NCBI RefSeq assembly: GCF_030540875.1
Contig: NZ_JAUOEM010000002.1
Span: 526,926-590,925, forward strand
Direction of reading: 5' to 3'
Source: Flavivirga amylovorans
GTDB lineage: Bacteria > Bacteroidota > Bacteroidia > Flavobacteriales > Flavobacteriaceae
Length of the DNA: 64,000 nt
The notes under the pieces were generated by a model. It ran no database searches and had not been told where the DNA came from. It saw only the letters and a list, made by a program, of their open reading frames with translations. Positions 1 to 64,000 of this stretch are shown one piece after another (the first letter of the stretch is position 1; the number at the start of each line of letters is the position of its first letter). The position numbers and the translations under genes were made by a program.

Positions 1-132
1 ATGGCTAAAGCTTACAGTCGATTAGATCGCACAGAGTATGCCATTAAACTTATGGATAGTATTATTAAAATTCATCCTAATAATTCTGATTATCTAACAT
101 TTAAAAAAGGCTTAAGCCCTGAATTTAATTAA
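1..132 (+). CDS. C-terminal end of a TPR-like protein (partial)
   Basis: An open frame enters from the left edge and ends in TAA; 43 codons are visible. The text (AYSRLDRTEYAIKLMDSIIK, then IHPNNSDYLTFKKGL) has the helix-turn-helix spacing of a tetratricopeptide repeat, so this is probably the tail of a TPR protein. The ATG at position 1 may be an internal methionine. It lies upstream of and on the same strand as a YaiO-like TPR/beta-barrel gene, but a repeat-filled gap of about 190 bp separates them. The function cannot be told from this fragment. Confidence 0.5.
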   Translation: MAKAYSRLDRTEYAIKLMDSIIKIHPNNSDYLTFKKGLSPEFN

Positions 133-147
133 TATGTTATAATCTAT

Positions 148-250
148 TTGTCTCCTCGAGCGCAGTCGAGAGGTTGTTAGTTTTAATACATTAAAAATAG
201 GTCTCGACTTTAGTTTATGCTGAGCATAGCCGAAGTACTCGACCTGACAT
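148..250. repeat. Family A palindromic intergenic repeat
   Basis: Two nested palindromes: one around CTCGA-gcgcag-TCGAG, then AGGTCTCGAC...GTACTCGACCT enclosing TTTATGCTGAGCATAGCCG. The inner text recurs in inverted orientation inside the element at 61750-61893 and in part at 25253-25291. It is non-coding and lies between two plus-strand genes. Confidence 0.7.
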
Positions 251-324
251 AAATACAATTAGTATTTTGAATTTGAGAAAAAGAACAATCGAACTCATAT
301 TTAAAATAAAGATCAATTCAAGTT

Positions 325-1575
325 ATGAGTAAGTATGTTTTTATCATATTAATGTCTATACACTTTTGTTCTTTCGGGCAACAAAAAGCCTTTAAGGGAG
401 ATCCAGACTACGCGTTTAAGGTAGCAAGAGATTTGGCCTTTAACAAACAGAGGACTCAGGCACAAGACACCCTGCTTCATATTTTAACAAAATACCCAGA
501 CTATCATGATATCCGTTCGTTTTTAGCAAGTACATATTCTTGGGATGGCCATTATAAAAAAGCCAAAAAGGAATTTGATTATGTATTAAATAAAGCTCCA
601 GATAGGTTAGACACCTGGGAAGCTGCTATAAAAAATGAACAATGGAGCGGGGCACCATTTAGTGCTTTAGAAATGATAAAAAAAGCCTTAAAATATTTCC
701 CCGAAAACTCAGAGATTTTATACTTAAAAGCAAGTGCAGAAGATGCATCAAACAATCCTGAAGAAGCACTAGCAACAATAGAAACCATTTTAAAAAAGGA
801 CTCCAAACACGAAAAAGCATTAGCCTATAAAGCTAGTTTAACCACTAAACTGAGTTTAAATACTATTGGATTAAGAGCTTCTATAGATTTATATTCTCAA
901 GTCTTTGACCCCATGCAGTATTATCTAATAAAATACGCCAGAGCAACTAAATACGGAAGTATTCATGCCAAAATAAATATTAACAGACGATTTCAATCGA
1001 ATGGAGCACAATTTGAAATTGATATGTATCCTAGAATAGTAAACGGGTTATATGCTTACTTGAATTTTGGTATAGCTAACTCATTTTTATTTCCAGATAT
1101 AAGATATGGGGCAGAGTTATATAAATCGTTGCCTAAGGCTTTTGAAGCTTCATTAGGTTTTAGAGCTTTAAAGTTTAGTGCTACAACCACTATATATACG
1201 GGTTCTATTGGTTGGTATCAAAAAAACAATTATTGGGCATTTAGAGCATATGTAACCCCTGGCGAACCTAAAGCAAGTAAATCTGGAACCCTAAGTTTTA
1301 GAAAATATAGGAAAGATGCTAACAACTATTTTAGTGTCGATGTCGGTGCAGGTTTTTCTCCTGAAGAAAACAGGTTTAATTTTGGAGGCAATGAAGATTC
1401 CATTATCAACTTGCAGTCTCAAAAATTTAATTTAGGGTATTATTTTTCTTCAAAAAACAACAAGAATCTATGGGGAGCTCAGGCTGGCATAGCGCATCAG
1501 GAAATCAGCTTTAATCCAGGAACTTATTTCTGGATTTATTCATTTTCATTATCTTGGGACTTATTATTTAAGTAA
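325..1575 (+). CDS. YaiO-like outer-membrane beta-barrel protein with TPR N-terminus
   Basis: A 416-residue protein with a cleavable signal peptide (about residues 1-18, ending CSFG). Residues 30-170 are alpha-helical TPR-type repeats (DYHDIRSFLASTYSWDGHY, DTWEAAIKNEQWSG, NSEILYLKASAEDA). About residues 175-416 are rich in alternating aromatic and polar residues (YSFSLSWDLLF at the end) and should form an outer-membrane beta-barrel with the usual terminal Phe/Lys region. This order matches the YaiO family, which in Bacteroidota often sits beside surface polysaccharide or glycosyltransferase genes; none is adjacent here. The methyltransferase gene follows after 31 bp. The family assignment rests on architecture, and no substrate can be inferred. 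Confidence 0.7.
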   Translation: MSKYVFIILMSIHFCSFGQQKAFKGDPDYAFKVARDLAFNKQRTQAQDTLLHILTKYPDYHDIRSFLASTYSWDGHYKKAKKEFDYVLNKAPDRLDTWEAAIKNEQWSGAPFSALEMIKKALKYFPENSEILYLKASAEDASNNPEEALATIETILKKDSKHEKALAYKASLTTKLSLNTIGLRASIDLYSQVFDPMQYYLIKYARATKYGSIHAKININRRFQSNGAQFEIDMYPRIVNGLYAYLNFGIANSFLFPDIRYGAELYKSLPKAFEASLGFRALKFSATTTIYTGSIGWYQKNNYWAFRAYVTPGEPKASKSGTLSFRKYRKDANNYFSVDVGAGFSPEENRFNFGGNEDSIINLQSQKFNLGYYFSSKNNKNLWGAQAGIAHQEISFNPGTYFWIYSFSLSWDLLFK

Positions 1576-1606
1576 TAAATTTCAATCAAAAATCAAAAAA
1601 TATTAG

Positions 1607-2158
1607 ATGAATCAGAAACTTAAAACATCTTTAGCATTTGCAAAAAACTTACTCGTTACTGGTGCCATATCTGAAACCAGCAGACAGGTTGAAATTGATA
1701 TTTGCAAGCACGTTTCTAAAGAAGACCATAAAGTTATTGTAGAGTTTGGAATGGGGCATGGTAATATTACTCAAGAGATATTGAACACGATATCACCAAC
1801 ATCAAAACTATATGCTTTTGAGGTAAAAGAAAGCTTCTGTGATCATGTAAGAAAACATATTATAGATGATAGATTAGTTATTGTTAACGACGGCGCTCAA
1901 AACTTAAAAAAACATATAAAAGAGAATGTAAATACTGTCATTTCATCCATTCCATTTTCCTTTTTTAGTAAAGAAAAAGGCTTAGCTATTATACAAGATG
2001 CTTACGATCTTTTGGAAAATAATGCCTACTATAGTCAAGTGTTATATACAAAATTCAACTTCAAGAAATTTCAGCAAATATTTGAGGCATGCGAAATGAC
2101 TTCAAACAAAAACTTTATAACAGAATATATTTATCACTGTAGAAAGGTTAGAAATTAA
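1607..2158 (+). CDS. SAM-dependent methyltransferase (phospholipid/rRNA-adenine methyltransferase-like)
   Basis: A 183-residue soluble protein. The SAM-binding motif I is clear (VEFGMGHGNITQEIL, about residues 45-60), followed by an acidic strand end (LYAFEVKESF) and a motif IV-like stretch (NTVISSIPFSFFS, about residues 108-120). This resembles small class I methyltransferases grouped with phospholipid N-methyltransferases and KsgA/Erm-like enzymes; the Ile-Pro-Phe motif sits where NPPY/NIPY would be. The substrate cannot be decided from sequence. It probably shares a transcript with the upstream YaiO-like gene. The downstream gap contains a palindromic repeat, and then the convergent nadB. 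Confidence 0.7.
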   Translation: MNQKLKTSLAFAKNLLVTGAISETSRQVEIDICKHVSKEDHKVIVEFGMGHGNITQEILNTISPTSKLYAFEVKESFCDHVRKHIIDDRLVIVNDGAQNLKKHIKENVNTVISSIPFSFFSKEKGLAIIQDAYDLLENNAYYSQVLYTKFNFKKFQQIFEACEMTSNKNFITEYIYHCRKVRN

Positions 2159-2170
2159 AGTACAATACAA

Positions 2171-2340
2171 ATGTCATCCAGAGCGTAGCGAACCTGTCTG
2201 GCCGAAGGTAGAGGATCTCACTATATTTAAGAACTACCAGTAGTAAAGTAAAAACAAAATTAGATTCTTCAATCGTAAGCTTCGCTTATATCTTCAAACA
2301 AATAGTTGTTTGATAATTTTCAATATATTTGGTGAGATAC
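2171..2340. repeat. Family A repeat between convergent genes
   Basis: Begins GTCATCCAGAGCGTAGCGAA and runs to GGATCTCAC, the same GTCATYC...GATCT pattern as at 41661 and 61750. A diverged inverted partner (GGTGAGATAC) closes the element near 2340. It fills most of the gap between the methyltransferase gene and the 3' end of nadB and may act as a bidirectional terminator. Confidence 0.55.
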
Positions 2341-2347
2341 AACCTTT

Positions 2348-3919
2348 TTAAACACCCTCATTATTTTTTACATTATCAACATTATAATAGCCCCCTTTAT
2401 TTTCTTTTCTATCTAAAGATTGCCTGATGATTAAGTGAGATACATTAACCATATTTCGCAACTCACAAAGCGATGTGGTTATCTTAGATTCTTTATAAAG
2501 GTCTTCAACTTCATTATATATTAAATCTAAATGTTTGATCGCCCTTTTTAATCGTTTGTTACTTCTTACAATCCCGACATAGTTTCTCATCAGGGCTTGT
2601 AGTTGTTTCAGGTTATGTTGTATTAAAATATGTTCTTCTGGAATAGTGGTTCCTTCATCGTTCCAATCTGGAATTATTAAATCTGTTGATTTATACTCCT
2701 TTTTACTATGATGCTTAAAAATATTATGAGCATATACCAAAGCTTCCAATAATGAATTTGACGCTAATCTATTGGCACCGTGCAAGCCTGTTCTCGTGCA
2801 TTCACCGCATGCAAACAAATTATCTATAGTCGTTTTTCCTTTTTTACTAACTTTTATTCCTCCACACAAATAATGCGATGCTGGGATAACAGGAATCCAA
2901 TCGGTTTCAATATTTATATGATGCTCTAAACATTTTTTATAAATGTTAGGAAAATGATCTTTGAACGCATCAATATCTAAATGTGTGCAGTCTAAATATA
3001 CGTGAGGCTCTCCAGATTTTTTTAATTCACTATCTATACTTTGAGATACGATATCTCTAGACGCCAATTCTGCACGTTTATCATAATCCGGCATAAAACG
3101 ATAGCCTTTTTTATTTCGAAGATAGGCACCAAACCCTCTAACTGCCTCAGATATTAAAAATGAAGACTCCCCCTTTTCTTCGTATAACGCTGTTGGGTGA
3201 AACTGAACAAACTCCATGTCTTTAATTCGTGCCTTAGCCCTGTAAGCCATTGCAATACCATCTCCAGTTGCAATAACCGGATTTGTTGTATGTCCGTACA
3301 CACAACCTATACCACCAGAAGCCAGTAGCGTACTATTTGCCTTTATAGTAAAAATATCACCCGTTTTTTGATTAAAAACATAAGCTCCAAAACATGTTAA
3401 GTTTTCAGACTCATGGTCTTTAATATGATGATTTGTAACCAAATCTATAGCAAAATGGTGCGCTAAAATGGTGATATTTGGTAATTGATGTACGCGTTTT
3501 AAAAGAGCTCGTTCTATCTCGTAACCTGTAATATCTTTGTGATGAACCACTCGGTATTCCGAATGCCCGCCTTCTTTTCCTAAATCGAATTCTCCACTAG
3601 AATTAACATCAAAATTAGCGCCCCAAAGCAGTAATTCTTCCAATCGTTCAGGTCCTTCTTTAACAACAAGCTTAACAACATCTTCTTTACACAGACCATC
3701 ACCCGCAATTAAAGTGTCTTTTATATGCTTCTTAAAAGAATCTTGCACTTTATCTAAAACCACAGCAACACCGCCTTGGGCATATTTAGTATTAGACTCA
3801 TCTTCGTTAGCTTTCGTAACAACAACAATCTTTCTTTCTGGGAATTTTTCTGCAATTTTAACTGAAAATGTTAACCCTGCTATTCCTGAGCCAATTACTA
3901 AATAGTCTGTAGTAATCAT
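2348..3919 (-). CDS. nadB: L-aspartate oxidase NadB
   Basis: FAD-dependent oxidation of L-aspartate to iminoaspartate, the first step of de novo NAD synthesis. The 523-residue length is normal. The N-terminal dinucleotide-binding loop is VIGSGIAGL (residues 8-16). The succinate-dehydrogenase/NadB-type motifs are present: NTKYAQGGVAVV, FVQFHPTALY, ISEAVRGFGAYL, and the FAD-binding HGANRLASNSLLEALVYA near residue 385. It lies 2 bp downstream of nadA, so the two are clearly one operon supplying quinolinate. The cytosolic product is expected to hand unstable iminoaspartate to NadA. Confidence 0.96.
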   Translation of the reverse strand: MITTDYLVIGSGIAGLTFSVKIAEKFPERKIVVVTKANEDESNTKYAQGGVAVVLDKVQDSFKKHIKDTLIAGDGLCKEDVVKLVVKEGPERLEELLLWGANFDVNSSGEFDLGKEGGHSEYRVVHHKDITGYEIERALLKRVHQLPNITILAHHFAIDLVTNHHIKDHESENLTCFGAYVFNQKTGDIFTIKANSTLLASGGIGCVYGHTTNPVIATGDGIAMAYRAKARIKDMEFVQFHPTALYEEKGESSFLISEAVRGFGAYLRNKKGYRFMPDYDKRAELASRDIVSQSIDSELKKSGEPHVYLDCTHLDIDAFKDHFPNIYKKCLEHHINIETDWIPVIPASHYLCGGIKVSKKGKTTIDNLFACGECTRTGLHGANRLASNSLLEALVYAHNIFKHHSKKEYKSTDLIIPDWNDEGTTIPEEHILIQHNLKQLQALMRNYVGIVRSNKRLKRAIKHLDLIYNEVEDLYKESKITTSLCELRNMVNVSHLIIRQSLDRKENKGGYYNVDNVKNNEGV

Positions 3920-3921
3920 TT

Positions 3922-4848
3922 TTATTTAGATAATTCTAACATACGTTCTATAGGTAGTAACGCTTTTTCTCTAATCGGTTCTGGCACTTCAATTTGTGGA
4001 GATTCGTTTAATAAACAATCATACAATTTCTGCATGGTATTCATTTTCATAAAATGACACTCACTACAAGCGCAAGTATTATCCTCTACAGCAGGTGCAG
4101 GAACAAGTTCAGTATTGGGCATCTCCTGCTGCATTTTATGTAAAATACCTGCTTCTGTTGCTACTATAAATTTCTCTTCCTGATGCTCTTTTACATAATT
4201 TATCATACCCGAAGTAGATCCAACATAAGTTGCTGTATTTAAGATATGCTCTTCAGATTCTGGGTGTGCTATAATTTTATAGTCTGGATATTTTTTATGT
4301 AATTCAATTAATTTATCCATTGAAAAGGCCTCATGCACAATGCAGCTACCATCCCAAAGCAACATATCTCTTCCTGTTTCTTTAATAACATATTTTCCAA
4401 GATTTTTATCTGGTGCAAAAATAATAGGTGTGTCTTTTGGTACCGATTCAACAATCTTTAAAGCATTTGAAGAGGTACATACAATGTCACTTAGCGCTTT
4501 AATTTCTGCCGAGCAGTTTACATAAGTAATCACAATATGATCTGGATGTTGCTTTGTGAATTTTTCAAAACTATCTGGCGGACAAGAATCAGCCAAAGAG
4601 CAACCAGCATTTAAATCTGGCAATACCACCGTTTTTGTTGGATTTAATATTTTGGCGGTTTCTGCCATAAAATGTACACCTGCAAAAACAATAACATCTG
4701 CATCTGTTTCAGCTGCCTTTTGTGACAAGCCTAAACTATCTCCTACATAATCTGCTATATCTTGTATCTCTGCTATTTGGTAATAATGCGCTAAAATAAC
4801 AGCATTCTTTTCTTTTTTAAGGCGCTTTATTTCTTTTACTAAATCCAT
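3922..4848 (-). CDS. nadA: Quinolinate synthase NadA
   Basis: Condenses iminoaspartate with dihydroxyacetone phosphate to quinolinate on a [4Fe-4S] cluster. Three candidate cluster cysteines sit in the conserved contexts [24 protein letters not shown] and [13 protein letters not shown]. Substrate-binding motifs [19 protein letters not shown] and HPE are present. The frame is open from 4878 but the first ten codons begin with TTG. The ATG at 4848 ([14 protein letters not shown]) gives 308 residues and the usual N-terminus, so it is chosen. First gene of the nadA-nadB operon. No NiaR/NadR-type operator was recognised upstream. Confidence 0.95.
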
Positions 4849-5065
4849 TTTACTAATCTTCAACACATTACACAACAAATCAATGTTTTTGTAATATCAT
4901 TATTTCTGCAAATATCTTAATTAAAACTGTATTGAAAATCACATTACGGTAAAAATTTATGAAGAAATTAAGCATCTTCAAAAAAACATTGGATAAAGTA
5001 GTCTAACTTAAATAAACACTTTAATATTTCATAAAAATAGAATTAAATTATATTTAAAAACGCTA

Positions 5066-6889
5066 TCAAGCAATAGCAGGTTGGCTTTTCATTGATAAAC
5101 CTTCAATTTCAACTTTAATTAAACTTAAAGCCGTTTCACTTTTATCTAACTCATTTAAAACAACTTCTTTGATATCTTCAAAAGTATGTTTCAATTCACA
5201 AAACATGGTTTTGTAATAAGACACGCCTTCTTTCATATTGTTTGCAAAAGTAAGCAGGTATTTCTCTTCTTTTTTAGTAATTGATCGTCTCGCCTCTTCC
5301 AATTTATTCCTTAAAAAATCCATATAAATGTGTAATTCCTTAATAAAGAAATTAGGTCTATCTTGCCTTGTAACCATATTATCTCTTCCATAAATATGGT
5401 CAGTAATATTTTTCAAACTCATAACATCAGAATAATATGCCATGTTAGGGCCAGGACAAATAGACACGCCTTCCCCTTCTACTTTTGTATCTAAATTGTA
5501 TGCTAAAAGAGCAGAAGTTCCTAAGCCTACACAGGTGCAAGATTTCTCTATTATTTTATTAAACTCAACTTGATAGGCTTCTAATGACAGCCCTTGTTCG
5601 TCTAATGCTTTTATTTTTAAATGTTGATATTCTCTGGAAGCAGTACAAATACCTTTTTCTTTAAACTCTTTATTTAAAGCAACAAATTTCTTTGGACAGG
5701 CACTACCTGGTCTTCCTTTATTAATGTACCCCTCCTTTTCAAGGTCTTTAGTATTATCTCTAAGATTATTAAATGGAATCCCTAATGGTGAAATATCGCT
5801 TAAATATAAATCTTCCTCTTTTGCTTTAGTTAACTTATCTAATGTTTTCTCATCTACAGTTGTCGCTTCTGGAACTAGTAAAAAAGGGGTTCCCCAACCT
5901 ACTGAATCTAATTGATATTGGTTTATTAAAAACTCGTGCTCTTCCTGAGTTCCAACACCGCCTTGAGCCGTTATTTTAATATCTAACAACGCCTTTGGAA
6001 TAACACGTTCTTGATTTAAAAGTTCTTGGTTTAATAACTGTTGTATAGAGGCTCTTAATTCATCTCGTTTTTCTTTAAACTCAGCTAAAACCGGTCCTAA
6101 AAGATACCCATCTGTGGCAAAAGCATGTCCGCCACAGTTTAGTCCAGATTCTATTCTATATTCTGAAACCCACAAGCCTTTTTTTGCTAAAAATTTCCCT
6201 TGAATTAAAGCCGATCTATAATCACTTACTTTTAGAATAATCCTTTTTTCAAACCCTCCTTTTTTATCTGGAAAAAAACCATCAAACTGCGACATGTAGC
6301 TATACAATCTTGGGTTCATACCCGCAGAAAGTACCACAGAAGAGTTTAGCTTACTATTGGCAAACCCTCTTAAAGCAGCATGCGCATCATTATATTCAAC
6401 CGATAATTTTTCATTTTTCTTATAGTTATCTTTATCTACTTTAGTCATGATGTTAACATCAATAGATCCCATAGATAAATTGCCTGTTGCCCATTTTTTA
6501 ACCTCAGAAAGGTTAAACTCCTTCGAGGTTAGTTTTTTAAATTCGTCCTTTATTTTAGAACCGTCAGGCAACATATTAATATAGGCACGGAGCTCATCAC
6601 TTTTCTCTGTAGTTATATTCTTTAACGATTCAAATTTTTTATCAGCTAAATCACTTATTAAATTCAAATACGATGTGATTCTTTTCGCCCTAAAATCATC
6701 TATCTTATCTGTAATTTCTTTGTAAGGAACCTCAAATTTCTCACTGTACATTTTTCTTAATTTCTCTAGTAAAATATCATCAACTAAAGAAATCACAGAA
6801 TCCATTCCGTATTGTGCTACTTTTAATGGTGTGTCTATTGTAAAACCTATGCCCATTACAGGAATGTGAAACGAATGTGTCTTTTTCAT
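5066..6889 (-). CDS. Conserved 607-aa protein, putative flavin-dependent TIM-barrel with cysteine cluster
   Basis: Not assigned to a characterised enzyme. The N-terminus (HIPVMGIGFTIDTPLKVAQYG, then DSVISLVDD) resembles the start of FMN TIM-barrel enzymes of the nitronate-monooxygenase/FabK class. Residues 245-262 (ESGLNCGGHAFATDG) and 303-342 (IKITAQGGVGTQEE, VGWGTPFLLVPE) look like glycine-rich barrel loops that would hold flavin phosphate. Cysteines at about 252, 398, 415, 451, 453 and 478 lie in conserved-looking contexts (GSACPKK, GICTAS, SCTCVGLG, SICPGPN) and could bind an Fe-S cluster. Residues 515-595 are predicted helices. The gene is monocistronic with its own promoter and an upstream FNR-like palindrome. 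The flavin and cluster assignments are inference. Confidence 0.6.
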   Translation of the reverse strand: MKKTHSFHIPVMGIGFTIDTPLKVAQYGMDSVISLVDDILLEKLRKMYSEKFEVPYKEITDKIDDFRAKRITSYLNLISDLADKKFESLKNITTEKSDELRAYINMLPDGSKIKDEFKKLTSKEFNLSEVKKWATGNLSMGSIDVNIMTKVDKDNYKKNEKLSVEYNDAHAALRGFANSKLNSSVVLSAGMNPRLYSYMSQFDGFFPDKKGGFEKRIILKVSDYRSALIQGKFLAKKGLWVSEYRIESGLNCGGHAFATDGYLLGPVLAEFKEKRDELRASIQQLLNQELLNQERVIPKALLDIKITAQGGVGTQEEHEFLINQYQLDSVGWGTPFLLVPEATTVDEKTLDKLTKAKEEDLYLSDISPLGIPFNNLRDNTKDLEKEGYINKGRPGSACPKKFVALNKEFKEKGICTASREYQHLKIKALDEQGLSLEAYQVEFNKIIEKSCTCVGLGTSALLAYNLDTKVEGEGVSICPGPNMAYYSDVMSLKNITDHIYGRDNMVTRQDRPNFFIKELHIYMDFLRNKLEEARRSITKKEEKYLLTFANNMKEGVSYYKTMFCELKHTFEDIKEVVLNELDKSETALSLIKVEIEGLSMKSQPAIA

Positions 6890-6910
6890 ATTTGTTGTTA
6901 TGTTAATCTA

Positions 6911-6918
6911 CAAATATA
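6911..6918 (-). promoter_or_regulatory. Bacteroidota -7 box for the 607-aa gene
   Basis: On the minus strand this reads TATATTTG, an exact match to the Bacteroidota sigma-ABfr -7 consensus TAnnTTTG, 22 bp upstream of the start codon. No good -33 TTTG is present, as expected for an activator-dependent promoter. Confidence 0.6.
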
Positions 6919-6940
6919 TAATCTCTAATAGGTATAGAAC

Positions 6941-6954
6941 ATGACATATATCAT
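6941..6954. promoter_or_regulatory. FNR/CRP-like palindrome ATGAC-N4-ATCAT
   Basis: ATGACATATATCAT, a near-perfect dyad extended by one base each side (CATGA...TCATG). Its centre is 33 bp upstream of the centre of the -7 box, about -41 to the expected start site, which is the class II activator position of CRP/FNR proteins. It matches 7 of 10 fixed positions of the FNR box TTGAT-N4-ATCAA. The same sequence and spacing recur at 36666-36679. Confidence 0.5.
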
Positions 6955-7161
6955 GCTTTAAATAACCAAACCCTTAATAAAATTGACAATGAAGCAGTTA
7001 AAAACACTAATTTTCACTAAAAAAATTAACGCTTTAAATCACGTATTTAGCAGATTTAAGACGTTTAAACATACGTTTTGTATTAAAAAAGCAATAGAAA
7101 TCGATCTTTAATTTTCCTTAAGTTTTTAATATCTTTTTAAAATGGTATTTTCATTGTAAAG

Positions 7162-7187
7162 AAAAAGGGTTAGCCCCCTTTTTTTTT
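7162..7187 (+). terminator. Hairpin plus T-tract upstream of ppc
   Basis: AAAAAGGG (7162-7169) and CCCTTTTT (7176-7183) form an 8-bp stem with a 6-nt loop, running into nine T residues. It lies in the divergent gap before ppc, so it could terminate a short leader transcript (attenuation) or be fortuitous. The rest of the 6890-7302 gap shows no gene. Confidence 0.35.
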
Positions 7188-7302
7188 AATTATTCACAAT
7201 TAGAATTCATCAAACTAAAAAAATCGATAAATCTCAATCGAGCCTTCGTGCTTTAATGAAAGCTTCACTATTTTTACAGTTAATTTTCAATAGAACGAGA
7301 TT

Positions 7303-9891
7303 ATGTCTGTAGAACCTAAGCTAACGCGATTTAATCAAACAGTATTGTCAAAATATCAGATATACAATAGTATATTTATGACATTACCTTTTGATTCTAT
7401 AACAAAAACAGGAGTCTTACTCCCTTTATTTCATGAAACCTGTAAAAAAGGATTTAAACATGGTGATGATCCAACTACCATTGTTGAAACATTTTTTGAA
7501 AAATACCAAGCTCGTAGAAATAAGGAAAGTCAGATAAACTTATTATTTAGATTTATACAATACATTGAAAGACAAGTGGTTTTATTTGACGCCATCGAAG
7601 ATGCCGCTTATTCAGTGGTAAACAATATGGATGGTATTGGCACTCTTAGAAACCTAAAAGGATCTGCAAGGTCTGAAGGAAATTTAGAAGAATTAAAAAA
7701 CTTTCTGGAAGAGTTTAAAGTTCGTATTGTCTTAACAGCACACCCTACACAATTTTATCCAGGTTCTGTTTTAGGGATTATCACAAACTTAACAAAGGCT
7801 ATCGAGGAAGATAACCTTTCTGAAATTCAGAACTTGTTTGCTCAATTAGGTAAAACACCTTTTTTCAAGCACAAAAAACCGACACCATACGACGAGGCAA
7901 AAAGTTTAATTTGGTATTTAGAAAACGTATTCTACCAGTCTTTTGGAGATATCTATAACTATATTCAAACTAATATTTATGCTGATGGGAAGAAGCATAA
8001 TGATATTATAAATATTGGATTCTGGCCAGGTGGTGATAGAGATGGAAACCCTTTTGTAAAACCAGAAACCACTTTAAAAGTTGCTAAAAAACTTAAACGA
8101 TCTATCCTTAAAAAATATTACCAAGATCTTAAAGATCTAAGACGCAAACTTACGTTTAGAGGTGTTGAGGATCGCATTATAAAACTTGAAACGATACTTT
8201 ATAAATATAGCATCGATTTAAACTACAAAAAGGCTATTACAGAAAAAGAGTTTATTATTGAGTTAATAAGTATAAGAAATCTGGTTGTTAAAGAGCACCA
8301 ATCTCTTTATGTAAATGAGTTAAACCACATTATAAACAGAGTACATCTTTTTGGTTATAGATTTGCAACTCTTGATATTAGACAAGATAGTAGAATTCAT
8401 CATTCTGTTTTCACAACAGTAATAGATCATTTAATAAAAAATGGGGATAGCTCATTTCCAGAAAATTATCATGATTTATCTGAAAAAGAGCAGATTGAAA
8501 TCCTATCTGAAGCATCAAGTCCTTCTATAGACATAAGTGTTTTTGAAGATGAAATGGTTTTTAATACCTTAAAAACTATTGAAGCCATTAAAGAAATCCA
8601 AGAGCTTAATGGCGAACGTGGTGCTAATAGATACATTATTAGTAACAATCAAACCGCTTTAAATATGATGCAGCTTTTTGCTATGCTTAAACTGGTTGCT
8701 TTTAAAGATAATTTAACGGTTGATGTGGTGCCGCTTTTTGAAACTATTACAGATTTAGAAAACGCCCCTGCTGTTATGGAGCAATTGTATACGAATCCTG
8801 CGTACAAAGCACACTTAGAAAAGAGAGGCAACAAACAACCTATTATGTTAGGTTTTTCAGACGGAACAAAAGATGGTGGTTATTTAATGGCGAATTGGGG
8901 TATTTACAAAGCCAAAGAATTACTAACAGAAATGTCTAGAAAATATGATATTACAGCTATTTTCTTTGATGGTCGTGGTGGACCGCCAGCTAGAGGTGGT
9001 GGTAAAACACATAATTTCTACTCTTCATTAGGCCCAACTATTGAAGATAAAGAAGTACAGCTTACCATTCAAGGACAAACCGTAAGTTCCAATTTCGGAA
9101 CTTTAGATTCATCACAGTATAATTTAGAACAGCTAATCAGTTCTGGTATTAAAAACCGAATAGACGGAGAGAAAAATAAAATGTCTGATGCCGACAGAAC
9201 CGTAATGAATGACCTTGCTGAAACTAGCTACCAGACTTATAAGGATTTTAAAAGTCATGCTATGTTTATTCCTTATTTGGAACGTATGAGTACTTTAAAA
9301 TACTATGCTAAAACAAATATTGGTAGTAGACCATCTAAACGTTCTAATTCTAACGAGTTAGTGTTTTCAGACTTAAGAGCGATTCCGTTTGTAGGCTCTT
9401 GGAGTCAACTAAAACAGAATGTACCTGGATTCTTTGGTGTTGGTACTGCTATGAAAAAGTATGAAGATAGTGGCGAGTTTAATAAGGTAGAGCAGCTTTA
9501 TAATAATTCGAAATTCTTTAAAACACTGTTAGAAAACAGTATGATGTCTTTATCTAAATCATTTTTTGATTTAACCAAGTACATGGCTAAAGATGAAGAG
9601 TTTGGCGAGTTTTGGAATATTATTTATGACGAATACCTAACAACCAAAAGACTCCTACTAAAACTAACGGGTTATGACGAGTTAATGGAAAACGAACCCG
9701 CAGGAAAAGCGTCTATTGAAGTTAGAGAATCTATTGTATTACCGTTGTTAACCATACAGCAGTATGCACTTAAAAAGATTCAGGAATTGCAAAAGGCAGA
9801 TGTAAAAGATGAAGAACAAATAAAAATCTTTGAGAAGATAGTAACGCGTTCTTTATTTGGTAACATTAATGCTAGTAGAAACTCAGCTTAA
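7303..9891 (+). CDS. ppc: Phosphoenolpyruvate carboxylase
   Basis: Carboxylates PEP with bicarbonate to oxaloacetate, an anaplerotic feed for the TCA cycle. 862 residues, normal for this family. The catalytic histidine region VLTAHPTQFYPGS is near residue 147, the second signature FWPGGDRDGNPFV near 240, and the mobile glycine/arginine loop FFDGRGGPPARGGGKTHN near 553. The C-terminus is NASRNSA rather than the RNTG of proteobacterial enzymes, so the aspartate-inhibition end is diverged. Monocistronic, with a strong terminator 20 bp downstream. ATG start follows a long leader that contains a hairpin. Confidence 0.96.
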   Translation: MSVEPKLTRFNQTVLSKYQIYNSIFMTLPFDSITKTGVLLPLFHETCKKGFKHGDDPTTIVETFFEKYQARRNKESQINLLFRFIQYIERQVVLFDAIEDAAYSVVNNMDGIGTLRNLKGSARSEGNLEELKNFLEEFKVRIVLTAHPTQFYPGSVLGIITNLTKAIEEDNLSEIQNLFAQLGKTPFFKHKKPTPYDEAKSLIWYLENVFYQSFGDIYNYIQTNIYADGKKHNDIINIGFWPGGDRDGNPFVKPETTLKVAKKLKRSILKKYYQDLKDLRRKLTFRGVEDRIIKLETILYKYSIDLNYKKAITEKEFIIELISIRNLVVKEHQSLYVNELNHIINRVHLFGYRFATLDIRQDSRIHHSVFTTVIDHLIKNGDSSFPENYHDLSEKEQIEILSEASSPSIDISVFEDEMVFNTLKTIEAIKEIQELNGERGANRYIISNNQTALNMMQLFAMLKLVAFKDNLTVDVVPLFETITDLENAPAVMEQLYTNPAYKAHLEKRGNKQPIMLGFSDGTKDGGYLMANWGIYKAKELLTEMSRKYDITAIFFDGRGGPPARGGGKTHNFYSSLGPTIEDKEVQLTIQGQTVSSNFGTLDSSQYNLEQLISSGIKNRIDGEKNKMSDADRTVMNDLAETSYQTYKDFKSHAMFIPYLERMSTLKYYAKTNIGSRPSKRSNSNELVFSDLRAIPFVGSWSQLKQNVPGFFGVGTAMKKYEDSGEFNKVEQLYNNSKFFKTLLENSMMSLSKSFFDLTKYMAKDEEFGEFWNIIYDEYLTTKRLLLKLTGYDELMENEPAGKASIEVRESIVLPLLTIQQYALKKIQELQKADVKDEEQIKIFEKIVTRSLFGNINASRNSA

Positions 9892-9911
9892 ACATATCGC
9901 AAATATTTAAT

Positions 9912-9954
9912 AAAGTAAAGCCTTCGATTAATAATCGAAGGCTTTACTTTTTTT
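9912..9954 (+). terminator. Strong intrinsic terminator of ppc
   Basis: A perfect inverted repeat of about 18 bp (AAAGTAAAGCCTTCGATT and its complement) with a very short loop, closing into a T-rich tail. It is the best hairpin of the window and sits just after the ppc stop codon. Confidence 0.9.
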
Positions 9955-10206
9955 CATCGGATTTCAACCATCCTGATAGAATTTGAAAATCAATAGATTA
10001 AATAATTTAAAACCATACAAAATTCAACTTTAGTTTGTCAATTCTACTCCAAACTCTGAGAGTTGCTTGGCCTTTAATTTACAGGAGTTATTAAAAAAGG
10101 AAAGTTTGTAACTAATGCTATAAAGTTACAGAAGTAAAAACCTGTTTTTTTGTTAAAAATACGCAACCTAAATCCAATCTTAGCATCTACTTAAAAATGG
10201 AAAATT
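9955..10206. other. Intergenic spacer, no gene seen
   Basis: About 250 bp between the ppc terminator and a lipoprotein hydrolase gene. No ORF, repeat or clear promoter was recognised; it presumably carries the promoter of the downstream gene. Confidence 0.4.
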
Positions 10207-11160
10207 ATGAGAATTTGGATTTTTAAACTAGTAGTATGTTTTAGTCTATTTAGTTGCAACTCTAACGACAATGAAATTGACAATATTAAATCTATCGACA
10301 ACAACAAACCTTTTGAATATAGCTTTACAAAGTATCAATTTAACCATGAATTAACCAAAACAACAATACCTTATCACTTATTTGAACCTGAACAATCAAT
10401 TAATACTGATGAGAAATTTCCTTTAATTGTTGCTTTACATGGTTCTGAATTTTTTGCTTCAAAAGAAGAAGACTTTTTATTTAGTGAAAAATTTGGATAT
10501 TATGCACTTGCTTGGATTAAAGAAAGTAATCAGAAGAAGTACCCAGCTTACGTTCTTGCTCCTCATATACATGAAAATCTGTGGAAAGAAAATTTGTACG
10601 ATACATGGGGTGCACTAAATTCTATTGATTTTATAGATAAATTAACAGATTACATCATTTCTAATAAAAACATTGATATTGACCGAATTTATTTAACAGG
10701 ACACTCTATGGGAGGTGCAGGTACTTGGATTATTGGTGCCAAACTTAAAGATAAATTCGCGGCATTAGTTCCATTAAGTTCTGCATTAACAACTGGTAAT
10801 AATTTATTTAAAGAGTTAAAGGAAAAAGTTGACAAGGGCATCTTTAAAGATCTTCCTGTTTGGAGTTTTATTCATAAAAAAGATGCCGATAACGGAGATA
10901 GAAGTCATAGTGGGCACGGATGTAGAGTTTTATTTGAAATATTTAAGAATAAGAACTATAAACCAGTAATTACTCATGGCTTTAGAGAAGAAGTAACAAA
11001 TTTAAGCAAAGAAGAAATTGAACAAAAAATTTCTAAATGTTATATCCATTTTTATACAGAGTATAATTATGCTGATTGTACAGGAATATGTCACTATTCT
11101 ATGACTAGAGCACTAAAAGAGCCTTTACTTTTTAAATGGCTTTTTCAACAAAAAAAATGA
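10207..11160 (+). CDS. Lipoprotein alpha/beta hydrolase (esterase/PHB-depolymerase-like)
   Basis: 317 residues. A lipoprotein signal (FKLVVCFSLFSC, Cys about 17) followed by an acidic linker points to membrane anchoring facing the periplasm or surface. The hydrolase fold shows FPLIVALHGSEFF (oxyanion strand), the nucleophile elbow LTGHSMGGAGTW (Ser about 174), a candidate acid in FIHKKDADNGD, and a histidine in GICHYSMTRAL near the C-terminus. This resembles the dienelactone-hydrolase/PHB-depolymerase-like esterases common next to polysaccharide utilisation genes, though no such locus is here. Monocistronic. The substrate is unknown. Confidence 0.75.
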   Translation: MRIWIFKLVVCFSLFSCNSNDNEIDNIKSIDNNKPFEYSFTKYQFNHELTKTTIPYHLFEPEQSINTDEKFPLIVALHGSEFFASKEEDFLFSEKFGYYALAWIKESNQKKYPAYVLAPHIHENLWKENLYDTWGALNSIDFIDKLTDYIISNKNIDIDRIYLTGHSMGGAGTWIIGAKLKDKFAALVPLSSALTTGNNLFKELKEKVDKGIFKDLPVWSFIHKKDADNGDRSHSGHGCRVLFEIFKNKNYKPVITHGFREEVTNLSKEEIEQKISKCYIHFYTEYNYADCTGICHYSMTRALKEPLLFKWLFQQKK

Positions 11161-11450
11161 TTAATACCCGAATAGTTTTGAAGTGTTCTATAAATAATTT
11201 GAATTATTTTTTATTCAGATAAAATACAAAATATAATCATAGCATTAGTTGATGTTTATTGTTCGAGGGAATTCAAAATTTGAAAAATAATTATCTGTTA
11301 AAAACAAAAGTGCTTTTTTAAGTGACTGAAAAATACCGCCGAATTAAACGAAAAAAACGCAATGAATTTTCTTGTAAAATATTTCCAAATGCTGAAAATT
11401 TTTGAATTTTAAAATATAAAACGAACTCTTTGTTGGCTATTTTTGACCTT
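11161..11450. other. Spacer, no gene seen
   Basis: About 290 bp between the hydrolase gene and a doubtful minus-strand ORF. Very AT-rich with short broken frames; no repeat, RNA or promoter was recognised. Confidence 0.4.
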
Positions 11451-11666
11451 TTATGAATCTGGAACAAACTTTTCCCAATTTCCATGTTTGCTAATTAACT
11501 CATCATCTTGCTTACAACTAAGACCATTTCCTGATATGTAATCATTCTCTGTTGATTCAATTATCATATCCTCCTCATCACACACCTGCTGTTTCCTAGA
11601 ATGCGCTACCGCTATGTGCTTAGTGGCGGTAAGAGTAAGAAAAAGAAGAAGATAAACCCCAACCAA
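11451..11666 (-). CDS. Doubtful small ORF downstream of ahcY
   Basis: 71 codons starting with TTG inside the ahcY terminator hairpin. The N-terminus is hydrophobic (VGVYLLLFLTLTA) and the remainder is acidic (DEEDMIIESTENDYIS, then DDELISKHGNWEKFVPDS). The start lies in a terminator stem and no family was recognised, so it may be a remnant or a chance frame. The second half, from an internal ATG, looks more protein-like. Confidence 0.2.
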   Translation of the reverse strand: MVGVYLLLFLTLTATKHIAVAHSRKQQVCDEEDMIIESTENDYISGNGLSCKQDDELISKHGNWEKFVPDS

Positions 11667-11676
11667 GTTGGGGTTA
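11654..11676 (-). terminator. Terminator of ahcY
   Basis: AACCCCAAC and GTTGGGGTT form a 9-bp stem with a 3-nt loop. On the minus strand it is followed by a pyrimidine-rich TATCTTCTTC tract, 47 bp after the ahcY stop codon. Confidence 0.75.
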
Positions 11677-11722
11677 AACTATATTAAATCAGAAATAGAA
11701 ATAAATTCAGTTTTATTTCAAT

Positions 11723-13039
11723 CTAGTATCTGTAATGTTCAGGTTTATATGGGCCTTCAACAGTAACACCAATATAACTGGCTTGTTCTTCTCTAAGCTC
11801 TGTTAGTTCAACACCAATTTTTGCTAAGTGTAATTTAGCTACTTTTTCATCCAATGCTTTTGGTAGCATATAAACGTCATTTTTGTAAGCATCTGCATTA
11901 TTCCAAAGCTCTATTTGCGCTAAAGTTTGGTTAGTAAATGAGTTACTCATTACAAAACTTGGATGCCCTGTAGCACAACCTAAGTTTACTAAACGGCCTT
12001 CAGCTAGGATAATAATATCTTTTCCATTTACTGTGTATTTATCTACCTGAGGCTTAATCGTATTCTTGGTATGACCATGATTATCGTTTAACCAAGCCAT
12101 ATCAATTTCATTATCAAAATGTCCAATGTTACAAACAATAGCCTTGTCTTTTAAAGCTTCGAAATGACGACCTTGAACGATATCCTTATTTCCAGTTGTA
12201 GTAATTACAATATCGGTATTACCAATAACAGTTTCCAGTTTTTTAACTTCAAAACCATCCATAGCAGCTTGTAAAGCACAAATAGGATCTATTTCTGTAA
12301 CAGTTACAATACTTCCAGCACCTTTAAAAGAGGCAGCAGTTCCTTTACCAACATCACCATAACCACAAACAGTGGCACGTTTTCCAGCTAACATAATATC
12401 TGTAGCACGACGAATAGCATCTACAGCACTTTCTTTACAACCGTATTTGTTATCGAATTTCGATTTTGTAACCGAGTCATTAACATTAATTGCAGGCATT
12501 GGTAAAGTCCCATTCTTTACACGTTCGTAAAGTCTGTGAACCCCCGTTGTAGTTTCTTCAGACAAACCGTTAATTCCTACTGCTAATTCTGGATATTTGT
12601 CTAAAACCATATTAGTTAAATCACCACCATCGTCAAGTATCATATTAAGAGGTTGTCTATCCTCACCAAAGAAAAGAGTTTGTTCTATACACCAATCAAA
12701 CTCTTCTTCTGTCATATCTTTCCATGCATAAACAGCAGTCCCAGCAGCAGCAATTGCAGCAGCAGCTTGATCTTGAGTAGAGAAAATGTTACAAGAACTC
12801 CAAGTAACTTCTGCTCCTAAAGCCTGTAAAGTTTCAATTAAAACCGCCGTTTGAATAGTCATATGTAAACAACCAGCAATTCTAGCTCCCTTAAGAGGTT
12901 GTGAGTTTTTATATTCTTCACGTAAACTCATAAGCCCTGGCATTTCTGCTTCAGCTAATTCTATTTCTTTTCGACCCCAATCAGCAAGTGAAATGTCTTT
13001 TACTTTGCTGGCAACATAAGGAATTGTTTTTGTACTCAT
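11723..13039 (-). CDS. ahcY: Adenosylhomocysteinase
   Basis: NAD-dependent hydrolysis of S-adenosylhomocysteine to homocysteine and adenosine, closing the methyl cycle. 438 residues, typical. Substrate-binding blocks [14 protein letters not shown] and [10 protein letters not shown], the catalytic-region [18 protein letters not shown], the Rossmann loop [15 protein letters not shown] (about residues 218-232), and the C-terminal [18 protein letters not shown] and final HYRY are all present. It stands alone with its own promoter (13145-13152) and terminator. The roughly 100-nt untranslated leader is longer than for most genes here. Confidence 0.97.
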
Positions 13040-13144
13040 ATTATTAATGTTTTCTTTTGTTTTTAATTCTAAACAAGATTGTGATTAGCACTTAAATAGT
13101 TAAATTCGCTTATCAAAAAATTACAATCCTATTATTAGGAGATG

Positions 13145-13152
13145 CAAAGATA
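13145..13152 (-). promoter_or_regulatory. -7 box of ahcY
   Basis: TATCTTTG on the minus strand, an exact TAnnTTTG match, about 105 bp upstream of the ahcY start. It predicts a long leader that contains a possible GATTGT/ACAATC stem. Confidence 0.6.
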
Positions 13153-13175
13153 ACCAATAACTTTAAGAATAATAA

Positions 13176-13802
13176 ATGCCTCTTTATAAAAGCATAAGTC
13201 CAAATTCACAAACTACTGTTAAAATCTGGAAGATTGATGAGTCTTATGATGATTTAATGCAATCAATAGACCTAAAACCTGAAAGCTTAGAGCGTGTTTT
13301 AAAGATGAAAAGTGAACTGCACCAACGCGGATTTTTAAGTGTTCGTTGTTTATTGGCAGAATTTGGATATCAAGATTCAGACTTGTTTTACGATGACCAT
13401 GGGAAGCCGCATTTAAAAGATGGAAAACAAATTTCTATAACGCATTCATTTAATTTTTCGGGAGTCATTATTAGTGACTTAACTATTGGGATAGATATTG
13501 AAAAACAGCGTGATAAAATTACTATTATCGCTCATAAATTTATTGATTATGAAAGTGATTATTTAAATGAAGAAGACGATAGCTATATAGAAAAACTAAC
13601 TGCTATTTGGTGTGTCAAAGAATCATTATACAAATTATTTGCGACTCCTGGATTAAGTTTTCAAAAACACTGTTTGGTCATTCCGTTTTCTATTAATGAT
13701 TGTGAAACAGTTGCCTGGATTGATTATAAAACAAAAAAGCGTCGTTACAATATTCACTTTTTAACGTTTGAAGGGTTTACCTGTGCTTACGCCATTTCTT
13801 AG
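13176..13802 (+). CDS. 4'-phosphopantetheinyl transferase superfamily protein (Sfp type)
   Basis: Transfers phosphopantetheine from CoA to carrier-protein serines. 208 residues. The two Mg/CoA signatures are present: IGIDIEKQRDKI (about 104-114) and WCVKESLYKLF (about 145-155), with the ITHSFNFSGVII block before them. The size fits the Sfp/Gsp type rather than the short AcpS type. It is translationally coupled to the GGGP synthase gene, whose ATG follows its stop codon directly. Divergent from ahcY; the ahcY -7 box lies only about 25 bp upstream of this start. Confidence 0.88.
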   Translation: MPLYKSISPNSQTTVKIWKIDESYDDLMQSIDLKPESLERVLKMKSELHQRGFLSVRCLLAEFGYQDSDLFYDDHGKPHLKDGKQISITHSFNFSGVIISDLTIGIDIEKQRDKITIIAHKFIDYESDYLNEEDDSYIEKLTAIWCVKESLYKLFATPGLSFQKHCLVIPFSINDCETVAWIDYKTKKRRYNIHFLTFEGFTCAYAIS

Positions 13803-14564
13803 ATGAAGCATATTTATAACGATATATTAGCATCAATTTCTAAAGGAGAAAAACTACTAGCTGTTTTAATAGATCCAGATAAAATAAAGATTGATAACGT
13901 ATCAGGTTTTATTGAAAAAGTGAATACATCTATAGCAACTCACATTTTAGTTGGAGGAAGTACTGTGGATGAGAATATTACAAGTCTTTTAGTTGAAAAA
14001 ATAAAGAAGTACACAACGTGTCCTGTTGTTTTATTTCCTGGGGATGTTACTCAAATTACGAGTAAAGCAGATGCTATTTTATTTCTCTCTTTAATTTCAG
14101 GAAGAAACCCAGAGTATTTAATTGGCAAGCATATAAAGTCTATTTCGAAATTAAAAGAAACAAATCTTGATGTCATTTCAACAGGTTATATTCTAATTGA
14201 AAGTGGAAAAGAAACAGCTGTTGAAAGAGTGACAGAAACGGAGCCTCTATTAAGGACTAATATTCAACATATCGTAGATACAGCAAAAGCAGGAGAATTA
14301 CTTGGAATGAAACTCATTTATCTTGAAGCAGGAAGTGGCGCCAAGGTTTCGATCTCAAAAGAAATTATGTTAAATGTAAAGAAAGCTATAAATATTCCGT
14401 TAATTGTTGGAGGCGGTATTAGAAGTAAAAAACAATTAGAAACTGCTTACGATTTTGGAGCCGATTTAGTGGTGATTGGCACAGCTTTTGAGGAAGATGA
14501 ATCTTTTTTTGACGAATTAAAACCCCCATGGTCCGTTGGACATTTCTCCAAAAGGGGAAAATAA
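13803..14564 (+). CDS. Geranylgeranylglyceryl phosphate synthase-like protein (PcrB/GGGPS family)
   Basis: A 253-residue TIM barrel. LLAVLIDPDK (residues 18-27), HILVGGSTVDENI, VVLFPGDVTQIT, LIYLEAGSGAKVS and LIVGGGIRSKKQLE are GGGPS/PcrB signatures for the glycerol-1-phosphate and prenyl-diphosphate pockets. Bacteroidota carry such an archaeal-like enzyme; the role of the lipid product is not settled by sequence. The ATG abuts the previous stop codon. The last residues (KPPWSVGHFSKRGK) do not look like the family's usual end, and the DNA encoding them is a C/G-rich repeat-like segment, so the native C-terminus seems to have been replaced by read-in of a repeat. Confidence 0.88.
   Translation: MKHIYNDILASISKGEKLLAVLIDPDKIKIDNVSGFIEKVNTSIATHILVGGSTVDENITSLLVEKIKKYTTCPVVLFPGDVTQITSKADAILFLSLISGRNPEYLIGKHIKSISKLKETNLDVISTGYILIESGKETAVERVTETEPLLRTNIQHIVDTAKAGELLGMKLIYLEAGSGAKVSISKEIMLNVKKAINIPLIVGGGIRSKKQLETAYDFGADLVVIGTAFEEDESFFDELKPPWSVGHFSKRGK
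14523..14557. repeat. Repeat-like segment forming the 3' end of the GGGPS gene
   Basis: CCCCCATGGTCCGTTGGACA and then TTTCTCCAAAAGGGG. It contains a GTCCGTTGGAC near-palindrome and is closed by C and G runs, resembling the flanks of family B repeats. It is translated as the terminal residues of the GGGPS-like protein. Confidence 0.45.
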
Positions 14565-14613
14565 AAATGAGGATATAACAAATTATAAATTAAGTTTAAC
14601 ATAACAATGTCGA

Positions 14614-14635
14614 CCCTAAGGGAGATTAAGAGGGG
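14614..14635. repeat. Degenerate family B repeat upstream of thiamine-binding gene
   Basis: CCCTAAGGGAGATTAAGAGG aligns with the family B core CCCTTCGGGGAGGTTAGGTG found in leuS. It ends two bases before the ATG at 14637, so it supplies the purine-rich upstream sequence of that gene. Confidence 0.45.
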
Positions 14636-14636
14636 A

Positions 14637-14897
14637 ATGAAAATATCAGTAGAATTAACGATAACACCTTTGCAGAATGATTTTGAACCTGCAATTATTC
14701 ATTTTATTAAAAAATTAAGAGCTTCAAACCTTAAGGTTATGGAGAATCCTTTAAGTACACAAGTTTATGGCGATTATAACGAGGTCATGGAACTTCTTAC
14801 TACAGAAATTAAAGAAGCTTTCGAACTTATGGAAAGTGGCTTATTATATATGAAAATTGTAAAATCGGATAGACACGATTATGAGCCCCATTTTTGA
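14637..14897 (+). CDS. Thiamine-binding protein (MTH1187/UPF0045, YkoF-like)
   Basis: Small ferredoxin-like-fold protein of the MTH1187/YkoF group, which binds thiamine-type ligands. The frame is open from 14607, but MSTLREIKRG is encoded by repeat DNA. The ATG at 14637 (MKISVELTITPLQNDFEPAI) gives the family's usual N-terminus and 86 residues. The conserved NPLSTQVYGDYNEVMELL and LLYMKIVKSDR follow. It overlaps the transporter gene by 17 bp, and a TPP riboswitch controls a receptor 3 kb downstream; both fit a thiamine role. Whether it delivers ligand in the cytoplasm is inference. Confidence 0.75.
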   Translation: MKISVELTITPLQNDFEPAIIHFIKKLRASNLKVMENPLSTQVYGDYNEVMELLTTEIKEAFELMESGLLYMKIVKSDRHDYEPHF

Positions 14898-15513
14898 TTT
14901 TTTTTTCGGACAGTATTCAGAATATGAAACGATTGATATTTTATTAGAAGTCGTAGCAATTATTTTTGGGTTTCTGTCTGTCTGGTATTCAAAACAAAAT
15001 AAAATTTGGGTGTTTCCAACAGGTATGATAAGTACAATAATATTTGTGTATTTATTATTCAAGTGGGAGCTTTTGGGAGATATGATGATAAATGGGTATT
15101 ACTTTATAATGAGTGTTTACGGATGGTACATTTGGACAAGAAAAATAGATAATACGCATGTAACTCCAATTTCAAGGACCACGGTTAAAGAGAAAGGAAT
15201 TAGTACATTTATATTTTTGAGCACTTTGCTATTTGTGTTTTTGGTATACAATACTTTTGAGAAATGGACAAGTTGGGTTGCTTATATTGACACAGTTACT
15301 ACAGCAATATTTTTTGTAGGCATGTGGTTAATGGCAAGAAGAAAATTAGAACATTGGATTTTTTGGATTATAGGGGATTTAATATCAATACCTCTATATT
15401 TTTATAAAGGATTTACATTTACGAGTTTTCAGTATTTAGGGTTTACATTAATAGCGGTATTTGGTTATTTATCATGGAAGAAAAGTATAAACAGCAATCT
15501 GCAAACTGTATAA
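14881..15513 (+). CDS. PnuC-family transporter, probably thiamine (PnuT) or nicotinamide riboside
   Basis: A 210-residue polytopic membrane protein with about seven membrane segments (IDILLEVVAIIFGFLSVWYS, GMISTIIFVYLLF, YYFIMSVYGWYIW, FIFLSTLLFVFLVY, VTTAIFFVGMWLMA, IGDLISIPLYFY, FTLIAVFGYLSW). The W-rich YGWYIWTRK motif is typical of PnuC. The family contains nicotinamide riboside (PnuC) and thiamine (PnuT) facilitators. The overlap with a thiamine-binding gene and the nearby TPP-controlled receptor favour thiamine; the NadR-like kinase next door keeps nicotinamide riboside possible. It overlaps the next gene by 40 bp, suggesting coupled translation. Confidence 0.8.
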   Translation: MSPIFDFFFGQYSEYETIDILLEVVAIIFGFLSVWYSKQNKIWVFPTGMISTIIFVYLLFKWELLGDMMINGYYFIMSVYGWYIWTRKIDNTHVTPISRTTVKEKGISTFIFLSTLLFVFLVYNTFEKWTSWVAYIDTVTTAIFFVGMWLMARRKLEHWIFWIIGDLISIPLYFYKGFTFTSFQYLGFTLIAVFGYLSWKKSINSNLQTV

Positions 15514-16037
15514 AAGTAGTTTTGTTTGGTCCCGAATCTACAGGGAAAACAACATTGTCAAGACAATTGGCAAGACACTACAATTCAGTTTGGGTACCAG
15601 AATATGCACGAGACTATCTCCAGAATAAATGGAATAATGAACGAAAAACTTGCGAGGAATATGATTTATTGCCCATAGCAGAAGGACAAATGAAACTTGA
15701 AAATGAATTGGCAAAAAAAACAGATTCGGTTTTAATTTGTGATACCGATTTATTAGAAACCAAGGTGTATTCTGAAGTCTATTACTCAGGGAATTGTGAT
15801 CCAATGCTTGAAAAATATGCATTAGAAAACACTTACAATTTATATTTTTTAACTTATATTGACACACCCTGGGAAGCGGATGATTTGCGTGATAAACCAG
15901 AAGATAGAGAAGGGATGTTTAAAGCTTTTCAAAATGAATTGATAAGAAGTAAGAAACCATATGTATTGTTAAAAGGCGATAAAAAACAACGCCTGGAAAC
16001 AGCTATTAAACATATAGACAAACTACTAAAAAAATAA
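15474..16037 (+). CDS. NadR-like P-loop kinase (ribosylnicotinamide or vitamin kinase)
   Basis: 187 residues with a Walker A loop FGPESTGKTTLSRQ (about residues 18-31), the VPEYARDYL motif (about 43-51), and LICDTDLLETKVYSE, all characteristic of the nicotinamide riboside kinase domain of NadR. The nucleotidylyltransferase domain is absent, so it is a stand-alone kinase. In PnuC-type systems a kinase traps the imported vitamin by phosphorylation. In this thiamine-flavoured cluster it might act on thiamine instead, which sequence alone cannot settle. Overlaps the transporter gene by 40 bp; the DUF4301 gene follows after 3 bp. Confidence 0.75.
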   Translation: MEEKYKQQSANCIKVVLFGPESTGKTTLSRQLARHYNSVWVPEYARDYLQNKWNNERKTCEEYDLLPIAEGQMKLENELAKKTDSVLICDTDLLETKVYSEVYYSGNCDPMLEKYALENTYNLYFLTYIDTPWEADDLRDKPEDREGMFKAFQNELIRSKKPYVLLKGDKKQRLETAIKHIDKLLKK

Positions 16038-16040
16038 TTG

Positions 16041-17588
16041 ATGTTTATCGAAAAAGACATTCAACAAATAGAAAATAAAGGGATTACAGTAAAACAGGTT
16101 AATGATCAAGTGTCTCGTATAAAAAATGGGATGTCTTATTCTAACTTAGTAGCAGCTGCAACCATAGGAGAAGGCATTGAAAGTTATAACGAACAAGAGA
16201 AAAAAGATTTTATTAAACTGTATGAATCAAAACAAAATTCTTTATCCTCTTTAAAATTTGTACCAGCATCTGGAGCAGCAACTAGAATGTTTAAATTTTT
16301 ATTTCAGTTTCTGAAAAATTTCAATCCTTCAAAAGAAAGCATTGAGGATTATGCTAAAAAATATAATGATACATTGATTAAAACGTTTGTTTCTAATTTG
16401 GAAAAGTTTCCATTTTATGATAAAGTCGTATTAGAAGTTAAACAAGAACATTCAAATTTTGATAATTTACCGCAAGGAGAAAAATATCTACAATTTGTAA
16501 AAACTATATTGGACGTAAACAACCTTAATTATAGCTTTTTTCCTAAAGGATTGCTTCCTTTTCATAAATATAACGATGCTGTAATAACCGCTTTTCAAGA
16601 ACATTTATTTGAGTCAACGCTGTATGCGTCATCAAACAATAAAGCAAATCTTCATTTTACAGTTTCAGAAAAGCACCATGCTTATTTTATTGAAGAGTTA
16701 AATCGTTTAAAAGAAGATCTGGAACAAAAAAGAGACACCACTTTTAATGTGTCGTTTTCATATCAGCAAGAAGCAACAGAAACGGTTGCATTAACAACCG
16801 AAGGACAGGTTTTTAGAAACGAAGATGGTTCTATTTTATTTAGACCTGCTGGGCATGGTGCCTTACTAGAAAATTTAAATGATTTAAACAACGATATTAT
16901 TTTTATTAAAAATGTTGACAATATTGTAGTTTCTGATAAAAATATAGAGGTTTCTGAGTATAAAAAATTACTTGCAGGCATACTAATAAAAATTCAAGAG
17001 CAGATTTTTACGTTTTTGCATAAACTTGATGAAGCCTTAGTTTTAGAAGAACAACTTCTTGAAATTGTTGCCTTTCTATCAAGTAAAATGCATGTTTCTA
17101 TTGATGAAGACTTTGAAGATTTTACTTTAGAAGAAAAAAAAGAATATTTAAAAGATAAATTAAACCGTCCAATTCGTGTATGTGGTATGGTTAAAAATGA
17201 AGGTGAACCAGGAGGAGGGCCTTTTTGGGTGAAAGATAAAAACGGAGTCATATCATTACAAATAGTTGAATTTGCTCAAATTGATATTCAAGATAGTACA
17301 CAACAAGACATCGTAAAAAATGCAACTCATTTTAATCCAACAGATTTAGTTTGTGGTGTTAAAAACTATAAAGGAGAAAAATTCAATCTTAAAGAATTTG
17401 TAGATCCTGAAGCGGCCTTTATAACCTTAAAAACCCAAAATGGTATAGATATAAAGGCATTAGAACTTCCTGGTTTATGGAATGGTAGCATGGCATATTG
17501 GAATTCTATTTTTGTTGAAGTTCCTTTAAGTACTTTCAATCCTGTAAAAACGGTTAACGATTTACTTAAGCCAGCACACCAGATATAG
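16041..17588 (+). CDS. DUF4301 protein, UDP-sugar-pyrophosphorylase-like
   Basis: 515 residues. An in-frame TTG at 16038 exists, but the ATG at 16041 (MFIEKDIQQIENKG) is the natural start. FVPASGAATRMFKFL (about residues 76-90) is the hallmark of DUF4301. Further on, LFRPAGHGALLENLNDL and IIFIKNVDNIV resemble the GHG and N-x-DN motifs of UDP-sugar pyrophosphorylases, and the first motif would match their nucleotide-binding G-x-x-TR loop. The protein may therefore be a nucleotidyltransferase-fold enzyme. The ligand is unknown. Its position between the PnuC/kinase pair and the TPP-regulated receptor hints at a link to cofactor metabolism; this is inference. Confidence 0.7.
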   Translation: MFIEKDIQQIENKGITVKQVNDQVSRIKNGMSYSNLVAAATIGEGIESYNEQEKKDFIKLYESKQNSLSSLKFVPASGAATRMFKFLFQFLKNFNPSKESIEDYAKKYNDTLIKTFVSNLEKFPFYDKVVLEVKQEHSNFDNLPQGEKYLQFVKTILDVNNLNYSFFPKGLLPFHKYNDAVITAFQEHLFESTLYASSNNKANLHFTVSEKHHAYFIEELNRLKEDLEQKRDTTFNVSFSYQQEATETVALTTEGQVFRNEDGSILFRPAGHGALLENLNDLNNDIIFIKNVDNIVVSDKNIEVSEYKKLLAGILIKIQEQIFTFLHKLDEALVLEEQLLEIVAFLSSKMHVSIDEDFEDFTLEEKKEYLKDKLNRPIRVCGMVKNEGEPGGGPFWVKDKNGVISLQIVEFAQIDIQDSTQQDIVKNATHFNPTDLVCGVKNYKGEKFNLKEFVDPEAAFITLKTQNGIDIKALELPGLWNGSMAYWNSIFVEVPLSTFNPVKTVNDLLKPAHQI

Positions 17589-17590
17589 TA

Positions 17591-17998
17591 ATGTTTAATA
17601 AAGAAACCTTAATACAGGAGTTAAACTTTAAAGCAATTAGAAGCTCAGGAAGTGGTGGCCAACATGTAAATAAAGTGTCCTCGAAAATTGAATTAACTTT
17701 TAATTTAGTTGAATCGCTGGTTTTTAATGAAGAACAAAAAATACGTCTTCAAAATAAGCTAAAACAGCGATTGACTAAAGATGGCTGTTTAATTTTACAA
17801 TGTGATGAAAGCAGAAGCCAACATAAAAACAAAGAACTTGCTATAAAACGTTTTCTAGAATTAATCCGTGTGGGTCTAATTATTCCAAAAAAACGCATTC
17901 CTACTAAAATCCCTAAAGCAGTTATTAGAAAGCGATTAAAAAATAAACGTAATCTTTCTGATAAAAAAACAAATAGAAAGAAACCAGATATTGACTAA
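17591..17998 (+). CDS. arfB: Alternative ribosome-rescue factor ArfB
   Basis: Codon-independent peptidyl-tRNA hydrolase that frees ribosomes stalled on non-stop mRNA. 135 residues. The GGQ motif sits in SSGSGGQHVNKVSSKIEL (GGQ at 22-24), and the C-terminal tail is strongly basic (KAVIRKRLKNKRN, KKTNRKKP), which fits the mRNA channel. It is shorter than RF1/RF2 and lacks codon-recognition domains. It starts 2 bp after the DUF4301 gene, so it is co-transcribed with the upstream cluster. Confidence 0.93.
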   Translation: MFNKETLIQELNFKAIRSSGSGGQHVNKVSSKIELTFNLVESLVFNEEQKIRLQNKLKQRLTKDGCLILQCDESRSQHKNKELAIKRFLELIRVGLIIPKKRIPTKIPKAVIRKRLKNKRNLSDKKTNRKKPDID

Positions 17999-18020
17999 AA
18001 TAATTGTCAATTAGTATCTT

Positions 18021-18047
18021 AACAATTATTAATTGTTAGTATCTTTG
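18021..18047 (+). promoter_or_regulatory. Promoter and dyad upstream of the TPP riboswitch
   Basis: TATCTTTG at 18040-18047 exactly matches the Bacteroidota -7 box. Just before it lies the perfect dyad AACAATT-att-AATTGTT (18021-18037). TTAGTATCTT occurs both at 18011 and 18036, a direct repeat straddling the dyad. The dyad could bind a regulator in addition to riboswitch control. Confidence 0.55.
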
Positions 18048-18054
18048 CGGCGTT

Positions 18055-18215
18055 CTCAAAAAAGGGGTGCCTTTGAAGTTAACAATCATCAGTTTTTCAG
18101 TTAGCAGTCTAAAATATATCGACTTTTATAACTTTAAACTTTTAATTTAACTGTCATAGAGCTGAGATCATACCCAATGAACCTGGAACAGGTAATGCTG
18201 TTTAGGGATTTTAAA
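18055..18215 (+). promoter_or_regulatory. TPP (THI-box) riboswitch
   Basis: The conserved THI elements are in order: GGGGTGCC at about 18064, GCTGAGATCATACCC at 18161, TGAACCTGGAACAGGTAATGC at 18178-18198, and AGGGA near 18204-18208. Flanking A and T runs give the P1 helix. The P3 arm is extended by about 85 nt and can fold through AGTTAA/TTTAACT. A 7-bp hairpin CGATTAT/ATAATCG (18260-18278) directly precedes the start codon at 18281 and could be the translational on/off platform. It predicts repression of the receptor by thiamine pyrophosphate. Confidence 0.93.
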
Positions 18216-18280
18216 AATTAACTTTAACTAACAATAAAGAATAATTACCTCTTTTTATTCGATTATAAAATATAATCGTA

Positions 18281-20632
18281 ATGAAATCGACTTCTAAAAA
18301 GTTATTCTTAAACTCAAAGAATGATAATTTTTTTAAACAAAGATTCAATTTTGACTTTCAAAATAACACCTTCAAAATTAAAAATTCAGTTCTTTTTTTA
18401 ATACTATTAGTGTTATCGGTTAGTGCGAGAGCACAAGACAATCAAAAACAACAAGATTCTACTAAAACAGAAAAACTAGATGAAGTTCTTCTCTCTGCAA
18501 CTAGAGCGAAAGACAAAACACCAGTAGCTTTTACTAACATTACAAAGGAGACATTAGAATCCATTAATTTAGGTCAGGATTTACCTATTTTATTAGATCA
18601 GTTACCATCGGTAGTTACCACAAGTGATGCTGGTGCGGGAGTTGGTTATACAGGTATTAGAGTACGTGGTAGTGATGCTACCAGAGTAAATGTAACCATT
18701 AATGGAATCCCTTATAATGATGCGGAAAGCCAAGGAACATTCTGGGTTAATATGCCAGATTTTGTGTCTTCAGTAGAAGATATACAATTACAACGAGGTG
18801 TGGGGACATCAACAAATGGCGCAAGTGCTTTTGGGGCAAGTTTGAATTTAAAAACCTTAAACCCTTCAACCCAAGGATATGCTAGAACGACTAATGCTGT
18901 TGGTAGTTTTGGAACTAGAAAACATAATATTAGCATTGGTTCAGGACTTAAAAATAACTTTTATGCAGAAGGAAGATTGTCTAATATTCAAAGTGATGGT
19001 TATATAGATAGAGCAAGAGCCGATTTAAATTCGTACTATTTAGAAGCAGGGTTTTTAAATAAAAAAACAGCAGTAAAAGCTATTGTTTTTGGAGGAAAAG
19101 AAGAGACTTATCAGTCATGGTATGGTACACCGGAAGCTGTTGTAAATAACGATAGAGACGGAATACAGGCATTTATTGATAGAAACTTTCCCTCTGATGA
19201 AGAAGCTCAGAATCTATTAAATTCAGGAAGAACGTATAATTTTTATACTTACGATAATGAGGTAGATAACTATCAGCAAACACATTATCAGTTGCATGTT
19301 TCTCATCAGTTTAATAATCATTTTTCTGCAAACATTTCAGGGAATTACACCAGAGGAAAAGGGTATTTTGAGCAGTACAAAGATGACGAAGAATTAGGTG
19401 ATTATTTTCCTAATAGTGTAAATGCATCAGACGAAGGTGATGTTATTAGAAGGCGTTGGTTAGATAACGATTTTTATGCATTTGTATATTCCTTAAACTA
19501 TAAAAAAGAAAATCTAAACTTATATTTAGGTGGTGGTTATAATACTTATAAAGGCGATCATTTTGGAGAAGTTATTTGGGATTCATTTGCGTCTTCAATC
19601 CCTATTAGAAGCAATTACTATTTTAGTTATGGAGACAAAAAAGATTATAGTACTTATGTAAAAGCAGAATACACTATTAGTAGTAATTTATTTGCCTTGT
19701 TGGATTTACAATATAGATGGGTAGATTATGAATCTGTAGGAACAAGTTCAGATTTGTTAAATATTAATGTAAATGAATCGTATGATTTTTTTAATCCTAA
19801 ATTCGGATTAACATATACACTAGATAACTATAATAGTATTTACGGATCTTTTGCTATAGCAAATAGAGAGCCGAATAGAGATGATTTGACTAAAAACCCA
19901 GTGCGTCCAAAATCGGAACAACTTCATGATTTTGAGTTTGGTTACAAACTAAGAAAAGAAAAATTTTATGCTACTGCTAATTTATACTACATGAATTATA
20001 AAGATCAGCTAGTTTTAACAGGAGATCTGGATGATGTAGGAGACCCTATCAGACAAAATGTAGACAAAAGTTATAGAGCAGGAATAGAATTGCAAACAGG
20101 TTATAAAGTATCTGATCAATTTAGAGTGGATGCCAATGCGACATTTAGTCAAAATAAAATAAAAGCTTTTGATTATGTAATTTATGATACTCAATATGAC
20201 CCAAATACGTTTGATAGTGTTTCTTATGAACCTGTCGTTACGCAATTTGAAGACACAGATATATCCTTTTCTCCAAATGTTATTTTTGGAAGCACTCTAA
20301 CCTATTCTCCAATTAAAAACGGAAGTATAGCTTTACTGTCTAAGTATGTTGGAAAGCAGTACTTGGATAATACGTCTAGTAATGATAAAAGTATGGATGC
20401 TTATTTTGTGAATAATTTAAATGTATCCTACAAGATCAAACCAAAATGGATTAAGGAGATAGGGATTAATTTGTTGGTGAATAACTTATTTGATTCGGAG
20501 TATGTTTCCAATGGTTATACCTATAGTTATTTTTATAGACCAGTAGGCTCGTCTGATGCCCCTATAACTGAGAATTTTTACTATCCCCAAGCAACGACTA
20601 ACTTTTTGTTAGGACTTACATTAAAATTTTAA
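18281..20632 (+). CDS. TonB-dependent receptor for thiamine (riboswitch-controlled)
   Basis: 783-residue outer-membrane receptor. The N-terminus is long; a hydrophobic stretch (NSVLFLILLVLSVSARAQ, about 35-52) is the signal, preceded by about 34 polar residues. The TonB box region is EKLDEVLLSATRAK. The plug follows, with LPILLDQLPSV, GIRVRGSDATRVNVTINGIP and IQLQRGVGTSTNGASAFGASL (about 90-195). The rest is a beta-barrel ending in LLGLTLKF with terminal Phe. TPP riboswitch control makes thiamine or a precursor the likely ligand (established logic for Bacteroidota thiamine receptors). Monocistronic after the riboswitch. Confidence 0.92.
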   Translation: MKSTSKKLFLNSKNDNFFKQRFNFDFQNNTFKIKNSVLFLILLVLSVSARAQDNQKQQDSTKTEKLDEVLLSATRAKDKTPVAFTNITKETLESINLGQDLPILLDQLPSVVTTSDAGAGVGYTGIRVRGSDATRVNVTINGIPYNDAESQGTFWVNMPDFVSSVEDIQLQRGVGTSTNGASAFGASLNLKTLNPSTQGYARTTNAVGSFGTRKHNISIGSGLKNNFYAEGRLSNIQSDGYIDRARADLNSYYLEAGFLNKKTAVKAIVFGGKEETYQSWYGTPEAVVNNDRDGIQAFIDRNFPSDEEAQNLLNSGRTYNFYTYDNEVDNYQQTHYQLHVSHQFNNHFSANISGNYTRGKGYFEQYKDDEELGDYFPNSVNASDEGDVIRRRWLDNDFYAFVYSLNYKKENLNLYLGGGYNTYKGDHFGEVIWDSFASSIPIRSNYYFSYGDKKDYSTYVKAEYTISSNLFALLDLQYRWVDYESVGTSSDLLNINVNESYDFFNPKFGLTYTLDNYNSIYGSFAIANREPNRDDLTKNPVRPKSEQLHDFEFGYKLRKEKFYATANLYYMNYKDQLVLTGDLDDVGDPIRQNVDKSYRAGIELQTGYKVSDQFRVDANATFSQNKIKAFDYVIYDTQYDPNTFDSVSYEPVVTQFEDTDISFSPNVIFGSTLTYSPIKNGSIALLSKYVGKQYLDNTSSNDKSMDAYFVNNLNVSYKIKPKWIKEIGINLLVNNLFDSEYVSNGYTYSYFYRPVGSSDAPITENFYYPQATTNFLLGLTLKF

Positions 20633-20663
20633 AAACTAAGTGCATTGTTTTGATGTTGTATTG

Positions 20664-20732
20664 AGTTTGTCGGAGGCATCTTGTCATGATGAGATGTCTC
20701 GCCACTCATGCTTCGCTCCGTCGATGACAAAC
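20664..20732. repeat. Family A-like palindrome downstream of receptor
   Basis: Bounded by TTTGTC and GACAAA. Contains CATCT...AGATG and the arms GGAGGCAT/ATGCTTCGCTCC. It lies between two convergent genes and may help termination. Confidence 0.55.
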
Positions 20733-20811
20733 AGTTCTATTTAATTGGATTATATAAGATGTTTTTAGTAAAGTTTACATCGACTCAGGTTAAATTATAA
20801 AGCTTTTTAGG

Positions 20812-20834
20812 CCTCTTAATTAAATATTAAGAGG
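20812..20834. terminator. Hairpin at the 3' end of the lipoprotein gene
   Basis: CCTCTTAAT (20812-20820) and ATTAAGAGG (20826-20834), a 9-bp stem with a 5-nt loop, overlapping the minus-strand stop codon. On the plus strand it is followed after a few bases by a T run, so it could serve either convergent gene. Confidence 0.45.
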
Positions 20835-21244
20835 TTGTTCCCGTTTTTTTCTACTCTATAATTTTTCAAACTACATGGCAAATTTTTATTTCCTAATGAT
20901 TGACCAGTAACTAAGCTGTATTCGTTTTTATCGTCACAGCCACAAGTAGCGTTTAATCCAGAAGGAACAAGAGAAGAACAAGCACTGGGTACATGATTTG
21001 GATCACTGGCATCCCATGCAAAAAAATCGGCACCTGTACTAGCAACAATAATCCCACCATTTCCTGCATTTTCTATATATACAGAATTTCCTGCAAAAGG
21101 TAATTGACTATATTGAGGTAAGCTAAGATTGATATTAACATTAACACCTAGATCTAATAAAAATTTACAATTTTCATTATCAACAGAATTTTTACTGCAA
21201 GATGATAAAATAACGAGGAAAATAAGGTAGTAAACAGGCTTCAT
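20816..21244 (-). CDS. Rieske-fold-like lipoprotein lacking the iron-sulfur ligands
   Basis: 142 residues with a lipoprotein signal (YLIFLVILSSC, Cys 16). The body follows Rieske-domain order: a strand region (GNSVYIENAGNGGIIVAST), AWDASDPNHVPSACSSL where ligand loop 1 would be, CGCDDKNEYSLVTGQSLGN where the CPCHGSxF loop 2 would be, then LKNYRVEKNGNNLLI. The Cys-x-His and Cys-x-x-His pairs are not preserved; cysteines remain in other positions and may form a disulfide. It is probably a structural derivative rather than a redox protein. Divergent from greA. Confidence 0.6.
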   Translation of the reverse strand: MKPVYYLIFLVILSSCSKNSVDNENCKFLLDLGVNVNINLSLPQYSQLPFAGNSVYIENAGNGGIIVASTGADFFAWDASDPNHVPSACSSLVPSGLNATCGCDDKNEYSLVTGQSLGNKNLPCSLKNYRVEKNGNNLLIFN

Positions 21245-21305
21245 AATAATTTTAAAAATTAAAAATGCAATTTACAACAAAAAGCAAATTGAGTTAAATA
21301 TTTTG

Positions 21306-21368
21306 TATATTTGTTATACAATCTCGTGTTAGCGAGATTTATATATGCTGAACCTGTGTGTTCGGCAT
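21306..21368 (+). promoter_or_regulatory. greA promoter and two-hairpin leader
   Basis: TATATTTG at 21306-21313 is an exact -7 box. The leader then holds two hairpins: AATCTCG/CGAGATT (21320-21339) and ATGCTGAAC/GTTCGGCAT (21345-21368, one G-U pair), the second followed by CTTTTATT. The second resembles a weak intrinsic terminator 26 bp before the greA start and could attenuate or release a short leader RNA. Confidence 0.55.
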
Positions 21369-21394
21369 CTTTTATTAAGTAAAACGATGAAGTT

Positions 21395-21868
21395 ATGAGT
21401 AAAGTATCGTACTATACACCTGAGGGGTTAAAAAAATTAAGAGACGAGCTACAGCAATTAAAAGATGTAGAGCGAGTAAAAGCTTCTAGAGCCATAGCTG
21501 AAGCTAGAGATAAAGGGGATTTAAGTGAAAATGCTGAATATGATGCTGCTAAAGAAGCACAGGGGATGTTGGAAATGCGCATTTCTAAATTAGAAGATGC
21601 ATTAGCAGGAGCTAGGGTTATTGATGAATCTCAATTAGACAATTCTAAGGTATTGGTATTATCTAAAGTTAAAATAAAGAATCAGACCAATGGTATGGAA
21701 ATGAATTATACTTTGGTAGCAGATGGGGAAGCTGATTTAGCTTCAGGCAAAATTTCTGTGAATTCGCCTATAGGTAAAGGTTTACTTGGAAAATCTGTAG
21801 GTGATGTTGCTGAAATTCAAGTGCCTAATGGTGTTATGAAGTTTGACATTATAGAAATTTCCAGGTAA
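21395..21868 (+). CDS. greA: Transcription elongation factor GreA
   Basis: Binds the RNA polymerase secondary channel and stimulates cleavage of backtracked RNA. 157 residues. The N-terminal coiled coil carries the acidic tip LSENAEYDAAKEAQG (about residues 43-57), and the C-terminal FKBP-like domain ends with SPIGKGLLGKSVGDVAEIQVP. The ATG start is preceded by a structured leader. A HIT-family gene follows after 89 bp on the same strand. Confidence 0.96.
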   Translation: MSKVSYYTPEGLKKLRDELQQLKDVERVKASRAIAEARDKGDLSENAEYDAAKEAQGMLEMRISKLEDALAGARVIDESQLDNSKVLVLSKVKIKNQTNGMEMNYTLVADGEADLASGKISVNSPIGKGLLGKSVGDVAEIQVPNGVMKFDIIEISR

Positions 21869-21957
21869 AAAAGATATTTTTATTTATATCTTTCGACCAA
21901 TACTTCAGATGAATTCTAACCAAAAGCATTTCTGAGTAATATACGCTCTCAATTAAT

Positions 21958-22347
21958 ATGGCTTCAATTTTCACAAAAATAGTTAACGGAGAAATCCCTT
22001 GTTATAAAGTAGCAGAAACAGACGATTTTTTAGCATTTTTAGATGTAAACCCAAATAGTGAAGGACATACACTCTGTATTCCTAAACAAGAGGTTGATAA
22101 AATTTTTGACTTAGATGAAGCAACTTATAATGGGTTAATGAGTTTTTCAAGACATGTTGCGCTGGCAATAGAAAAAGCAATACCTTGCGAGCGAGTAGGA
22201 ATGTCTGTTATAGGTTTAGAAGTGCCACATGCTCATGTACACTTAATCCCATTACATACGATGGAAGATGCTCGTTTTATTAAAAAGGCAAAGCTGTCAA
22301 CAGAAGCATTCCAAAACTTAGCAAAAGCGATTAAAGCGCAATTATAA
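21958..22347 (+). CDS. HIT-family nucleotide hydrolase/transferase
   Basis: 129 residues, a typical Hint-like protein. It starts with SIFTKIVNGEIPCYKVAETD and carries the histidine triad in VPHAHVHLIPLH (about residues 89-100), the catalytic site for nucleoside phosphoramidate/AMP hydrolysis. The physiological substrate is uncertain for the family. It probably shares the greA transcript. Its 3' end overlaps the convergent zinc-ribbon gene by 6 bp. Confidence 0.9.
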   Translation: MASIFTKIVNGEIPCYKVAETDDFLAFLDVNPNSEGHTLCIPKQEVDKIFDLDEATYNGLMSFSRHVALAIEKAIPCERVGMSVIGLEVPHAHVHLIPLHTMEDARFIKKAKLSTEAFQNLAKAIKAQL

Positions 22348-22692
22348 GTTAGGATACATTGCAATTATTACTGCTATAGCTATGAAGCCAGTTAAAATAA
22401 TAGCCACCCACCACAATGTTTTCTTTAAGTAGGTTGATGCCTTTTTGGGAATAAATGCTTTTTTCTGATACTCGAAAACACGCTCAATATCATCAGTCCA
22501 TTTTACTGGATAAATAATCGTATTACACGTTTTGCAGACAATTTCATGACTAATTTTAGAAGTAATAGACTTGTAAAATTTAGTATCAATTACTTTCTGT
22601 TTAAAATACAAGCGTAAGCCTTCTTTGCTATAACACTCTGGGCAGTTGTTTGTCAATACAACTTCTTTAATGGTAACTAGTTTTTTGGACAT
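22342..22692 (-). CDS. Small membrane protein with a CxxC/CxxC zinc ribbon
   Basis: The frame is open to a GTG at 22704, but the ATG at 22692 (MSKKLVTIKEVVL) is preferred, giving 116 residues. Two cysteine pairs (NCPECYS and VCKTCNT) separated by about 33 residues form a likely zinc ribbon. A single C-terminal membrane helix (LWWVAIILTGFIAIAVIIAM) anchors it. The family was not recognised. Its start overlaps the end of the histidine kinase gene by 26 bp, so the two are co-translated and may work together. Confidence 0.6.
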   Translation of the reverse strand: MSKKLVTIKEVVLTNNCPECYSKEGLRLYFKQKVIDTKFYKSITSKISHEIVCKTCNTIIYPVKWTDDIERVFEYQKKAFIPKKASTYLKKTLWWVAIILTGFIAIAVIIAMYPNL

Positions 22693-23845
22693 AATTTGGG
22701 GCACGTTTTAAACTAATTTGTATAGTGGTTCCTTTTTCTTTTTGAGATTGTAAAACCTTTATTTTACCGTTATGGAAATCTTCTATAATGCGTCTGGTGA
22801 GTGATAATCCTAAACCCCAACCGCGTTTTTTTGTAGTGTATCCAGGAGTAAAAATTTTATTAAAGTCTTTTTTAGGGATTCCTTTTCCTGTATCAGTAAT
22901 ACTAACTTTCACATTGTTTTCTAATTGAGAAATTTCAACGATAAGTTTACCTCTGCCCTTCATAGCATCTATAGCATTTTTTACCAGATTTTCAATAGTC
23001 CAACTATATAATTGTTTATTGAGATTTACTGGGATGCCGCCTTCAGGAGTTATGATTTTAAAGTCTATAAGGTTTGAGGATCTCGCTTTTAAATAATCGT
23101 AAGAGTCAATGGTTTCTTTAATAATATCGGTTACTTCTAAAGTAGGCAAAGAACCAATTTTACTAAAACGTTCGGTGATGGTTTGTAATCGGTCTACGTC
23201 TTTTTCAATTTCAGCAATATAATCTGGATTTACATGTTCGCTTTTTAAAATTTCTGTCCAACCTATTAAAGAAGATAACGGAGTTCCTATTTGATGTGCA
23301 GTTTCTTTAGCCATACCAGACCACAGCTTATTTTGGGTAGCATTCTTATTACTGCTATAAAAAAAGAAAATAACGGCGCCAAATAACACAACAATAAGTA
23401 AAAGCGCTAATGGGTAATATTTTAATTTATTTAGTAATGGAGAATTTCCATAGTAAATGGTACTGGCGATACTGTTTCCAATTTTTATAGGGATGGGGTT
23501 ATTCTCTTTTTCGAATTTTAAAATTAATTTATTAACATATACAGAATCAGTAATTTTATTGTCGTCTATATTATTGTATGTTCCTAAACTACCATCTTCA
23601 TTTATAACAATCATTGGAGTTGTTTTGTTACTAGTTAAGATTTGTAGAGTTAGCTCCATATCGGAATTCACATTAGAATTCACAAATTCATTTTGAGCCA
23701 ATGACCAATTTTCCATTTTGGTACGCTCTTCCTCCTTAAAATGCTGAAAAAATTCATAGGTTTTCCACAAAATAAGAGAGACTATAAAAAAAGACGCAAT
23801 TATAATAATCCAACGAAACGCGTTACCATACTTTGTAAAAATCAT
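22667..23845 (-). CDS. Membrane sensor histidine kinase (orphan)
   Basis: 392 residues. Two membrane helices (about 12-30 and 140-163) flank a roughly 105-residue periplasmic sensor region of unknown type. The phospho-acceptor motif is AKETAHQIGTPLSSLIGW (His about 182), and the ATPase domain has the N box NLVKNAIDAMKG, G1 DTGKGIPKKDF and G2 GWGLGLSLTRRI. No response regulator gene is adjacent. Instead a small zinc-ribbon membrane protein overlaps its 3' end. The His-Gln-Ile-Gly-Thr-Pro variant of the H box is common in Bacteroidota kinases. Confidence 0.88.
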   Translation of the reverse strand: MIFTKYGNAFRWIIIIASFFIVSLILWKTYEFFQHFKEEERTKMENWSLAQNEFVNSNVNSDMELTLQILTSNKTTPMIVINEDGSLGTYNNIDDNKITDSVYVNKLILKFEKENNPIPIKIGNSIASTIYYGNSPLLNKLKYYPLALLLIVVLFGAVIFFFYSSNKNATQNKLWSGMAKETAHQIGTPLSSLIGWTEILKSEHVNPDYIAEIEKDVDRLQTITERFSKIGSLPTLEVTDIIKETIDSYDYLKARSSNLIDFKIITPEGGIPVNLNKQLYSWTIENLVKNAIDAMKGRGKLIVEISQLENNVKVSITDTGKGIPKKDFNKIFTPGYTTKKRGWGLGLSLTRRIIEDFHNGKIKVLQSQKEKGTTIQISLKRAPNYVQKTSYH

Positions 23846-23965
23846 TGATTAATTAAATTTAACTTGTAATATAATGCAAATCTGTTAATATTATTGTTTA
23901 AGATGTTAGTAAATTGGTTTTTAGTTAAACAACATAATAGTTACATTTGTTAAAACTAAAAGCTA

Positions 23966-24835
23966 ATGACATCGTTTGAGCCAAAAAGCTTATCTACCAG
24001 TAAATTACATGGTTATTTGTTAAGCGCAGTAGCACCAAGACCAATTGCTTTTGCTAGTACAATAGATACGGATGGGAATCCGAATTTATCGCCGTTTAGT
24101 TTTTTTAATGTATTTAGTGCGAATCCACCCATTATGATATTTTCACCTGCACGGCGTGTTAGAGATAATACAACTAAGCATACGTTAGAAAATGTTGAAG
24201 TAACCAAAGAAGTAGTTATTAATGTGGTGAATTATGATATGGTACATCAAATGTCGTTAAGTAGTACAGAGTATCCCGAAGGAATAAACGAGTTTGATAA
24301 GTCGGGATTAACCATGTTGAAATCTGATATTGTTAAACCATTTCGCGTAGCAGAAGCGCCAGTACAATTTGAATGCAAGGTGAATGATATTATTAAGTTA
24401 GGTACAGAAGGTGGTGCAGGGAATCTAATTATATGTGAAGTTGTTAAACTTCATATAGATGAAGATGTATTGGATGAAAACGGTGTGATAAACCAACAAA
24501 AATTAGATTTAGTTGCCAGGGCAGGCGGTAGTTATTATACGCGTGCTAAAAAAGGCTTTTTTGAAATCCCTAAGCCTTTATCAACACTAGGAATTGGTGT
24601 AGATAACTTTCCAGAGCATGTTAAAAATAGCATGGTTTTAACTGGAAATGATTTAGGAATGTTAGCTAATATAGAAGCGTTACCCACAGAAGAAAGTGTG
24701 AAGTCTTTTGTTGAAGATTTAGGGGAACGATATTCGAATATTAAAACAGCTACGCACAGACAAAAACATAAACTAGCACGTAATTACCTGAGTTTTGGTG
24801 ATGTTGAAAGTGCTTGGAAAATATTGTTAAGTTAA
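23966..24835 (+). CDS. Flavin reductase family (FMN-binding split-barrel) protein
   Basis: 289 residues. The N-terminal split barrel shows SAVAPRPIAFASTIDTDGN, NLSPFSFFNVFSANPPIMIF and RDNTTKHTLEN, classic for the DIM6/NTAB flavin reductase-like family that binds FMN. Residues about 200-289 form an extra helical extension (FFEIPKPLSTLGIGVD, LARNYLSFGDVESAWKILL). The electron donor and acceptor cannot be inferred. Followed after 21 bp by the DUF3127 gene, a likely operon. Confidence 0.85.
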   Translation: MTSFEPKSLSTSKLHGYLLSAVAPRPIAFASTIDTDGNPNLSPFSFFNVFSANPPIMIFSPARRVRDNTTKHTLENVEVTKEVVINVVNYDMVHQMSLSSTEYPEGINEFDKSGLTMLKSDIVKPFRVAEAPVQFECKVNDIIKLGTEGGAGNLIICEVVKLHIDEDVLDENGVINQQKLDLVARAGGSYYTRAKKGFFEIPKPLSTLGIGVDNFPEHVKNSMVLTGNDLGMLANIEALPTEESVKSFVEDLGERYSNIKTATHRQKHKLARNYLSFGDVESAWKILLS

Positions 24836-24856
24836 ATAAGTAATAAATAATAATTA

Positions 24857-25234
24857 ATGGAAGTTCAAGGTAGAATTAAAATGGTAGGAGAAACTCAAAC
24901 TTTTGGGAGTAATGGGTTTAGAAAAAGAGAGATTGTAGTAACAACAGAAGAGCAGTATCCGCAACATATTATGGTGGAATTTGTTCAAGATAAAACAGAT
25001 TTGTTAAACAGTTATCAAGTAGGACAACAAGTAAAAATTAGTATTAATTTAAGAGGAAGAGAGTGGGTAAATCCACAAGGAGAGACTAAATATTTTAACT
25101 CTATTCAAGGTTGGAGAATAGAAGCCTTACAAGCTGACGCTTCAGGTGAAAATTTACCACCAGTACCACCAGCAGATGCTTTTGAGCCTGCAGGAGATTT
25201 AAAAGAAGAGGATCATGATGACCTTCCTTTTTAA
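24857..25234 (+). CDS. DUF3127 protein
   Basis: 125 residues. VQGRIKMVGETQTFGSNGFR, REIVVTTEEQYPQHIMVEFV and WVNPQGETKYFNSIQGWRIE match the DUF3127 pattern, which looks like an OB-fold related to single-stranded-DNA-binding proteins. The acidic C-terminal tail ending LKEEDHDDLPF also resembles the SSB C-terminal tip (DDDIPF) that recruits partner proteins. A role as an accessory SSB-like protein is inference from that tail. Terminator at 25304. Confidence 0.75.
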   Translation: MEVQGRIKMVGETQTFGSNGFRKREIVVTTEEQYPQHIMVEFVQDKTDLLNSYQVGQQVKISINLRGREWVNPQGETKYFNSIQGWRIEALQADASGENLPPVPPADAFEPAGDLKEEDHDDLPF

Positions 25235-25252
25235 TTAGAATGATTTTTCATC

Positions 25253-25291
25253 TTTAGTCTATACTACGTGTAGCCGAAGTAAAGACAGGAA
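25253..25291. repeat. Partial family A repeat
   Basis: CTTTAGTCTATACTACGTGT then AGCCGAAGTAAAGACAGGAA, related to the TTTATGCTGAGCATAGCCG segments at 206-240 and (inverted) 61782-61808. Confidence 0.45.
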
Positions 25292-25303
25292 TCTTATAAA
25301 AAG

Positions 25304-25344
25304 CAACCTCAATGTTTATTTTAACGTTGAGGTTGTTTATTTTT
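25304..25344 (+). terminator. Intrinsic terminator after the DUF3127 gene
   Basis: CAACCTCAATGTT (25304-25316) pairs with AACGTTGAGGTTG (25323-25335): 13 bp including one G-U pair, 6-nt loop, then TTTATTTTT. Confidence 0.85.
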
Positions 25345-25360
25345 ATATAAATAATTTTAA

Positions 25361-25984
25361 ATGCAATACCTAACGGAAGATATTTGGTTTCCAGATGTAA
25401 ATAAAGCTACTAAAGATGGTTTATTAGCTATAGGAGGCGACTTGTCTGTAGAGCGCTTACTGCGAGCCTACAAATTGGGTATTTTTCCATGGTTTGAAAC
25501 AGATGAACCTATTTTATGGTGGTCACCAGATCCACGTTTTGTACTTTTTCCAGAGAAACTAAAAGTTTCAAAAAGTATGAAACAAATATTACGTAATAAG
25601 AATTATATAGTTACTGTAAATAAAGCTTTTAAAGAAGTAATTACTGCATGTTCCGAAATAAAGCGTGACGGACAAGCGAGCACTTGGATTACAGGTAGTA
25701 TGACCGATGCCTATATAAAACTTCATGAATTAGGTTATGCAAAATCTGTTGAAGTCTGGAAAGACAATGTTTTAGTTGGGGGGCTTTATGGGATCGATTT
25801 AGGAAATGATGTGTTTTGTGGAGAAAGCATGTTTGCTAGAGAGAGTAATGCTAGTAAGGTAGGTTTTATAACGTTTATTCAGAATACGAACTATAAACTC
25901 ATAGATTGTCAAGTGTACACAAATCATCTGGAAAGTTTGGGAGCCAAAGAAATTTCAAGAGATGATTTTTTGAGTTATTTATAA
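25361..25984 (+). CDS. aat: Leucyl/phenylalanyl-tRNA-protein transferase
   Basis: N-end-rule enzyme that adds Leu or Phe to proteins with N-terminal Arg or Lys, marking them for ClpS/ClpAP. 207 residues. FPDVNKATKDGLLAIGGDLS, YKLGIFPWF, LWWSPDPRFVLFP, GLYGIDLGNDVFCGESMFAR and the final DCQVYTNHLESLGA are full family signatures. The Shine-Dalgarno is weak, as usual in this phylum. Monocistronic after a terminator. Confidence 0.95.
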   Translation: MQYLTEDIWFPDVNKATKDGLLAIGGDLSVERLLRAYKLGIFPWFETDEPILWWSPDPRFVLFPEKLKVSKSMKQILRNKNYIVTVNKAFKEVITACSEIKRDGQASTWITGSMTDAYIKLHELGYAKSVEVWKDNVLVGGLYGIDLGNDVFCGESMFARESNASKVGFITFIQNTNYKLIDCQVYTNHLESLGAKEISRDDFLSYL

Positions 25985-26072
25985 AGAACCTCTTAAATTT
26001 GTAGGTAATATATGAAAGGAATGAACGAAATTGTGTTTATATTATAGTTAGCTGTAATTCCGAAATGATAAC

Positions 26073-26183
26073 ATGGGAAGAAGAATTCTTATTCAATTCA
26101 TTCTTGTTTTAATATTTACAAACTGTAATTGTAATAATATACTCGTGCTAAATTCTGAAAACACTAAATCGTTTCATCTTTAG
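26073..26183 (+). CDS. Possible truncated lipoprotein remnant
   Basis: A 36-codon ATG frame: a basic start (MGRRILIQ), a hydrophobic stretch (FILVLIFTNC) and a lipobox-like Cys followed by NCNNILVLN. It looks like the first part of a lipoprotein that ends prematurely. It sits at the beginning of a stretch with several broken genes, so a remnant is more likely than a functional peptide. Confidence 0.3.
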   Translation: MGRRILIQFILVLIFTNCNCNNILVLNSENTKSFHL

Positions 26184-26239
26184 TCATTTAAAATTATAAA
26201 TAAAAAAACCAACGAACTCATAGGAGAAACAGTTAAAAA

Positions 26240-26785
26240 ATGAAAGAAGGTATCGTAAAATCTGTAAGCAAAAGTAGAACACATACTTTTAGTAAAAATA
26301 TCTGTGATAAAATTATTTTAATCAAAGGATTAGGCGTAGAGGGAGATGCTCATATGGGAGAAAAAGTAAAACATCGTTCAAGAGTTGCAAAAGATCCTAA
26401 TCAGCCAAATCTGAGGCAAATTCATCTCATTCATTCTGAACTGTTCAAAGAACTAAAAAATAAAGGGTTTAAAGTACTGGATGGAGAATTGGGCGAGAAT
26501 ATAACCACAGAAGGAATAGATTTACTAAACCTACCTAAGAATACCATACTAACTATAGGCGATACCTCAAAAATAAAAATAACTGGATTAAGAAATCCTT
26601 GTAAACAAATTGATTTAATACAAAAAGGCTTAATGAAAGCTGTTCTAGATAAAGACAAAGAAGGAAACTTAATTAGGAAAGCTGGAATAATGGGAGTCGT
26701 TTTGGAAGGAGGAGAAATAAAAGTTGGAGACAAAATTATTATTGAATTACCTCAAAAGCCTTATGTTAAATTAGAAAGAGTGTAA
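26240..26785 (+). CDS. MOSC-domain protein
   Basis: 181 residues spanning one MOSC domain: GLGVEGDAHMGEKVKHRSR, LHSE-like LIHSELFKEL, LDGELGENITTEGIDL, the conserved cysteine in GLRNPCKQI (about residue 121), and AGIMGVVLEGGEIKVGDKI. Stand-alone MOSC proteins (YiiM-like) bind molybdenum cofactor and reduce N-hydroxylated compounds; no molybdenum cofactor genes are near. It appears intact, in contrast to the broken genes downstream. Confidence 0.85.
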   Translation: MKEGIVKSVSKSRTHTFSKNICDKIILIKGLGVEGDAHMGEKVKHRSRVAKDPNQPNLRQIHLIHSELFKELKNKGFKVLDGELGENITTEGIDLLNLPKNTILTIGDTSKIKITGLRNPCKQIDLIQKGLMKAVLDKDKEGNLIRKAGIMGVVLEGGEIKVGDKIIIELPQKPYVKLERV

Positions 26786-26921
26786 TAAAATCAGTAGCTA
26801 AGAATAGATGCTATAAGTAATTGCTAATGCAAGGATACTTGCGAAATTTTCTATGCATAAATTATGCTTAAACGACGTAACTTAACTTATATTGAATTAG
26901 GAATAAGTCGAAAAAGAACAG

Positions 26922-27159
26922 ATGAATAATATAGATTGGATTGGTTTTATAGGAGTTTTCCAAATTTTATTAGCGTATATATTAAATGTAATCGGTAGAC
27001 TAAAAAGCAAAGACCTAACTTTTATTTTATTAAATTTAATTGGTGCTAGCATGGCTTGTTTAGCATCCATACTTATGGAGTATCTTCCCTTTATTATATT
27101 AGAGGGAGATATGGACTATTGTATCACTAATTGCGCTTTTAAAATATAAAAAACATTGA
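26922..27159 (+). pseudogene. Frameshifted CBU_0592-like small membrane protein gene
   Basis: The main frame gives DWIGFIGVFQILLAYILNVI and LLNLIGASMACLASILMEY, two helices typical of small CBU_0592-like membrane proteins, and then an atypical end. Reading one base later from about 27110 restores a third helix (WTIVSLIALLKYKKH, stop at 27159). A single extra base near 27107-27112 therefore breaks the gene. The main frame stops at 27149. Confidence 0.6.
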
Positions 27160-27341
27160 ATGACTGGGGAACTAATTTATCTGAATTAATAAAGGGAATG
27201 ACTCCAAAACTGAACGATGGAGACTATGTGTTTTCTACAGTAAATGATGTAAGTGAAATTGATAGAAAAGATACCATTTGTGAATTCAAAGAGAAGGGAG
27301 GAACGACTATAGTAATTAAGAAAAATAAAGCTAGTTGTTAA
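27160..27341 (+). pseudogene. Truncated, frameshifted ACT-domain protein
   Basis: From the ATG at 27160 the text begins MTGE, and then one missing base near 27170 shifts frame. The continuing frame reads TNLSELIKGMTPKLNDGDYV and CEFKEKGGTTIVIKK, the first half of a two-part ACT-type (ACT_3) protein. It stops at 27341, where the family would normally continue for roughly another 70 residues. No second half was found downstream. Confidence 0.6.
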
Positions 27342-27724
27342 AACCTTAAAATAAAAGAAAAACCAAAAGGTTACTATGAGTTTTTAAATTACAAGTTTTA
27401 CTTTGATGATAGAAAACTTAAAATTTTAGTGTGAAACTTATAGATTATCTGTCAATCCAGAACAAAAGGATTTTTAACGACCCATATCTTCTTGTCTTAG
27501 TGGTTAAAATTGTATTTGAAAGAGCTTAAAAAGAACGATTTCTTCATTAAAAGAAATTTTTGAGTTATCGATTTGACAAAATAATCACTGTAAATTCCAT
27601 AACTCATTTTTAAATATTATTAAAATTTTTGAAGTGGTAATTTATTATACATAACCTTTCAAAACCTTCCAGCTTTTTTTATAAAAATGTATCTTTAGTA
27701 TATACGAACTTTTATTTTATTTAC
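27342..27724. other. Decayed spacer upstream of glycosyltransferases
   Basis: 383 bp without an intact gene. Directly after the ACT stop codon the same frame stays open to about 27433 (KIKEKPKGYYEFLNYKFYFD is visible), looking like a protein remnant. No repeat or RNA was recognised. The promoter of the glycosyltransferase pair should lie near its end. Confidence 0.4.
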
Positions 27725-28969
27725 ATGCGAATAGGTATTATTATTGGTAGAATTGGAGGAGTAGATGGCGTAGCACTTGAAACCGAGAAATGGATAGAAG
27801 TGTTAAAAAAGTTAGGTCATGAAGTGTTTATCATGTCTGGAGAATTCGAATCTTGGGATATGGATTATGAGCACGATTATCTCTTTCCAGCCTTATCCTT
27901 TTTTTCGGTTGAAGCTGAATGGGGACAACGTAAAGCATTTTATGAACCCGATAAAGATCCAGACCCATTACTAGATCATGTTGAAAACGCGTCTAACATG
28001 GTTTATGAAGCCATGCTTCAATGGGTTGCAGATAAAAAAATAGACGCTATACTTTCAGAAAATGCTTCAGCGCTTCCATGCCATTTATCTATGGGAGTTG
28101 CTATTAAAAAACTGATTAAAGATACTGGATTACCTATTGTAACCCACGATCATGATTTTCATTGGGAACGTGGTCAACGTTATGTCTCATCTCATTCTGA
28201 AATTAACCAATATGTAGATGATAACTTTCCGTTGTTACTACCTAATGTTAAACACGCAGTCATTAATACCTTCGGAGTAGAAACTTTTAAAAACAGATTT
28301 AACATCGATGCTACATTGGTACCCAATGTGATGGATTTTAATCGTGTTTACGGTGTTCCAACTCCAGAAAACCAGTTTTTCCTTAAAGATATAGGCATTA
28401 CAGAAGATGAAATTGCATTATTGCAAGTGACGCGTATTGTAAGGCGTAAAGGTATTGAAACTGCTATTTCATTAATTGATAAGCTAGATGATAAAAAGCT
28501 GAAACTTGTTATTACTGGAAATAACAATGATGACGAAAACAAAGAATATTATAATGAATTAATCGATCAGATTCATGAATTGAATCTATCTAATCAAATC
28601 ATATTTGCAGCACATAAGGTATTAGATCATAAAGACTTATCTAATGTTTATGCACACGGTAGAGCCTGTACTTATTTTAGTACTTATGAAGGTTTTGGAA
28701 ATGCTTTTGTTGAAACCGTACTTGCAAAAAAACCCATATTTGTAAACAACTACAAACCTGTATATATGCAAGATATTGGCAATAAGGGGTTTGAAACAGT
28801 AATGATAGAAGACGGAAATCTTACTCCTAAAAGTGTTCAACAAATGTCAGACATCATATACAATCCAAAACGATGTTTAGAAATTGGCGAATATAACTTT
28901 AACCTTGGTAAAAAATATTTCTCATTTGATGTCCTTGAAGAAAAATTAAATAGCCTATTTACATTTTAA
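27725..28969 (+). CDS. GT4-type glycosyltransferase
   Basis: 414 residues, soluble, two Rossmann-like halves. IGIIIGRIGGVDGVALETEK at the N-terminus, THDHDFHWERGQRY (about residues 139-152), LQVTRIVRRKGIETAISL (about 237-254, donor domain start) and STYEGFGNAFVETVLAKK (about 318-335) with the E-x7-E motif of GT-B retaining enzymes. The HDHDFHWER block resembles mannosylglucosyl-3-phosphoglycerate synthase-like GT4 enzymes, but donor and acceptor are unproven. Only 11 bp separate it from the next gene, which shares a HDFYWE block, so the two are probably paralogous domains working on one product. Confidence 0.82.
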   Translation: MRIGIIIGRIGGVDGVALETEKWIEVLKKLGHEVFIMSGEFESWDMDYEHDYLFPALSFFSVEAEWGQRKAFYEPDKDPDPLLDHVENASNMVYEAMLQWVADKKIDAILSENASALPCHLSMGVAIKKLIKDTGLPIVTHDHDFHWERGQRYVSSHSEINQYVDDNFPLLLPNVKHAVINTFGVETFKNRFNIDATLVPNVMDFNRVYGVPTPENQFFLKDIGITEDEIALLQVTRIVRRKGIETAISLIDKLDDKKLKLVITGNNNDDENKEYYNELIDQIHELNLSNQIIFAAHKVLDHKDLSNVYAHGRACTYFSTYEGFGNAFVETVLAKKPIFVNNYKPVYMQDIGNKGFETVMIEDGNLTPKSVQQMSDIIYNPKRCLEIGEYNFNLGKKYFSFDVLEEKLNSLFTF

Positions 28970-28980
28970 GAAACGAACAA

Positions 28981-31900
28981 ATGACAAAGACTGCGAAAAT
29001 CACTAATATCTTAAATGAACTTAAAAGTGAAAAAATAAATACCTGGTTTGATTTAGGGTTATTTATTGATAGATTTAAAGAACAAAATTCAAAGTCGGCC
29101 TTTAAAGGAGATGCGTCATCATTTGATACTCACATTGAAAAAGGAGGTATTGCTTTTTTAACATTTTACTTCACCATAGATGGTATTACGGTAGAAACAG
29201 AAAAATACGCCAAGACTTTTAAGACCATTTACCCAAATATTCCCATTCATTTTGTAGCAGGAGATATTAAACAAGAGGCCGACGAGTTAATTCCAAAAGA
29301 TGCCTTTAAAAAAGTATTTCCAGAAATGGAAGCTTTTGATGCGTGGCCGTTATACGATGATTTCTTTAGAATAAAAATGGAACGTGGTAGTGACGCTTAC
29401 AATAATCTTATTGGTAAGTTTTGGAAAGAGGTTTTAGTTCTTGTAGAAAAGTTGGGAAGTTATATTGAAGAACATGATATTTCACTGTTGTATTTAATCA
29501 ATGTATGCTCTAATCCTGGTAATGTTCCTTTGGCCTTGGCTACGGTTTTGATTTCAGAATATTTAGGGATTCCAGTTATTAATAATAATCATGATTTTTA
29601 TTGGGAAGGTGGTAATAGAAAAGTAGAAATTAAAAAGAAAGGCCTGAAAAAAGGTCCAAGAGATTTCTTTTTTCATAATGCACATGTTGGAGAATTTTTC
29701 TCAATTATAGAAATGATATATCCATGGGAAAGTCGCTCTTGGATGAATGTAAATATTAATAAAATTCAGCAAAACCATCTTATAGACATCAATGGTCATA
29801 ATCCCGCTAATGTGGCTTTATTAGGAACAGCGGTAGATACTAAAATGCACCAAATGAGTAAGCGCGATATTATTAAAGCGTTTATGCAGGTGTCTACTAT
29901 TTTTGCTAATAAAAAAGATACGATAACGGTTCATACAGCTGCGCACCATACGGATAGTGAGCGGTCATTAAAACCCATATTATTGGGTCACAAAACCATT
30001 CGTAAATTTGATTTTGTAAATAATAACATTGTATTCTTACAGCCTACACGGGTAATTAGTAGAAAATCTATAGAGCTTAATTTTAAACTTATTAAGCGCT
30101 TATTTTCTTATGATTCATTTGCCGAAAAATTTATCACGAATCCACAATTAAAATTGTCTTTAATTGTGTCAGGACCTATACCCCATGGACAACAGAATTA
30201 TTATCACGATTTAAAAAAAGACTTTAAAAATTTTCTTAAAGAACTTCCAAAACAATTCAAATCAAGAGTACTTCTTGGGTTTTTATTTAGTGAATTTGAT
30301 AAAAATGAATTCAAGAAAAAATATAAAAAGCCATTAGATATTGAACAATTGTATGATGTTGCCTCCTTAATTTTATTACCTAGTCAAACCGAAGGTAGAG
30401 GCTTACCAATTATTGAAGCTGCAGCTTGTGGCACACCAATATTTTGTAGACAATATGAGCCAAGAGAAGTTTATGACGAGGTTATTGGTCGTCATTTAGA
30501 TGAGTCTTTACGTCTAAATGTTTTTGAATTCAAAGGCTCTAAAGTCCCTAAGCAATTGGCTGAAAAAATATGTGATCACGTGTTTTATCCTCAAAACAGA
30601 ATGGTTGATGTGACACATAATAGAAACGTTATTAATAAACGTTATAGTTTGGAATCACTTCAAAAAAATATGCAATATATTCTAGGGCGACTACATTTGC
30701 AGTTAGGTGCTATTTCTAATGAAGTTAACTCGCAAGTGGTTAATTTATTAGAAGAGTATAAAGACATGATAAGTTTTGAGAATGAAGATCTTCATGCTAT
30801 TCTTAATAAAAAAACCAGACATTATTTACCTGGTTACGGCAGATTGTCGTTTATGACTTATTTGAAATCGTTAATTGATCCTAGTTTTTTTAGAGTAGAA
30901 GAGCAGCTCATAAAAGGAAAAGTAATGAGTTATGCTAGAATGATGGAAAATGATATTCCAGATTTAGTGAATACCAATCTTGAGTTAATTCATAAATACT
31001 ATAATGCTATTGATGATATTTTTAAATATGTTGATGGAGAACTAACTATAAGACACGACCATGCCCTGGCATACAGACATAGAAATAAAAAGAAGTTTGC
31101 TTATCAAGCATTTACGTATCATGAGGTAACAGGTTTGGTTAATATGATTTATAGCGACGTTTTTAAACCAAAACATCTACCAGATTTAACCTTGGCACCA
31201 CAATTTTTTGCCGATTGGGAATTGGCTTTATTTCAGCTAACCAATAGTAGGTTTTTAGGTATTGATGACCGAAAAATTTTAACAGAAAAACTAAAAAACA
31301 ATGTGCCAAAAGGGTATTTTCCAGGACGCTACATTAAACATGAATTAGAATATTTTGTATTGCAACCTATTCGTGCGCAACTTAATCTTAAAATAGAAGA
31401 AGAACTTACTGCTGAAGTCCTTAAAGAAAGAGGTCAAGAATTAGAAAAGGTCTACATTTTTATACACGAACCAAGAATAACAAAATGGTTTTCAAATGCC
31501 AATATTAAGGAGTATTTAGAAAGTGAAAAGGAGCCCGAACTAGGACTGTTATTTAAAACAGGCATTGTTCAAACAATAGAAACAAAACAATGGTCTGAAG
31601 GCGTACATTTTCCACAAATGGGAGCCAAAGCTATTAAGATTTTACGAGACATCAAAGAATCGAATGGCTTTATAATTACCAATGGCGAGTATGCAGCGAT
31701 GATGACCGATATTATAGAAATTGATCATTTCCATATCGGGAAAGTACAGCATAACATGACCGCTAAAATTATGGGAATTCCAAAGGATAGTGGTTTTATT
31801 CAATTTGTGCCAGCTGCCGTACGAACTACTTTAGCATTTCCTACACCCATACAAACAGCAAAAGATTTTGATATTGTTTTAAAAAGTGATCTATATAAAA

Positions 31901-33165
31901 CACTTAAAAACACCCTTGGTGAAAAGGAATTGTTGCAACTTATTTCTAAAGATGCCATTGAAAATGGAACTCCTATTGCGAAGCTATTAGAACAAATAAA
32001 TGAGAATTTAAAAAACACTAAAACCGTTGAAAAAGTAAAGTCATCATTTACGGGAGGTGTTTATGAAGACGGTTTACCTTGGAGTGGCGTATTAGCTGAA
32101 ATTGACACCAAACAACATAATTGGAAGTTCGCAGCACATATTGCCAACAAAGAACCTAAAAATGTACCTGCGCTCATTAATGAGTATAAGAAGATAAGTA
32201 AAAACCAGAATAAAATAGAATTAGCTTGGAATGGTGGTTACATTTTAAATCCTGAATTGGTTGGAAAACTAGGCTTGCCAGAAACCTATATTGGCTCGCC
32301 TTTGGGTCTGTTGATTATGAACAATAACGTATTTTGTCCACCACTTTTTAACAAACCAGCATTTATTATTTATAAAAATGGTGATGTGGATATACGAAAG
32401 GTAAACAGTAAAGCAGGCTTTATTGTAAAAGGAAAGCAAAATATAGTATTTGCACCAAGCCATTATAATACACATAGCAATACAGAACCTTGTTTTTACG
32501 ATTTGTCTTATACAGAAGATACTATACAAGGCCATGGTCATGTTATTTTAAGAATAGCTGGCCATACGATAAAGCAAATTATTAAGACTAAAGGCAATGA
32601 ACTTGTACCCGTTATTCCTGTTGGTATTACGCTGTCTATACCTGCAGAGGTATTTGCTAAGACTGATTTTAAAGAAGGTATGCTATTAGATATTCAGTTA
32701 TTAGAACCAGAAACCAATCCTTACAAATGGGATGAGATATCCTATGCTATTGAAGCTGGACCCATGTTAATAGATGACGGAAAGCAAATTTTAAATATGG
32801 AAGATGAAGGTTGGAAAACATCTAATTCTATAAAAACACAAGCCGCTAGATTAGATTTTACAGATATGCGTGGTCCGAAAATTGCCGTAGGTATTACCAA
32901 AGCGGGCAAACTTATGGTGCTTATGGTAAATGGTAGAATTAGAGAATCTGTAGGCGCAACCCATTTTGATATGGTAGATATTCTTTTAAAATATGGTATG
33001 GATAAAGCGATGGGCTTTGATCCTGGAGGAAGCAGCACCTTGGTAGTTGATAATAACATTATGAATATTTCGCCATACAACAAAAATTATGAGGAAGATA
33101 TTTATTCATTACCACCAGAACCACGATTTGTTGCCAATGCAATTATGGGTTGGATTGAAGGATAA
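28981..33165 (+). CDS. Giant fusion: GT4-like glycosyltransferase plus phosphodiester glycosidase (NAGPA) domain
   Basis: 1394 residues with no signal peptide. Residues about 1-560 are glycosyltransferase-like: NNNHDFYWEGGNRKV (about 201-215), LQPTRVISRKSIELNFKL (about 352-369) and LPSQTEGRGLPIIEAAACGT (about 466-485). Residues about 560-1010 are mainly helical and of unknown family (HEPRITKWF, NGEYAAMMTDIIEID). Residues about 1020-1394 match a phosphodiester-glycosidase/NAGPA (DUF2233-like) domain: IELAWNGGYILNP, YAIEAGPMLIDDG, RGPKIAVGITKAGKLMVL and GFDPGGSSTLVVDN. The pairing of bond-forming and bond-cleaving domains suggests a glycosyl phosphodiester intermediate. The cytoplasmic location and product are inference. 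Confidence 0.75.
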   Translation: MTKTAKITNILNELKSEKINTWFDLGLFIDRFKEQNSKSAFKGDASSFDTHIEKGGIAFLTFYFTIDGITVETEKYAKTFKTIYPNIPIHFVAGDIKQEADELIPKDAFKKVFPEMEAFDAWPLYDDFFRIKMERGSDAYNNLIGKFWKEVLVLVEKLGSYIEEHDISLLYLINVCSNPGNVPLALATVLISEYLGIPVINNNHDFYWEGGNRKVEIKKKGLKKGPRDFFFHNAHVGEFFSIIEMIYPWESRSWMNVNINKIQQNHLIDINGHNPANVALLGTAVDTKMHQMSKRDIIKAFMQVSTIFANKKDTITVHTAAHHTDSERSLKPILLGHKTIRKFDFVNNNIVFLQPTRVISRKSIELNFKLIKRLFSYDSFAEKFITNPQLKLSLIVSGPIPHGQQNYYHDLKKDFKNFLKELPKQFKSRVLLGFLFSEFDKNEFKKKYKKPLDIEQLYDVASLILLPSQTEGRGLPIIEAAACGTPIFCRQYEPREVYDEVIGRHLDESLRLNVFEFKGSKVPKQLAEKICDHVFYPQNRMVDVTHNRNVINKRYSLESLQKNMQYILGRLHLQLGAISNEVNSQVVNLLEEYKDMISFENEDLHAILNKKTRHYLPGYGRLSFMTYLKSLIDPSFFRVEEQLIKGKVMSYARMMENDIPDLVNTNLELIHKYYNAIDDIFKYVDGELTIRHDHALAYRHRNKKKFAYQAFTYHEVTGLVNMIYSDVFKPKHLPDLTLAPQFFADWELALFQLTNSRFLGIDDRKILTEKLKNNVPKGYFPGRYIKHELEYFVLQPIRAQLNLKIEEELTAEVLKERGQELEKVYIFIHEPRITKWFSNANIKEYLESEKEPELGLLFKTGIVQTIETKQWSEGVHFPQMGAKAIKILRDIKESNGFIITNGEYAAMMTDIIEIDHFHIGKVQHNMTAKIMGIPKDSGFIQFVPAAVRTTLAFPTPIQTAKDFDIVLKSDLYKTLKNTLGEKELLQLISKDAIENGTPIAKLLEQINENLKNTKTVEKVKSSFTGGVYEDGLPWSGVLAEIDTKQHNWKFAAHIANKEPKNVPALINEYKKISKNQNKIELAWNGGYILNPELVGKLGLPETYIGSPLGLLIMNNNVFCPPLFNKPAFIIYKNGDVDIRKVNSKAGFIVKGKQNIVFAPSHYNTHSNTEPCFYDLSYTEDTIQGHGHVILRIAGHTIKQIIKTKGNELVPVIPVGITLSIPAEVFAKTDFKEGMLLDIQLLEPETNPYKWDEISYAIEAGPMLIDDGKQILNMEDEGWKTSNSIKTQAARLDFTDMRGPKIAVGITKAGKLMVLMVNGRIRESVGATHFDMVDILLKYGMDKAMGFDPGGSSTLVVDNNIMNISPYNKNYEEDIYSLPPEPRFVANAIMGWIEG

Positions 33166-33194
33166 GTTTCTTAACTTCATTCTGAAACAAAAAA

Positions 33195-33472
33195 ATGTTA
33201 TATCTAAGAACGTATTTGAATAAGATAAAAGAGTTACTCCAAAGTTTCTATTATTTCCAGAGTATTAGCTGTTGTTGTTTTTATGGGATTTTTAACCTCT
33301 AATGTTGTTTGGGATCGTCGCAAAAGTTGGATAAGTACCATGTTTTTTAGTATCATGGTTGTTTTGCAAATCTGTTTTTTTAAATAAAGTTTGGAAACAA
33401 CGGGTTAAAAAAATTGAAAATCAGATTAATATTTTAGAGGAATCAGAAAAAGCTAAACCTGATTATATCTAA
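33195..33472 (+). pseudogene. Twice-frameshifted small membrane protein gene
   Basis: The ATG frame gives MLYLRTYLNKIKELLQSFYY and then runs out. One base later (extra C near 33256) RVLAVVVFMGFLTSNVVWDR and two membrane helices appear. A T7 tract near 33381-33387 shifts the frame again, to KVWKQRVKKIENQINILEES and stop at 33472. Joined, it is a coherent small membrane protein with a C-terminal coiled coil. The 3' end overlaps tag by 20 bp. The family was not recognised. Confidence 0.55.
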
Positions 33473-34019
33473 AACAATCCACCACATGGTCGTTTACCAT
33501 GCCAGTGGCCTGCATATGAGCATAAACAACTGTAGTGCCTACAAATTTAAACCCTCGTTTTTTTAGGTCTTTACTAATAGTATCACTTAAAGGCGTGTTC
33601 GCAGGAACATCTTTTAGCATTTTAAAACTATTTCTTATAGGTTTACCGTTTACAAAGCCCCAAATATATTTACTAAAACTTCCGAATTCTTCCTGAACTT
33701 TCATGAAAGCTTGTGCATTGCTAACTGTAGCATTTACTTTTAGTTTATTTCTAATAATACCAGTATCCTGAAGTAGAGAATCAATCTTATCCTGCTTATA
33801 GTTAGCAATTTTTTTATAATCAAAGTGATCAAAGGCTTTTCTGAAATTTTCACGCTTTCGTAAAACAGTAATCCAGCTTAAACCAGCTTGAAACGTTTCT
33901 AAAATTAAAAATTCAAAAAGAGTATCATCGTCATAAACAGGATTGCCCCATTCTTGATCGTGGTAAGCTTCATATAGTTCGTCACCAACACACCAGTTAC
34001 ATTTATGTTCTGTAGTCAT
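33453..34019 (-). CDS. tag: DNA-3-methyladenine glycosylase I
   Basis: Excises 3-methyladenine from alkylated DNA. 188 residues. CNWCVGDELYEAYHDQEWG at the N-terminus (zinc and base-pocket residues), FEFLILETFQAGLSWITVL, RNKLKVNATVSNAQAF, and the C-terminal YAHMQATGMVNDHVVDCFRY, whose His and Cys complete the zinc site, are family signatures. Its start overlaps the stop of the upstream sugar-dehydrogenase-like gene by one base (TAATG), so it may be read through from that gene. Confidence 0.95.
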   Translation of the reverse strand: MTTEHKCNWCVGDELYEAYHDQEWGNPVYDDDTLFEFLILETFQAGLSWITVLRKRENFRKAFDHFDYKKIANYKQDKIDSLLQDTGIIRNKLKVNATVSNAQAFMKVQEEFGSFSKYIWGFVNGKPIRNSFKMLKDVPANTPLSDTISKDLKKRGFKFVGTTVVYAHMQATGMVNDHVVDCFRYNQV

Positions 34020-36544
34020 TATTTTTTAATAATTTTTAAAGTTGAACCATGTTTTATTTTTAGAAAATATATTCCAGAAGGATACAAAGCTACTGAGAAT
34101 TCTTTGTTTTTACCTGTTTTAATAATTTTTCCTATAGTATTAAAAAGTGCCCATTCGCATTCAGTATTTAAATTTACCAATCCAGTTGTTGGATTTGGAT
34201 ATAAATAGAAATTAATAGTATCTGAATAATTTGAAACATTCAATAAATTGCCTGACAACCATTGTGCTGTATTGTTAACGCTTATAGATCCTGCATTAGA
34301 GAAGTTTCCGCCAACGAATATTTTATCTATTCCATCTGTATCTTGAGCAAACTTTATAGTATTAATTTTTATGTCTACACCTACATCTTCATTTGTGCCC
34401 AATGTTTTCCAACCATTAGTTTCACTCCATTGCGAAATATTGTTTACTATAATACTATTGCTAGCATCAACATTCGCAATATTGAAAGCTCCAGCTGCAT
34501 ATAAATTAGTACCATCGTGTATTAAACTGTTCACAATGTTATTTACACCATTACCTAAGGCCGACCAATTTGTACTTGCTTTATTCCATTTGGCAATTCT
34601 GTTTACGTTATTTCCGCCAGCAATTGCAAAGTTTCCACCAATATAAATATCAGTGTCTGTAGTTGCAATAGCTTCTACAAAACCACTGGTTCCAGAGCCT
34701 AATGTTCCCCAATTTGAACCATCCCATGTTGCAATTCTGTTTGCCGTTATACCTCCAGCTTCATCAAAGTTTCCACCTACATATAAAACAGTGTTATCGA
34801 ATGCAAGAGATCTAATCTCGTTATTAGTCCCAGAAATAGTAGTTGCATTATCTGTTAATGGCGACCAGGAGTTTCCATTCCATAGGGCAATATTTTTTAC
34901 AGTCATGTTATTTGCCGTTTCAAAAACGCCTCCCACGTATAAGTTGCCCATGGCATCCGTTTCTAATGCTGCTACGGTACCATCTACTCCGGTCCCAAGA
35001 GCTGCCCATGAACTGCCATTCCATACAGCAATGTTATTGGCGCTTACGCCTCCAATTTCTGAAAAGGCACCGCCTGCATATAAATTACCATTAGGAGCAA
35101 TTTTTAAGGCATTTATAGCGCCATTTGATCCACTTCCTAAAGTTTGCCAGCCAGAATTCTTATTCCACAAAGCAATATTGTTGGCATTTATAGTTCCTGC
35201 TTGATTAAAAATACCACCATGATAAACATCACCGTTAGAACTTGTAGCAATGGTTTGCACCACACCATTTATGATGCCTTGGTCTAAATTTTGCCATGTG
35301 CCAATACCGTTTACAGTACTTGCAGATGAGGTTGTTGTGCCATCAACTAACTTGTATAGTTTCACATTATTACCATAGTCACTAAAATAGAGCTCTCCAT
35401 TTTTGTCTGTACCAAATGAAGACACAAACTCTCCATTCGTTTTAAATAGAAACGTACTACTAGAACTATTAGTTGTTGGATTATAGTCTAGTGCCCAAAC
35501 CCGTCCGCTTATATAATCGCCAAAAATATATTTAGAGTTTATATCTGGATTTAGACTGGTTATTTCTGACCCCCGATATACATATCCACCAGTTATAGAC
35601 CTGTCTCCTTGTAATCTGTCATAAAAAAACACGGGAAATTCGGTGGTTTCAGATATGGTAACTCCGCTATTAGCTACCGATTCTGCTTCAAAACGACTCC
35701 ATCCATAATTTTTACCGTTTTCAATAATATTTATTTCTTCGTAAGCACCCTGCCCAACGTCTGCACCCCATAATGTTCCAGTGGTATTATCAAATGCGAA
35801 TTTCCAGGTGTTTCTTATACCGTATGCATAAATTTCATCCAAACCATCAGCATTTACTAAAGGATTATCACTAGGAATTTCATAATTCCCATTCGGAAGT
35901 GCCGTATTAGTTTCTATTGGATTACTTCCATCTACATCAACATCAATTCTACAAATACTTCCGAAAACCGTATTTACGTTTTGTCCGTTTCCTTGGGGAT
36001 CATTTCCACCGCCGCCATCACCAAAAGAAATATAGAGGTAGTTATCTGGTCCAAAAGCTATTTTACCACCATTATGATTGCTATTATCTTGGTTTTTATC
36101 AGATTCAAAAAGAATGAGTTCGCTATTTGGATCGGCTAAATTTGCATCTCCTGCGCTGACTGAAAATCTGGATAACACAATTTTAACATCAATTCCAGTA
36201 ATAGAACTATCGGCAGTATAATAAACATAAAAGTAACCATTGGTAGTATAATTAGGATGAAATGCTAATCCTAGTAATCCAACTTCTTGCCCGTTTCTAA
36301 AACGCACAATATTTGTTATATTTAGAAACGTATCTACATCTGCAGAAACAACGTCTGCATTCCTTGGAAATACTTTTATACGTCCTCTTTGTTCTACTAC
36401 AAACATACGGTCTGTCCCGTCTTTTGGTGATTGTATTTCTACAGGAAATTCGAACCCTATATTGGGGAATGCCGATTCATAAGTGATTTGAGCATTTGCA
36501 AATGAAATAAAAGACAAAAAAAAGGTATAAAAATAAAGTTTCAT
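34019..36544 (-). CDS. T9SS-secreted PQQ-dependent sugar dehydrogenase-like protein with propeller repeats
   Basis: 841 residues with a signal peptide (about 1-18). Residues about 20-400 form a glucose/sorbosone dehydrogenase-type six-bladed propeller (GLLGLAFHPNY, NHNGGKIAFGPDNYLYISFG, YGIRNTWKFAFD, NYGWSRFE, GGYVYRGS). Residues about 410-760 hold seven repeats of roughly 50 residues with NNIALWNGNSW...NLYVGGNF, a second propeller. The C-terminus (about 770-841) is a T9SS type A sorting domain (YPNPTTGLVNL, SGIYFLKI). It should be exported to the surface. Substrate and PQQ binding are inferred. Confidence 0.85.
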   Translation of the reverse strand: MKLYFYTFFLSFISFANAQITYESAFPNIGFEFPVEIQSPKDGTDRMFVVEQRGRIKVFPRNADVVSADVDTFLNITNIVRFRNGQEVGLLGLAFHPNYTTNGYFYVYYTADSSITGIDVKIVLSRFSVSAGDANLADPNSELILFESDKNQDNSNHNGGKIAFGPDNYLYISFGDGGGGNDPQGNGQNVNTVFGSICRIDVDVDGSNPIETNTALPNGNYEIPSDNPLVNADGLDEIYAYGIRNTWKFAFDNTTGTLWGADVGQGAYEEINIIENGKNYGWSRFEAESVANSGVTISETTEFPVFFYDRLQGDRSITGGYVYRGSEITSLNPDINSKYIFGDYISGRVWALDYNPTTNSSSSTFLFKTNGEFVSSFGTDKNGELYFSDYGNNVKLYKLVDGTTTSSASTVNGIGTWQNLDQGIINGVVQTIATSSNGDVYHGGIFNQAGTINANNIALWNKNSGWQTLGSGSNGAINALKIAPNGNLYAGGAFSEIGGVSANNIAVWNGSSWAALGTGVDGTVAALETDAMGNLYVGGVFETANNMTVKNIALWNGNSWSPLTDNATTISGTNNEIRSLAFDNTVLYVGGNFDEAGGITANRIATWDGSNWGTLGSGTSGFVEAIATTDTDIYIGGNFAIAGGNNVNRIAKWNKASTNWSALGNGVNNIVNSLIHDGTNLYAAGAFNIANVDASNSIIVNNISQWSETNGWKTLGTNEDVGVDIKINTIKFAQDTDGIDKIFVGGNFSNAGSISVNNTAQWLSGNLLNVSNYSDTINFYLYPNPTTGLVNLNTECEWALFNTIGKIIKTGKNKEFSVALYPSGIYFLKIKHGSTLKIIKK

Positions 36545-36665
36545 AGCATTTATCTTTTATGGTTAAAAGAGTTTCATTTAAAATTAGGAACAAACTAACC
36601 ATGTTTTTAAATAATAACTTAGATAGCTTCAGATTATTATATTTTGTAAGGTTTAAAGTAAAAGT

Positions 36666-36679
36666 ATGACAAATATCAT
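36666..36679. promoter_or_regulatory. FNR/CRP-like palindrome ATGAC-N4-ATCAT (second copy)
   Basis: ATGACAAATATCAT, identical in both half-sites to the palindrome at 6941-6954. Its centre is exactly 33 bp upstream of the centre of the -7 box at 36702-36709, the same geometry as at the first site. It lies in the divergent gap between the sugar-dehydrogenase-like gene and the WCGD protein gene. Confidence 0.5.
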
Positions 36680-36701
36680 CTTAATTAAAAAATCAAGATG
36701 C

Positions 36702-36709
36702 TAATTTTG
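36702..36709 (+). promoter_or_regulatory. -7 box of the WCGD thioredoxin-fold gene
   Basis: TAATTTTG, an exact TAnnTTTG match 22 bp before the ATG at 36732. This equals the 22-bp distance seen for the 607-aa gene. Confidence 0.6.
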
Positions 36710-36731
36710 CATTATTCATTAAAAGAAGATT

Positions 36732-37349
36732 ATGGACATCATTATAAAAAATAGCTTAGATAAAAGTATTTCATATCAGGATTATAGAGATTTGGTAAAG
36801 CAATTAACAGAAAATAATTCTACTACTGGAAATGAAAAAACAGAAGCTTTAATTAGTTATACAAAGCTTAATGACCGACGTATGAAACGTTGGGATAAAA
36901 CTATTAAAGTAACAGATGAAGCCTTAAGTAAAATAAAATCTTTTAAAGAACCTATTACCTGGTTAGTTATTACAGAAAGTTGGTGTGGTGATGCAGCACA
37001 TATAGTGCCTGTGCTAAATAAAGTTTCCGAATTAAATGATAATATTGATTTTAAAGTAGTACTTCGTGATGAGAACCCTGAGCTGATGGATGCCTTTTTA
37101 ACTAATGGAGGAAGAGCTATTCCTAAAGTAATTATGTTAGATAATAATACAGGGGACGTTTTAAATACTTATGGACCAAGGCCTAGTGAAGCAACAAACT
37201 ATGTAAATAGATTCAAGGCTATGCATGGAAAATTGACTCCAGAATTTAAAGAAGACTTACAGCATTGGTATAATACCAATAAAGGACAAAATATTATAGA
37301 TGATTTAACCGATATACTTTGCGAGTTAGAACCTAATGTTTGCCTATAA
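36732..37349 (+). CDS. Thioredoxin-family protein with WCGD site
   Basis: 205 residues, no signal peptide. The thioredoxin-fold segment runs TWLVITESWCGDAAHIVPVL (about residues 76-95) and continues with IDFKVVLRDENPELMDAF and GGRAIPKVIMLD with a cis-Pro-like position. The active site has one cysteine (W-C-G-D) instead of CxxC, so it cannot form the usual redox disulfide within the motif. It belongs to a Bacteroidota thioredoxin-like family of unknown role. Its own promoter carries the FNR-like box. It overlaps the convergent TonB-like gene by 17 bp. Confidence 0.75.
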   Translation: MDIIIKNSLDKSISYQDYRDLVKQLTENNSTTGNEKTEALISYTKLNDRRMKRWDKTIKVTDEALSKIKSFKEPITWLVITESWCGDAAHIVPVLNKVSELNDNIDFKVVLRDENPELMDAFLTNGGRAIPKVIMLDNNTGDVLNTYGPRPSEATNYVNRFKAMHGKLTPEFKEDLQHWYNTNKGQNIIDDLTDILCELEPNVCL

Positions 37350-38049
37350 AGTGAAATGTAATAGATCCTAATTGTGTTTTCTTTGAAGGGTCTTCACTAA
37401 ATCGAGAATCTTTAGCGTATTGTATAGCATGTTCTATAAGGCACTCGTTGTCTGAAGTAGAAGAGGTGTTAACATAGGCGTCTATAACATTTCCGCTTTC
37501 ATTAACTGTAATATTTACAACTATTTTACCATCCACCTCACACAAGTAAATAGGAATAGGGATATATCTTTTAGCTCTATCAACTAGAGAAAAACTAATG
37601 GTACTTTTTGTATTAGCGCCGTCGTCTTGCTGTTTTTTCAATAAATCATTGACTTTACTAAATGATGATAATTCTTCTTTTTTTACTTTAGTATTATCTA
37701 AAGCTTTGTATTCTTTAGTATAAGATTCTGTATCTTCTGAAATGCTGCTAGATTTTGGAACATAATCTTCAGGTGGTGCAATGGGTTTAAAAGCTTCAGC
37801 AAAATGCTTATTTTGTTTTGTTTCATTAAAGGCATTATTAGTTTCAGCCTTGCTTGCATTAAGTTTCTCTAAAGCTTCTAATAGTTTAACTTCTTCTTCG
37901 GTTAACTCCTTTTCAGGTTCTATTTCATAGTAGCTTTCCGAAGCAAATTTGTCTTGTTTTTTGAGACTTAAATTAAATATAGACATAACCACCGTACCTG
38001 AGATCAGGAACGTAATTAGTAGGGCTTTATGCTGATTTGTTAGGTGCAA
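37333..38049 (-). CDS. TonB-like energy transducer-type protein
   Basis: 238 residues starting with TTG; an in-frame stop lies two codons upstream, so TTG is the only start that keeps the membrane helix (ALLITFLISGTVVMSIFNLSL). An acidic and Lys/Ser-rich periplasmic linker follows (LTEEEVKLLEALEKLNAS, IAPPEDYVPKSS). About residues 160-238 resemble a TonB C-terminal domain (KIVVNITVNESGNVIDAYVN, IQYAKDSRFSED). It lacks a proline-rich spacer. It may transduce energy or be a structural relative. Last gene of a minus-strand run from ftsX. Confidence 0.65.
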   Translation of the reverse strand: MHLTNQHKALLITFLISGTVVMSIFNLSLKKQDKFASESYYEIEPEKELTEEEVKLLEALEKLNASKAETNNAFNETKQNKHFAEAFKPIAPPEDYVPKSSSISEDTESYTKEYKALDNTKVKKEELSSFSKVNDLLKKQQDDGANTKSTISFSLVDRAKRYIPIPIYLCEVDGKIVVNITVNESGNVIDAYVNTSSTSDNECLIEHAIQYAKDSRFSEDPSKKTQLGSITFHFIGKH

Positions 38050-38107
38050 ATCTTATTTAATTCTTGAGAGTTATTTACAAAATATACGGCAAAATACATT
38101 AAAAAGT

Positions 38108-38647
38108 TTAGAATAGCATAAATTCTAAGAAAATTGAGACACTTGATAAGCCTTCCAGAGTTTCATATTCAAAGCGTTTCCTTGTAAAATCTAACCCTAT
38201 AAGAAAAGAGTTTCTGAAATTTTGATCAAAAATTTGAATACCTATACCAGCTTTAAATATATTACCTTTTTCAAAATTCCTGTTTAAGCTTAAAAGCGTT
38301 CCGTACCCAGCTCTTACAAAGATATTCTCGTCATCTACAATAATATTATGACGAAGGTTTAAATAGGTTGGAAAAAACTGAAGTTTTTGTTGTGAGTGGT
38401 AGTCATACTCGAAATTTAATCCTAATGAGGTACGTTTATCAAACTGATAACCAACAGTATTATTTAGGAAAACGGCACTTGGATTAAAAAAGGTTTCGCC
38501 TTCATCATTGTTAATATTATAATCTTTGTTGATAGTTAATGTTGCAGCCAGCGAAATTTTATAAAAAAGACCATGAGATTTTTCTTTGCGAATTTGAGAA
38601 AAACCGAAAAAGGGTAAACATAAAAGTAAGATGTAAATTTGCTTCAT
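38108..38647 (-). CDS. Outer-membrane beta-barrel protein, uncharacterised
   Basis: 179 residues with a signal peptide (MKQIYILLLCLPFFGFSQ). The remainder has alternating strands (GLFYKISLAATLTIN, TSLGLNFEYDYHSQQKL, NIFVRAGYGTLLSLN, SFLIGLDFTRKRFEYE) and ends in FLEFMLF with terminal Phe, typical of small outer-membrane barrels. Family and function were not recognised. It lies 40 bp downstream of truB on the same strand. Confidence 0.6.
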   Translation of the reverse strand: MKQIYILLLCLPFFGFSQIRKEKSHGLFYKISLAATLTINKDYNINNDEGETFFNPSAVFLNNTVGYQFDKRTSLGLNFEYDYHSQQKLQFFPTYLNLRHNIIVDDENIFVRAGYGTLLSLNRNFEKGNIFKAGIGIQIFDQNFRNSFLIGLDFTRKRFEYETLEGLSSVSIFLEFMLF

Positions 38648-38687
38648 AATAGTGTGGTTTTGTGAAACAAATTTTATTTATCAATAA

Positions 38688-39383
38688 CTATTCCATGGAA
38701 AGGTCTTTAATAAAAGATTCAATAGAAATAGCATTAGTGACATCAAAATCACCAATTTTAGTGCGTCTTAGTGCAGATAGGTGGGCTCCAGAGTTTAAAG
38801 CTTTTCCAAAATCATTTGCCAAAGAACGAATGTAAGTCCCTTTACTACATACCACTCTAAAATCAACATTTGTACTGTCAATTTTTGTGATTTCGAATTC
38901 TGAAATAGTAACAGTTCTTGGTTTTATTTCAACGGTTTCGCCTGCTCTCGCAAATTCGTATAATCGCTTTCCATCCTTTTTTAATGCAGAAAAAATAGGC
39001 GGATATTGTTGAATATTTCCAATAAATTGTTGCGTTGCATCAAGAATTGAGGCCTCTGTAATATGACTGGTAGAGAATGTTTCGTTGATTTCAGTTTCTA
39101 AATCATAAGAGCGTGTTGTACTGCCTAAAGCAATGGTGCCTGTATACTCCTTAATCTGCCCTTGAAATGTGTCAATTTGCTTGGTCATTTTACCTGTGCA
39201 AATAATCAGCAACCCTGTTGCCAGAGGATCAAGCGTACCTGCGTGTCCGACTTTTATTTTTTTAATATTGAAAGCTTGTCGGATTTCCCAACGCAATTTA
39301 TTAACCACTTGGAATGAAGTCCAATTTAAAGGCTTGTCTATTAACAAGACTTGTCCAGAAAGATAATCTTCTTTCGTAATCAT
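38688..39383 (-). CDS. truB: tRNA pseudouridine(55) synthase
   Basis: Makes pseudouridine 55 in the T loop of tRNA. 231 residues. The catalytic Asp is in KVGHAGTLDPLATGLLIICTG (about residues 42-62); YTGTIALGSTTRSYDLETE, FSALKKDGKRLYEFARAG and VVCSKGTYIRSLANDFG are the remaining signatures. The C-terminal PUA domain is absent, as in many short bacterial TruB proteins. It starts 1 bp after the uppP stop, a tight operon. Confidence 0.96.
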   Translation of the reverse strand: MITKEDYLSGQVLLIDKPLNWTSFQVVNKLRWEIRQAFNIKKIKVGHAGTLDPLATGLLIICTGKMTKQIDTFQGQIKEYTGTIALGSTTRSYDLETEINETFSTSHITEASILDATQQFIGNIQQYPPIFSALKKDGKRLYEFARAGETVEIKPRTVTISEFEITKIDSTNVDFRVVCSKGTYIRSLANDFGKALNSGAHLSALRRTKIGDFDVTNAISIESFIKDLSME

Positions 39384-39384
39384 T

Positions 39385-40182
39385 TTACGAGTTTAATAAT
39401 GAAAATGCAATGGCAATAACGCCAACAATAATACAGTAAATAGCAAAATAACTAAGCTTGCTTTTTTTAACCAAAGCAATCATCCATGTACAAGCAAATA
39501 AACCAGCAATAAAGGCAGCGATAAAACCAATGGATAGTGAGGTGAAGTTTCCGCTATCATAAGTTAAATCACCACTCATAACATCTTTTGCGATTTTACC
39601 AAAAATTAAGGGAACAACCATTAAGAATGAAAAACGAGCTGCTTTTGTTTTGTCGTTTCCTAATAAAACAGATGTTGAAATTGTGGCTCCAGAGCGCGAA
39701 ATACCAGGAAGCATAGCAATAGCTTGAGAAATTCCTATAATGAAGGCATTTTTAAAAGATACTTTTTTATTAGTGTCTTTAGCCTTATCTGCTAAAAATA
39801 GTAAAATAGCAGTTATAATGAGCATACATCCTACTAGTAAAATATTGCCTCCAAAAAGTTGCTCTAATTGTTCTTCAAAAAATAATCCGACAATAACAGC
39901 TGGAATCATGGACACTATAATTTTTGAAACGAATTGTAAATCTTCATTCCACTCAAATTTCAATATACCTTTAATAATATCTAAAATATCTTTTCTAAAA
40001 ACAACCATAGTACTTAAAGCAGTTGCAAAATGTAGAACGACTGTAAATAGTAAACTTTCTTCTGGTACAGAGCTATCGCCAAGAATGGCTTTTCCAAGTT
40101 CTAAATGACCGCTTGATGATACAGGTAAAAATTCAGTAAGCCCTTGAATGATACCTAAAATAATTGCATCGATTATATCCAT
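39385..40182 (-). CDS. uppP: Undecaprenyl-diphosphate phosphatase
   Basis: Recycles undecaprenyl pyrophosphate for peptidoglycan and other envelope polymers. 265 residues, about eight membrane helices. The catalytic motifs are GIIQGLTEFLPVSSSGHLEL (about 11-30) and ISQAIAMLPGISRSGATIS (about 149-167) with the conserved Arg. Adjacent to truB and a DUF3098 gene, a common order in Flavobacteriia that also links to ftsX upstream. Confidence 0.96.
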   Translation of the reverse strand: MDIIDAIILGIIQGLTEFLPVSSSGHLELGKAILGDSSVPEESLLFTVVLHFATALSTMVVFRKDILDIIKGILKFEWNEDLQFVSKIIVSMIPAVIVGLFFEEQLEQLFGGNILLVGCMLIITAILLFLADKAKDTNKKVSFKNAFIIGISQAIAMLPGISRSGATISTSVLLGNDKTKAARFSFLMVVPLIFGKIAKDVMSGDLTYDSGNFTSLSIGFIAAFIAGLFACTWMIALVKKSKLSYFAIYCIIVGVIAIAFSLLNS

Positions 40183-40231
40183 GGCGCAAAAATATCAAAA
40201 TAGATATAGCGAAACTTATAAGTTTTAAATT

Positions 40232-40483
40232 TTATTTATCAGGATTTAATAAAATAGCATAAATTTCTATACCAAACCCGAGTAGTATAATTGCGGGTGC
40301 AAGTCTTATGCGTCTCCAGTGAAAGATTTCAGGATTAAAAACATTAGGGTCGTCACTGCCGCCGCCAGACATTAAAATAAAACCTATAGCGATGCAAGCT
40401 AAACCAATAAACATAAATTTATAGTTTTTCTTTCCAAAAACAAATATACTTTTAGCCTCTTCTTTTCGTTTTTTTTCTCCCAT
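40232..40483 (-). CDS. DUF3098 small membrane protein
   Basis: 83 residues. A basic N-terminus (GEKKRKEEAKSIFVFGKKNY), then a helix YKFMFIGLACIAIGFILMSG, a GGGSDDPNVFNPEIFHWRRI loop and a second helix ending in LLNPDK. This matches DUF3098, found mostly next to ftsX and uppP in Bacteroidota. The role is unknown; the position suggests cell envelope or division. Confidence 0.85.
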   Translation of the reverse strand: MGEKKRKEEAKSIFVFGKKNYKFMFIGLACIAIGFILMSGGGSDDPNVFNPEIFHWRRIRLAPAIILLGFGIEIYAILLNPDK

Positions 40484-40570
40484 AGAATTGTGTAATACAG
40501 ATATGCAAATTAACGGATTTATTTAAAACTTGAACGTTAAGACTTTCTAAATTTAATTGATTGTTTCATA

Positions 40571-41446
40571 TTAATACAGTTGATCCGTTTTTAAATTCAA
40601 GAAACGCTGTGTTGCAAAATGCGTACTTATCCATGTGATAATAATGCCAAGAGCAAAAATGAAAAGGAATAAAAAAGCCATTAAAACAGGATTGCTTAGT
40701 AATTCTAACTCTAAAAAGGTCTTATTAAGATAATACAGAACAATGGCCATGCCTATGAGTGCCAGAACAGCTCCAATTATTCCCAAACGAACACTTTTCA
40801 TAATAAAAGGAAACCTGATAAATTGTTTTGTGGCACCTACCATTTGCATGGTTTTAATAGTAAAACGTTTGGAATAAACTGCCAATCTTATAGAGCTGTT
40901 AATAAGTAAAACAGCTATTAAAGTGAAAATAGCACTTATAATAAGTACCCAAAAACTAATCTTTTTAACATTATCGTTCATCAAATTAACTAAGTCATTA
41001 TCATAGTTAACCTCGTCAACAAAGTTTTTGTTTAACGCCTCAGCAGAAATTTTCTCTAAATGCTCAGAAGTTACAAAATCGGCTTTAAGATGCACATCAA
41101 TGGAATTTTGTAATGGGTTGTAACCCACAAAATCCATAAAATCTTCACCATTTTCAGCTTTCATAAATTCAGCAGCTTGCTCCTTAGAAACATATTCAGT
41201 AGATTTCACATACTCTGCCATGGCTAAACTTTTTTCAAGCTGTTTCGTTTCAACCTCTTTAGCAGAATCTTTTAAATAGATCGTTACTACGACCTGCTCT
41301 TTAAAATGGTCAGATACTTTTTTAGCATTTAGAATAAGCATGCCCAATAAACCCAATAAAAATAACACTAAAGCAATACTTAATACAACTGAGAAATAAG
41401 AAGAGATAAGTCTGCGCTTTTGGTGTTTTTCAAATGATGAACTCAT
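40571..41446 (-). CDS. ftsX: Cell division protein FtsX
   Basis: Permease-like partner of FtsE that activates septal peptidoglycan hydrolases. The frame is open to 41530, but the ATG at 41446 (MSSSFEKHQKRRLISSYFS) gives the normal FtsX start and 291 residues. One N-terminal helix is followed by a periplasmic extracellular domain (KQLEKSLAMAEYVKSTEYVS, NPLQNSIDVHLKAD) and three C-terminal helices (VLIISAIFTLIAVLLINSSI, LGIIGAVLALIGMAIVLYYL, LFLFIFALGIIITWI). ftsE is not adjacent in this window. Confidence 0.93.
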   Translation of the reverse strand: MSSSFEKHQKRRLISSYFSVVLSIALVLFLLGLLGMLILNAKKVSDHFKEQVVVTIYLKDSAKEVETKQLEKSLAMAEYVKSTEYVSKEQAAEFMKAENGEDFMDFVGYNPLQNSIDVHLKADFVTSEHLEKISAEALNKNFVDEVNYDNDLVNLMNDNVKKISFWVLIISAIFTLIAVLLINSSIRLAVYSKRFTIKTMQMVGATKQFIRFPFIMKSVRLGIIGAVLALIGMAIVLYYLNKTFLELELLSNPVLMAFLFLFIFALGIIITWISTHFATQRFLNLKTDQLY

Positions 41447-41638
41447 AAAATGATGGATTAATGTGGTAAAAATAATAAAGTATATGAAAAGAAACTTCAA
41501 AAGATTTAAGTCTTTTAATTTCAAAGACATGTCTTTCAGGTAAAAAAGGGAATCTTATTAAATTGAAATTAAAAACAAACTAAGCTTCAAGCTTCTATAA
41601 TTACAACGTTTTAACTTTCAACATTGTTATAATAAGTT

Positions 41639-41646
41639 TAAATTTG
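41639..41646 (+). promoter_or_regulatory. -7 box of leuS
   Basis: TAAATTTG, an exact -7 match 115 bp before leuS. The palindromic element at 41661-41738 would then lie within the leuS leader RNA. Confidence 0.5.
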
Positions 41647-41660
41647 CGCTTTTAAAATCT

Positions 41661-41738
41661 GTCATTCCGAGTGAAGCGCGGGAATCTTAAGTTCTAAATT
41701 AAAAAAGATTGCCACAGTCGTACCTCCTTCGTAATGAC
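41661..41738. repeat. Family A palindromic element in the ftsX-leuS gap
   Basis: Begins GTCATTCCGAGTGAAGCGCG and ends CTCCTTCGTAATGAC, with inner partners GGAATCTT and AAGATTGCC; a 78-bp imperfect inverted repeat. The rest of the 41447-41761 gap shows only the leuS promoter. Confidence 0.75.
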
Positions 41739-41761
41739 AAGAACCTTTATGTAAGATTATA

Positions 41762-44700
41762 ATGAAATACAATTTCAACGAGATAGAAGCCAAATGGCAA
41801 AAGTATTGGGCAGAAAACCAAACGTTTAAAGCTGTTAATAATAGTGAAAAACCAAAATATTATGTTTTGGATATGTTCCCTTATCCAAGTGGTGCAGGTT
41901 TACATGTTGGACACCCATTAGGATATATCGCTTCAGATATCTATGCGCGTTATAAACGTCATAAAGGTTTTAATGTATTACACCCTCAAGGCTATGATAG
42001 TTTTGGACTACCAGCAGAACAATATGCTATTCAAACTGGTCAGCATCCAGCAATAACGACTGCTGAAAACATAAAAACATACCGCCGACAGTTAGATCAA
42101 ATAGGGTTTTCATTCGATTGGTCTCGTGAGGTTAGAACGTCAGATCCAAGCTATTACAAATGGACACAATGGATTTTCATTCAATTGTTTGAATCCTGGT
42201 TTAATAATGCAACGAATAAAGCAGAAGACATTTCAAGTTTAGTAACCATTTTTGAAACTGATGGGAATACGAGTGTCAATGCCGTTTGTGATGATGATGT
42301 TGAAATGTTTTCTGCTAATGAATGGAATGGGTTTTCATCTGAAAAACAACAAAAAGTATTATTACAATACCGATTAACATATTTAGCTGAAACGGAAGTA
42401 AACTGGTGTCCTGCATTAGGAACTGTTTTAGCAAATGATGAAATTGTAAATGGTGTTTCCGAACGTGGAGGACACCCTGTTATTCGTAAAAAAATGACCC
42501 AATGGAGTATGCGTATTTCTGCATATGCAGAGCGTTTACTTCAAGGACTAGAGACTATTGATTGGACAGATTCTTTAAAAGAAAGCCAACGTAACTGGAT
42601 TGGAAAGTCGGTTGGGGCGTCTGTAGTATTCCCCATCCTATCCTTCCCCCGAAGGGAAGAGAAAGCAGGCTCTGAAAAACGCCCTGGTTATATGACAGGT
42701 GGAAATAATTCTCATTTATTGCTTGAAAGGGCTAAAGAAATGCGAGCTAATCCTACTCAGGCAGAAGAAGCGTTATGGCAAGAACTTAGAAATAAGAACC
42801 TTGATGCTAAGTTTAGACAGCAGCATTTAATTGGAGATTATATTGTTGATTTTGTTTGTTTAGATAAAAAGCTGATTATTGAAGTTGACGGAAAAATTCA
42901 TGAATCGCAAGTTGATGAAGATGCTAAGAGAACCGAAGTTTTAGAAAATGATTATTTCAAAGTTATTCGATTTACAAACGAAGAAGTTTTGAGCAATATT
43001 GAAAGTGTTCTAAAAATTATTCGAGAAGAATTAAGTCAAAGAGAATCAATCAAGAGTGAGAAAGTTCCCCCTTCGGGGGTTAGGGGGATTGAAGTCTTCA
43101 CAACAAGACCCGACACCATTTTCGGAGTAAGTTTTATGACCCTAGCACCAGAACACGAACTAGTATCACAAATAACCACCTCAGAACAAAAGGAAACTGT
43201 TGATGCATATATACTTGCATCTGCAAAACGTAGTGAGCGTGATAGAATGGCAGACGTTAAAACCATTTCAGGTGCTTTTACAGGAGCTTATGCAGAACAC
43301 CCATTTACAAAAGAACCTATTCCTATTTGGATTGGCGATTACGTATTAGCTGGTTATGGTACAGGAGCAGTGATGTCTGTACCATGTGGCGATCAACGTG
43401 ATTACGATTTTGCAAAGCATTTTAATATTCCAATTCCGAATATTTTTGAAGGTGTAGATATTTCTGAAGAAGCGTTTTCAGATAAAGAAAAAACCATCAT
43501 CGCAAATAGTGATTTCATTAACGGAATGAACTATAAAAAAGCAACCAAACGCATTATTTTTGAGTTGGAACAATTGGGACAAGGTCAAGGAAAAACGAAC
43601 TATAGGTTGCGTGATGCCGTATTTAGTAGACAACGCTACTGGGGCGAACCATTTCCTGTGTATTATGTGAATGGCATGCCACAAATGATTGCTAAAGAGC
43701 ATTTACCAATAAAATTACCAGAAGTTGAAAAGTATTTACCAACCGAAACAGGCGAGCCACCATTAGGAAACGCTAAAAAATGGTATTGGTTACAATATGG
43801 TGATAAAGCAGACATCGTATCCAAAGAAGAGTTTGAGAATTCCTCCCCTTCGGGGAGGTTAGGTGGGGCTTTAGAGTTGAATACCATGCCAGGTTGGGCA
43901 GGAAGTTCGTTTTATTTTAACAGATATATGGATCCTACCAATGATAATGAAATGGCTTCTAAAGAAGCATTGGATTATTGGAAGGATGTCGATTTATATA
44001 TTGGAGGAAGTGAGCATGCTACAGGACATTTATTGTATTCACGTTTTTGGCAAAAATTCTTGTTTGACAAAGGCGTTGTACCTGTTGATGAATATGCAAA
44101 AAAACTTATTAATCAAGGGATGATTTTGGGGACTAGTGCCTTTGTATACCGTATTGAAGGTGAGAATAAATTCATATCGAAAGGATTAATAGGAAAAAAT
44201 AAAGTACAACCAATTCATTCAGATGTATCTTTTGTAAATAGTTCTGATGAATTAGATATTGAAGCATTTAAAAATTGGAGAGAAGAATTTAAAGATGCAG
44301 AATTTATTCTTGAAGATGGGGTTTATAAAGTAGGTCGTGACGTAGAAAAAATGTCCAAATCTAAATACAACGTGGTTAATCCAGACCAAATATGTATTGA
44401 TTATGGAGCAGACAGCCTACGTCTCTATGAAATGTTCTTAGGACCTTTAGAACAATACAAACCATGGAATACAGCTGGTATTACAGGTGTACACAATTTC
44501 CTGAAAAAACTTTGGAAACTTTACCATCAAGGAGAAAATGGAAGCTTCTATGTAACGAGTTCCCCTCCTTCGGAGGGGTTAGGGGAGGCTCTTAAAACAC
44601 TCCATAAAACAATAAAGAAAGTTGAAGAAGATATTGAGAATTTTTCATTCAATACATCAGTGTCTACTTTTATGATAGCAGTTAACGAATTAACATCTCA

Positions 44701-45043
44701 AAAATGTACAAGTAAAGAGATTCTGGAACCTCTATTGATTTTAATGTCTCCTTATGCGCCTCATATTGCAGAAGAATTATGGAACCAATTAGGACACAAC
44801 GAATCTATTTCAACAGCAGATTTTCCAAAATTTGATGGAAGTCATTTGGTAGAAAGCAGTAAAAATTACCCCATTTCATTTAATGGGAAAATGCGATTTA
44901 CACTAGAATTGCCATTAGATATGAGTAAAGAGGATATAGAGAAAACAGTTTTAGAACACGAAAAAACGAAAGAACAATTACAAGGACGTGAACCTAAAAA
45001 GGTAATTGTGGTTCCAGGAAAAATAGTCAATATTGTAGGGTAA
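41762..45043 (+). CDS. leuS: Leucyl-tRNA synthetase with in-frame DUF559 and repeat insertions
   Basis: Charges tRNA-Leu. The core is complete: HIGH-type GLHVGHPLGYIASD (about residues 46-59), the CP1 editing domain with the threonine-rich FTTRPDTIFGVSFM, the LNTMPGWAGSSFYFN block, and KMSKS in VEKMSKSKYN (about 862-871). The ORF has 1093 codons against roughly 930 expected. The excess is a DUF559 nuclease domain at about residues 290-442, inserted between GASVVFPIL and GIEVFTTRPDT, and two short repeat-encoded peptides, SSPSGRLGGA (about 694) and SPPSEGLGEA (about 934). All three preserve the frame. The enzyme is essential, so these must be tolerated, perhaps as surface loops. Confidence 0.95.
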   Translation: MKYNFNEIEAKWQKYWAENQTFKAVNNSEKPKYYVLDMFPYPSGAGLHVGHPLGYIASDIYARYKRHKGFNVLHPQGYDSFGLPAEQYAIQTGQHPAITTAENIKTYRRQLDQIGFSFDWSREVRTSDPSYYKWTQWIFIQLFESWFNNATNKAEDISSLVTIFETDGNTSVNAVCDDDVEMFSANEWNGFSSEKQQKVLLQYRLTYLAETEVNWCPALGTVLANDEIVNGVSERGGHPVIRKKMTQWSMRISAYAERLLQGLETIDWTDSLKESQRNWIGKSVGASVVFPILSFPRREEKAGSEKRPGYMTGGNNSHLLLERAKEMRANPTQAEEALWQELRNKNLDAKFRQQHLIGDYIVDFVCLDKKLIIEVDGKIHESQVDEDAKRTEVLENDYFKVIRFTNEEVLSNIESVLKIIREELSQRESIKSEKVPPSGVRGIEVFTTRPDTIFGVSFMTLAPEHELVSQITTSEQKETVDAYILASAKRSERDRMADVKTISGAFTGAYAEHPFTKEPIPIWIGDYVLAGYGTGAVMSVPCGDQRDYDFAKHFNIPIPNIFEGVDISEEAFSDKEKTIIANSDFINGMNYKKATKRIIFELEQLGQGQGKTNYRLRDAVFSRQRYWGEPFPVYYVNGMPQMIAKEHLPIKLPEVEKYLPTETGEPPLGNAKKWYWLQYGDKADIVSKEEFENSSPSGRLGGALELNTMPGWAGSSFYFNRYMDPTNDNEMASKEALDYWKDVDLYIGGSEHATGHLLYSRFWQKFLFDKGVVPVDEYAKKLINQGMILGTSAFVYRIEGENKFISKGLIGKNKVQPIHSDVSFVNSSDELDIEAFKNWREEFKDAEFILEDGVYKVGRDVEKMSKSKYNVVNPDQICIDYGADSLRLYEMFLGPLEQYKPWNTAGITGVHNFLKKLWKLYHQGENGSFYVTSSPPSEGLGEALKTLHKTIKKVEEDIENFSFNTSVSTFMIAVNELTSQKCTSKEILEPLLILMSPYAPHIAEELWNQLGHNESISTADFPKFDGSHLVESSKNYPISFNGKMRFTLELPLDMSKEDIEKTVLEHEKTKEQLQGREPKKVIVVPGKIVNIVG
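42631..43088 (+). mobile_element. DUF559 nuclease element bounded by inverted family B repeats inside leuS
   Basis: The left arm (42631-42658) contains CCTTCCCCCGAAGGGAA. The right arm (43065-43088) reads TTCCCCCTTCGGGGGTTAGG and onward, the inverse orientation. Between them lies a full DUF559 domain: MRANPTQAEEALWQELRNKN, FRQQHLIGDYIVDFVC, KKLIIEVDGKIHES and VIRFTNEEVLSNIESVL. The D-x(n)-E-x-D pattern of Vsr-like PD-(D/E)XK nucleases is intact. An internal ATG (42692) could allow separate synthesis. Mobility is inferred from repeat flanks and position. Confidence 0.75.
43842..43869 (+). repeat. Family B repeat inside leuS, copy 3
   Basis: CCTCCCCTTCGGGGAGG forms a 7-bp stem with a TTC loop, followed by TTAGGTGGGGC. 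It is translated in frame between KEEFEN and LELNTMPGWAG. Confidence 0.8.
44562..44589 (+). repeat. Family B repeat inside leuS, copy 4
   Basis: CCCCTCCTTCGGAGGGG forms a perfect 7-bp stem with a TTC loop, followed by TTAGGGGAGGC. It is translated in frame between GSFYVT and LKTLHKTIKK. Confidence 0.8.
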
Positions 45044-45082
45044 TGTGATTTTTGGAAACTATAATGATAAGAATGTATTATT

Positions 45083-45484
45083 ATGAATGAAACAGGAATT
45101 ATCTCAAAAATAAGTCATCAAGATTTTGATACAACCTATCAAAAATTGAAAGGTGTTATCGAAAACAATCCAAATTTAAAGATTATAGCAGAGCTAAATC
45201 ATCAAGCAAATGCTTCTTCTGTCGGTTTAGAACTAAACCCAACAAAAATCATCATGTTTGGAAATCCTAATTTAGGAACACCATTGATGCAAAACTCGCA
45301 AACCATGGGTTTAGATTTACCGCAAAAGATATTAGTATATCAAGATAATGAAGGCGTTGTAAAAGTATCATATAATAATCCTCTGTATTTAAGAGATAGG
45401 CACAGTATTACGAATCAAGAAGGGATACTGAATAAGATAGCCGGTGCATTAGATAACATTACAAATGCTGCAATAGCAGGATAG
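45083..45484 (+). CDS. DUF302 protein
   Basis: 133 residues. ISHQDFDTTYQKLKGVIENN, IIAELNHQANASSVGLELNP, MFGNPNLGTPLMQNSQTMGL and LPQKILVYQDNEGVVKVSYN match the DUF302 pattern, a small alpha/beta fold common beside redox or stress genes. No signal peptide. The function is unknown. It follows leuS after 39 bp and may share its transcript. Confidence 0.85.
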   Translation: MNETGIISKISHQDFDTTYQKLKGVIENNPNLKIIAELNHQANASSVGLELNPTKIIMFGNPNLGTPLMQNSQTMGLDLPQKILVYQDNEGVVKVSYNNPLYLRDRHSITNQEGILNKIAGALDNITNAAIAG

Positions 45485-45489
45485 TTGAA

Positions 45490-45556
45490 AAACTCTCCTT
45501 CTTAAAAAAGAGGAGTGGATTCAGTTTCACAAAAAGAAACTGAAGACGAGGTGGTT
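45490..45556. repeat. Two-hairpin repeat element
   Basis: CTCTCCTTCTTAAAAAAGAGGAG forms one hairpin and TTCAGTTTC/GAAACTGAA a second, ending GACGAGGTGG. It resembles family B in its CTCC/GGAG arms and G-rich tail but is intergenic. Confidence 0.55.
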
Positions 45557-45703
45557 CAGTCTACCTGTTTTAGTCATGTCCGAAATGAGACACGGTAGAG
45601 AATCGCATAATGTATTGAGTATATAATTTTTTCTAAAGCTCTTATATTGAGCTTGTCGAAGTGAATGCAGAAATTAGCAACTTTTAAACAGTTATTACAC
45701 TGA

Positions 45704-45964
45704 ATGAATCACATAGAAATAATAGGTTTTATAGCAGCGTTTTTAACAACCGCAGCCTTTTTACCCCAAGTTTATAAAACTTGGAAAACCAAAGATGTAT
45801 CTAGTTTATCGTTGCCTATGCTATTCATTTTTTTCATAGGTATTTTAATGTGGTTAATCTACGGTTTTCTAAAAAATAGCCCTCCAATGATTTTTGCAAA
45901 CAGTATTACCATCGTATCAGTATTTTTATTAGTGTATTTCAAAATTAAATACGGTAAAAAATAA
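45704..45964 (+). CDS. SemiSWEET-type sugar transporter
   Basis: 86 residues, a single three-helix PQ-loop unit: IIGFIAAFLTTAAFLPQVYK with the PQ motif (residues 22-23), then KDVSSLSLPMLFIFFIGILM with the conserved L-S-L-P segment, then MIFANSITIVSVFLLVYFKI with the Asn used for substrate binding. It should dimerise to form a sugar facilitator in the inner membrane. Monocistronic; about 220 bp of repeat-containing DNA precede it. Confidence 0.88.
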   Translation: MNHIEIIGFIAAFLTTAAFLPQVYKTWKTKDVSSLSLPMLFIFFIGILMWLIYGFLKNSPPMIFANSITIVSVFLLVYFKIKYGKK

Positions 45965-46126
45965 ATCAACTTGATAATTTTGAAGCTAAATTTTAGTGTT
46001 GAATTTCCTATTTAATAAAATAGTTTTTTCAGTTTTATTAAATTCATAAAAATCATCTAATCTTAATATTATGGTACCTTAATTTCTGTATTTCATTGTA
46101 ATTTGTAGGAATAAAATAACCTAAAA

Positions 46127-47236
46127 ATGACAACTATGAAAATCGGTATTCCTATTGAAATTAAAAATAATGAAAACAGAGTAGGTATGACGCCTGCAGG
46201 CGTTTTTGAACTCACAAAAAACAATCATACCGTTTATGTGCAAACCAATGCTGGTTTTGGAAGCGGTTTTTTTGATGAAGATTATCAAGAAGCTGGAGCA
46301 ATTGTTTTAAATTCTATTGAAGAAGTATATGCATCCAGCGATATGATCGTGAAAGTAAAAGAACCGATAGAAAAGGAATACACACTAATAAAACCAGATC
46401 AGGTTGTATTTACTTATTTTCATTTTGCCTCGAGTGAAACACTAACAAAGGCTATGATTAAAAGTAACGCAATTTGTATTGCTTATGAAACGGTCGAGGA
46501 TACTGATGGTGCTTTGCCACTATTAATACCTATGTCTGAAGTGGCAGGGAGGATGTCTATTCAACAAGGAGCCAAATATTTAGAGAAGCCTATAAAAGGA
46601 AGAGGCGTATTGTTAGGTGGCGTTCCAGGGGTGCCGCCAGGTAAAGTATTAGTTTTAGGCGCAGGTGTTGTAGGAATTCAAGCGGCTAAAATGGCTGCTG
46701 GGTTAGGCGCTCATGTTACTATTATGGATATTAATATGAAACAATTGCGTTATGTGAATGATGTGATGCCAAATCATGTCGTTACAGAATTTTCGAGTGA
46801 ATATAATATTAGAAAACGCATTAAAGAATCTGATTTGATTGTCGGTGGTGTTTTAATAAAAGGCGCAAAAGCACCAAAGTTAATCACTAAAGATATGCTT
46901 AAAGACATGCGACCAGGCACGGTAGTCGTAGATGTGGCAGTAGACCAAGGCGGATGTTTTGAGACTACCAAAGCAACCACTCATGAAGATCCAACGTATG
47001 TTATTGATGATGTGGTCCATTATTGTGTTGCCAATATGCCTGGAGCTGTGCCCTATACCTCTACGGTAGCACTAACCAATGTAACTTTACCATATGTTCT
47101 TAAACTAGCTAATTTAGGCTGGAAAAAAGCCTGTGATATGAATCCTTTATTAGCAAAAGGGCTTAATATTGTAAAAGGAGAGATTGTTTATAAAGAAATA
47201 ACAGAAGCGTTTAATTGGGAAGTTGAAGTTGCATGA
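46127..47236 (+). CDS. ald: Alanine dehydrogenase
   Basis: Reversible NAD-dependent deamination of L-alanine to pyruvate. 369 residues. KIGIPIEIKNNENRVGMTPA at the N-terminus, VKVKEPIEKEY (catalytic Lys), FTYFHFASS (catalytic His), GVLLGGVPGVPPGKVLVLGA and GVVGIQAAKMAAGLGA (Rossmann loop), and CVANMPGAVPYTSTVALTN are all present. Either ATG at 46127 or 46136 could start; the latter gives the commonest N-terminus. Monocistronic. Confidence 0.95.
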   Translation: MTTMKIGIPIEIKNNENRVGMTPAGVFELTKNNHTVYVQTNAGFGSGFFDEDYQEAGAIVLNSIEEVYASSDMIVKVKEPIEKEYTLIKPDQVVFTYFHFASSETLTKAMIKSNAICIAYETVEDTDGALPLLIPMSEVAGRMSIQQGAKYLEKPIKGRGVLLGGVPGVPPGKVLVLGAGVVGIQAAKMAAGLGAHVTIMDINMKQLRYVNDVMPNHVVTEFSSEYNIRKRIKESDLIVGGVLIKGAKAPKLITKDMLKDMRPGTVVVDVAVDQGGCFETTKATTHEDPTYVIDDVVHYCVANMPGAVPYTSTVALTNVTLPYVLKLANLGWKKACDMNPLLAKGLNIVKGEIVYKEITEAFNWEVEVA

Positions 47237-47269
47237 AACTGACATAATTTCATATTCAAATATTGGCGT

Positions 47270-47277
47270 TATTTTTG
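47270..47277 (+). promoter_or_regulatory. -7 box of the YugP-like gene
   Basis: TATTTTTG, an exact -7 consensus 31 bp before the ATG at 47309. Confidence 0.5.
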
Positions 47278-47308
47278 CTATATTTAATTATAATTAAAAA
47301 AGAAAGCA

Positions 47309-48007
47309 ATGTTAATACAATATTATATATTATTAGGAGCGATAGCCTTAGTAAGTTGGCTAGTAAGCAGCACTTTAAAAAGAAAGTTCAAAGAGTACTC
47401 GAAAGTACAGCTGCGTAATGGTATGAGTGGTGCAGAAATAGCAGAAAAAATGTTAGCAGATCACGGCATTAGAGATGTTGAGGTGATCTCAACACCTGGT
47501 CGTTTAACAGATCATTACAACCCTAGAAATAAAACAGTTAATTTAAGTGAAGCAGTTTATAATCAGCGTAATGCAGCTGCTGCGGCAGTCGCGGCACATG
47601 AATGTGGTCATGCCGTACAGCATGCTCAAGCTTATAGTTGGTTACAAATGCGCTCTGCTTTAGTTCCTGTGGTTAGTGTAACATCTGGAATGTCTCAATG
47701 GGTGGTTATTGGAGGCTTAATGTTAGGAGCTGCTGCTGGTTTAGGTTTTGGGTATTATGTAGCAGTTGCTGGACTAGTGATGATGGGGTTTGCTACCTTA
47801 TTTAGCTTTATAACGTTACCTGTAGAATACGATGCTAGTAATCGCGCTTTAGCTTGGTTAAAAAACAAAAACATAGTATCTCAAGAAGAATATGCAGGAT
47901 CTGAAGATGCACTTAAATGGGCAGCAAGAACTTACTTAGTTGCTGCAATTGGCGCTTTAGCATCTTTAGTGTATTGGGCACTTCAAGTATTTGGAGGACG
48001 AGATTAA
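47309..48007 (+). CDS. YugP-like membrane zinc metallopeptidase
   Basis: 232 residues. An N-terminal anchor helix (YYILLGAIALVSWLVSSTL), then MSGAEIAEKMLADHGIRDVE, the zinc motif AAHECGHAVQHAQAY (HExxH, about residues 95-109), two helices (VVIGGLMLGAAAGLGFGYYV and the next), and the third ligand region LPVEYDASNRALAWL. The family is predicted to be a membrane-bound protease; substrates are unknown. It has its own promoter and a terminator. Confidence 0.88.
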   Translation: MLIQYYILLGAIALVSWLVSSTLKRKFKEYSKVQLRNGMSGAEIAEKMLADHGIRDVEVISTPGRLTDHYNPRNKTVNLSEAVYNQRNAAAAAVAAHECGHAVQHAQAYSWLQMRSALVPVVSVTSGMSQWVVIGGLMLGAAAGLGFGYYVAVAGLVMMGFATLFSFITLPVEYDASNRALAWLKNKNIVSQEEYAGSEDALKWAARTYLVAAIGALASLVYWALQVFGGRD

Positions 48008-48031
48008 ATAATGCATTTTCAAACATATATT

Positions 48032-48076
48032 AAACCGAATTTTTCATAAAAACTGAAGAATTCGGTTTCTTTTTTT
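48032..48076 (+). terminator. Terminator after the YugP-like gene
   Basis: AAACCGAATT (48032-48041) pairs with AATTCGGTTT (48059-48068), 10 bp, followed by CTTTTTTT. Confidence 0.8.
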
Positions 48077-48116
48077 AGTACATTTAAATTTCAAATTAAT
48101 ATAACGAATCGTAATT

Positions 48117-48821
48117 ATGGAAGAAATTCAAAATAATAAGTTATTACTCAGTCAAACTTCAGATTTAGATCGTGTGGCATTTTATAAAAAAACCTATGCT
48201 CATGTCGCTGGAGGCGTTTTAGTATTTATTCTTTTTGAATACTTATTACTTCAAAGCAATACAATTGTTGAGTTTGCATTATCAATGACAGAAGGTTACA
48301 GATGGCTTATTATGCTAGGTGGTTTTATGTTTATTACAAATTATGCTGAGCGTATGGCTTTAAAAACACCAGATAAGAATAAGCAGTATTTAGCCTATGG
48401 ATTATATATATTAGCAGAAGCTTTTATTTTTGTGCCGCTAATCTATATTGCCGCATTTTATATGGAATCTGGTCCAGAAATGTTAAATCAGGCAGCCATT
48501 GTTACATTGGCATTATTTTCAGGATTAACAGCCATTGTTTTTCTTACTAAAAAGGATTTTTCTTTTTTAAAAACAGGACTTACAATCGGATTCTTTATAG
48601 CTATAGGACTTATTATAGCAGGCTCACTATTCGGTTTTAATTTAGGTTTATGGTTCTCTGTCGGTATGTGTTTGTTGGCAGGAGGTTCTATTTTGTACCA
48701 AACTTCTAATCTAATAAATAAATATACTACCGAAGATTATATTCCAGCAGCATTAGGCCTATTTGCCTCTCTAATGTTACTATTTTGGTATATCCTTAGT
48801 ATTTTTATGTCACGAGATTAA
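48117..48821 (+). CDS. Bax inhibitor-1/YccA-family membrane protein
   Basis: 234 residues, seven membrane helices (VAGGVLVFILFEYLLL, YRWLIMLGGFMFITNYAERM, YGLYILAEAFIFVPLIYIA, AIVTLALFSGLTAIVFLTKK, TIGFFIAIGLIIAG, FSVGMCLLAGGSILYQTSNL, LGLFASLMLLFWYILSIFMS). The pattern E-x(2)-F/P-L and the TSNLI segment fit the BI-1 family, which in bacteria may be calcium-leak channels or interact with FtsH. The role here is unproven. Flanked by terminators on both sides, so transcribed alone. Confidence 0.82.
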   Translation: MEEIQNNKLLLSQTSDLDRVAFYKKTYAHVAGGVLVFILFEYLLLQSNTIVEFALSMTEGYRWLIMLGGFMFITNYAERMALKTPDKNKQYLAYGLYILAEAFIFVPLIYIAAFYMESGPEMLNQAAIVTLALFSGLTAIVFLTKKDFSFLKTGLTIGFFIAIGLIIAGSLFGFNLGLWFSVGMCLLAGGSILYQTSNLINKYTTEDYIPAALGLFASLMLLFWYILSIFMSRD

Positions 48822-48841
48822 AAATCATTAAATATAAACTT

Positions 48842-48872
48842 AAAGCTCTGAATCATTTCAGGGCTTTTTTGT
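48842..48872 (+). terminator. Terminator after the Bax-inhibitor-like gene
   Basis: AAAGCTCTGAA (48842-48852) pairs with TTCAGGGCTTT (48857-48867) with one G-U pair and a 4-nt loop, then TTTTG. Confidence 0.85.
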
Positions 48873-48924
48873 TTCTTTACTCGAAAAATAGCCCTCGATG
48901 TGATGTTTCGAGGTTTTCTATGAA

Positions 48925-48952
48925 AGTGTTATTCTCGCGAACGCGGGAACCT
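48925..48952. repeat. Short family A hairpin
   Basis: GTTATTCTCGCGAACGCGGG then AACC, a palindrome related to GTCATTCC...GGAATC, between the terminator and the MutS-like gene. Confidence 0.45.
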
Positions 48953-48967
48953 AAATCAAAATTAAAA

Positions 48968-50737
48968 ATGGATAGCCCAATATCATACTATAAAGAACAT
49001 TCAGAAACGTATAAATCTGAAACTCAAAGATTATTCAAAAAAATGACAGCCTTAAGCATGTTAAGACTCTCTATATTTTTGATAACAGGTTTTGGAATCT
49101 ATTTTACATTTCAGTATTGGCAAGTTGCTATTGTTATAGCCGTCATTGGAATTGCTGTATTTGTTTATGTACTATCAAAGTATACCGATATAAAATCGCA
49201 AAGAAATTTTAATAAGGCTTTAGTTGAAATAAATGAAGAAGAAATTAAAATAGCCTCTGGTGATTTTCATGATCGAGATAAAGGTTTGCAATTTCAAGAC
49301 CCTAATCATTTTTATAGCTTAGATATTGATTTATTTGGTCGTGGTTCTTTTTTTCAATTTATAAATAGAACAACTATTAATGAAGGGACTCAAAAGTTGG
49401 CAGATGCTTTAAAAGCAAATAATATTGATGCTATTAAATTACGCCAAGAAGCGATTAATGAATTGAGTTCTAAACCAAAATGGAGGCAATATTATTCAGC
49501 TACATCAAGTTTAGTTGAGGTTGAGACACCTGCTAAAAACATTATTAGCTGGTTACAAGGATATCAATCTTTTTTACCAAAAGTGATGCGACGGTTGCCA
49601 ATAACCTTTGCCATATGCTCAATAGTCATATTTGGTTTAACAGTTTCAAATATTATTAGTCCAGATCTTATTGGGTATTGGCTATTTTTAGGACTTGGTA
49701 TTACTGGTGTTTATGTTAAAAAAACGAATATTTTAGCTTCAAATACAGATAGAGTTAAAGATACATTTCGTCAATACTCACTATTATTGGATTTAATAGA
49801 AAATGAAACGTTTTCTTCAGAATTATTACAACAGAAACAAAAACAAATACAATTAGATACAGAAAAAGCATCTCATATTTTTAAAAAGCTTTCAAAATCG
49901 TTAGATGCTTTAGATAATAGAAATAATATTATAGGTGCTATTTTTGGAAATGGATTGTTTTTAACAGACATAAATAATAGCTATAGTATTGAGAAATGGA
50001 TTGAACAATATAAGACTAAGGTTGCTGATTGGTTTGAGGTCGTATCATTTTTTGACGCTTATAATTCATTAGGAAACTTTGCTTTTAATAAACCAGATTT
50101 TATATACCCAGAGATACTAGAAAAAGGAGCGGTTATTAATGCTAATAGTTTAGGACATCCTTTGTTAGATAAAAACAAACGAATAGCTAGCGATTTAACA
50201 ATAGATAATGAGCAATTCTTTATAGTAACTGGGGCGAATATGGCAGGTAAGAGTACCTTTTTACGTACGGTGTCTTTGCACATTGTTATGGCTAATGTAG
50301 GACTTCCAATTTGTGCGAGAACAAGTAAATATTCACCAGTGAAATTGATTACCAGTATGCGAACAACAGATTCTTTAACAGATGATAGTTCGTATTTCTT
50401 TTCAGAATTAACACGTTTAAAATATATCGTTGATGCTATTGAAAAAGAACCTTATTTTATTGTTTTAGATGAAATCTTAAAAGGAACAAATAGTACAGAT
50501 AAGGCCATAGGCTCCAGAAAGTTTGTTGAAAAATTGGTGGCTTCAAACGCCACAGGGATTATTGCTACACACGATTTAAGCTTATGTGAAATTGAACAGG
50601 AACTAGAGGATGTGAAGAATTATTATTTTGATGCCGAAATCATCAATGATGAACTTCATTTTGATTATAAATTAAAAGTAGGGATTTGCCAAAATATGAA
50701 TGCTTCTTTTCTTTTAAAGAAGATGAATATTGTTTAA
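48968..50737 (+). CDS. Membrane-associated MutS-like ATPase
   Basis: The frame is open from 48869, but the first 33 codons are encoded by terminator and repeat DNA; the ATG at 48968 (MDSPISYYKEHSETY) gives 589 residues. Two N-terminal helices (LSIFLITGFGIYFTFQYW, VAIVIAVIGIAVFVYVL) and two central ones (FAICSIVIFGLTVSNII, YWLFLGLGITGVYV) are unlike cytosolic MutS. The MutS core (lever and ATPase) remains: FFIVTGANMAGKSTFLRT (Walker A), DDSSYFFSELTRLKYIV, FIVLDEILKGTNSTDKA (Walker B), ATGIIATHDLSL. The mismatch-binding and Smr domains are absent. Its role is unknown and may lie outside mismatch repair. Confidence 0.85.
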   Translation: MDSPISYYKEHSETYKSETQRLFKKMTALSMLRLSIFLITGFGIYFTFQYWQVAIVIAVIGIAVFVYVLSKYTDIKSQRNFNKALVEINEEEIKIASGDFHDRDKGLQFQDPNHFYSLDIDLFGRGSFFQFINRTTINEGTQKLADALKANNIDAIKLRQEAINELSSKPKWRQYYSATSSLVEVETPAKNIISWLQGYQSFLPKVMRRLPITFAICSIVIFGLTVSNIISPDLIGYWLFLGLGITGVYVKKTNILASNTDRVKDTFRQYSLLLDLIENETFSSELLQQKQKQIQLDTEKASHIFKKLSKSLDALDNRNNIIGAIFGNGLFLTDINNSYSIEKWIEQYKTKVADWFEVVSFFDAYNSLGNFAFNKPDFIYPEILEKGAVINANSLGHPLLDKNKRIASDLTIDNEQFFIVTGANMAGKSTFLRTVSLHIVMANVGLPICARTSKYSPVKLITSMRTTDSLTDDSSYFFSELTRLKYIVDAIEKEPYFIVLDEILKGTNSTDKAIGSRKFVEKLVASNATGIIATHDLSLCEIEQELEDVKNYYFDAEIINDELHFDYKLKVGICQNMNASFLLKKMNIV

Positions 50738-50800
50738 ACGCATACTGTCTTAATTGTATTCTATTTCTAAATTACTTGAAAAGATGATCTGATGTTCTGA

Positions 50801-50887
50801 GTCATTTCGAACCGAGAGAGAAATCACATAATTAGAATAACAGAAATCAATAGGGTGTGATGTCTCAATCGTGTCTCATTCGACATG
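50801..50887. repeat. 85-bp inverted-repeat element, copy 1
   Basis: GTCATTTCGAACCGAGAGAG, then AAATCACATA, then GTGTGATGTCTCAATCGTGT, then CTCATTCGACATG. The ends (TCATTTCGA / TCATTCGACATG) and the inner AATCACA / TGTGAT pair make an imperfect palindrome. Confidence 0.65.
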
Positions 50888-51024
50888 GTCTCAAGGTTAA
50901 TTTCGTATTATGAATGACTTCAGTGATTAATGATTAACTACAATTAGTTCTCGATACAATTCTGTAAAAAACAGAATCACTCGAAGTTGACAACATAGTT
51001 AATAACTTAATTTAGAACTCTATT

Positions 51025-51109
51025 GTCATTTCGACGCTAGGAGAAATCACATCCTAAAAAGTATTATATAGACGATGTGATATCTCAATCGTACCTCATT
51101 CGATATGAC
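51025..51109. repeat. 85-bp inverted-repeat element, copy 2
   Basis: GTCATTTCGACGCTAGGAGA, then AATCACATCC, then GATGTGATATCTCAATCGTA, then CCTCATTCGATATGAC. Closely similar to the copy at 50801 and in the same orientation. Confidence 0.65.
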
Positions 51110-51147
51110 TTCAATATTGAATTTGTATTATAATAAAAATCAACATG

Positions 51148-52038
51148 TTAAATATATAATCTTATCTTCTCAATCATTTTAACAGCATGTTCATTATCAG
51201 GTTTTATACTTAGTACTTTATAGTAGTTTTTTAACGCTTCTGCATAATTTTTAATCATAAAACAAGCCTCTCCCAAACTATCATAGGTATTATATTTATA
51301 AGGAAAAATCTTAGTATTCAAATCAAAAATGTATAAGGCTTTTTTTGGTTGATTAGAACTTAAAAGCACATAGCCATAAGTGTTTAATTCTCTGCTTCCT
51401 TTTACAAATTCTGCGAGTTTGGGAATTAATTCCGATTCTTTTAGCTTTAAATCATCCAAAGTTTTAGAATTGAATAAGTCATTCATATAATTAGCTGCCC
51501 AATAATTTGATGAATAGTTGCTATTAGAAACAATCTTAAGAATATCCCGTTCTAAAGTTTCCTTGGGCGATTCTACAATTCGATTAACTTCTTTACCATC
51601 CTTATAAAAAATAAAGGTCGGTACACGATGTACGTTTAAGCCTTTTTCTTCATGATTCGGACTTTGTTTATAGGCTTCAGCAGTTCTATTAACAGCTATG
51701 ACTTTTAATTGACTTTCTGGAAAATTTGCAGCATCTAAAACTTTATAAAACCTAGGAACTTCTCGCTTACTATCACCACACCAGGTTCCTAAAAAGACCT
51801 TGATTTCATAATTCTTTAATGAGGTTTTTAATAGCTTCACAACTTTTTTATTAACTAAGTAATCCTTATGATTTTTAGAAAACCAATTGTTAAAACTGTT
51901 TTTTGTTAATCCGTTTCTATTTATCTCGCCAAGTAAAAGCTCGTTTCCTTTTTTATCTAGAGACAGACTATTTAATGTTTGAGAAAATACAAAATGTAGA
52001 TTAAGTAACAGGGTAAAAAGGATCATTGTTCGTTTCAT
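51148..52038 (-). CDS. Secreted thioredoxin-fold/TPR protein with WCGD site
   Basis: 296 residues with a signal peptide (MILFTLLLNLHFVFSQ). Residues about 70-165 are thioredoxin-like: IKVFLGTWCGDSKREVPRFY, QLKVIAVNR and VHRVPTFIFYKDGKEVNRIV with cis-Pro. The active site is W-C-G-D with one cysteine, the same variant as at 36732. Residues about 200-296 hold TPR-like helices (NTYGYVLLSSNQPKKALYIF, YDSLGEACFMIKNYAEALKN). Probably periplasmic. Function is unknown. Promoter at 52058. Confidence 0.75.
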   Translation of the reverse strand: MKRTMILFTLLLNLHFVFSQTLNSLSLDKKGNELLLGEINRNGLTKNSFNNWFSKNHKDYLVNKKVVKLLKTSLKNYEIKVFLGTWCGDSKREVPRFYKVLDAANFPESQLKVIAVNRTAEAYKQSPNHEEKGLNVHRVPTFIFYKDGKEVNRIVESPKETLERDILKIVSNSNYSSNYWAANYMNDLFNSKTLDDLKLKESELIPKLAEFVKGSRELNTYGYVLLSSNQPKKALYIFDLNTKIFPYKYNTYDSLGEACFMIKNYAEALKNYYKVLSIKPDNEHAVKMIEKIRLYI

Positions 52039-52057
52039 GATTTAGATTGTTTAAAAC

Positions 52058-52065
52058 CAAAAATA
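52058..52065 (-). promoter_or_regulatory. -7 box of the WCGD/TPR gene
   Basis: TATTTTTG on the minus strand, an exact -7 match 20 bp before the start codon at 52038. Confidence 0.55.
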
Positions 52066-52233
52066 GACAGCTATAGCATGTAATTCCATAAAAACGGATA
52101 GCTTACTTAATTAATAATGCGAACGATTATAGTTTATTTACAAACAACATTTATGACGTTTGTAACTACAAAACTGATTTTTGTACTTATTTTTTGATAG
52201 TTATGGCTTTTCTGTTTACTTTCATTTAGTATA

Positions 52234-53202
52234 ATGACTTTTGTAAAGAAACATACTTCGCAAATTTTAGTTCACATCCTATTTTGGATGCTGTTTGTGT
52301 TTGTATCACTGTTTTTATTTTCAGACTTTTATTGGAAAGAAAATCCATTTCTTCAATACCTAGCACTTCTAGTCTTCATTGTTTATGGAAACAATTTTTT
52401 ATTGCTTCCCTTTTTTGTTAAGAAGAAAATGTACCTGCTTTACACACTTGTATTTGCTGCCATTTCATTTTTAGCAACACAGTTGTATTGTTATTCATTT
52501 GCCAAATGCGGATGTACCATTGTTAAATGCTTAAGTGACTATTTATGGCAATCGCTAGTACCATTAATTTTCTTTTCTTTTATATGGATACTATATCGCT
52601 TTATTGATAAAGAAAATGAGATTGAAGCTATTAAAAAGGAACACGTTGAAATGGAGTTGAAGTTTTTAAAGTCACAGATAAATCCACATGTGTTATTCAA
52701 TAATCTGAATACGATTTATTCGTATTCATTAGAAAAACCAAACGAGGTTCCAGAGATGATTTTAATGCTGTCTGATAATCTTAAACACGTACTCTATGAA
52801 AGTAATTCCAAAACAATTTCTTTAGAAAAAGAAATTAAGTTTATAGATAATTATATGAAGTTCCAAGTGTTACGAACAGAAGGAACAAAGAAGGTTAGTT
52901 ATAAAAAAGATATAGATTCTTATAGTCATAAAATAGCACCATTACTTTTAATAACCATTATAGAAAACGCTTTTAAACATAGTGTTTTAAATAGTATAAT
53001 TTCTATTTCTATTGGTGTTGAAAAAGGTGTTTTAGAATGTGTTTGTGAAAATGATTACGATAAAGACAAAGTAAGTACAGACGATTTCAGGATTGGGTTA
53101 CAAAATCTGGAGAAAAGGCTAGAGCTTATTTATAAAGATGCTTATGAGTTTAGAATCGATAAAGGTGAAAATTTTAAGGTGTATTTAAAACTTAAATTAT
53201 AA
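52234..53202 (+). CDS. LytS-type sensor histidine kinase
   Basis: 322 residues. Four membrane helices occupy about residues 8-130 (QILVHILFWMLFVFVSLFLF, YLALLVFIVYGNNFLLLPFF, LLYTLVFAAISFLATQLYCY, LVPLIFFSFIWILYRF). A coiled linker leads to the His_kinase domain ELKFLKSQINPHVLFNNLNT (phospho-His in NPH, about residue 153). A degenerate ATPase domain follows (LLLITIIENAFKHSV, FRIGLQNLEKRLELIY). There is no extracellular sensor domain. Paired with the LytTR regulator 35 bp downstream. Confidence 0.92.
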   Translation: MTFVKKHTSQILVHILFWMLFVFVSLFLFSDFYWKENPFLQYLALLVFIVYGNNFLLLPFFVKKKMYLLYTLVFAAISFLATQLYCYSFAKCGCTIVKCLSDYLWQSLVPLIFFSFIWILYRFIDKENEIEAIKKEHVEMELKFLKSQINPHVLFNNLNTIYSYSLEKPNEVPEMILMLSDNLKHVLYESNSKTISLEKEIKFIDNYMKFQVLRTEGTKKVSYKKDIDSYSHKIAPLLLITIIENAFKHSVLNSIISISIGVEKGVLECVCENDYDKDKVSTDDFRIGLQNLEKRLELIYKDAYEFRIDKGENFKVYLKLKL

Positions 53203-53237
53203 TAGAATAATGTTCGACCAGATAACTGAATAGATAA

Positions 53238-53933
53238 ATGATGAATTGTGTTATTATAGAAGACGAAATACCTGCTCAAAAAATCTTAAAGAATTTTATA
53301 GGCAAAATACCAAGCCTTAATTTAGTTGAGACTTTTAAAGCAGCTATTGAAGCAAATACATTTTTAAATACGAATAAAATTGATGTTGTTTTTCTGGATA
53401 TTAATTTGCCAGATATGTCTGGATTAGATTTTATAAAAACAGTTAAAAACCCACCAGCCATTATAATGACCACAGCATACCCAGAGTATGCGGTAAGCAG
53501 TTTTGAATTGCCAACTATTGTTGATTATTTGGTAAAACCTTTTTCTTTCGATCGGTTTTTAAAAGCCATTAATAAAGCTAAGGATAGAATAGAGTTGCCT
53601 GAAAACACATTAGAAGAAAATAATGATGATACCATTTTTTTAAATGTGGACAAGACACTACATAAACTTGTTTTAAGCAACATTTTATATATTGAATCAG
53701 ATAGGAATTATATAACAATAGTGACTGAGACCCAAAAATTATCCTACGTAGATTCGTTAAAAAACTGGGCTGCTAAGCTTCCCAAAGATCAATTCATTCA
53801 AGTCCACAAATCGTACATCATCAACAGCAAATTTGTAGATAAGATTTCTGGTAACAGTATTTTTGTGAAAGCTAATAAAATATCTATTGGTAGAACCTAT
53901 AAACAAGAATTACTGAAAGCATTAGGCGTGTAA
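53238..53933 (+). CDS. LytTR-family response regulator
   Basis: 231 residues. The receiver domain has acidic residues IIEDEIP, the phospho-Asp in VVFLDINLPDMSG (about residue 55), the T/A in MTTAYPEYA and the Lys in YLVKPFSFDRF. The LytTR DNA-binding domain (about residues 128-231) shows HKLVLSNILYIESDRNYITI, FIQVHKSYIINSKFVDKISG and ISIGRTYKQELLKALGV. It forms a two-component pair with the LytS-type kinase. Two adjacent ATGs exist (53238 and 53241). Target genes are unknown. Confidence 0.93.
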   Translation: MMNCVIIEDEIPAQKILKNFIGKIPSLNLVETFKAAIEANTFLNTNKIDVVFLDINLPDMSGLDFIKTVKNPPAIIMTTAYPEYAVSSFELPTIVDYLVKPFSFDRFLKAINKAKDRIELPENTLEENNDDTIFLNVDKTLHKLVLSNILYIESDRNYITIVTETQKLSYVDSLKNWAAKLPKDQFIQVHKSYIINSKFVDKISGNSIFVKANKISIGRTYKQELLKALGV

Positions 53934-54022
53934 ATTTTGCATATCATCTCAAACCCTTCCAACTCTTTTCATCGGTATGAATTTGTAAGTTGTTATATTT
54001 ACATGAGATAACAATTGCATTT

Positions 54023-54499
54023 ATGAAGTTTAGAAAAGCTACAAAGAAAGACATTCCAATTATTGTAGAAATGCTTGCCGACGACGAACTTGGAAAAAAA
54101 AGAGAAAACTTCCAAATACCATTACCGTCCGAATACTTAGAGGCATTTACCAAGATTGAATCTGATGAAAACCAAGAGCTAATTGTTGTAGAAAATGAAA
54201 CTTCCGAAATTATTGGAACGTTACAACTCACATTTATTCAATATCTAACCTATCGTGGCGGAATAAGAGCCCAAATTGAAGCCGTTCGAATTAAAAAAGA
54301 CAAAAGAGGGTTGGGAATTGGAAAAACGATGTTCGAATGGGCTATTAACAGAGCAAAAGAACGAAAGGCGCATGTGTTACAATTGACCACTGATAAAAAA
54401 AGACCAAAAGCGATTAAGTTTTATAATGATTTAGGTTTTGTTCAATCTCATGAAGGTATGAAGATGCATTTTACTCAAAAAGAATTCTCTGAGGTTTAG
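54023..54499 (+). CDS. GNAT-family N-acetyltransferase
   Basis: The frame is open from a TTG at 53990, but the ATG at 54023 (MKFRKATKKDIPIIVEMLAD) is the natural GNAT start, giving 158 residues. IIGTLQLTFIQYLTYRGGIR, AQIEAVRIKKDKRGLGIGKT (motif A, acetyl-CoA pyrophosphate loop R-G-x-G-I-G) and KAIKFYNDLGFVQSHEGMKM (motif B) are clear. The acceptor is unknown. Divergent in function from its neighbours and probably transcribed alone. Confidence 0.9.
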   Translation: MKFRKATKKDIPIIVEMLADDELGKKRENFQIPLPSEYLEAFTKIESDENQELIVVENETSEIIGTLQLTFIQYLTYRGGIRAQIEAVRIKKDKRGLGIGKTMFEWAINRAKERKAHVLQLTTDKKRPKAIKFYNDLGFVQSHEGMKMHFTQKEFSEV

Positions 54500-54522
54500 A
54501 CTCGGAGTTTCCGTTGAAATTG

Positions 54523-54546
54523 TCATTCCCGCAAAAACGGGAATCA
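54523..54546. repeat. Short family A hairpin
   Basis: GTCATTCCCGCAAAAACGGG then AATC, a 7-bp stem ATTCCCG/CGGGAAT with a 6-nt loop, in the gap before the aminotransferase gene. Confidence 0.6.
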
Positions 54547-54594
54547 AATTAATTATGATTTTAGTAGATATTAAAGAAAATTTCTAGAAACGTT

Positions 54595-55737
54595 ATGCAG
54601 CATAAATCTAAACTACCCAATGTAGAAACTACTATTTTTTCAATTATGAGTAAGTTGTCTAACGATCATAACGCCATTAACTTGTCTCAGGGGTTTCCGA
54701 ATTTTGAGAGTGACCAGAAATTAACCGATTTGGTTAGTAAAGCGATGAATTCTGGGTACAACCATTATGCGCCTATGGCTGGAAACTTAGAATTAAGAGA
54801 AGCCATTGCAAAAAAAATAGCATTATTATATAATACAGGTTATCATCCAGAAAATGAAATAACAATAACTGCTGGTGCTACTCAAGCCATTTTCACAATC
54901 ATAACAACATTTATCAATCCCAATGATGAGGTTATAATTTTTAGACCGGCTTACGATAGTTACGAACCTGCTATAACGCTTAGTGGAGGCAAAGCAGTTT
55001 CAGTCCAATTAGAGGCGCCAGGTTTTGAAATAGATTGGAGTGATGTAAGAGCGAAGGTGAATAATCAAACGAAGATGATTATTATTAATACGCCACATAA
55101 TCCTTCAGGGACTATATTATCAAAAGAAGACATGCTACAATTGGAAGACATCACCAGAAACACGAATATTATTGTGTTGAGTGATGAGGTTTATGAGCAT
55201 ATGATTTTTGATGAAGAAAAACACCAAAGCGCCTGTTTATTCCCCGATTTAAAATCACGAAGTTTTGTGGTCGCTTCCTTTTGCAAAACATTTCATAATA
55301 CAGGATGGCGAATAGGCTATTGCTGTGCACCGAAAGCACTCATGGAAGAATTTATGAAAGTACATCAATTTAATGTGTTTTGTATTCATCATCCCACCCA
55401 AAAAGGAATTGCAGATTATATGAAGCAGCCCAGTCGTTATCTAGATTTACATACTTTTTATCAAAAGAAGAGAGATTTGTTTTTAGACCTTATTAAAGAT
55501 TCTAGGTTTAAATTCACACCTTCAAAAGGTACCTATTTTCAAGTATTAGACTATTCAGAAATTACAAAAGAATATGATGTTGATTTTGCAAAGCGTTTAA
55601 CGATTGAATCTGGGATTGCTTCCATTCCATTATCAGTTTTTAATAACAATAATTTAGATAATAAAGTACTTCGATTTTGCTTTGCTAAGACCGATGATAC
55701 TTTAAGAAAAGCAGCAGATATATTAAATAGTATTTAA
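54595..55737 (+). CDS. PLP aminotransferase, methionine/kynurenine type (YbdL-like)
   Basis: 380 residues, fold-type I class I/II aminotransferase. INLSQGFPNFESDQKLTDLV, NHYAPMAGNLELREAIAKKI, ITAGATQAIF, IINTPHNPSGTIL, VLSDEVYEHMIFD and the PLP lysine in ASFCKTFHNTGWRIGYC (Lys about 231) match the YbdL/kynurenine aminotransferase group, which prefers glutamine or methionine as amino donor. It is followed by an omega-amidase gene, the enzyme that removes the 2-oxoglutaramate made by glutamine-dependent transamination. Together they would drive methionine salvage. Confidence 0.85.
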   Translation: MQHKSKLPNVETTIFSIMSKLSNDHNAINLSQGFPNFESDQKLTDLVSKAMNSGYNHYAPMAGNLELREAIAKKIALLYNTGYHPENEITITAGATQAIFTIITTFINPNDEVIIFRPAYDSYEPAITLSGGKAVSVQLEAPGFEIDWSDVRAKVNNQTKMIIINTPHNPSGTILSKEDMLQLEDITRNTNIIVLSDEVYEHMIFDEEKHQSACLFPDLKSRSFVVASFCKTFHNTGWRIGYCCAPKALMEEFMKVHQFNVFCIHHPTQKGIADYMKQPSRYLDLHTFYQKKRDLFLDLIKDSRFKFTPSKGTYFQVLDYSEITKEYDVDFAKRLTIESGIASIPLSVFNNNNLDNKVLRFCFAKTDDTLRKAADILNSI

Positions 55738-55829
55738 AAGATGAAACATCCATAACTAAAGGTTTGATACACAAGGACAATGGTTATATGGATGTTACGT
55801 GACAAATAAAAAACAATAGATATAGACAC

Positions 55830-56609
55830 ATGAAAGAGACCTTAAAAATAGCATTAATTCAATCTGATTTAGTTTGGGAAAACCCTAAGCAGAATCTTGA
55901 GAATTTTTCTAAAAAAATAGATCACATTTCTGAAACAGTAGATTTAATTGTGCTTCCGGAAATGTTTACAACTGGTTTTACTATGAATGCAAAGGATGTT
56001 GCAGAACCTATGAATGGAAAAACGGTTGAATGGATGCAATCTGTAGCATCAAAATTTAACACAGCCATAGTTGGTAGTTTTGTTGTTTTGGAAGAAAACA
56101 ACTATCATAACCGATTGCTTTTTGTGGAGTCATCAGGAGCTATTCAATATTACGATAAACGACATACGTTTACTTTGGTTGGTGAAGATAAAATCTACAC
56201 AGCAGGCGTTAAAAAACTAATTATTGATTATAAAGGATGGAAAATTTGTCCATTAGTTTGTTATGATTTACGCTTTCCAGTTTGGGCAAGAAATGTTGAG
56301 GATTACGATGTGTTGTTGTATGTTGCTAACTGGCCAAAACCTAGAATATCTGCATGGGATGCTTTATTAAAAGCACGTGCTATTGAGAATATGAGTTATT
56401 GCATTGGTGTAAACCGTGTTGGTGTAGATGGTGTTAATAGTGAATATTCAGGGCATTCTGCGGCGTATGATGTGTTAGGAAATATAATGACTTCGATAAC
56501 GCCAAGTAAAGAAGAAACCCAGATCACCATTTTAGAAAAAAGACATGTTGAAGCTTACAGAAATAAACTTAAATTTTTAGATGATAGAGATCTGTTTATT
56601 TTGAAGTAA
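55830..56609 (+). CDS. Omega-amidase of the nitrilase superfamily (YafV-like)
   Basis: 259 residues. The catalytic triad is visible: Glu in IVLPEMFTTGF (residue 44), Lys in YYDKRHTF (about 110) and Cys in CPLVCYDLRFPVWAR (about 145). The CYDLRFP motif and ANWPKPRISAWDALLKARAI fit the YafV/Nit2 omega-amidase group, which hydrolyses 2-oxoglutaramate or 2-oxosuccinamate. The upstream aminotransferase supports this. Its 3' end overlaps the convergent Ig-like lipoprotein gene by 14 bp. Confidence 0.87.
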   Translation: MKETLKIALIQSDLVWENPKQNLENFSKKIDHISETVDLIVLPEMFTTGFTMNAKDVAEPMNGKTVEWMQSVASKFNTAIVGSFVVLEENNYHNRLLFVESSGAIQYYDKRHTFTLVGEDKIYTAGVKKLIIDYKGWKICPLVCYDLRFPVWARNVEDYDVLLYVANWPKPRISAWDALLKARAIENMSYCIGVNRVGVDGVNSEYSGHSAAYDVLGNIMTSITPSKEETQITILEKRHVEAYRNKLKFLDDRDLFILK

Positions 56610-58206
56610 AATTAAGCGTTTCTGAGATCCCCCAATCTGCTCTAATTTCTATTTCTTTAAAATGACTAACACGTTCTGGTTGTATTATTTTAAGATAGCT
56701 TCCTGTGTCATGTTTTTTGTTACCATTAGCATCATGTATAACACGAATATTATAGATTTTAGGAGACAAATTTAAAAAATCGACAGGGTCTGAGTTTTCA
56801 ACAAATTGTTCAAATTGAACGTCCCCATCTTTATTAGTTAATTGTATAACAACTGGATATTTGGCATTTACCAATGTAAAACGCACATAACCATATTCAG
56901 ATGCTTTCTTTGTTTTAAGAGAATAACTTAAAGAGTCATTTTTATCATCAAAAAAATCTACAAAAGCTTCAGGAAGTATTTGCATATTATAGGCATTATC
57001 CTCTGTCTTATCAAAATTGAAAGCATACGTATTGGTGATCGTATCAAAGTCTGTAGTGAAAGCTATTTGAGTAGAATCTTTATCTATTAATGTGATTTTA
57101 GAGGTATCTATAGTAGAGAAAGGCGTACTACCAGAAATTTTAAATGATTCATCTTTGCGAATAATTCCAGATGGTGATGCTTCGATTACTAATGAGTCTC
57201 TTTTTTGCTCGCTAATTCTAACAATAAACTCCTCATCTTGAATGGTAGGATGTGTTACTTTAAAAAGTAACGAGTCAACTTCAAGACGGGGTTTGTACCA
57301 ATAGTTAAGACTGTCTGTTTTTTGGTCTTTTGTAATGCGATATTCAAATTCTGGAGGTGTTTCAGATAGCATATTAATAGTCATACCTTTATAATCACCT
57401 TCATATCCAAAAGCAATTTTCTCACCAGATATTAAACGAGGTCTAGTGGCTTTAAAATCTAAATCTTCTGAAAACAATTTTAAAGTATAAATTGTATCAG
57501 AAGGAACTTCAATAAAATCTTGAAGAAATGCGATTTGATCGGTCTTTTGCTGAAATTTATTATCTCCATTATTATCTTTTAAAGCGACAAGCATATACTT
57601 CCCTTCTTTAATGTTATCGATAGAAAATGTTGTAAGACTATCTAATGTATTAGTAACATATCTAGGATTCTCTTTATAAACAATAGAATCGCTAAATGTA
57701 GAATCTACTTCATATAAAGCTACAGAAACAAAAGTTTCTGGCTCTGTTTTTACAGCGTCTACTATATTACCTTTTACACTAAGAGAATCTATATAGTCCC
57801 CAGTTGATAGTACGTATCTGTAATACGGGTATGGGTTTCCCTCGTTATTATCTGCTATACTATTTCCAAAGTTAAACGCATAAGTTGTATTGGGTTGTAG
57901 TGTATCATAAATTTTAATAGTAATATATTTACTTGCACCACCTAAAGGTGTAACCTCAGGTTGGGTATTCATAGGAGGAGAAATAATAAGCTGCTTTTGT
58001 AAATCTTTAATTTTAACGTATTCATCAAAGTAAACCTTTATTTCATTACCAGTAAAATTGGTAGAATAATTCTCTGGATTAGATTTAAGAATAACTGGAG
58101 GCGTTTCATCTTTTGGCCCTCCACCAGGAGTCCCTCGGTTAGCACAATTAATAAAAAGTACACTTAGAAAAACAACTAAAATAAAATTTGAAAGGGTTTT
58201 ATTCAT
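56596..58206 (-). CDS. Lipoprotein with N-terminal Ig-like (SbsA-type) domain
   Basis: The frame is open to 58266, but the ATG at 58206 (MNKTLSNFILVVFLSVLFIN) begins a proper lipoprotein signal with Cys 21. 536 residues. Directly after the lipobox comes RGTPGGGPKDETPPVILKSN, then NFTGNEIKVYFDEYVKI, the SbsA-like Ig domain (about residues 25-130). The rest is beta-rich, with a region DNNGDNKFQQKTDQIAFL and HDANGNKKHDTGSY resembling calcium-binding type loops. A common Bacteroidota envelope protein of unknown role, probably anchored in the outer membrane. Confidence 0.85.
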   Translation of the reverse strand: MNKTLSNFILVVFLSVLFINCANRGTPGGGPKDETPPVILKSNPENYSTNFTGNEIKVYFDEYVKIKDLQKQLIISPPMNTQPEVTPLGGASKYITIKIYDTLQPNTTYAFNFGNSIADNNEGNPYPYYRYVLSTGDYIDSLSVKGNIVDAVKTEPETFVSVALYEVDSTFSDSIVYKENPRYVTNTLDSLTTFSIDNIKEGKYMLVALKDNNGDNKFQQKTDQIAFLQDFIEVPSDTIYTLKLFSEDLDFKATRPRLISGEKIAFGYEGDYKGMTINMLSETPPEFEYRITKDQKTDSLNYWYKPRLEVDSLLFKVTHPTIQDEEFIVRISEQKRDSLVIEASPSGIIRKDESFKISGSTPFSTIDTSKITLIDKDSTQIAFTTDFDTITNTYAFNFDKTEDNAYNMQILPEAFVDFFDDKNDSLSYSLKTKKASEYGYVRFTLVNAKYPVVIQLTNKDGDVQFEQFVENSDPVDFLNLSPKIYNIRVIHDANGNKKHDTGSYLKIIQPERVSHFKEIEIRADWGISETLNFTSK

Positions 58207-58306
58207 TACCAATTTTAAATTTTGCACAAACCTACATAATTTTGAAGATATAACGATGAATACCAATTTAACATTGCAATATCGTGACTAATTTATTTCT
58301 TTTTCA

Positions 58307-58984
58307 TTAAGCTATTGCCATTGTTGCGATACTTATTTTTATGTTTTTTGCTTGGCTTAATACCGCAATACAAGCTTCTAGAGTAGCTCCGGTAGTAATA
58401 ATATCGTCTACTAACAGGATATGTTTGTTCTCAATAGATTCAGAATTAATAAGTGTGAATAATTCATCGCTATTGTTCCAACGTGCCAATCGTTTTTTAT
58501 CGACTTGAGATTTGGTATTCGTGATCTTTAAAAGTGCATCATCCTTGTAAGCTACTTTTAAAGCTTCGGCAATTTGTTGACCAAATTTTGAAACTTGGTT
58601 ATATCCTCTTTTTTTTAGCTTCTTTTTATGAAGCGGCACGGGGATTACCATATCAATAGTCTTGTATGATTCTATGTTTTTTAGTTCACCACCTAACCAA
58701 TCTCCAAGAAACAAACCAATGTTTTCATAACCTTTGTATTTTAGTCCGTGAATGAGTTGTTGTACAATTCCTTTTTTTTCAAACCGAAAAAGAGCCGTTC
58801 CATTTTCAACTTTAGCACGACCATATAAGACTTTAGTAACGGCATCGTCATTGTTAAAATGAAAATTTGTAATGGGTAAGCCATGCCTGCAATCAATACA
58901 GATTGTTTTTTCATTATCGCTCAATAAATTAAGACAGGCGTAGCATACCTTGGGAAAGAATAAGTTAACTATTGAGTTAATCAT
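58307..58984 (-). CDS. comF: ComF-family phosphoribosyltransferase-like protein
   Basis: 225 residues. An N-terminal zinc-finger-like region (VCYACLNLLSDNEKTICIDC, Cys 13, 16, 31, 34 approximately), then IVQQLIHGLKYKGYENIGLF, IPVPLHKKKLKKRGYNQVSK, and the PRPP-binding loop ILLVDDIITTGATLEAC (about residues 195-211). ComF proteins assist natural DNA uptake, probably at the ssDNA import step. Other competence genes are not adjacent. It lies about 100 bp upstream of the Ig-like lipoprotein gene on the same strand. Confidence 0.92.
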   Translation of the reverse strand: MINSIVNLFFPKVCYACLNLLSDNEKTICIDCRHGLPITNFHFNNDDAVTKVLYGRAKVENGTALFRFEKKGIVQQLIHGLKYKGYENIGLFLGDWLGGELKNIESYKTIDMVIPVPLHKKKLKKRGYNQVSKFGQQIAEALKVAYKDDALLKITNTKSQVDKKRLARWNNSDELFTLINSESIENKHILLVDDIITTGATLEACIAVLSQAKNIKISIATMAIA

Positions 58985-59131
58985 TTATCGTTAATAAGAA
59001 TGTATGTAAACTTAAATAAAAAATAACAATTAAAATTTCTATTTTACAAGGGACTTAGTAACTATCCTCTAAAACATTAATAAGTTAAATATAGTATACT
59101 TTTTCATTCATGAATTCATAGTTAATACAAC

Positions 59132-59974
59132 CTAAAACTTATGATAAGCTCCAATATTTAAAGCGGCTTGTTTAGCTACGTTGTTTCCAAAAAAAGCGCC
59201 GCCAAAACCAGCTGTTAGTCCAAATTTGTTTGTGATTTCTCCAATACCTTTAAAACCGTAAGCACCATAATCTTGGTCGTTTACATACAGACCATTAAAA
59301 GTGTTTTCTACTGGTAGCTCAATGTTTCCGTTTTCTAAGGATTTTACAATATCTACAAAACCAATTAACCAAATATGTCTGGTAATTTTGCGTCCTACTT
59401 CTCCACCAATTTTAAAGTTAGAGCTGTAATTATTGGTTCTAATATTGGCTCCAATAAAACCTTGAATATAGTTTCTTTTAAAGCTTTTTCCTGCTAAAAA
59501 AAGTGGTGTAAATGTAAATGCATCGTAACCAGTTCTAATTCCAGAAGTTGTATCATAAGAACCTGTATTTGCTTCAATAGAAAATTGCCCAGAAAGAACC
59601 CAATCTTTTTTATAAAAATTATGTTTTATACCAATTTCTAGATTTCCTAGTGCTGTTTTATTAAAATCTTTAGAGCAATCCGAAGTACAATTAGTCAGAA
59701 GGTTTTCAAAATCGTTAATTGAGATTAACTTTAAAGGGAGGTTTAAAACCAGACTAGTTTTATCTGAAAACGCATATTCTCCATAAAATTGAATGGTATT
59801 ATCTGAAATTTTCCCAGAAATAGTATAATCAGGATCGCCAAAAAAAGTATCGTAATTTGGTATAGTAGTAAATGTAAGTTGCGTGTATAATTTACCTTTT
59901 TCTTGTGTCCAAGGACTTTGCGAAAATGCAGAAACACCAATAAGCAAGAATAAAATTTTAATATGACCTTTCAA
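59132..59974 (-). CDS. Outer-membrane beta-barrel protein (transporter-like), uncharacterised
   Basis: 280 residues starting at TTG; an in-frame stop four codons upstream excludes an earlier ATG, and the TTG start keeps the signal peptide (IKILFLLIGVSAFSQ). WTQEKGKLYTQLTFTTIPNY, FYGEYAFSDKTSLVLNLPLK, NLEIGIKHNFYKKDWVLSGQ, TPLFLAGKSFKRNYIQGFIG and the terminal NIGAYHKF are strands of a barrel with terminal Phe. The family was not recognised with certainty. Confidence 0.65.
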   Translation of the reverse strand: MKGHIKILFLLIGVSAFSQSPWTQEKGKLYTQLTFTTIPNYDTFFGDPDYTISGKISDNTIQFYGEYAFSDKTSLVLNLPLKLISINDFENLLTNCTSDCSKDFNKTALGNLEIGIKHNFYKKDWVLSGQFSIEANTGSYDTTSGIRTGYDAFTFTPLFLAGKSFKRNYIQGFIGANIRTNNYSSNFKIGGEVGRKITRHIWLIGFVDIVKSLENGNIELPVENTFNGLYVNDQDYGAYGFKGIGEITNKFGLTAGFGGAFFGNNVAKQAALNIGAYHKF

Positions 59975-60149
59975 GAGTTTTATTTTTTATGAGGTTTTAG
60001 TTGTAAAAACTTATAAAAACTAACAAATAATTGATTGTAACTTACAACTAGCAATAAACCATTTTAATTCAATAAAATCTAATCGTATAAAAAATACTTT
60101 AAATTTTGTTTTTTTTAGAAAACAACTCCCTTTGTTTCAAGCGGTTTTT

Positions 60150-60157
60150 TATTTTTG
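60150..60157 (+). promoter_or_regulatory. -7 box of glyS
   Basis: TATTTTTG, an exact -7 consensus ending only 4 bp before the ATG at 60162. Initiation at the usual distance would fall on or next to the start codon, suggesting a leaderless mRNA. Confidence 0.5.
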
Positions 60158-60161
60158 CAGA

Positions 60162-61703
60162 ATGGCAAATCAAGACGATCAATTTAAGAAGGTTATTTCG
60201 CATGCGAAAGAGTATGGATATGTATTTCAAAGTAGTGAAATATATGACGGATTAAGTGCGGTATACGACTATGCGCAAAATGGTGCAGAGTTAAAGAAAA
60301 ACATACGTGATTACTGGTGGAAAGCGATGGTGCAAATGAATGAAAATATTGTAGGTATAGATGCGGCTATTTTTATGCATCCAACCACATGGAAAGCGTC
60401 TGGACATGTTGATGCGTTCAATGATCCACTAATTGATAATAAAGACTCTAAAAAAAGATATCGCGCTGATGTTTTAATTGAAGACTATTGTGCTAAAATT
60501 GAATCTAAGATAGACAAAGAGGTTGCAAAAGCAAAGAAACGTTTTGGAGACGCCTTCAATAAAGAAGAATTTGTTTCTACAAACGGACGTGTTGTAGGCT
60601 ATCAGGAAAAAATAAACACAACGCTTTCCCGAATGGCAAAATCTCTTGAAAGTGAAGATCTGGCAGATGTTAAAGCGCTTATTGAAGAATTAGGAATAGC
60701 AGACCCATTAACGGGAAGTAAAAACTGGACAGATGTTAAGCAGTTTAACCTCATGTTCGGTACTAAACTAGGTGCTTCTGCAGAGTCTGCAATGGATTTA
60801 TATTTACGCCCAGAAACAGCACAAGGTATTTTTGTAAACTTTTTAAACGTTCAGAAAACGGGACGTATGAAGATTCCATTCGGAATTGCACAAACAGGAA
60901 AAGCGTTTAGAAATGAAATTGTTGCAAGACAATTTATTTTTAGAATGCGTGAGTTTGAACAAATGGAAATGCAGTTTTTTATAAAACCTGGGACTCAAAA
61001 AGAATGGTACGAGCATTGGAAAGAGCATAGAATGAAATGGCATTTGTCTTTAGGAATGGGAGCTGATAATTATCGTTTTCATGACCATGAGAAATTAGCA
61101 CATTATGCGGATGCTGCTTCCGATATTGAGTTTAAATTCCCATTTGGTTTTAAAGAATTAGAAGGAATTCATTCACGTACAGATTTCGATCTAAAAGCGC
61201 ACGAAGAACATTCAGGAAAGAAATTACAATATTTCGATCACGAAGATAATGCGAGTTACACACCATACGTTTTAGAAACATCTATTGGTTTAGATAGAAT
61301 GTTTTTAGCCGTATTTTCTAATTCGTTACAAGAAGAAGCATTAGAAAATGGAACAACACGTACTGTTTTAAAATTACCAAGTGTTTTAGCGCCAGTAAAA
61401 GCGGCTATTTTACCATTGGTTAAAAAAGATGGCTTGCCTGAGGTGGCCCGTAAAATTGTAGACGAATTAAAATGGGATTTTAATGTGATTTATGACGAAA
61501 AAGATGCTGTTGGAAGACGTTATAGAAGGCAAGATGCTAACGGAACACCGTTTTGTATCACTGTAGATCATGATACTTTAGAAGATAATACGGTTACCAT
61601 TCGACGTAGAGATACTATGGAGCAACAACGTGTTAAAATTGAAGATTTAAGAGAGATCATTAAAAAAGAAGTAGATGTACGTTCTTGGTTAATGAAGATG
61701 TAA
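60162..61703 (+). CDS. glyS: Glycyl-tRNA synthetase (homodimeric type)
   Basis: Charges tRNA-Gly. The frame is open from a TTG at 60132, but the ATG at 60162 (MANQDDQFKKVISHAKEYGY) is the family start, giving 513 residues. Class II motifs: FQSSEIYDGLSAVYDYAQNG, YLRPETAQGIFVNF (motif 2 region), FGIAQTGKAFRNEIVARQFI, FRMREFEQMEMQFF and SIGLDRMFLAVF (motif 3). The C-terminal anticodon-binding domain follows from about residue 410 (PSVLAPVKAAILPL, RRYRRQDANGTPFCITVD). Monocistronic. Confidence 0.96.
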   Translation: MANQDDQFKKVISHAKEYGYVFQSSEIYDGLSAVYDYAQNGAELKKNIRDYWWKAMVQMNENIVGIDAAIFMHPTTWKASGHVDAFNDPLIDNKDSKKRYRADVLIEDYCAKIESKIDKEVAKAKKRFGDAFNKEEFVSTNGRVVGYQEKINTTLSRMAKSLESEDLADVKALIEELGIADPLTGSKNWTDVKQFNLMFGTKLGASAESAMDLYLRPETAQGIFVNFLNVQKTGRMKIPFGIAQTGKAFRNEIVARQFIFRMREFEQMEMQFFIKPGTQKEWYEHWKEHRMKWHLSLGMGADNYRFHDHEKLAHYADAASDIEFKFPFGFKELEGIHSRTDFDLKAHEEHSGKKLQYFDHEDNASYTPYVLETSIGLDRMFLAVFSNSLQEEALENGTTRTVLKLPSVLAPVKAAILPLVKKDGLPEVARKIVDELKWDFNVIYDEKDAVGRRYRRQDANGTPFCITVDHDTLEDNTVTIRRRDTMEQQRVKIEDLREIIKKEVDVRSWLMKM

Positions 61704-61749
61704 GAAATAAATCAATTCCTTAGAAGAAAAGGCCTCTTACAAAAGAAAG

Positions 61750-61893
61750 ATAGGTCTAAAAAGAGATGTGTTTTGTCATCAGAGTACTTCGGCTGAGCTA
61801 AGCATAAACCAAAGGCGAAGAATCTTATTTATCAGTAAATTAAAATTTTAAGAGATTCTTCATTACATTCAGAATGACACTTTTTAGACCTAT
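61750..61893. repeat. 144-bp MITE-like family A element with perfect 14-bp terminal inverted repeats
   Basis: ATAGGTCTAAAAAG (61750-61763) and CTTTTTAGACCTAT (61880-61893) are perfect inverted repeats. Inside, GTCAT/ATGAC and GAAGAATCTT/AAGAGATTCTTC are further inverted pairs, and a segment matching 206-240 in reverse orientation is present. No ORF. Confidence 0.75.
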
Positions 61894-61909
61894 TTATATA
61901 TAAAGTTTG

Positions 61910-62476
61910 TTAAAACCTATAACCTAAAGAAGCGGCTATTCTAGGGACAAGTTCTGTGCCAATATCATCGTTAGATTGTGATAAGTTTCGACCTAAACCA
62001 CCCAGAAACTCGAAAGCAAATCCTTTTTTGCTTACAAATTTACCTCCTAAAGAGATCCCTAGAGCAACGTTATTTGAAGTGCCATCTCTAAAGACATCTT
62101 GACCAATACTACCATCGTAATAACCATCAAAATCTTTTTGAACATTATACATCCCAAAAGCTTCTAGGAAAAATCCCCAAGCATACTTATTGGAAAAATA
62201 ATGTCTGTAAAAAGGAGTCAATGCAAATTCTTCATTGTAAATAGGACCATTATCATCATCAAATGATCTGTCATCAGAGTCATGTAAATTAAAAAAAACA
62301 GATACACCTATAGAAGATTCTGAATCGATTAAATACTCATAAGAGAAATCAATAGATTTAAAAATAATAGCATTAAATGCATTTAGTTTTATTTCATGAG
62401 ATTTTATATTTTCTTCTTCTTGAGAAAAGGAAAAGTATGACACTAGGAGTAATAATAAACAAAGTACTTTTTTCAT
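61910..62476 (-). CDS. Small outer-membrane beta-barrel protein (DUF3575-like)
   Basis: 188 residues with a signal peptide (VLCLLLLLVSYFSFSQ). HEIKLNAFNAIIFKSIDFSY, EYLIDSESSIGVSVFFNL, LTPFYRHYFSNKYAWGFFLE, NVALGISLGGKFVSKKGFAF and the terminal RIAASLGYRF alternate as barrel strands with a closing Phe. The KLNAFNAIIFKSIDFSYEY start is similar to DUF3575-type proteins. An acidic loop (DSDDRSFDDDNG) faces outward. Function unknown. Confidence 0.65.
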   Translation of the reverse strand: MKKVLCLLLLLVSYFSFSQEEENIKSHEIKLNAFNAIIFKSIDFSYEYLIDSESSIGVSVFFNLHDSDDRSFDDDNGPIYNEEFALTPFYRHYFSNKYAWGFFLEAFGMYNVQKDFDGYYDGSIGQDVFRDGTSNNVALGISLGGKFVSKKGFAFEFLGGLGRNLSQSNDDIGTELVPRIAASLGYRF

Positions 62477-62620
62477 AATTTAGATTTAAGATTAAATATG
62501 GCTTATAATCAATAACTGTACCATCTAAAAGATGAAGTGTTAATAAAAAGGTTGCTTAAGAAAAGCGCTTATTTTTTATGAAGGAAAAGGAGTGAGTACA
62601 AACCTTTTAGTTATTATTCA

Positions 62621-63091
62621 TTAAATTTTTATTTGTCTGTTAATTTGTTGATCTAAAGAAATGATAGATTCTGTTCTTAAAACGCCTACTATGGTTTGAA
62701 TTTTATTATTTAATAATAGCATTAAATGATTGTTATTGTAAGCCAGCATTTTGATAAAAATATTCCAATCGCCAGTTGTGTAATGGCATTCTAAAACCTC
62801 TGGAACTTTTTTTAAAGCTCTAATAACATCTTCTGTATTTACAGCCTTCTCAAGATAAATACCAACAAAAGTCATGGTTGTATAGCCCAAAACTTTTGGA
62901 TCTATAATGAATTGTGAACCAGAAATAAGTTTAGATTTTTCTAATTTTCGTAAACGTTGATGGATAGCAGCGCCAGAAATACCAACATTACGAGCTATTT
63001 CTAAAATAGGTATTCTTGCATCTTCTGTTAATGCGCGCAGTATTTTTTTATCAATCCCATCTATTATTATAGGCTTGTTTTTAGACTTCAT
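62621..63091 (-). CDS. Lrp/AsnC-family transcriptional regulator
   Basis: 156 residues. The N-terminal helix-turn-helix is KILRALTEDARIPILEIARN then VGISGAAIHQRLRKLEKSKL (about residues 14-54); the C-terminal RAM/AsnC effector domain has YTTMTFVGIYLEKAVNTEDV, VPEVLECHYTTGDWNIFIKM and LDQQINRQI. It should form an oligomer sensing an amino acid. It lies just downstream of a saccharopine-dehydrogenase-like gene on the same strand, so amino acids of the lysine pathway are possible effectors (inference). A palindrome upstream may be an autoregulatory site. Confidence 0.93.
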   Translation of the reverse strand: MKSKNKPIIIDGIDKKILRALTEDARIPILEIARNVGISGAAIHQRLRKLEKSKLISGSQFIIDPKVLGYTTMTFVGIYLEKAVNTEDVIRALKKVPEVLECHYTTGDWNIFIKMLAYNNNHLMLLLNNKIQTIVGVLRTESIISLDQQINRQIKI

Positions 63092-63121
63092 TAGTTGAAT
63101 TTTAAAACATAAAAATAACTA

Positions 63122-63133
63122 TTTGATTTCAAA
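63122..63133. promoter_or_regulatory. Palindrome upstream of the Lrp-like gene
   Basis: TTTGA-TT-TCAAA, a perfect 12-bp dyad 31 bp before the regulator start codon, placed for autoregulation. Lrp-type sites are degenerate, so this is tentative. Confidence 0.3.
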
Positions 63134-63212
63134 TTGAAACTGTTTTATGTAAAAGGTTACTCATTAAGCCATGTTTTATAACCTCTATTAAATGAAAAAT
63201 ATATTCAATTCG

Positions 63213-63236
63213 TTTTGCCCCATCGAATGCAGTCGA
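63213..63236. repeat. Short family A remnant
   Basis: CCCCATCGAATGCAGTCGAG then AGGG, with the TCGA-atgcag-TCGA core also seen at 151-172. Confidence 0.4.
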
Positions 63237-63248
63237 GAGGGTTTTAAA

Positions 63249-64000
63249 CTAATTATTTAATGGATTGTAACCTAAATAAGGAACCTCTTTTTCATGAAAA
63301 GTTACACCAAAAGTTTCCAGTTCTTTTAAAATAGGTTCGTAAACTTCTTTTGTAATAGGGATTTGAACACCAGGGGAGGTGATTTTTTTATTCAGAATAG
63401 CCAGAGTAGCCATGGCAACAGGTAAGCCGACGGTTTTTGCCATAGCTGTATAAGTTTGATCTTCACCTAAAACGACCATATTAGCGTCTATTTGATATTT
63501 TTCCCCATCTTTCTCGTAACCGAATTTATGATACATGACAATCATATCCTTATCATCCGAATCAAGCGTCCAACTGTCCATGAGTATTTTTTGAAGTATT
63601 TGAGCAGGAGTAGCTTTTTGAAGTCCTACTTTCTTTTCAGGATTAAAGATATCAAGCTCTATAAGTTTGTCCCATACAATATCATCCTGATCAATCTTAA
63701 GCGCATGTCTTAGCTTCAATTCTACAGAATCAAAAGGGCTATAGGTTAAAAAGGCATTGATAAAATCACGATAACTCATGTTTTCACTATCGTCTATCGT
63801 ATAACTATCATCCGTCATTCCTAATATGACAAAAATATTCCACGCACGACTAAAACCAACACGCCTTATAGTGCCTCTATATAATGTTTTAACATTATCA
63901 AGACCATAAATGCTTTGATATTTTAAAGAATCTCTATTGGCATAAACTTCAAAACGACCATAATTATCAATATCCAGAAACTCAGTGCGCCTAAATAAAC
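63249..64000 (-). CDS. Saccharopine dehydrogenase-like protein, C-terminal part (runs off the window)
   Basis: The minus-strand frame is open from the right edge to the stop at 63249; an internal ATG at 63818 is not the start, because upstream codons continue the family sequence (FRRTEFLDIDNYGRFEVYAN, TLYRGTIRRVGFSRAWNIFV). About 250 residues are visible, including VMYHKFGYEKDGEKYQIDAN, MAKTVGLPVAMATLAILNKK and VQIPITKEVYEPILKELETF, the C-terminal domain of saccharopine dehydrogenase-type enzymes of lysine catabolism. The Rossmann domain lies beyond the window. About 160 bp upstream of the Lrp-like gene on the same strand. Confidence 0.85.
   Translation of the reverse strand, partial: LFRRTEFLDIDNYGRFEVYANRDSLKYQSIYGLDNVKTLYRGTIRRVGFSRAWNIFVILGMTDDSYTIDDSENMSYRDFINAFLTYSPFDSVELKLRHALKIDQDDIVWDKLIELDIFNPEKKVGLQKATPAQILQKILMDSWTLDSDDKDMIVMYHKFGYEKDGEKYQIDANMVVLGEDQTYTAMAKTVGLPVAMATLAILNKKITSPGVQIPITKEVYEPILKELETFGVTFHEKEVPYLGYNPLNN

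Follow-up and report, generated by a model that had tools for sequence, protein, structure and literature searches.

Homing elements usually survive in essential genes by splicing themselves out. I-Bth0305I, a homing endonuclease of the EDxHD or Vsr type, is a mobile intron protein, and a DUF559 gene has already been assigned to the EDxHD family (PMC9403480). Nevertheless, some elements spread without such a strategy. The ShiLan domain is a stop-free in-frame insert that spreads like a homing element and is neither an intein nor an intron (PMC11855218), while the WHO elements of yeast home into a housekeeping gene without protein splicing (PMC7282813). In addition, Rickettsia palindromic elements and the CGTC and GTAG REPs are palindromes found inserted in coding regions, including those of synthetase and repair genes (PMC3733652). 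Finally, Caulobacter VsrA is a DUF559 protein of the Vsr/PD-(D/E)XK superfamily, for which a role in mismatch repair has been proposed (PMC12907096). Here, a DUF559 nuclease domain bordered by palindromic DNA is found in frame inside the only leucyl-tRNA synthetase gene (leuS) found in the genome of Flavivirga amylovorans. Related copies lie at recurrent positions inside other housekeeping genes and appear to move between species, like a homing element that never splices itself out.

The locus was examined in a window of 64,000 nucleotides (assembly GCF_030540875.1, contig NZ_JAUOEM010000002.1, positions 526,926 to 590,925 of the forward strand), and its features are listed in the table below. 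The leuS reading frame is open for 1093 codons. Before the editing motif FTTRPDTIF and between LeuRS domains, Pfam finds PF04480 (DUF559) at aa 322-424 with an E-value of 7.8e-35 and a score of 119.5 bits, against a gathering cut-off of 20.6. The core motifs VDF (aa 362) and IIEVDGKIH (aa 372) are present, and the residues D59, E70, D72 and H76 of the domain are invariant in 56 sequences. The two palindromes that bracket the domain form an imperfect head-to-head pair, and two solitary palindromes lie further along the gene. This arrangement exceeds chance, as one repeat pattern with up to 3 mismatches gives 4 matches in the window, all in leuS, against 0.08 expected in shuffled sequence.

Table. 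Features of the leuS locus and related sites. Plain positions are those of the window; C6, C7 and C8 are contigs of the same genome.
Location	Strand	Feature	Remarks
41762..45043	+	leuS (leucyl-tRNA synthetase)	host gene
42629..42659	-	left terminal palindrome	C-rich head then pyrimidine/purine hairpin
42692..42694	+	internal ATG	possible start, not general among in-frame copies
42725..43033	+	DUF559 nuclease domain (PF04480)	in frame with leuS; C6:569650-569958
43065..43089	+	right terminal palindrome	hairpin then TTAGGGGG tail; its 21-base core has one exact copy elsewhere in the genome
43842..43869	+	solitary palindrome	in-frame insert at LeuRS site 2; full DUF559 elements sit at this site in other genomes
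44560..44589	+	solitary palindrome	in-frame insert at LeuRS site 3
C6:724741-724761		exact copy of the leuS right-end palindrome	positions 2542-2562 of the extracted locus (L347); probable uroporphyrinogen-III methyltransferase
C7:668766-668816		RecG of the window genome	short remnant with the left palindrome but no nuclease
C8:110670-110738		IleRS of the window genome	32-aa loop with a different palindromic repeat (CCTGAACTTGTTCCAGG, with CGTC beside it)
L327:4215-6860		LeuRS of a MAG labelled Candidatus Paceibacterota	divergent; DUF559 insert at the same position

In the whole genome, the repeat is low-copy. A first pattern search matched only the two solitary leuS copies, and a second, made with the right end and up to 3 mismatches, matched that end and one exact copy that lies in frame near the N-terminus of a probable uroporphyrinogen-III methyltransferase. 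A LeuRS search accounts for one leuS in the genome, the other six matches being stand-alone DUF559 genes or sequences that look like other synthetases. As leuS is expected to be essential, the enzyme with the insert should work. Three further full DUF559 genes exist in this genome, each stand-alone and each among palindromes of other types. For two of these types, searches found no other full copy away from the locus, although one of these searches showed a 17-base match and the other used only an exact pattern.

The insert is not a fixed ancient domain. In 12 genomes of the same genus, including that of the window, LeuRS site 1 holds the nuclease in 6 and does not in 6, where the loops are of 14-22 aa. 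Genomes without the nuclease often carry other short repeat-like inserts there, so the loop looks like an insertion hot spot. RecG holds the nuclease in 4 genomes, a short remnant in 5 and nothing in 3, while IleRS holds it in 3, another short insert in 1 (that of the window) and nothing in 8. One RecG remnant, in the genome labelled G003, consists of the two end palindromes without the nuclease. A LeuRS copy in another genome, G013, which was not among the 56 sequences mentioned above, has partly lost the catalytic residues while the reading frame stays open. Filled alleles replace 3-10 loop codons rather than splitting the loop, and no target-site duplication was recognized by eye at the LeuRS, RecG or IleRS junctions. 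On a tree of 23 genomes built from LeuRS, RecG and IleRS without inserts, for which the bootstrap was not fully settled, presence needs at least 5, 5 and 3 changes, respectively.

Insert and host gene also have conflicting trees. The LeuRS inserts of genomes G005, G007 and G009 form one group (95/95), while the host gene places G009 with G001, G008 and the window genome, G000 (100/100). The insert data reject the host grouping (AU p 0.010) and the host data reject the insert grouping (AU p 1e-5), so the insert moved between species into the same site. The host grouping was taken from the tree described above, and the insert grouping was suggested by the pairwise divergences. In this trio, insert dS is 0.19-0.41 against 0.63-1.88 in the flanks, and in the three IleRS pairs it is 0.31-0.53 against 0.67-0.98. 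Nevertheless, the dS evidence is mixed over sites. Insert dS is below both flanks in 3 of 3 IleRS, 7 of 15 LeuRS and 5 of 10 RecG pairs (one with a saturated flank), is not in 8 of 15 LeuRS and 5 of 10 RecG pairs, and is above both flanks for the pair of G001 and G008. No co-conversion of flanking host DNA was seen in windows of 20 or 60 codons, a comparison of low power. Insert dN/dS is 0.06-0.24 in 28 of 28 pairs, so the protein has been conserved under purifying selection.

The phenomenon is wide. PF04480 occurs in 25 of 60 relatives and in 198 of 345 Bacteroidota genomes. The initial annotation had described DUF559 as usually stand-alone, but this does not hold among relatives, as 18 of 44 matches with E under 1e-20 in the 60 genomes lie in ORFs of 573 aa or more. 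With a threshold of 297 aa or more, the count in the 60 genomes is 18 of 44. Two partial matches (G014_L247 and G021_L248) are left out of the in-frame counts. In total, 26 kinds of host gene were named from HMM matches, with the domain lying in frame within 19 and at an end of 7. The hosts are LeuRS, IleRS, ValRS, RecG, RecJ, a UvrD-type helicase, MetH, IcmF, acetyl-CoA synthetase, LeuC, guanylate kinase, MazG, ArgB, HisD, HisF-type, RNase H, coproporphyrinogen oxidase, HsdR, four other restriction-modification types (ISP, Eco57I, MmeI-like and N6/N4 methylase), an M23 peptidase, a WbcJ-like reductase, a LegC-like aminotransferase and a CaiB-like CoA-transferase, the last three scoring below NCBI's cut-offs. 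In HisD, HisF, RNase H, coproporphyrinogen oxidase, LeuC, guanylate kinase and ArgB the domain sits at an end of the ORF, where the true start or stop could separate it, and 18 of 137 in-frame copies are terminal in this sense. LeuRS carriers include Hyunsoonleella ulvae, Marixanthotalea marina, Cellulophaga baltica and Gillisia species, as well as the MAG labelled Paceibacterota, which reflects either transfer across phyla or a mislabelled bin.

Despite this breadth, the positions are recurrent. Of the 49 LeuRS-hosted copies, all mapped on both sides, 44 lie at one position and 5 at a second, although a few rows are shifted by alignment. At the second position, where leuS of the window has a solitary palindrome, a very similar 27-aa insert occurs in Hyunsoonleella and Maribacter, while 8 of 12 same-genus genomes lack it. 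Nuclease clades largely follow the host gene. In a domain tree of 117 rows, from which one locus (L191) was left out, the RecG (9) and IleRS (3) copies are each one clade, whereas MetH (8) and HsdR (5) need 2 changes and LeuRS site 1 (12) needs 3, with support limited by the short domain. Host conservation beside the sites was modest, and this estimate was biased by the choice of conserved anchors.

Palindromic ends accompany most copies. Pyrimidine/purine hairpins with up to one mismatch lie within about 200-240 nt on both sides of 45 of 65 in-frame copies (0.06 expected; control windows 15 of 515), 27 of 38 stand-alone copies (control windows 7 of 293) and 7 of 14 copies from records of other phyla (control windows 6 of 112), each under 0.1 expected. 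Those 14 were selected by hand from 39 records with a match; L191 is left out of these sets, and one copy whose host ORF holds a run of N (G107_L220) is still among the 65. In a second set, hairpins lie on both sides of 53 of 72 in-frame copies (0.11 expected; control windows 21 of 527) and 5 of 8 copies in short ORFs (control windows 2 of 56). Thus, hairpins were missed on one or both sides in 20 of 65 and 19 of 72 in-frame copies. It should be noted that the definition was loosened after a first trial, in which perfect GC-rich stems were demanded and both sides were found in 14 of 65 in-frame, 4 of 38 stand-alone and 4 of 14 other-phylum copies. In-frame copies are mostly head-to-head, with a left C-head in 35 of 50 and a right G-tail in 34 of 54 (opposite signs 14 and 10), and 50 of 60 and 39 of 60 in the second set (opposite 12 and 11), while stand-alone copies show no such preference. 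In G005, two tandem stand-alone DUF559 genes have direct repeats of about 220 bp around and between them, as if the repeat-gene unit had duplicated. Scores for inverted or direct repeats in the flanks are only descriptive, as their null was drawn from other loci that include overlapping loci and kin; for in-frame copies they showed no strong left-right similarity except in the MetH copy of genome G042 (direct) and the LeuRS copy of genome G033 (inverted). In other phyla, some flanking repeats have the form CCCTCACCCTAACCCTCTCCCC...GGGGAGAGGGTTAGGGTGAGGG, whose G-strand has several G-tracts and might form a quadruplex.

The initial annotation had suggested that the nuclease is made as part of the synthetase or from the internal ATG. 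Such a codon is not general, as 63 of 127 internal copies have no ATG from 30 codons before to 3 into the domain. However, only 22 of 127 lack ATG, GTG and TTG alike. For those 22 the nuclease is probably made only with the host protein, while for the rest an internal start is possible. The predicted model of the domain (mean pLDDT 80.6) matches the DUF559 structure 3hrl (Foldseek E 2.9e-7), then I-Bth0305I (2.9e-4), its nearest solved relative of known function, and, weakly, Vsr (4.6e-2). The sequence profile agrees (3hrl 1e-30, 3r3p 1.3e-6). By contrast, the model of the full LeuRS is poor (mean pLDDT 69.8, pTM 0.47) and is not used here.

Taken together, these data fit a non-splicing, in-frame mobile cassette composed of an inverted palindrome, a DUF559 (Vsr/EDxHD-type) nuclease and a palindrome, which lives in loops of conserved proteins and is translated in frame with the host. 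This reading is given a probability of about 0.7. The core inference of the initial annotation, namely a mobile unit of repeat plus nuclease that inserts in frame into essential genes without an intein or intron, is supported by patchy presence, tree conflict and the range of host genes. It is only inferred that the nuclease cuts the empty allele, or perhaps the palindromic junction, and that repair from a filled copy installs the cassette, as with a homing endonuclease. Because the insert stays open in the host frame and sits in a tolerant loop, no self-splicing is needed.

A less likely alternative is palindrome-driven transposition, in which the hairpins are the mobile unit, as in REPs, and DUF559 is their dedicated nuclease or transposase, copying the cassette to many loci, so that fixed sites only reflect tolerant loops and inheritance. 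In agreement with this, hairpins lie on both sides of most in-frame and stand-alone copies, solitary palindromes occur at the same sites without nuclease, an exact copy of the leuS right end lies in frame in another gene of the same genome, stand-alone copies occur between operon genes such as paaD and paaZ, and the host genes are many. Nevertheless, flanking repeats are at most low-copy in this genome in the four searches made, no target-site duplication was seen by eye, and the restriction of LeuRS copies to two positions and the host-specific clades of RecG and IleRS nucleases are not predicted by random transposition.

An ancient vertical domain, or one domesticated for host benefit, for instance in DNA repair or regulation of the host enzyme, and lost in many lineages, is improbable. 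Purifying selection on the nuclease and the occurrence of the same site in distant genera would agree with it, but the trees conflict with AU rejection both ways, inserts are younger than host divergence in 15 of 28 pairs, catalytic residues are partly lost in G013 while LeuRS stays open, and the host genes are functionally unrelated. Finally, an intein or intron-borne endonuclease, although suggested by an in-frame nuclease in conserved proteins, its sporadic distribution and its relation to a mobile-intron protein, is very unlikely, as no intein family appears among the Pfam matches of 11 host proteins, no intron was found at an Rfam E of 1 or less in positions 42300-43400 (only a sub-threshold IS009 match), and the LeuRS, RecG and IleRS inserts (the LeuRS site of genome G036 was not included) are of 142-215 aa with palindrome-coded linkers.

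A more far-reaching possibility, which remains tentative, is that these cassettes constitute a distinct class of mobile element, widespread in Bacteroidota and with palindrome-flanked kin in Proteobacteria, Cyanobacteria and Deinococcota, that colonizes proteins themselves as permanent in-frame passengers, each lineage homing to one loop of one conserved gene. DUF559 nucleases may then be the missing mobilizing partner of a large set of orphan bacterial palindromic repeats. No description of such in-frame nuclease inserts was seen in the literature searched, which did not include subscription papers. If a nuclease does persist as a lasting part of tRNA synthetases, DNA helicases and metabolic enzymes, this would explain odd insertions in many annotated proteins, offer a candidate enzyme for palindromic repeats said to lack a transposase (PMC3733652), and supply natural examples of whole domains inserted into essential enzymes without loss of function.

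How, then, does this element compare with those described above? The domain is related to I-Bth0305I in fold and sequence, and a nuclease that drives spread into a fixed site fits the data, but here the domain is read as part of the host ORF and has palindromic ends. ShiLan and the WHO elements are the nearest published cases seen. In ShiLan the HNH nuclease is read out of frame, in a phage methylase, whereas here a DUF559 nuclease is in the host frame of many cellular genes, with palindromic ends. WHO elements replace the 3′ end of FBA1, while here the cassette is internal and both host halves are kept. Unlike VsrA, with its proposed role in mismatch repair, the DUF559 protein described here is read as a mobile element. 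With regard to the palindromes, CGTC repeats are reported to lack a dedicated transposase and GTAG repeats go with tyrosine transposases (PMC3733652). The leuS ends lack the CGTC tag, the leuS repeat types gave only 2 and 2 matches in two pattern searches of the genome, and the enzyme that lies between the two palindromes is not a tyrosine transposase but a DUF559 nuclease.
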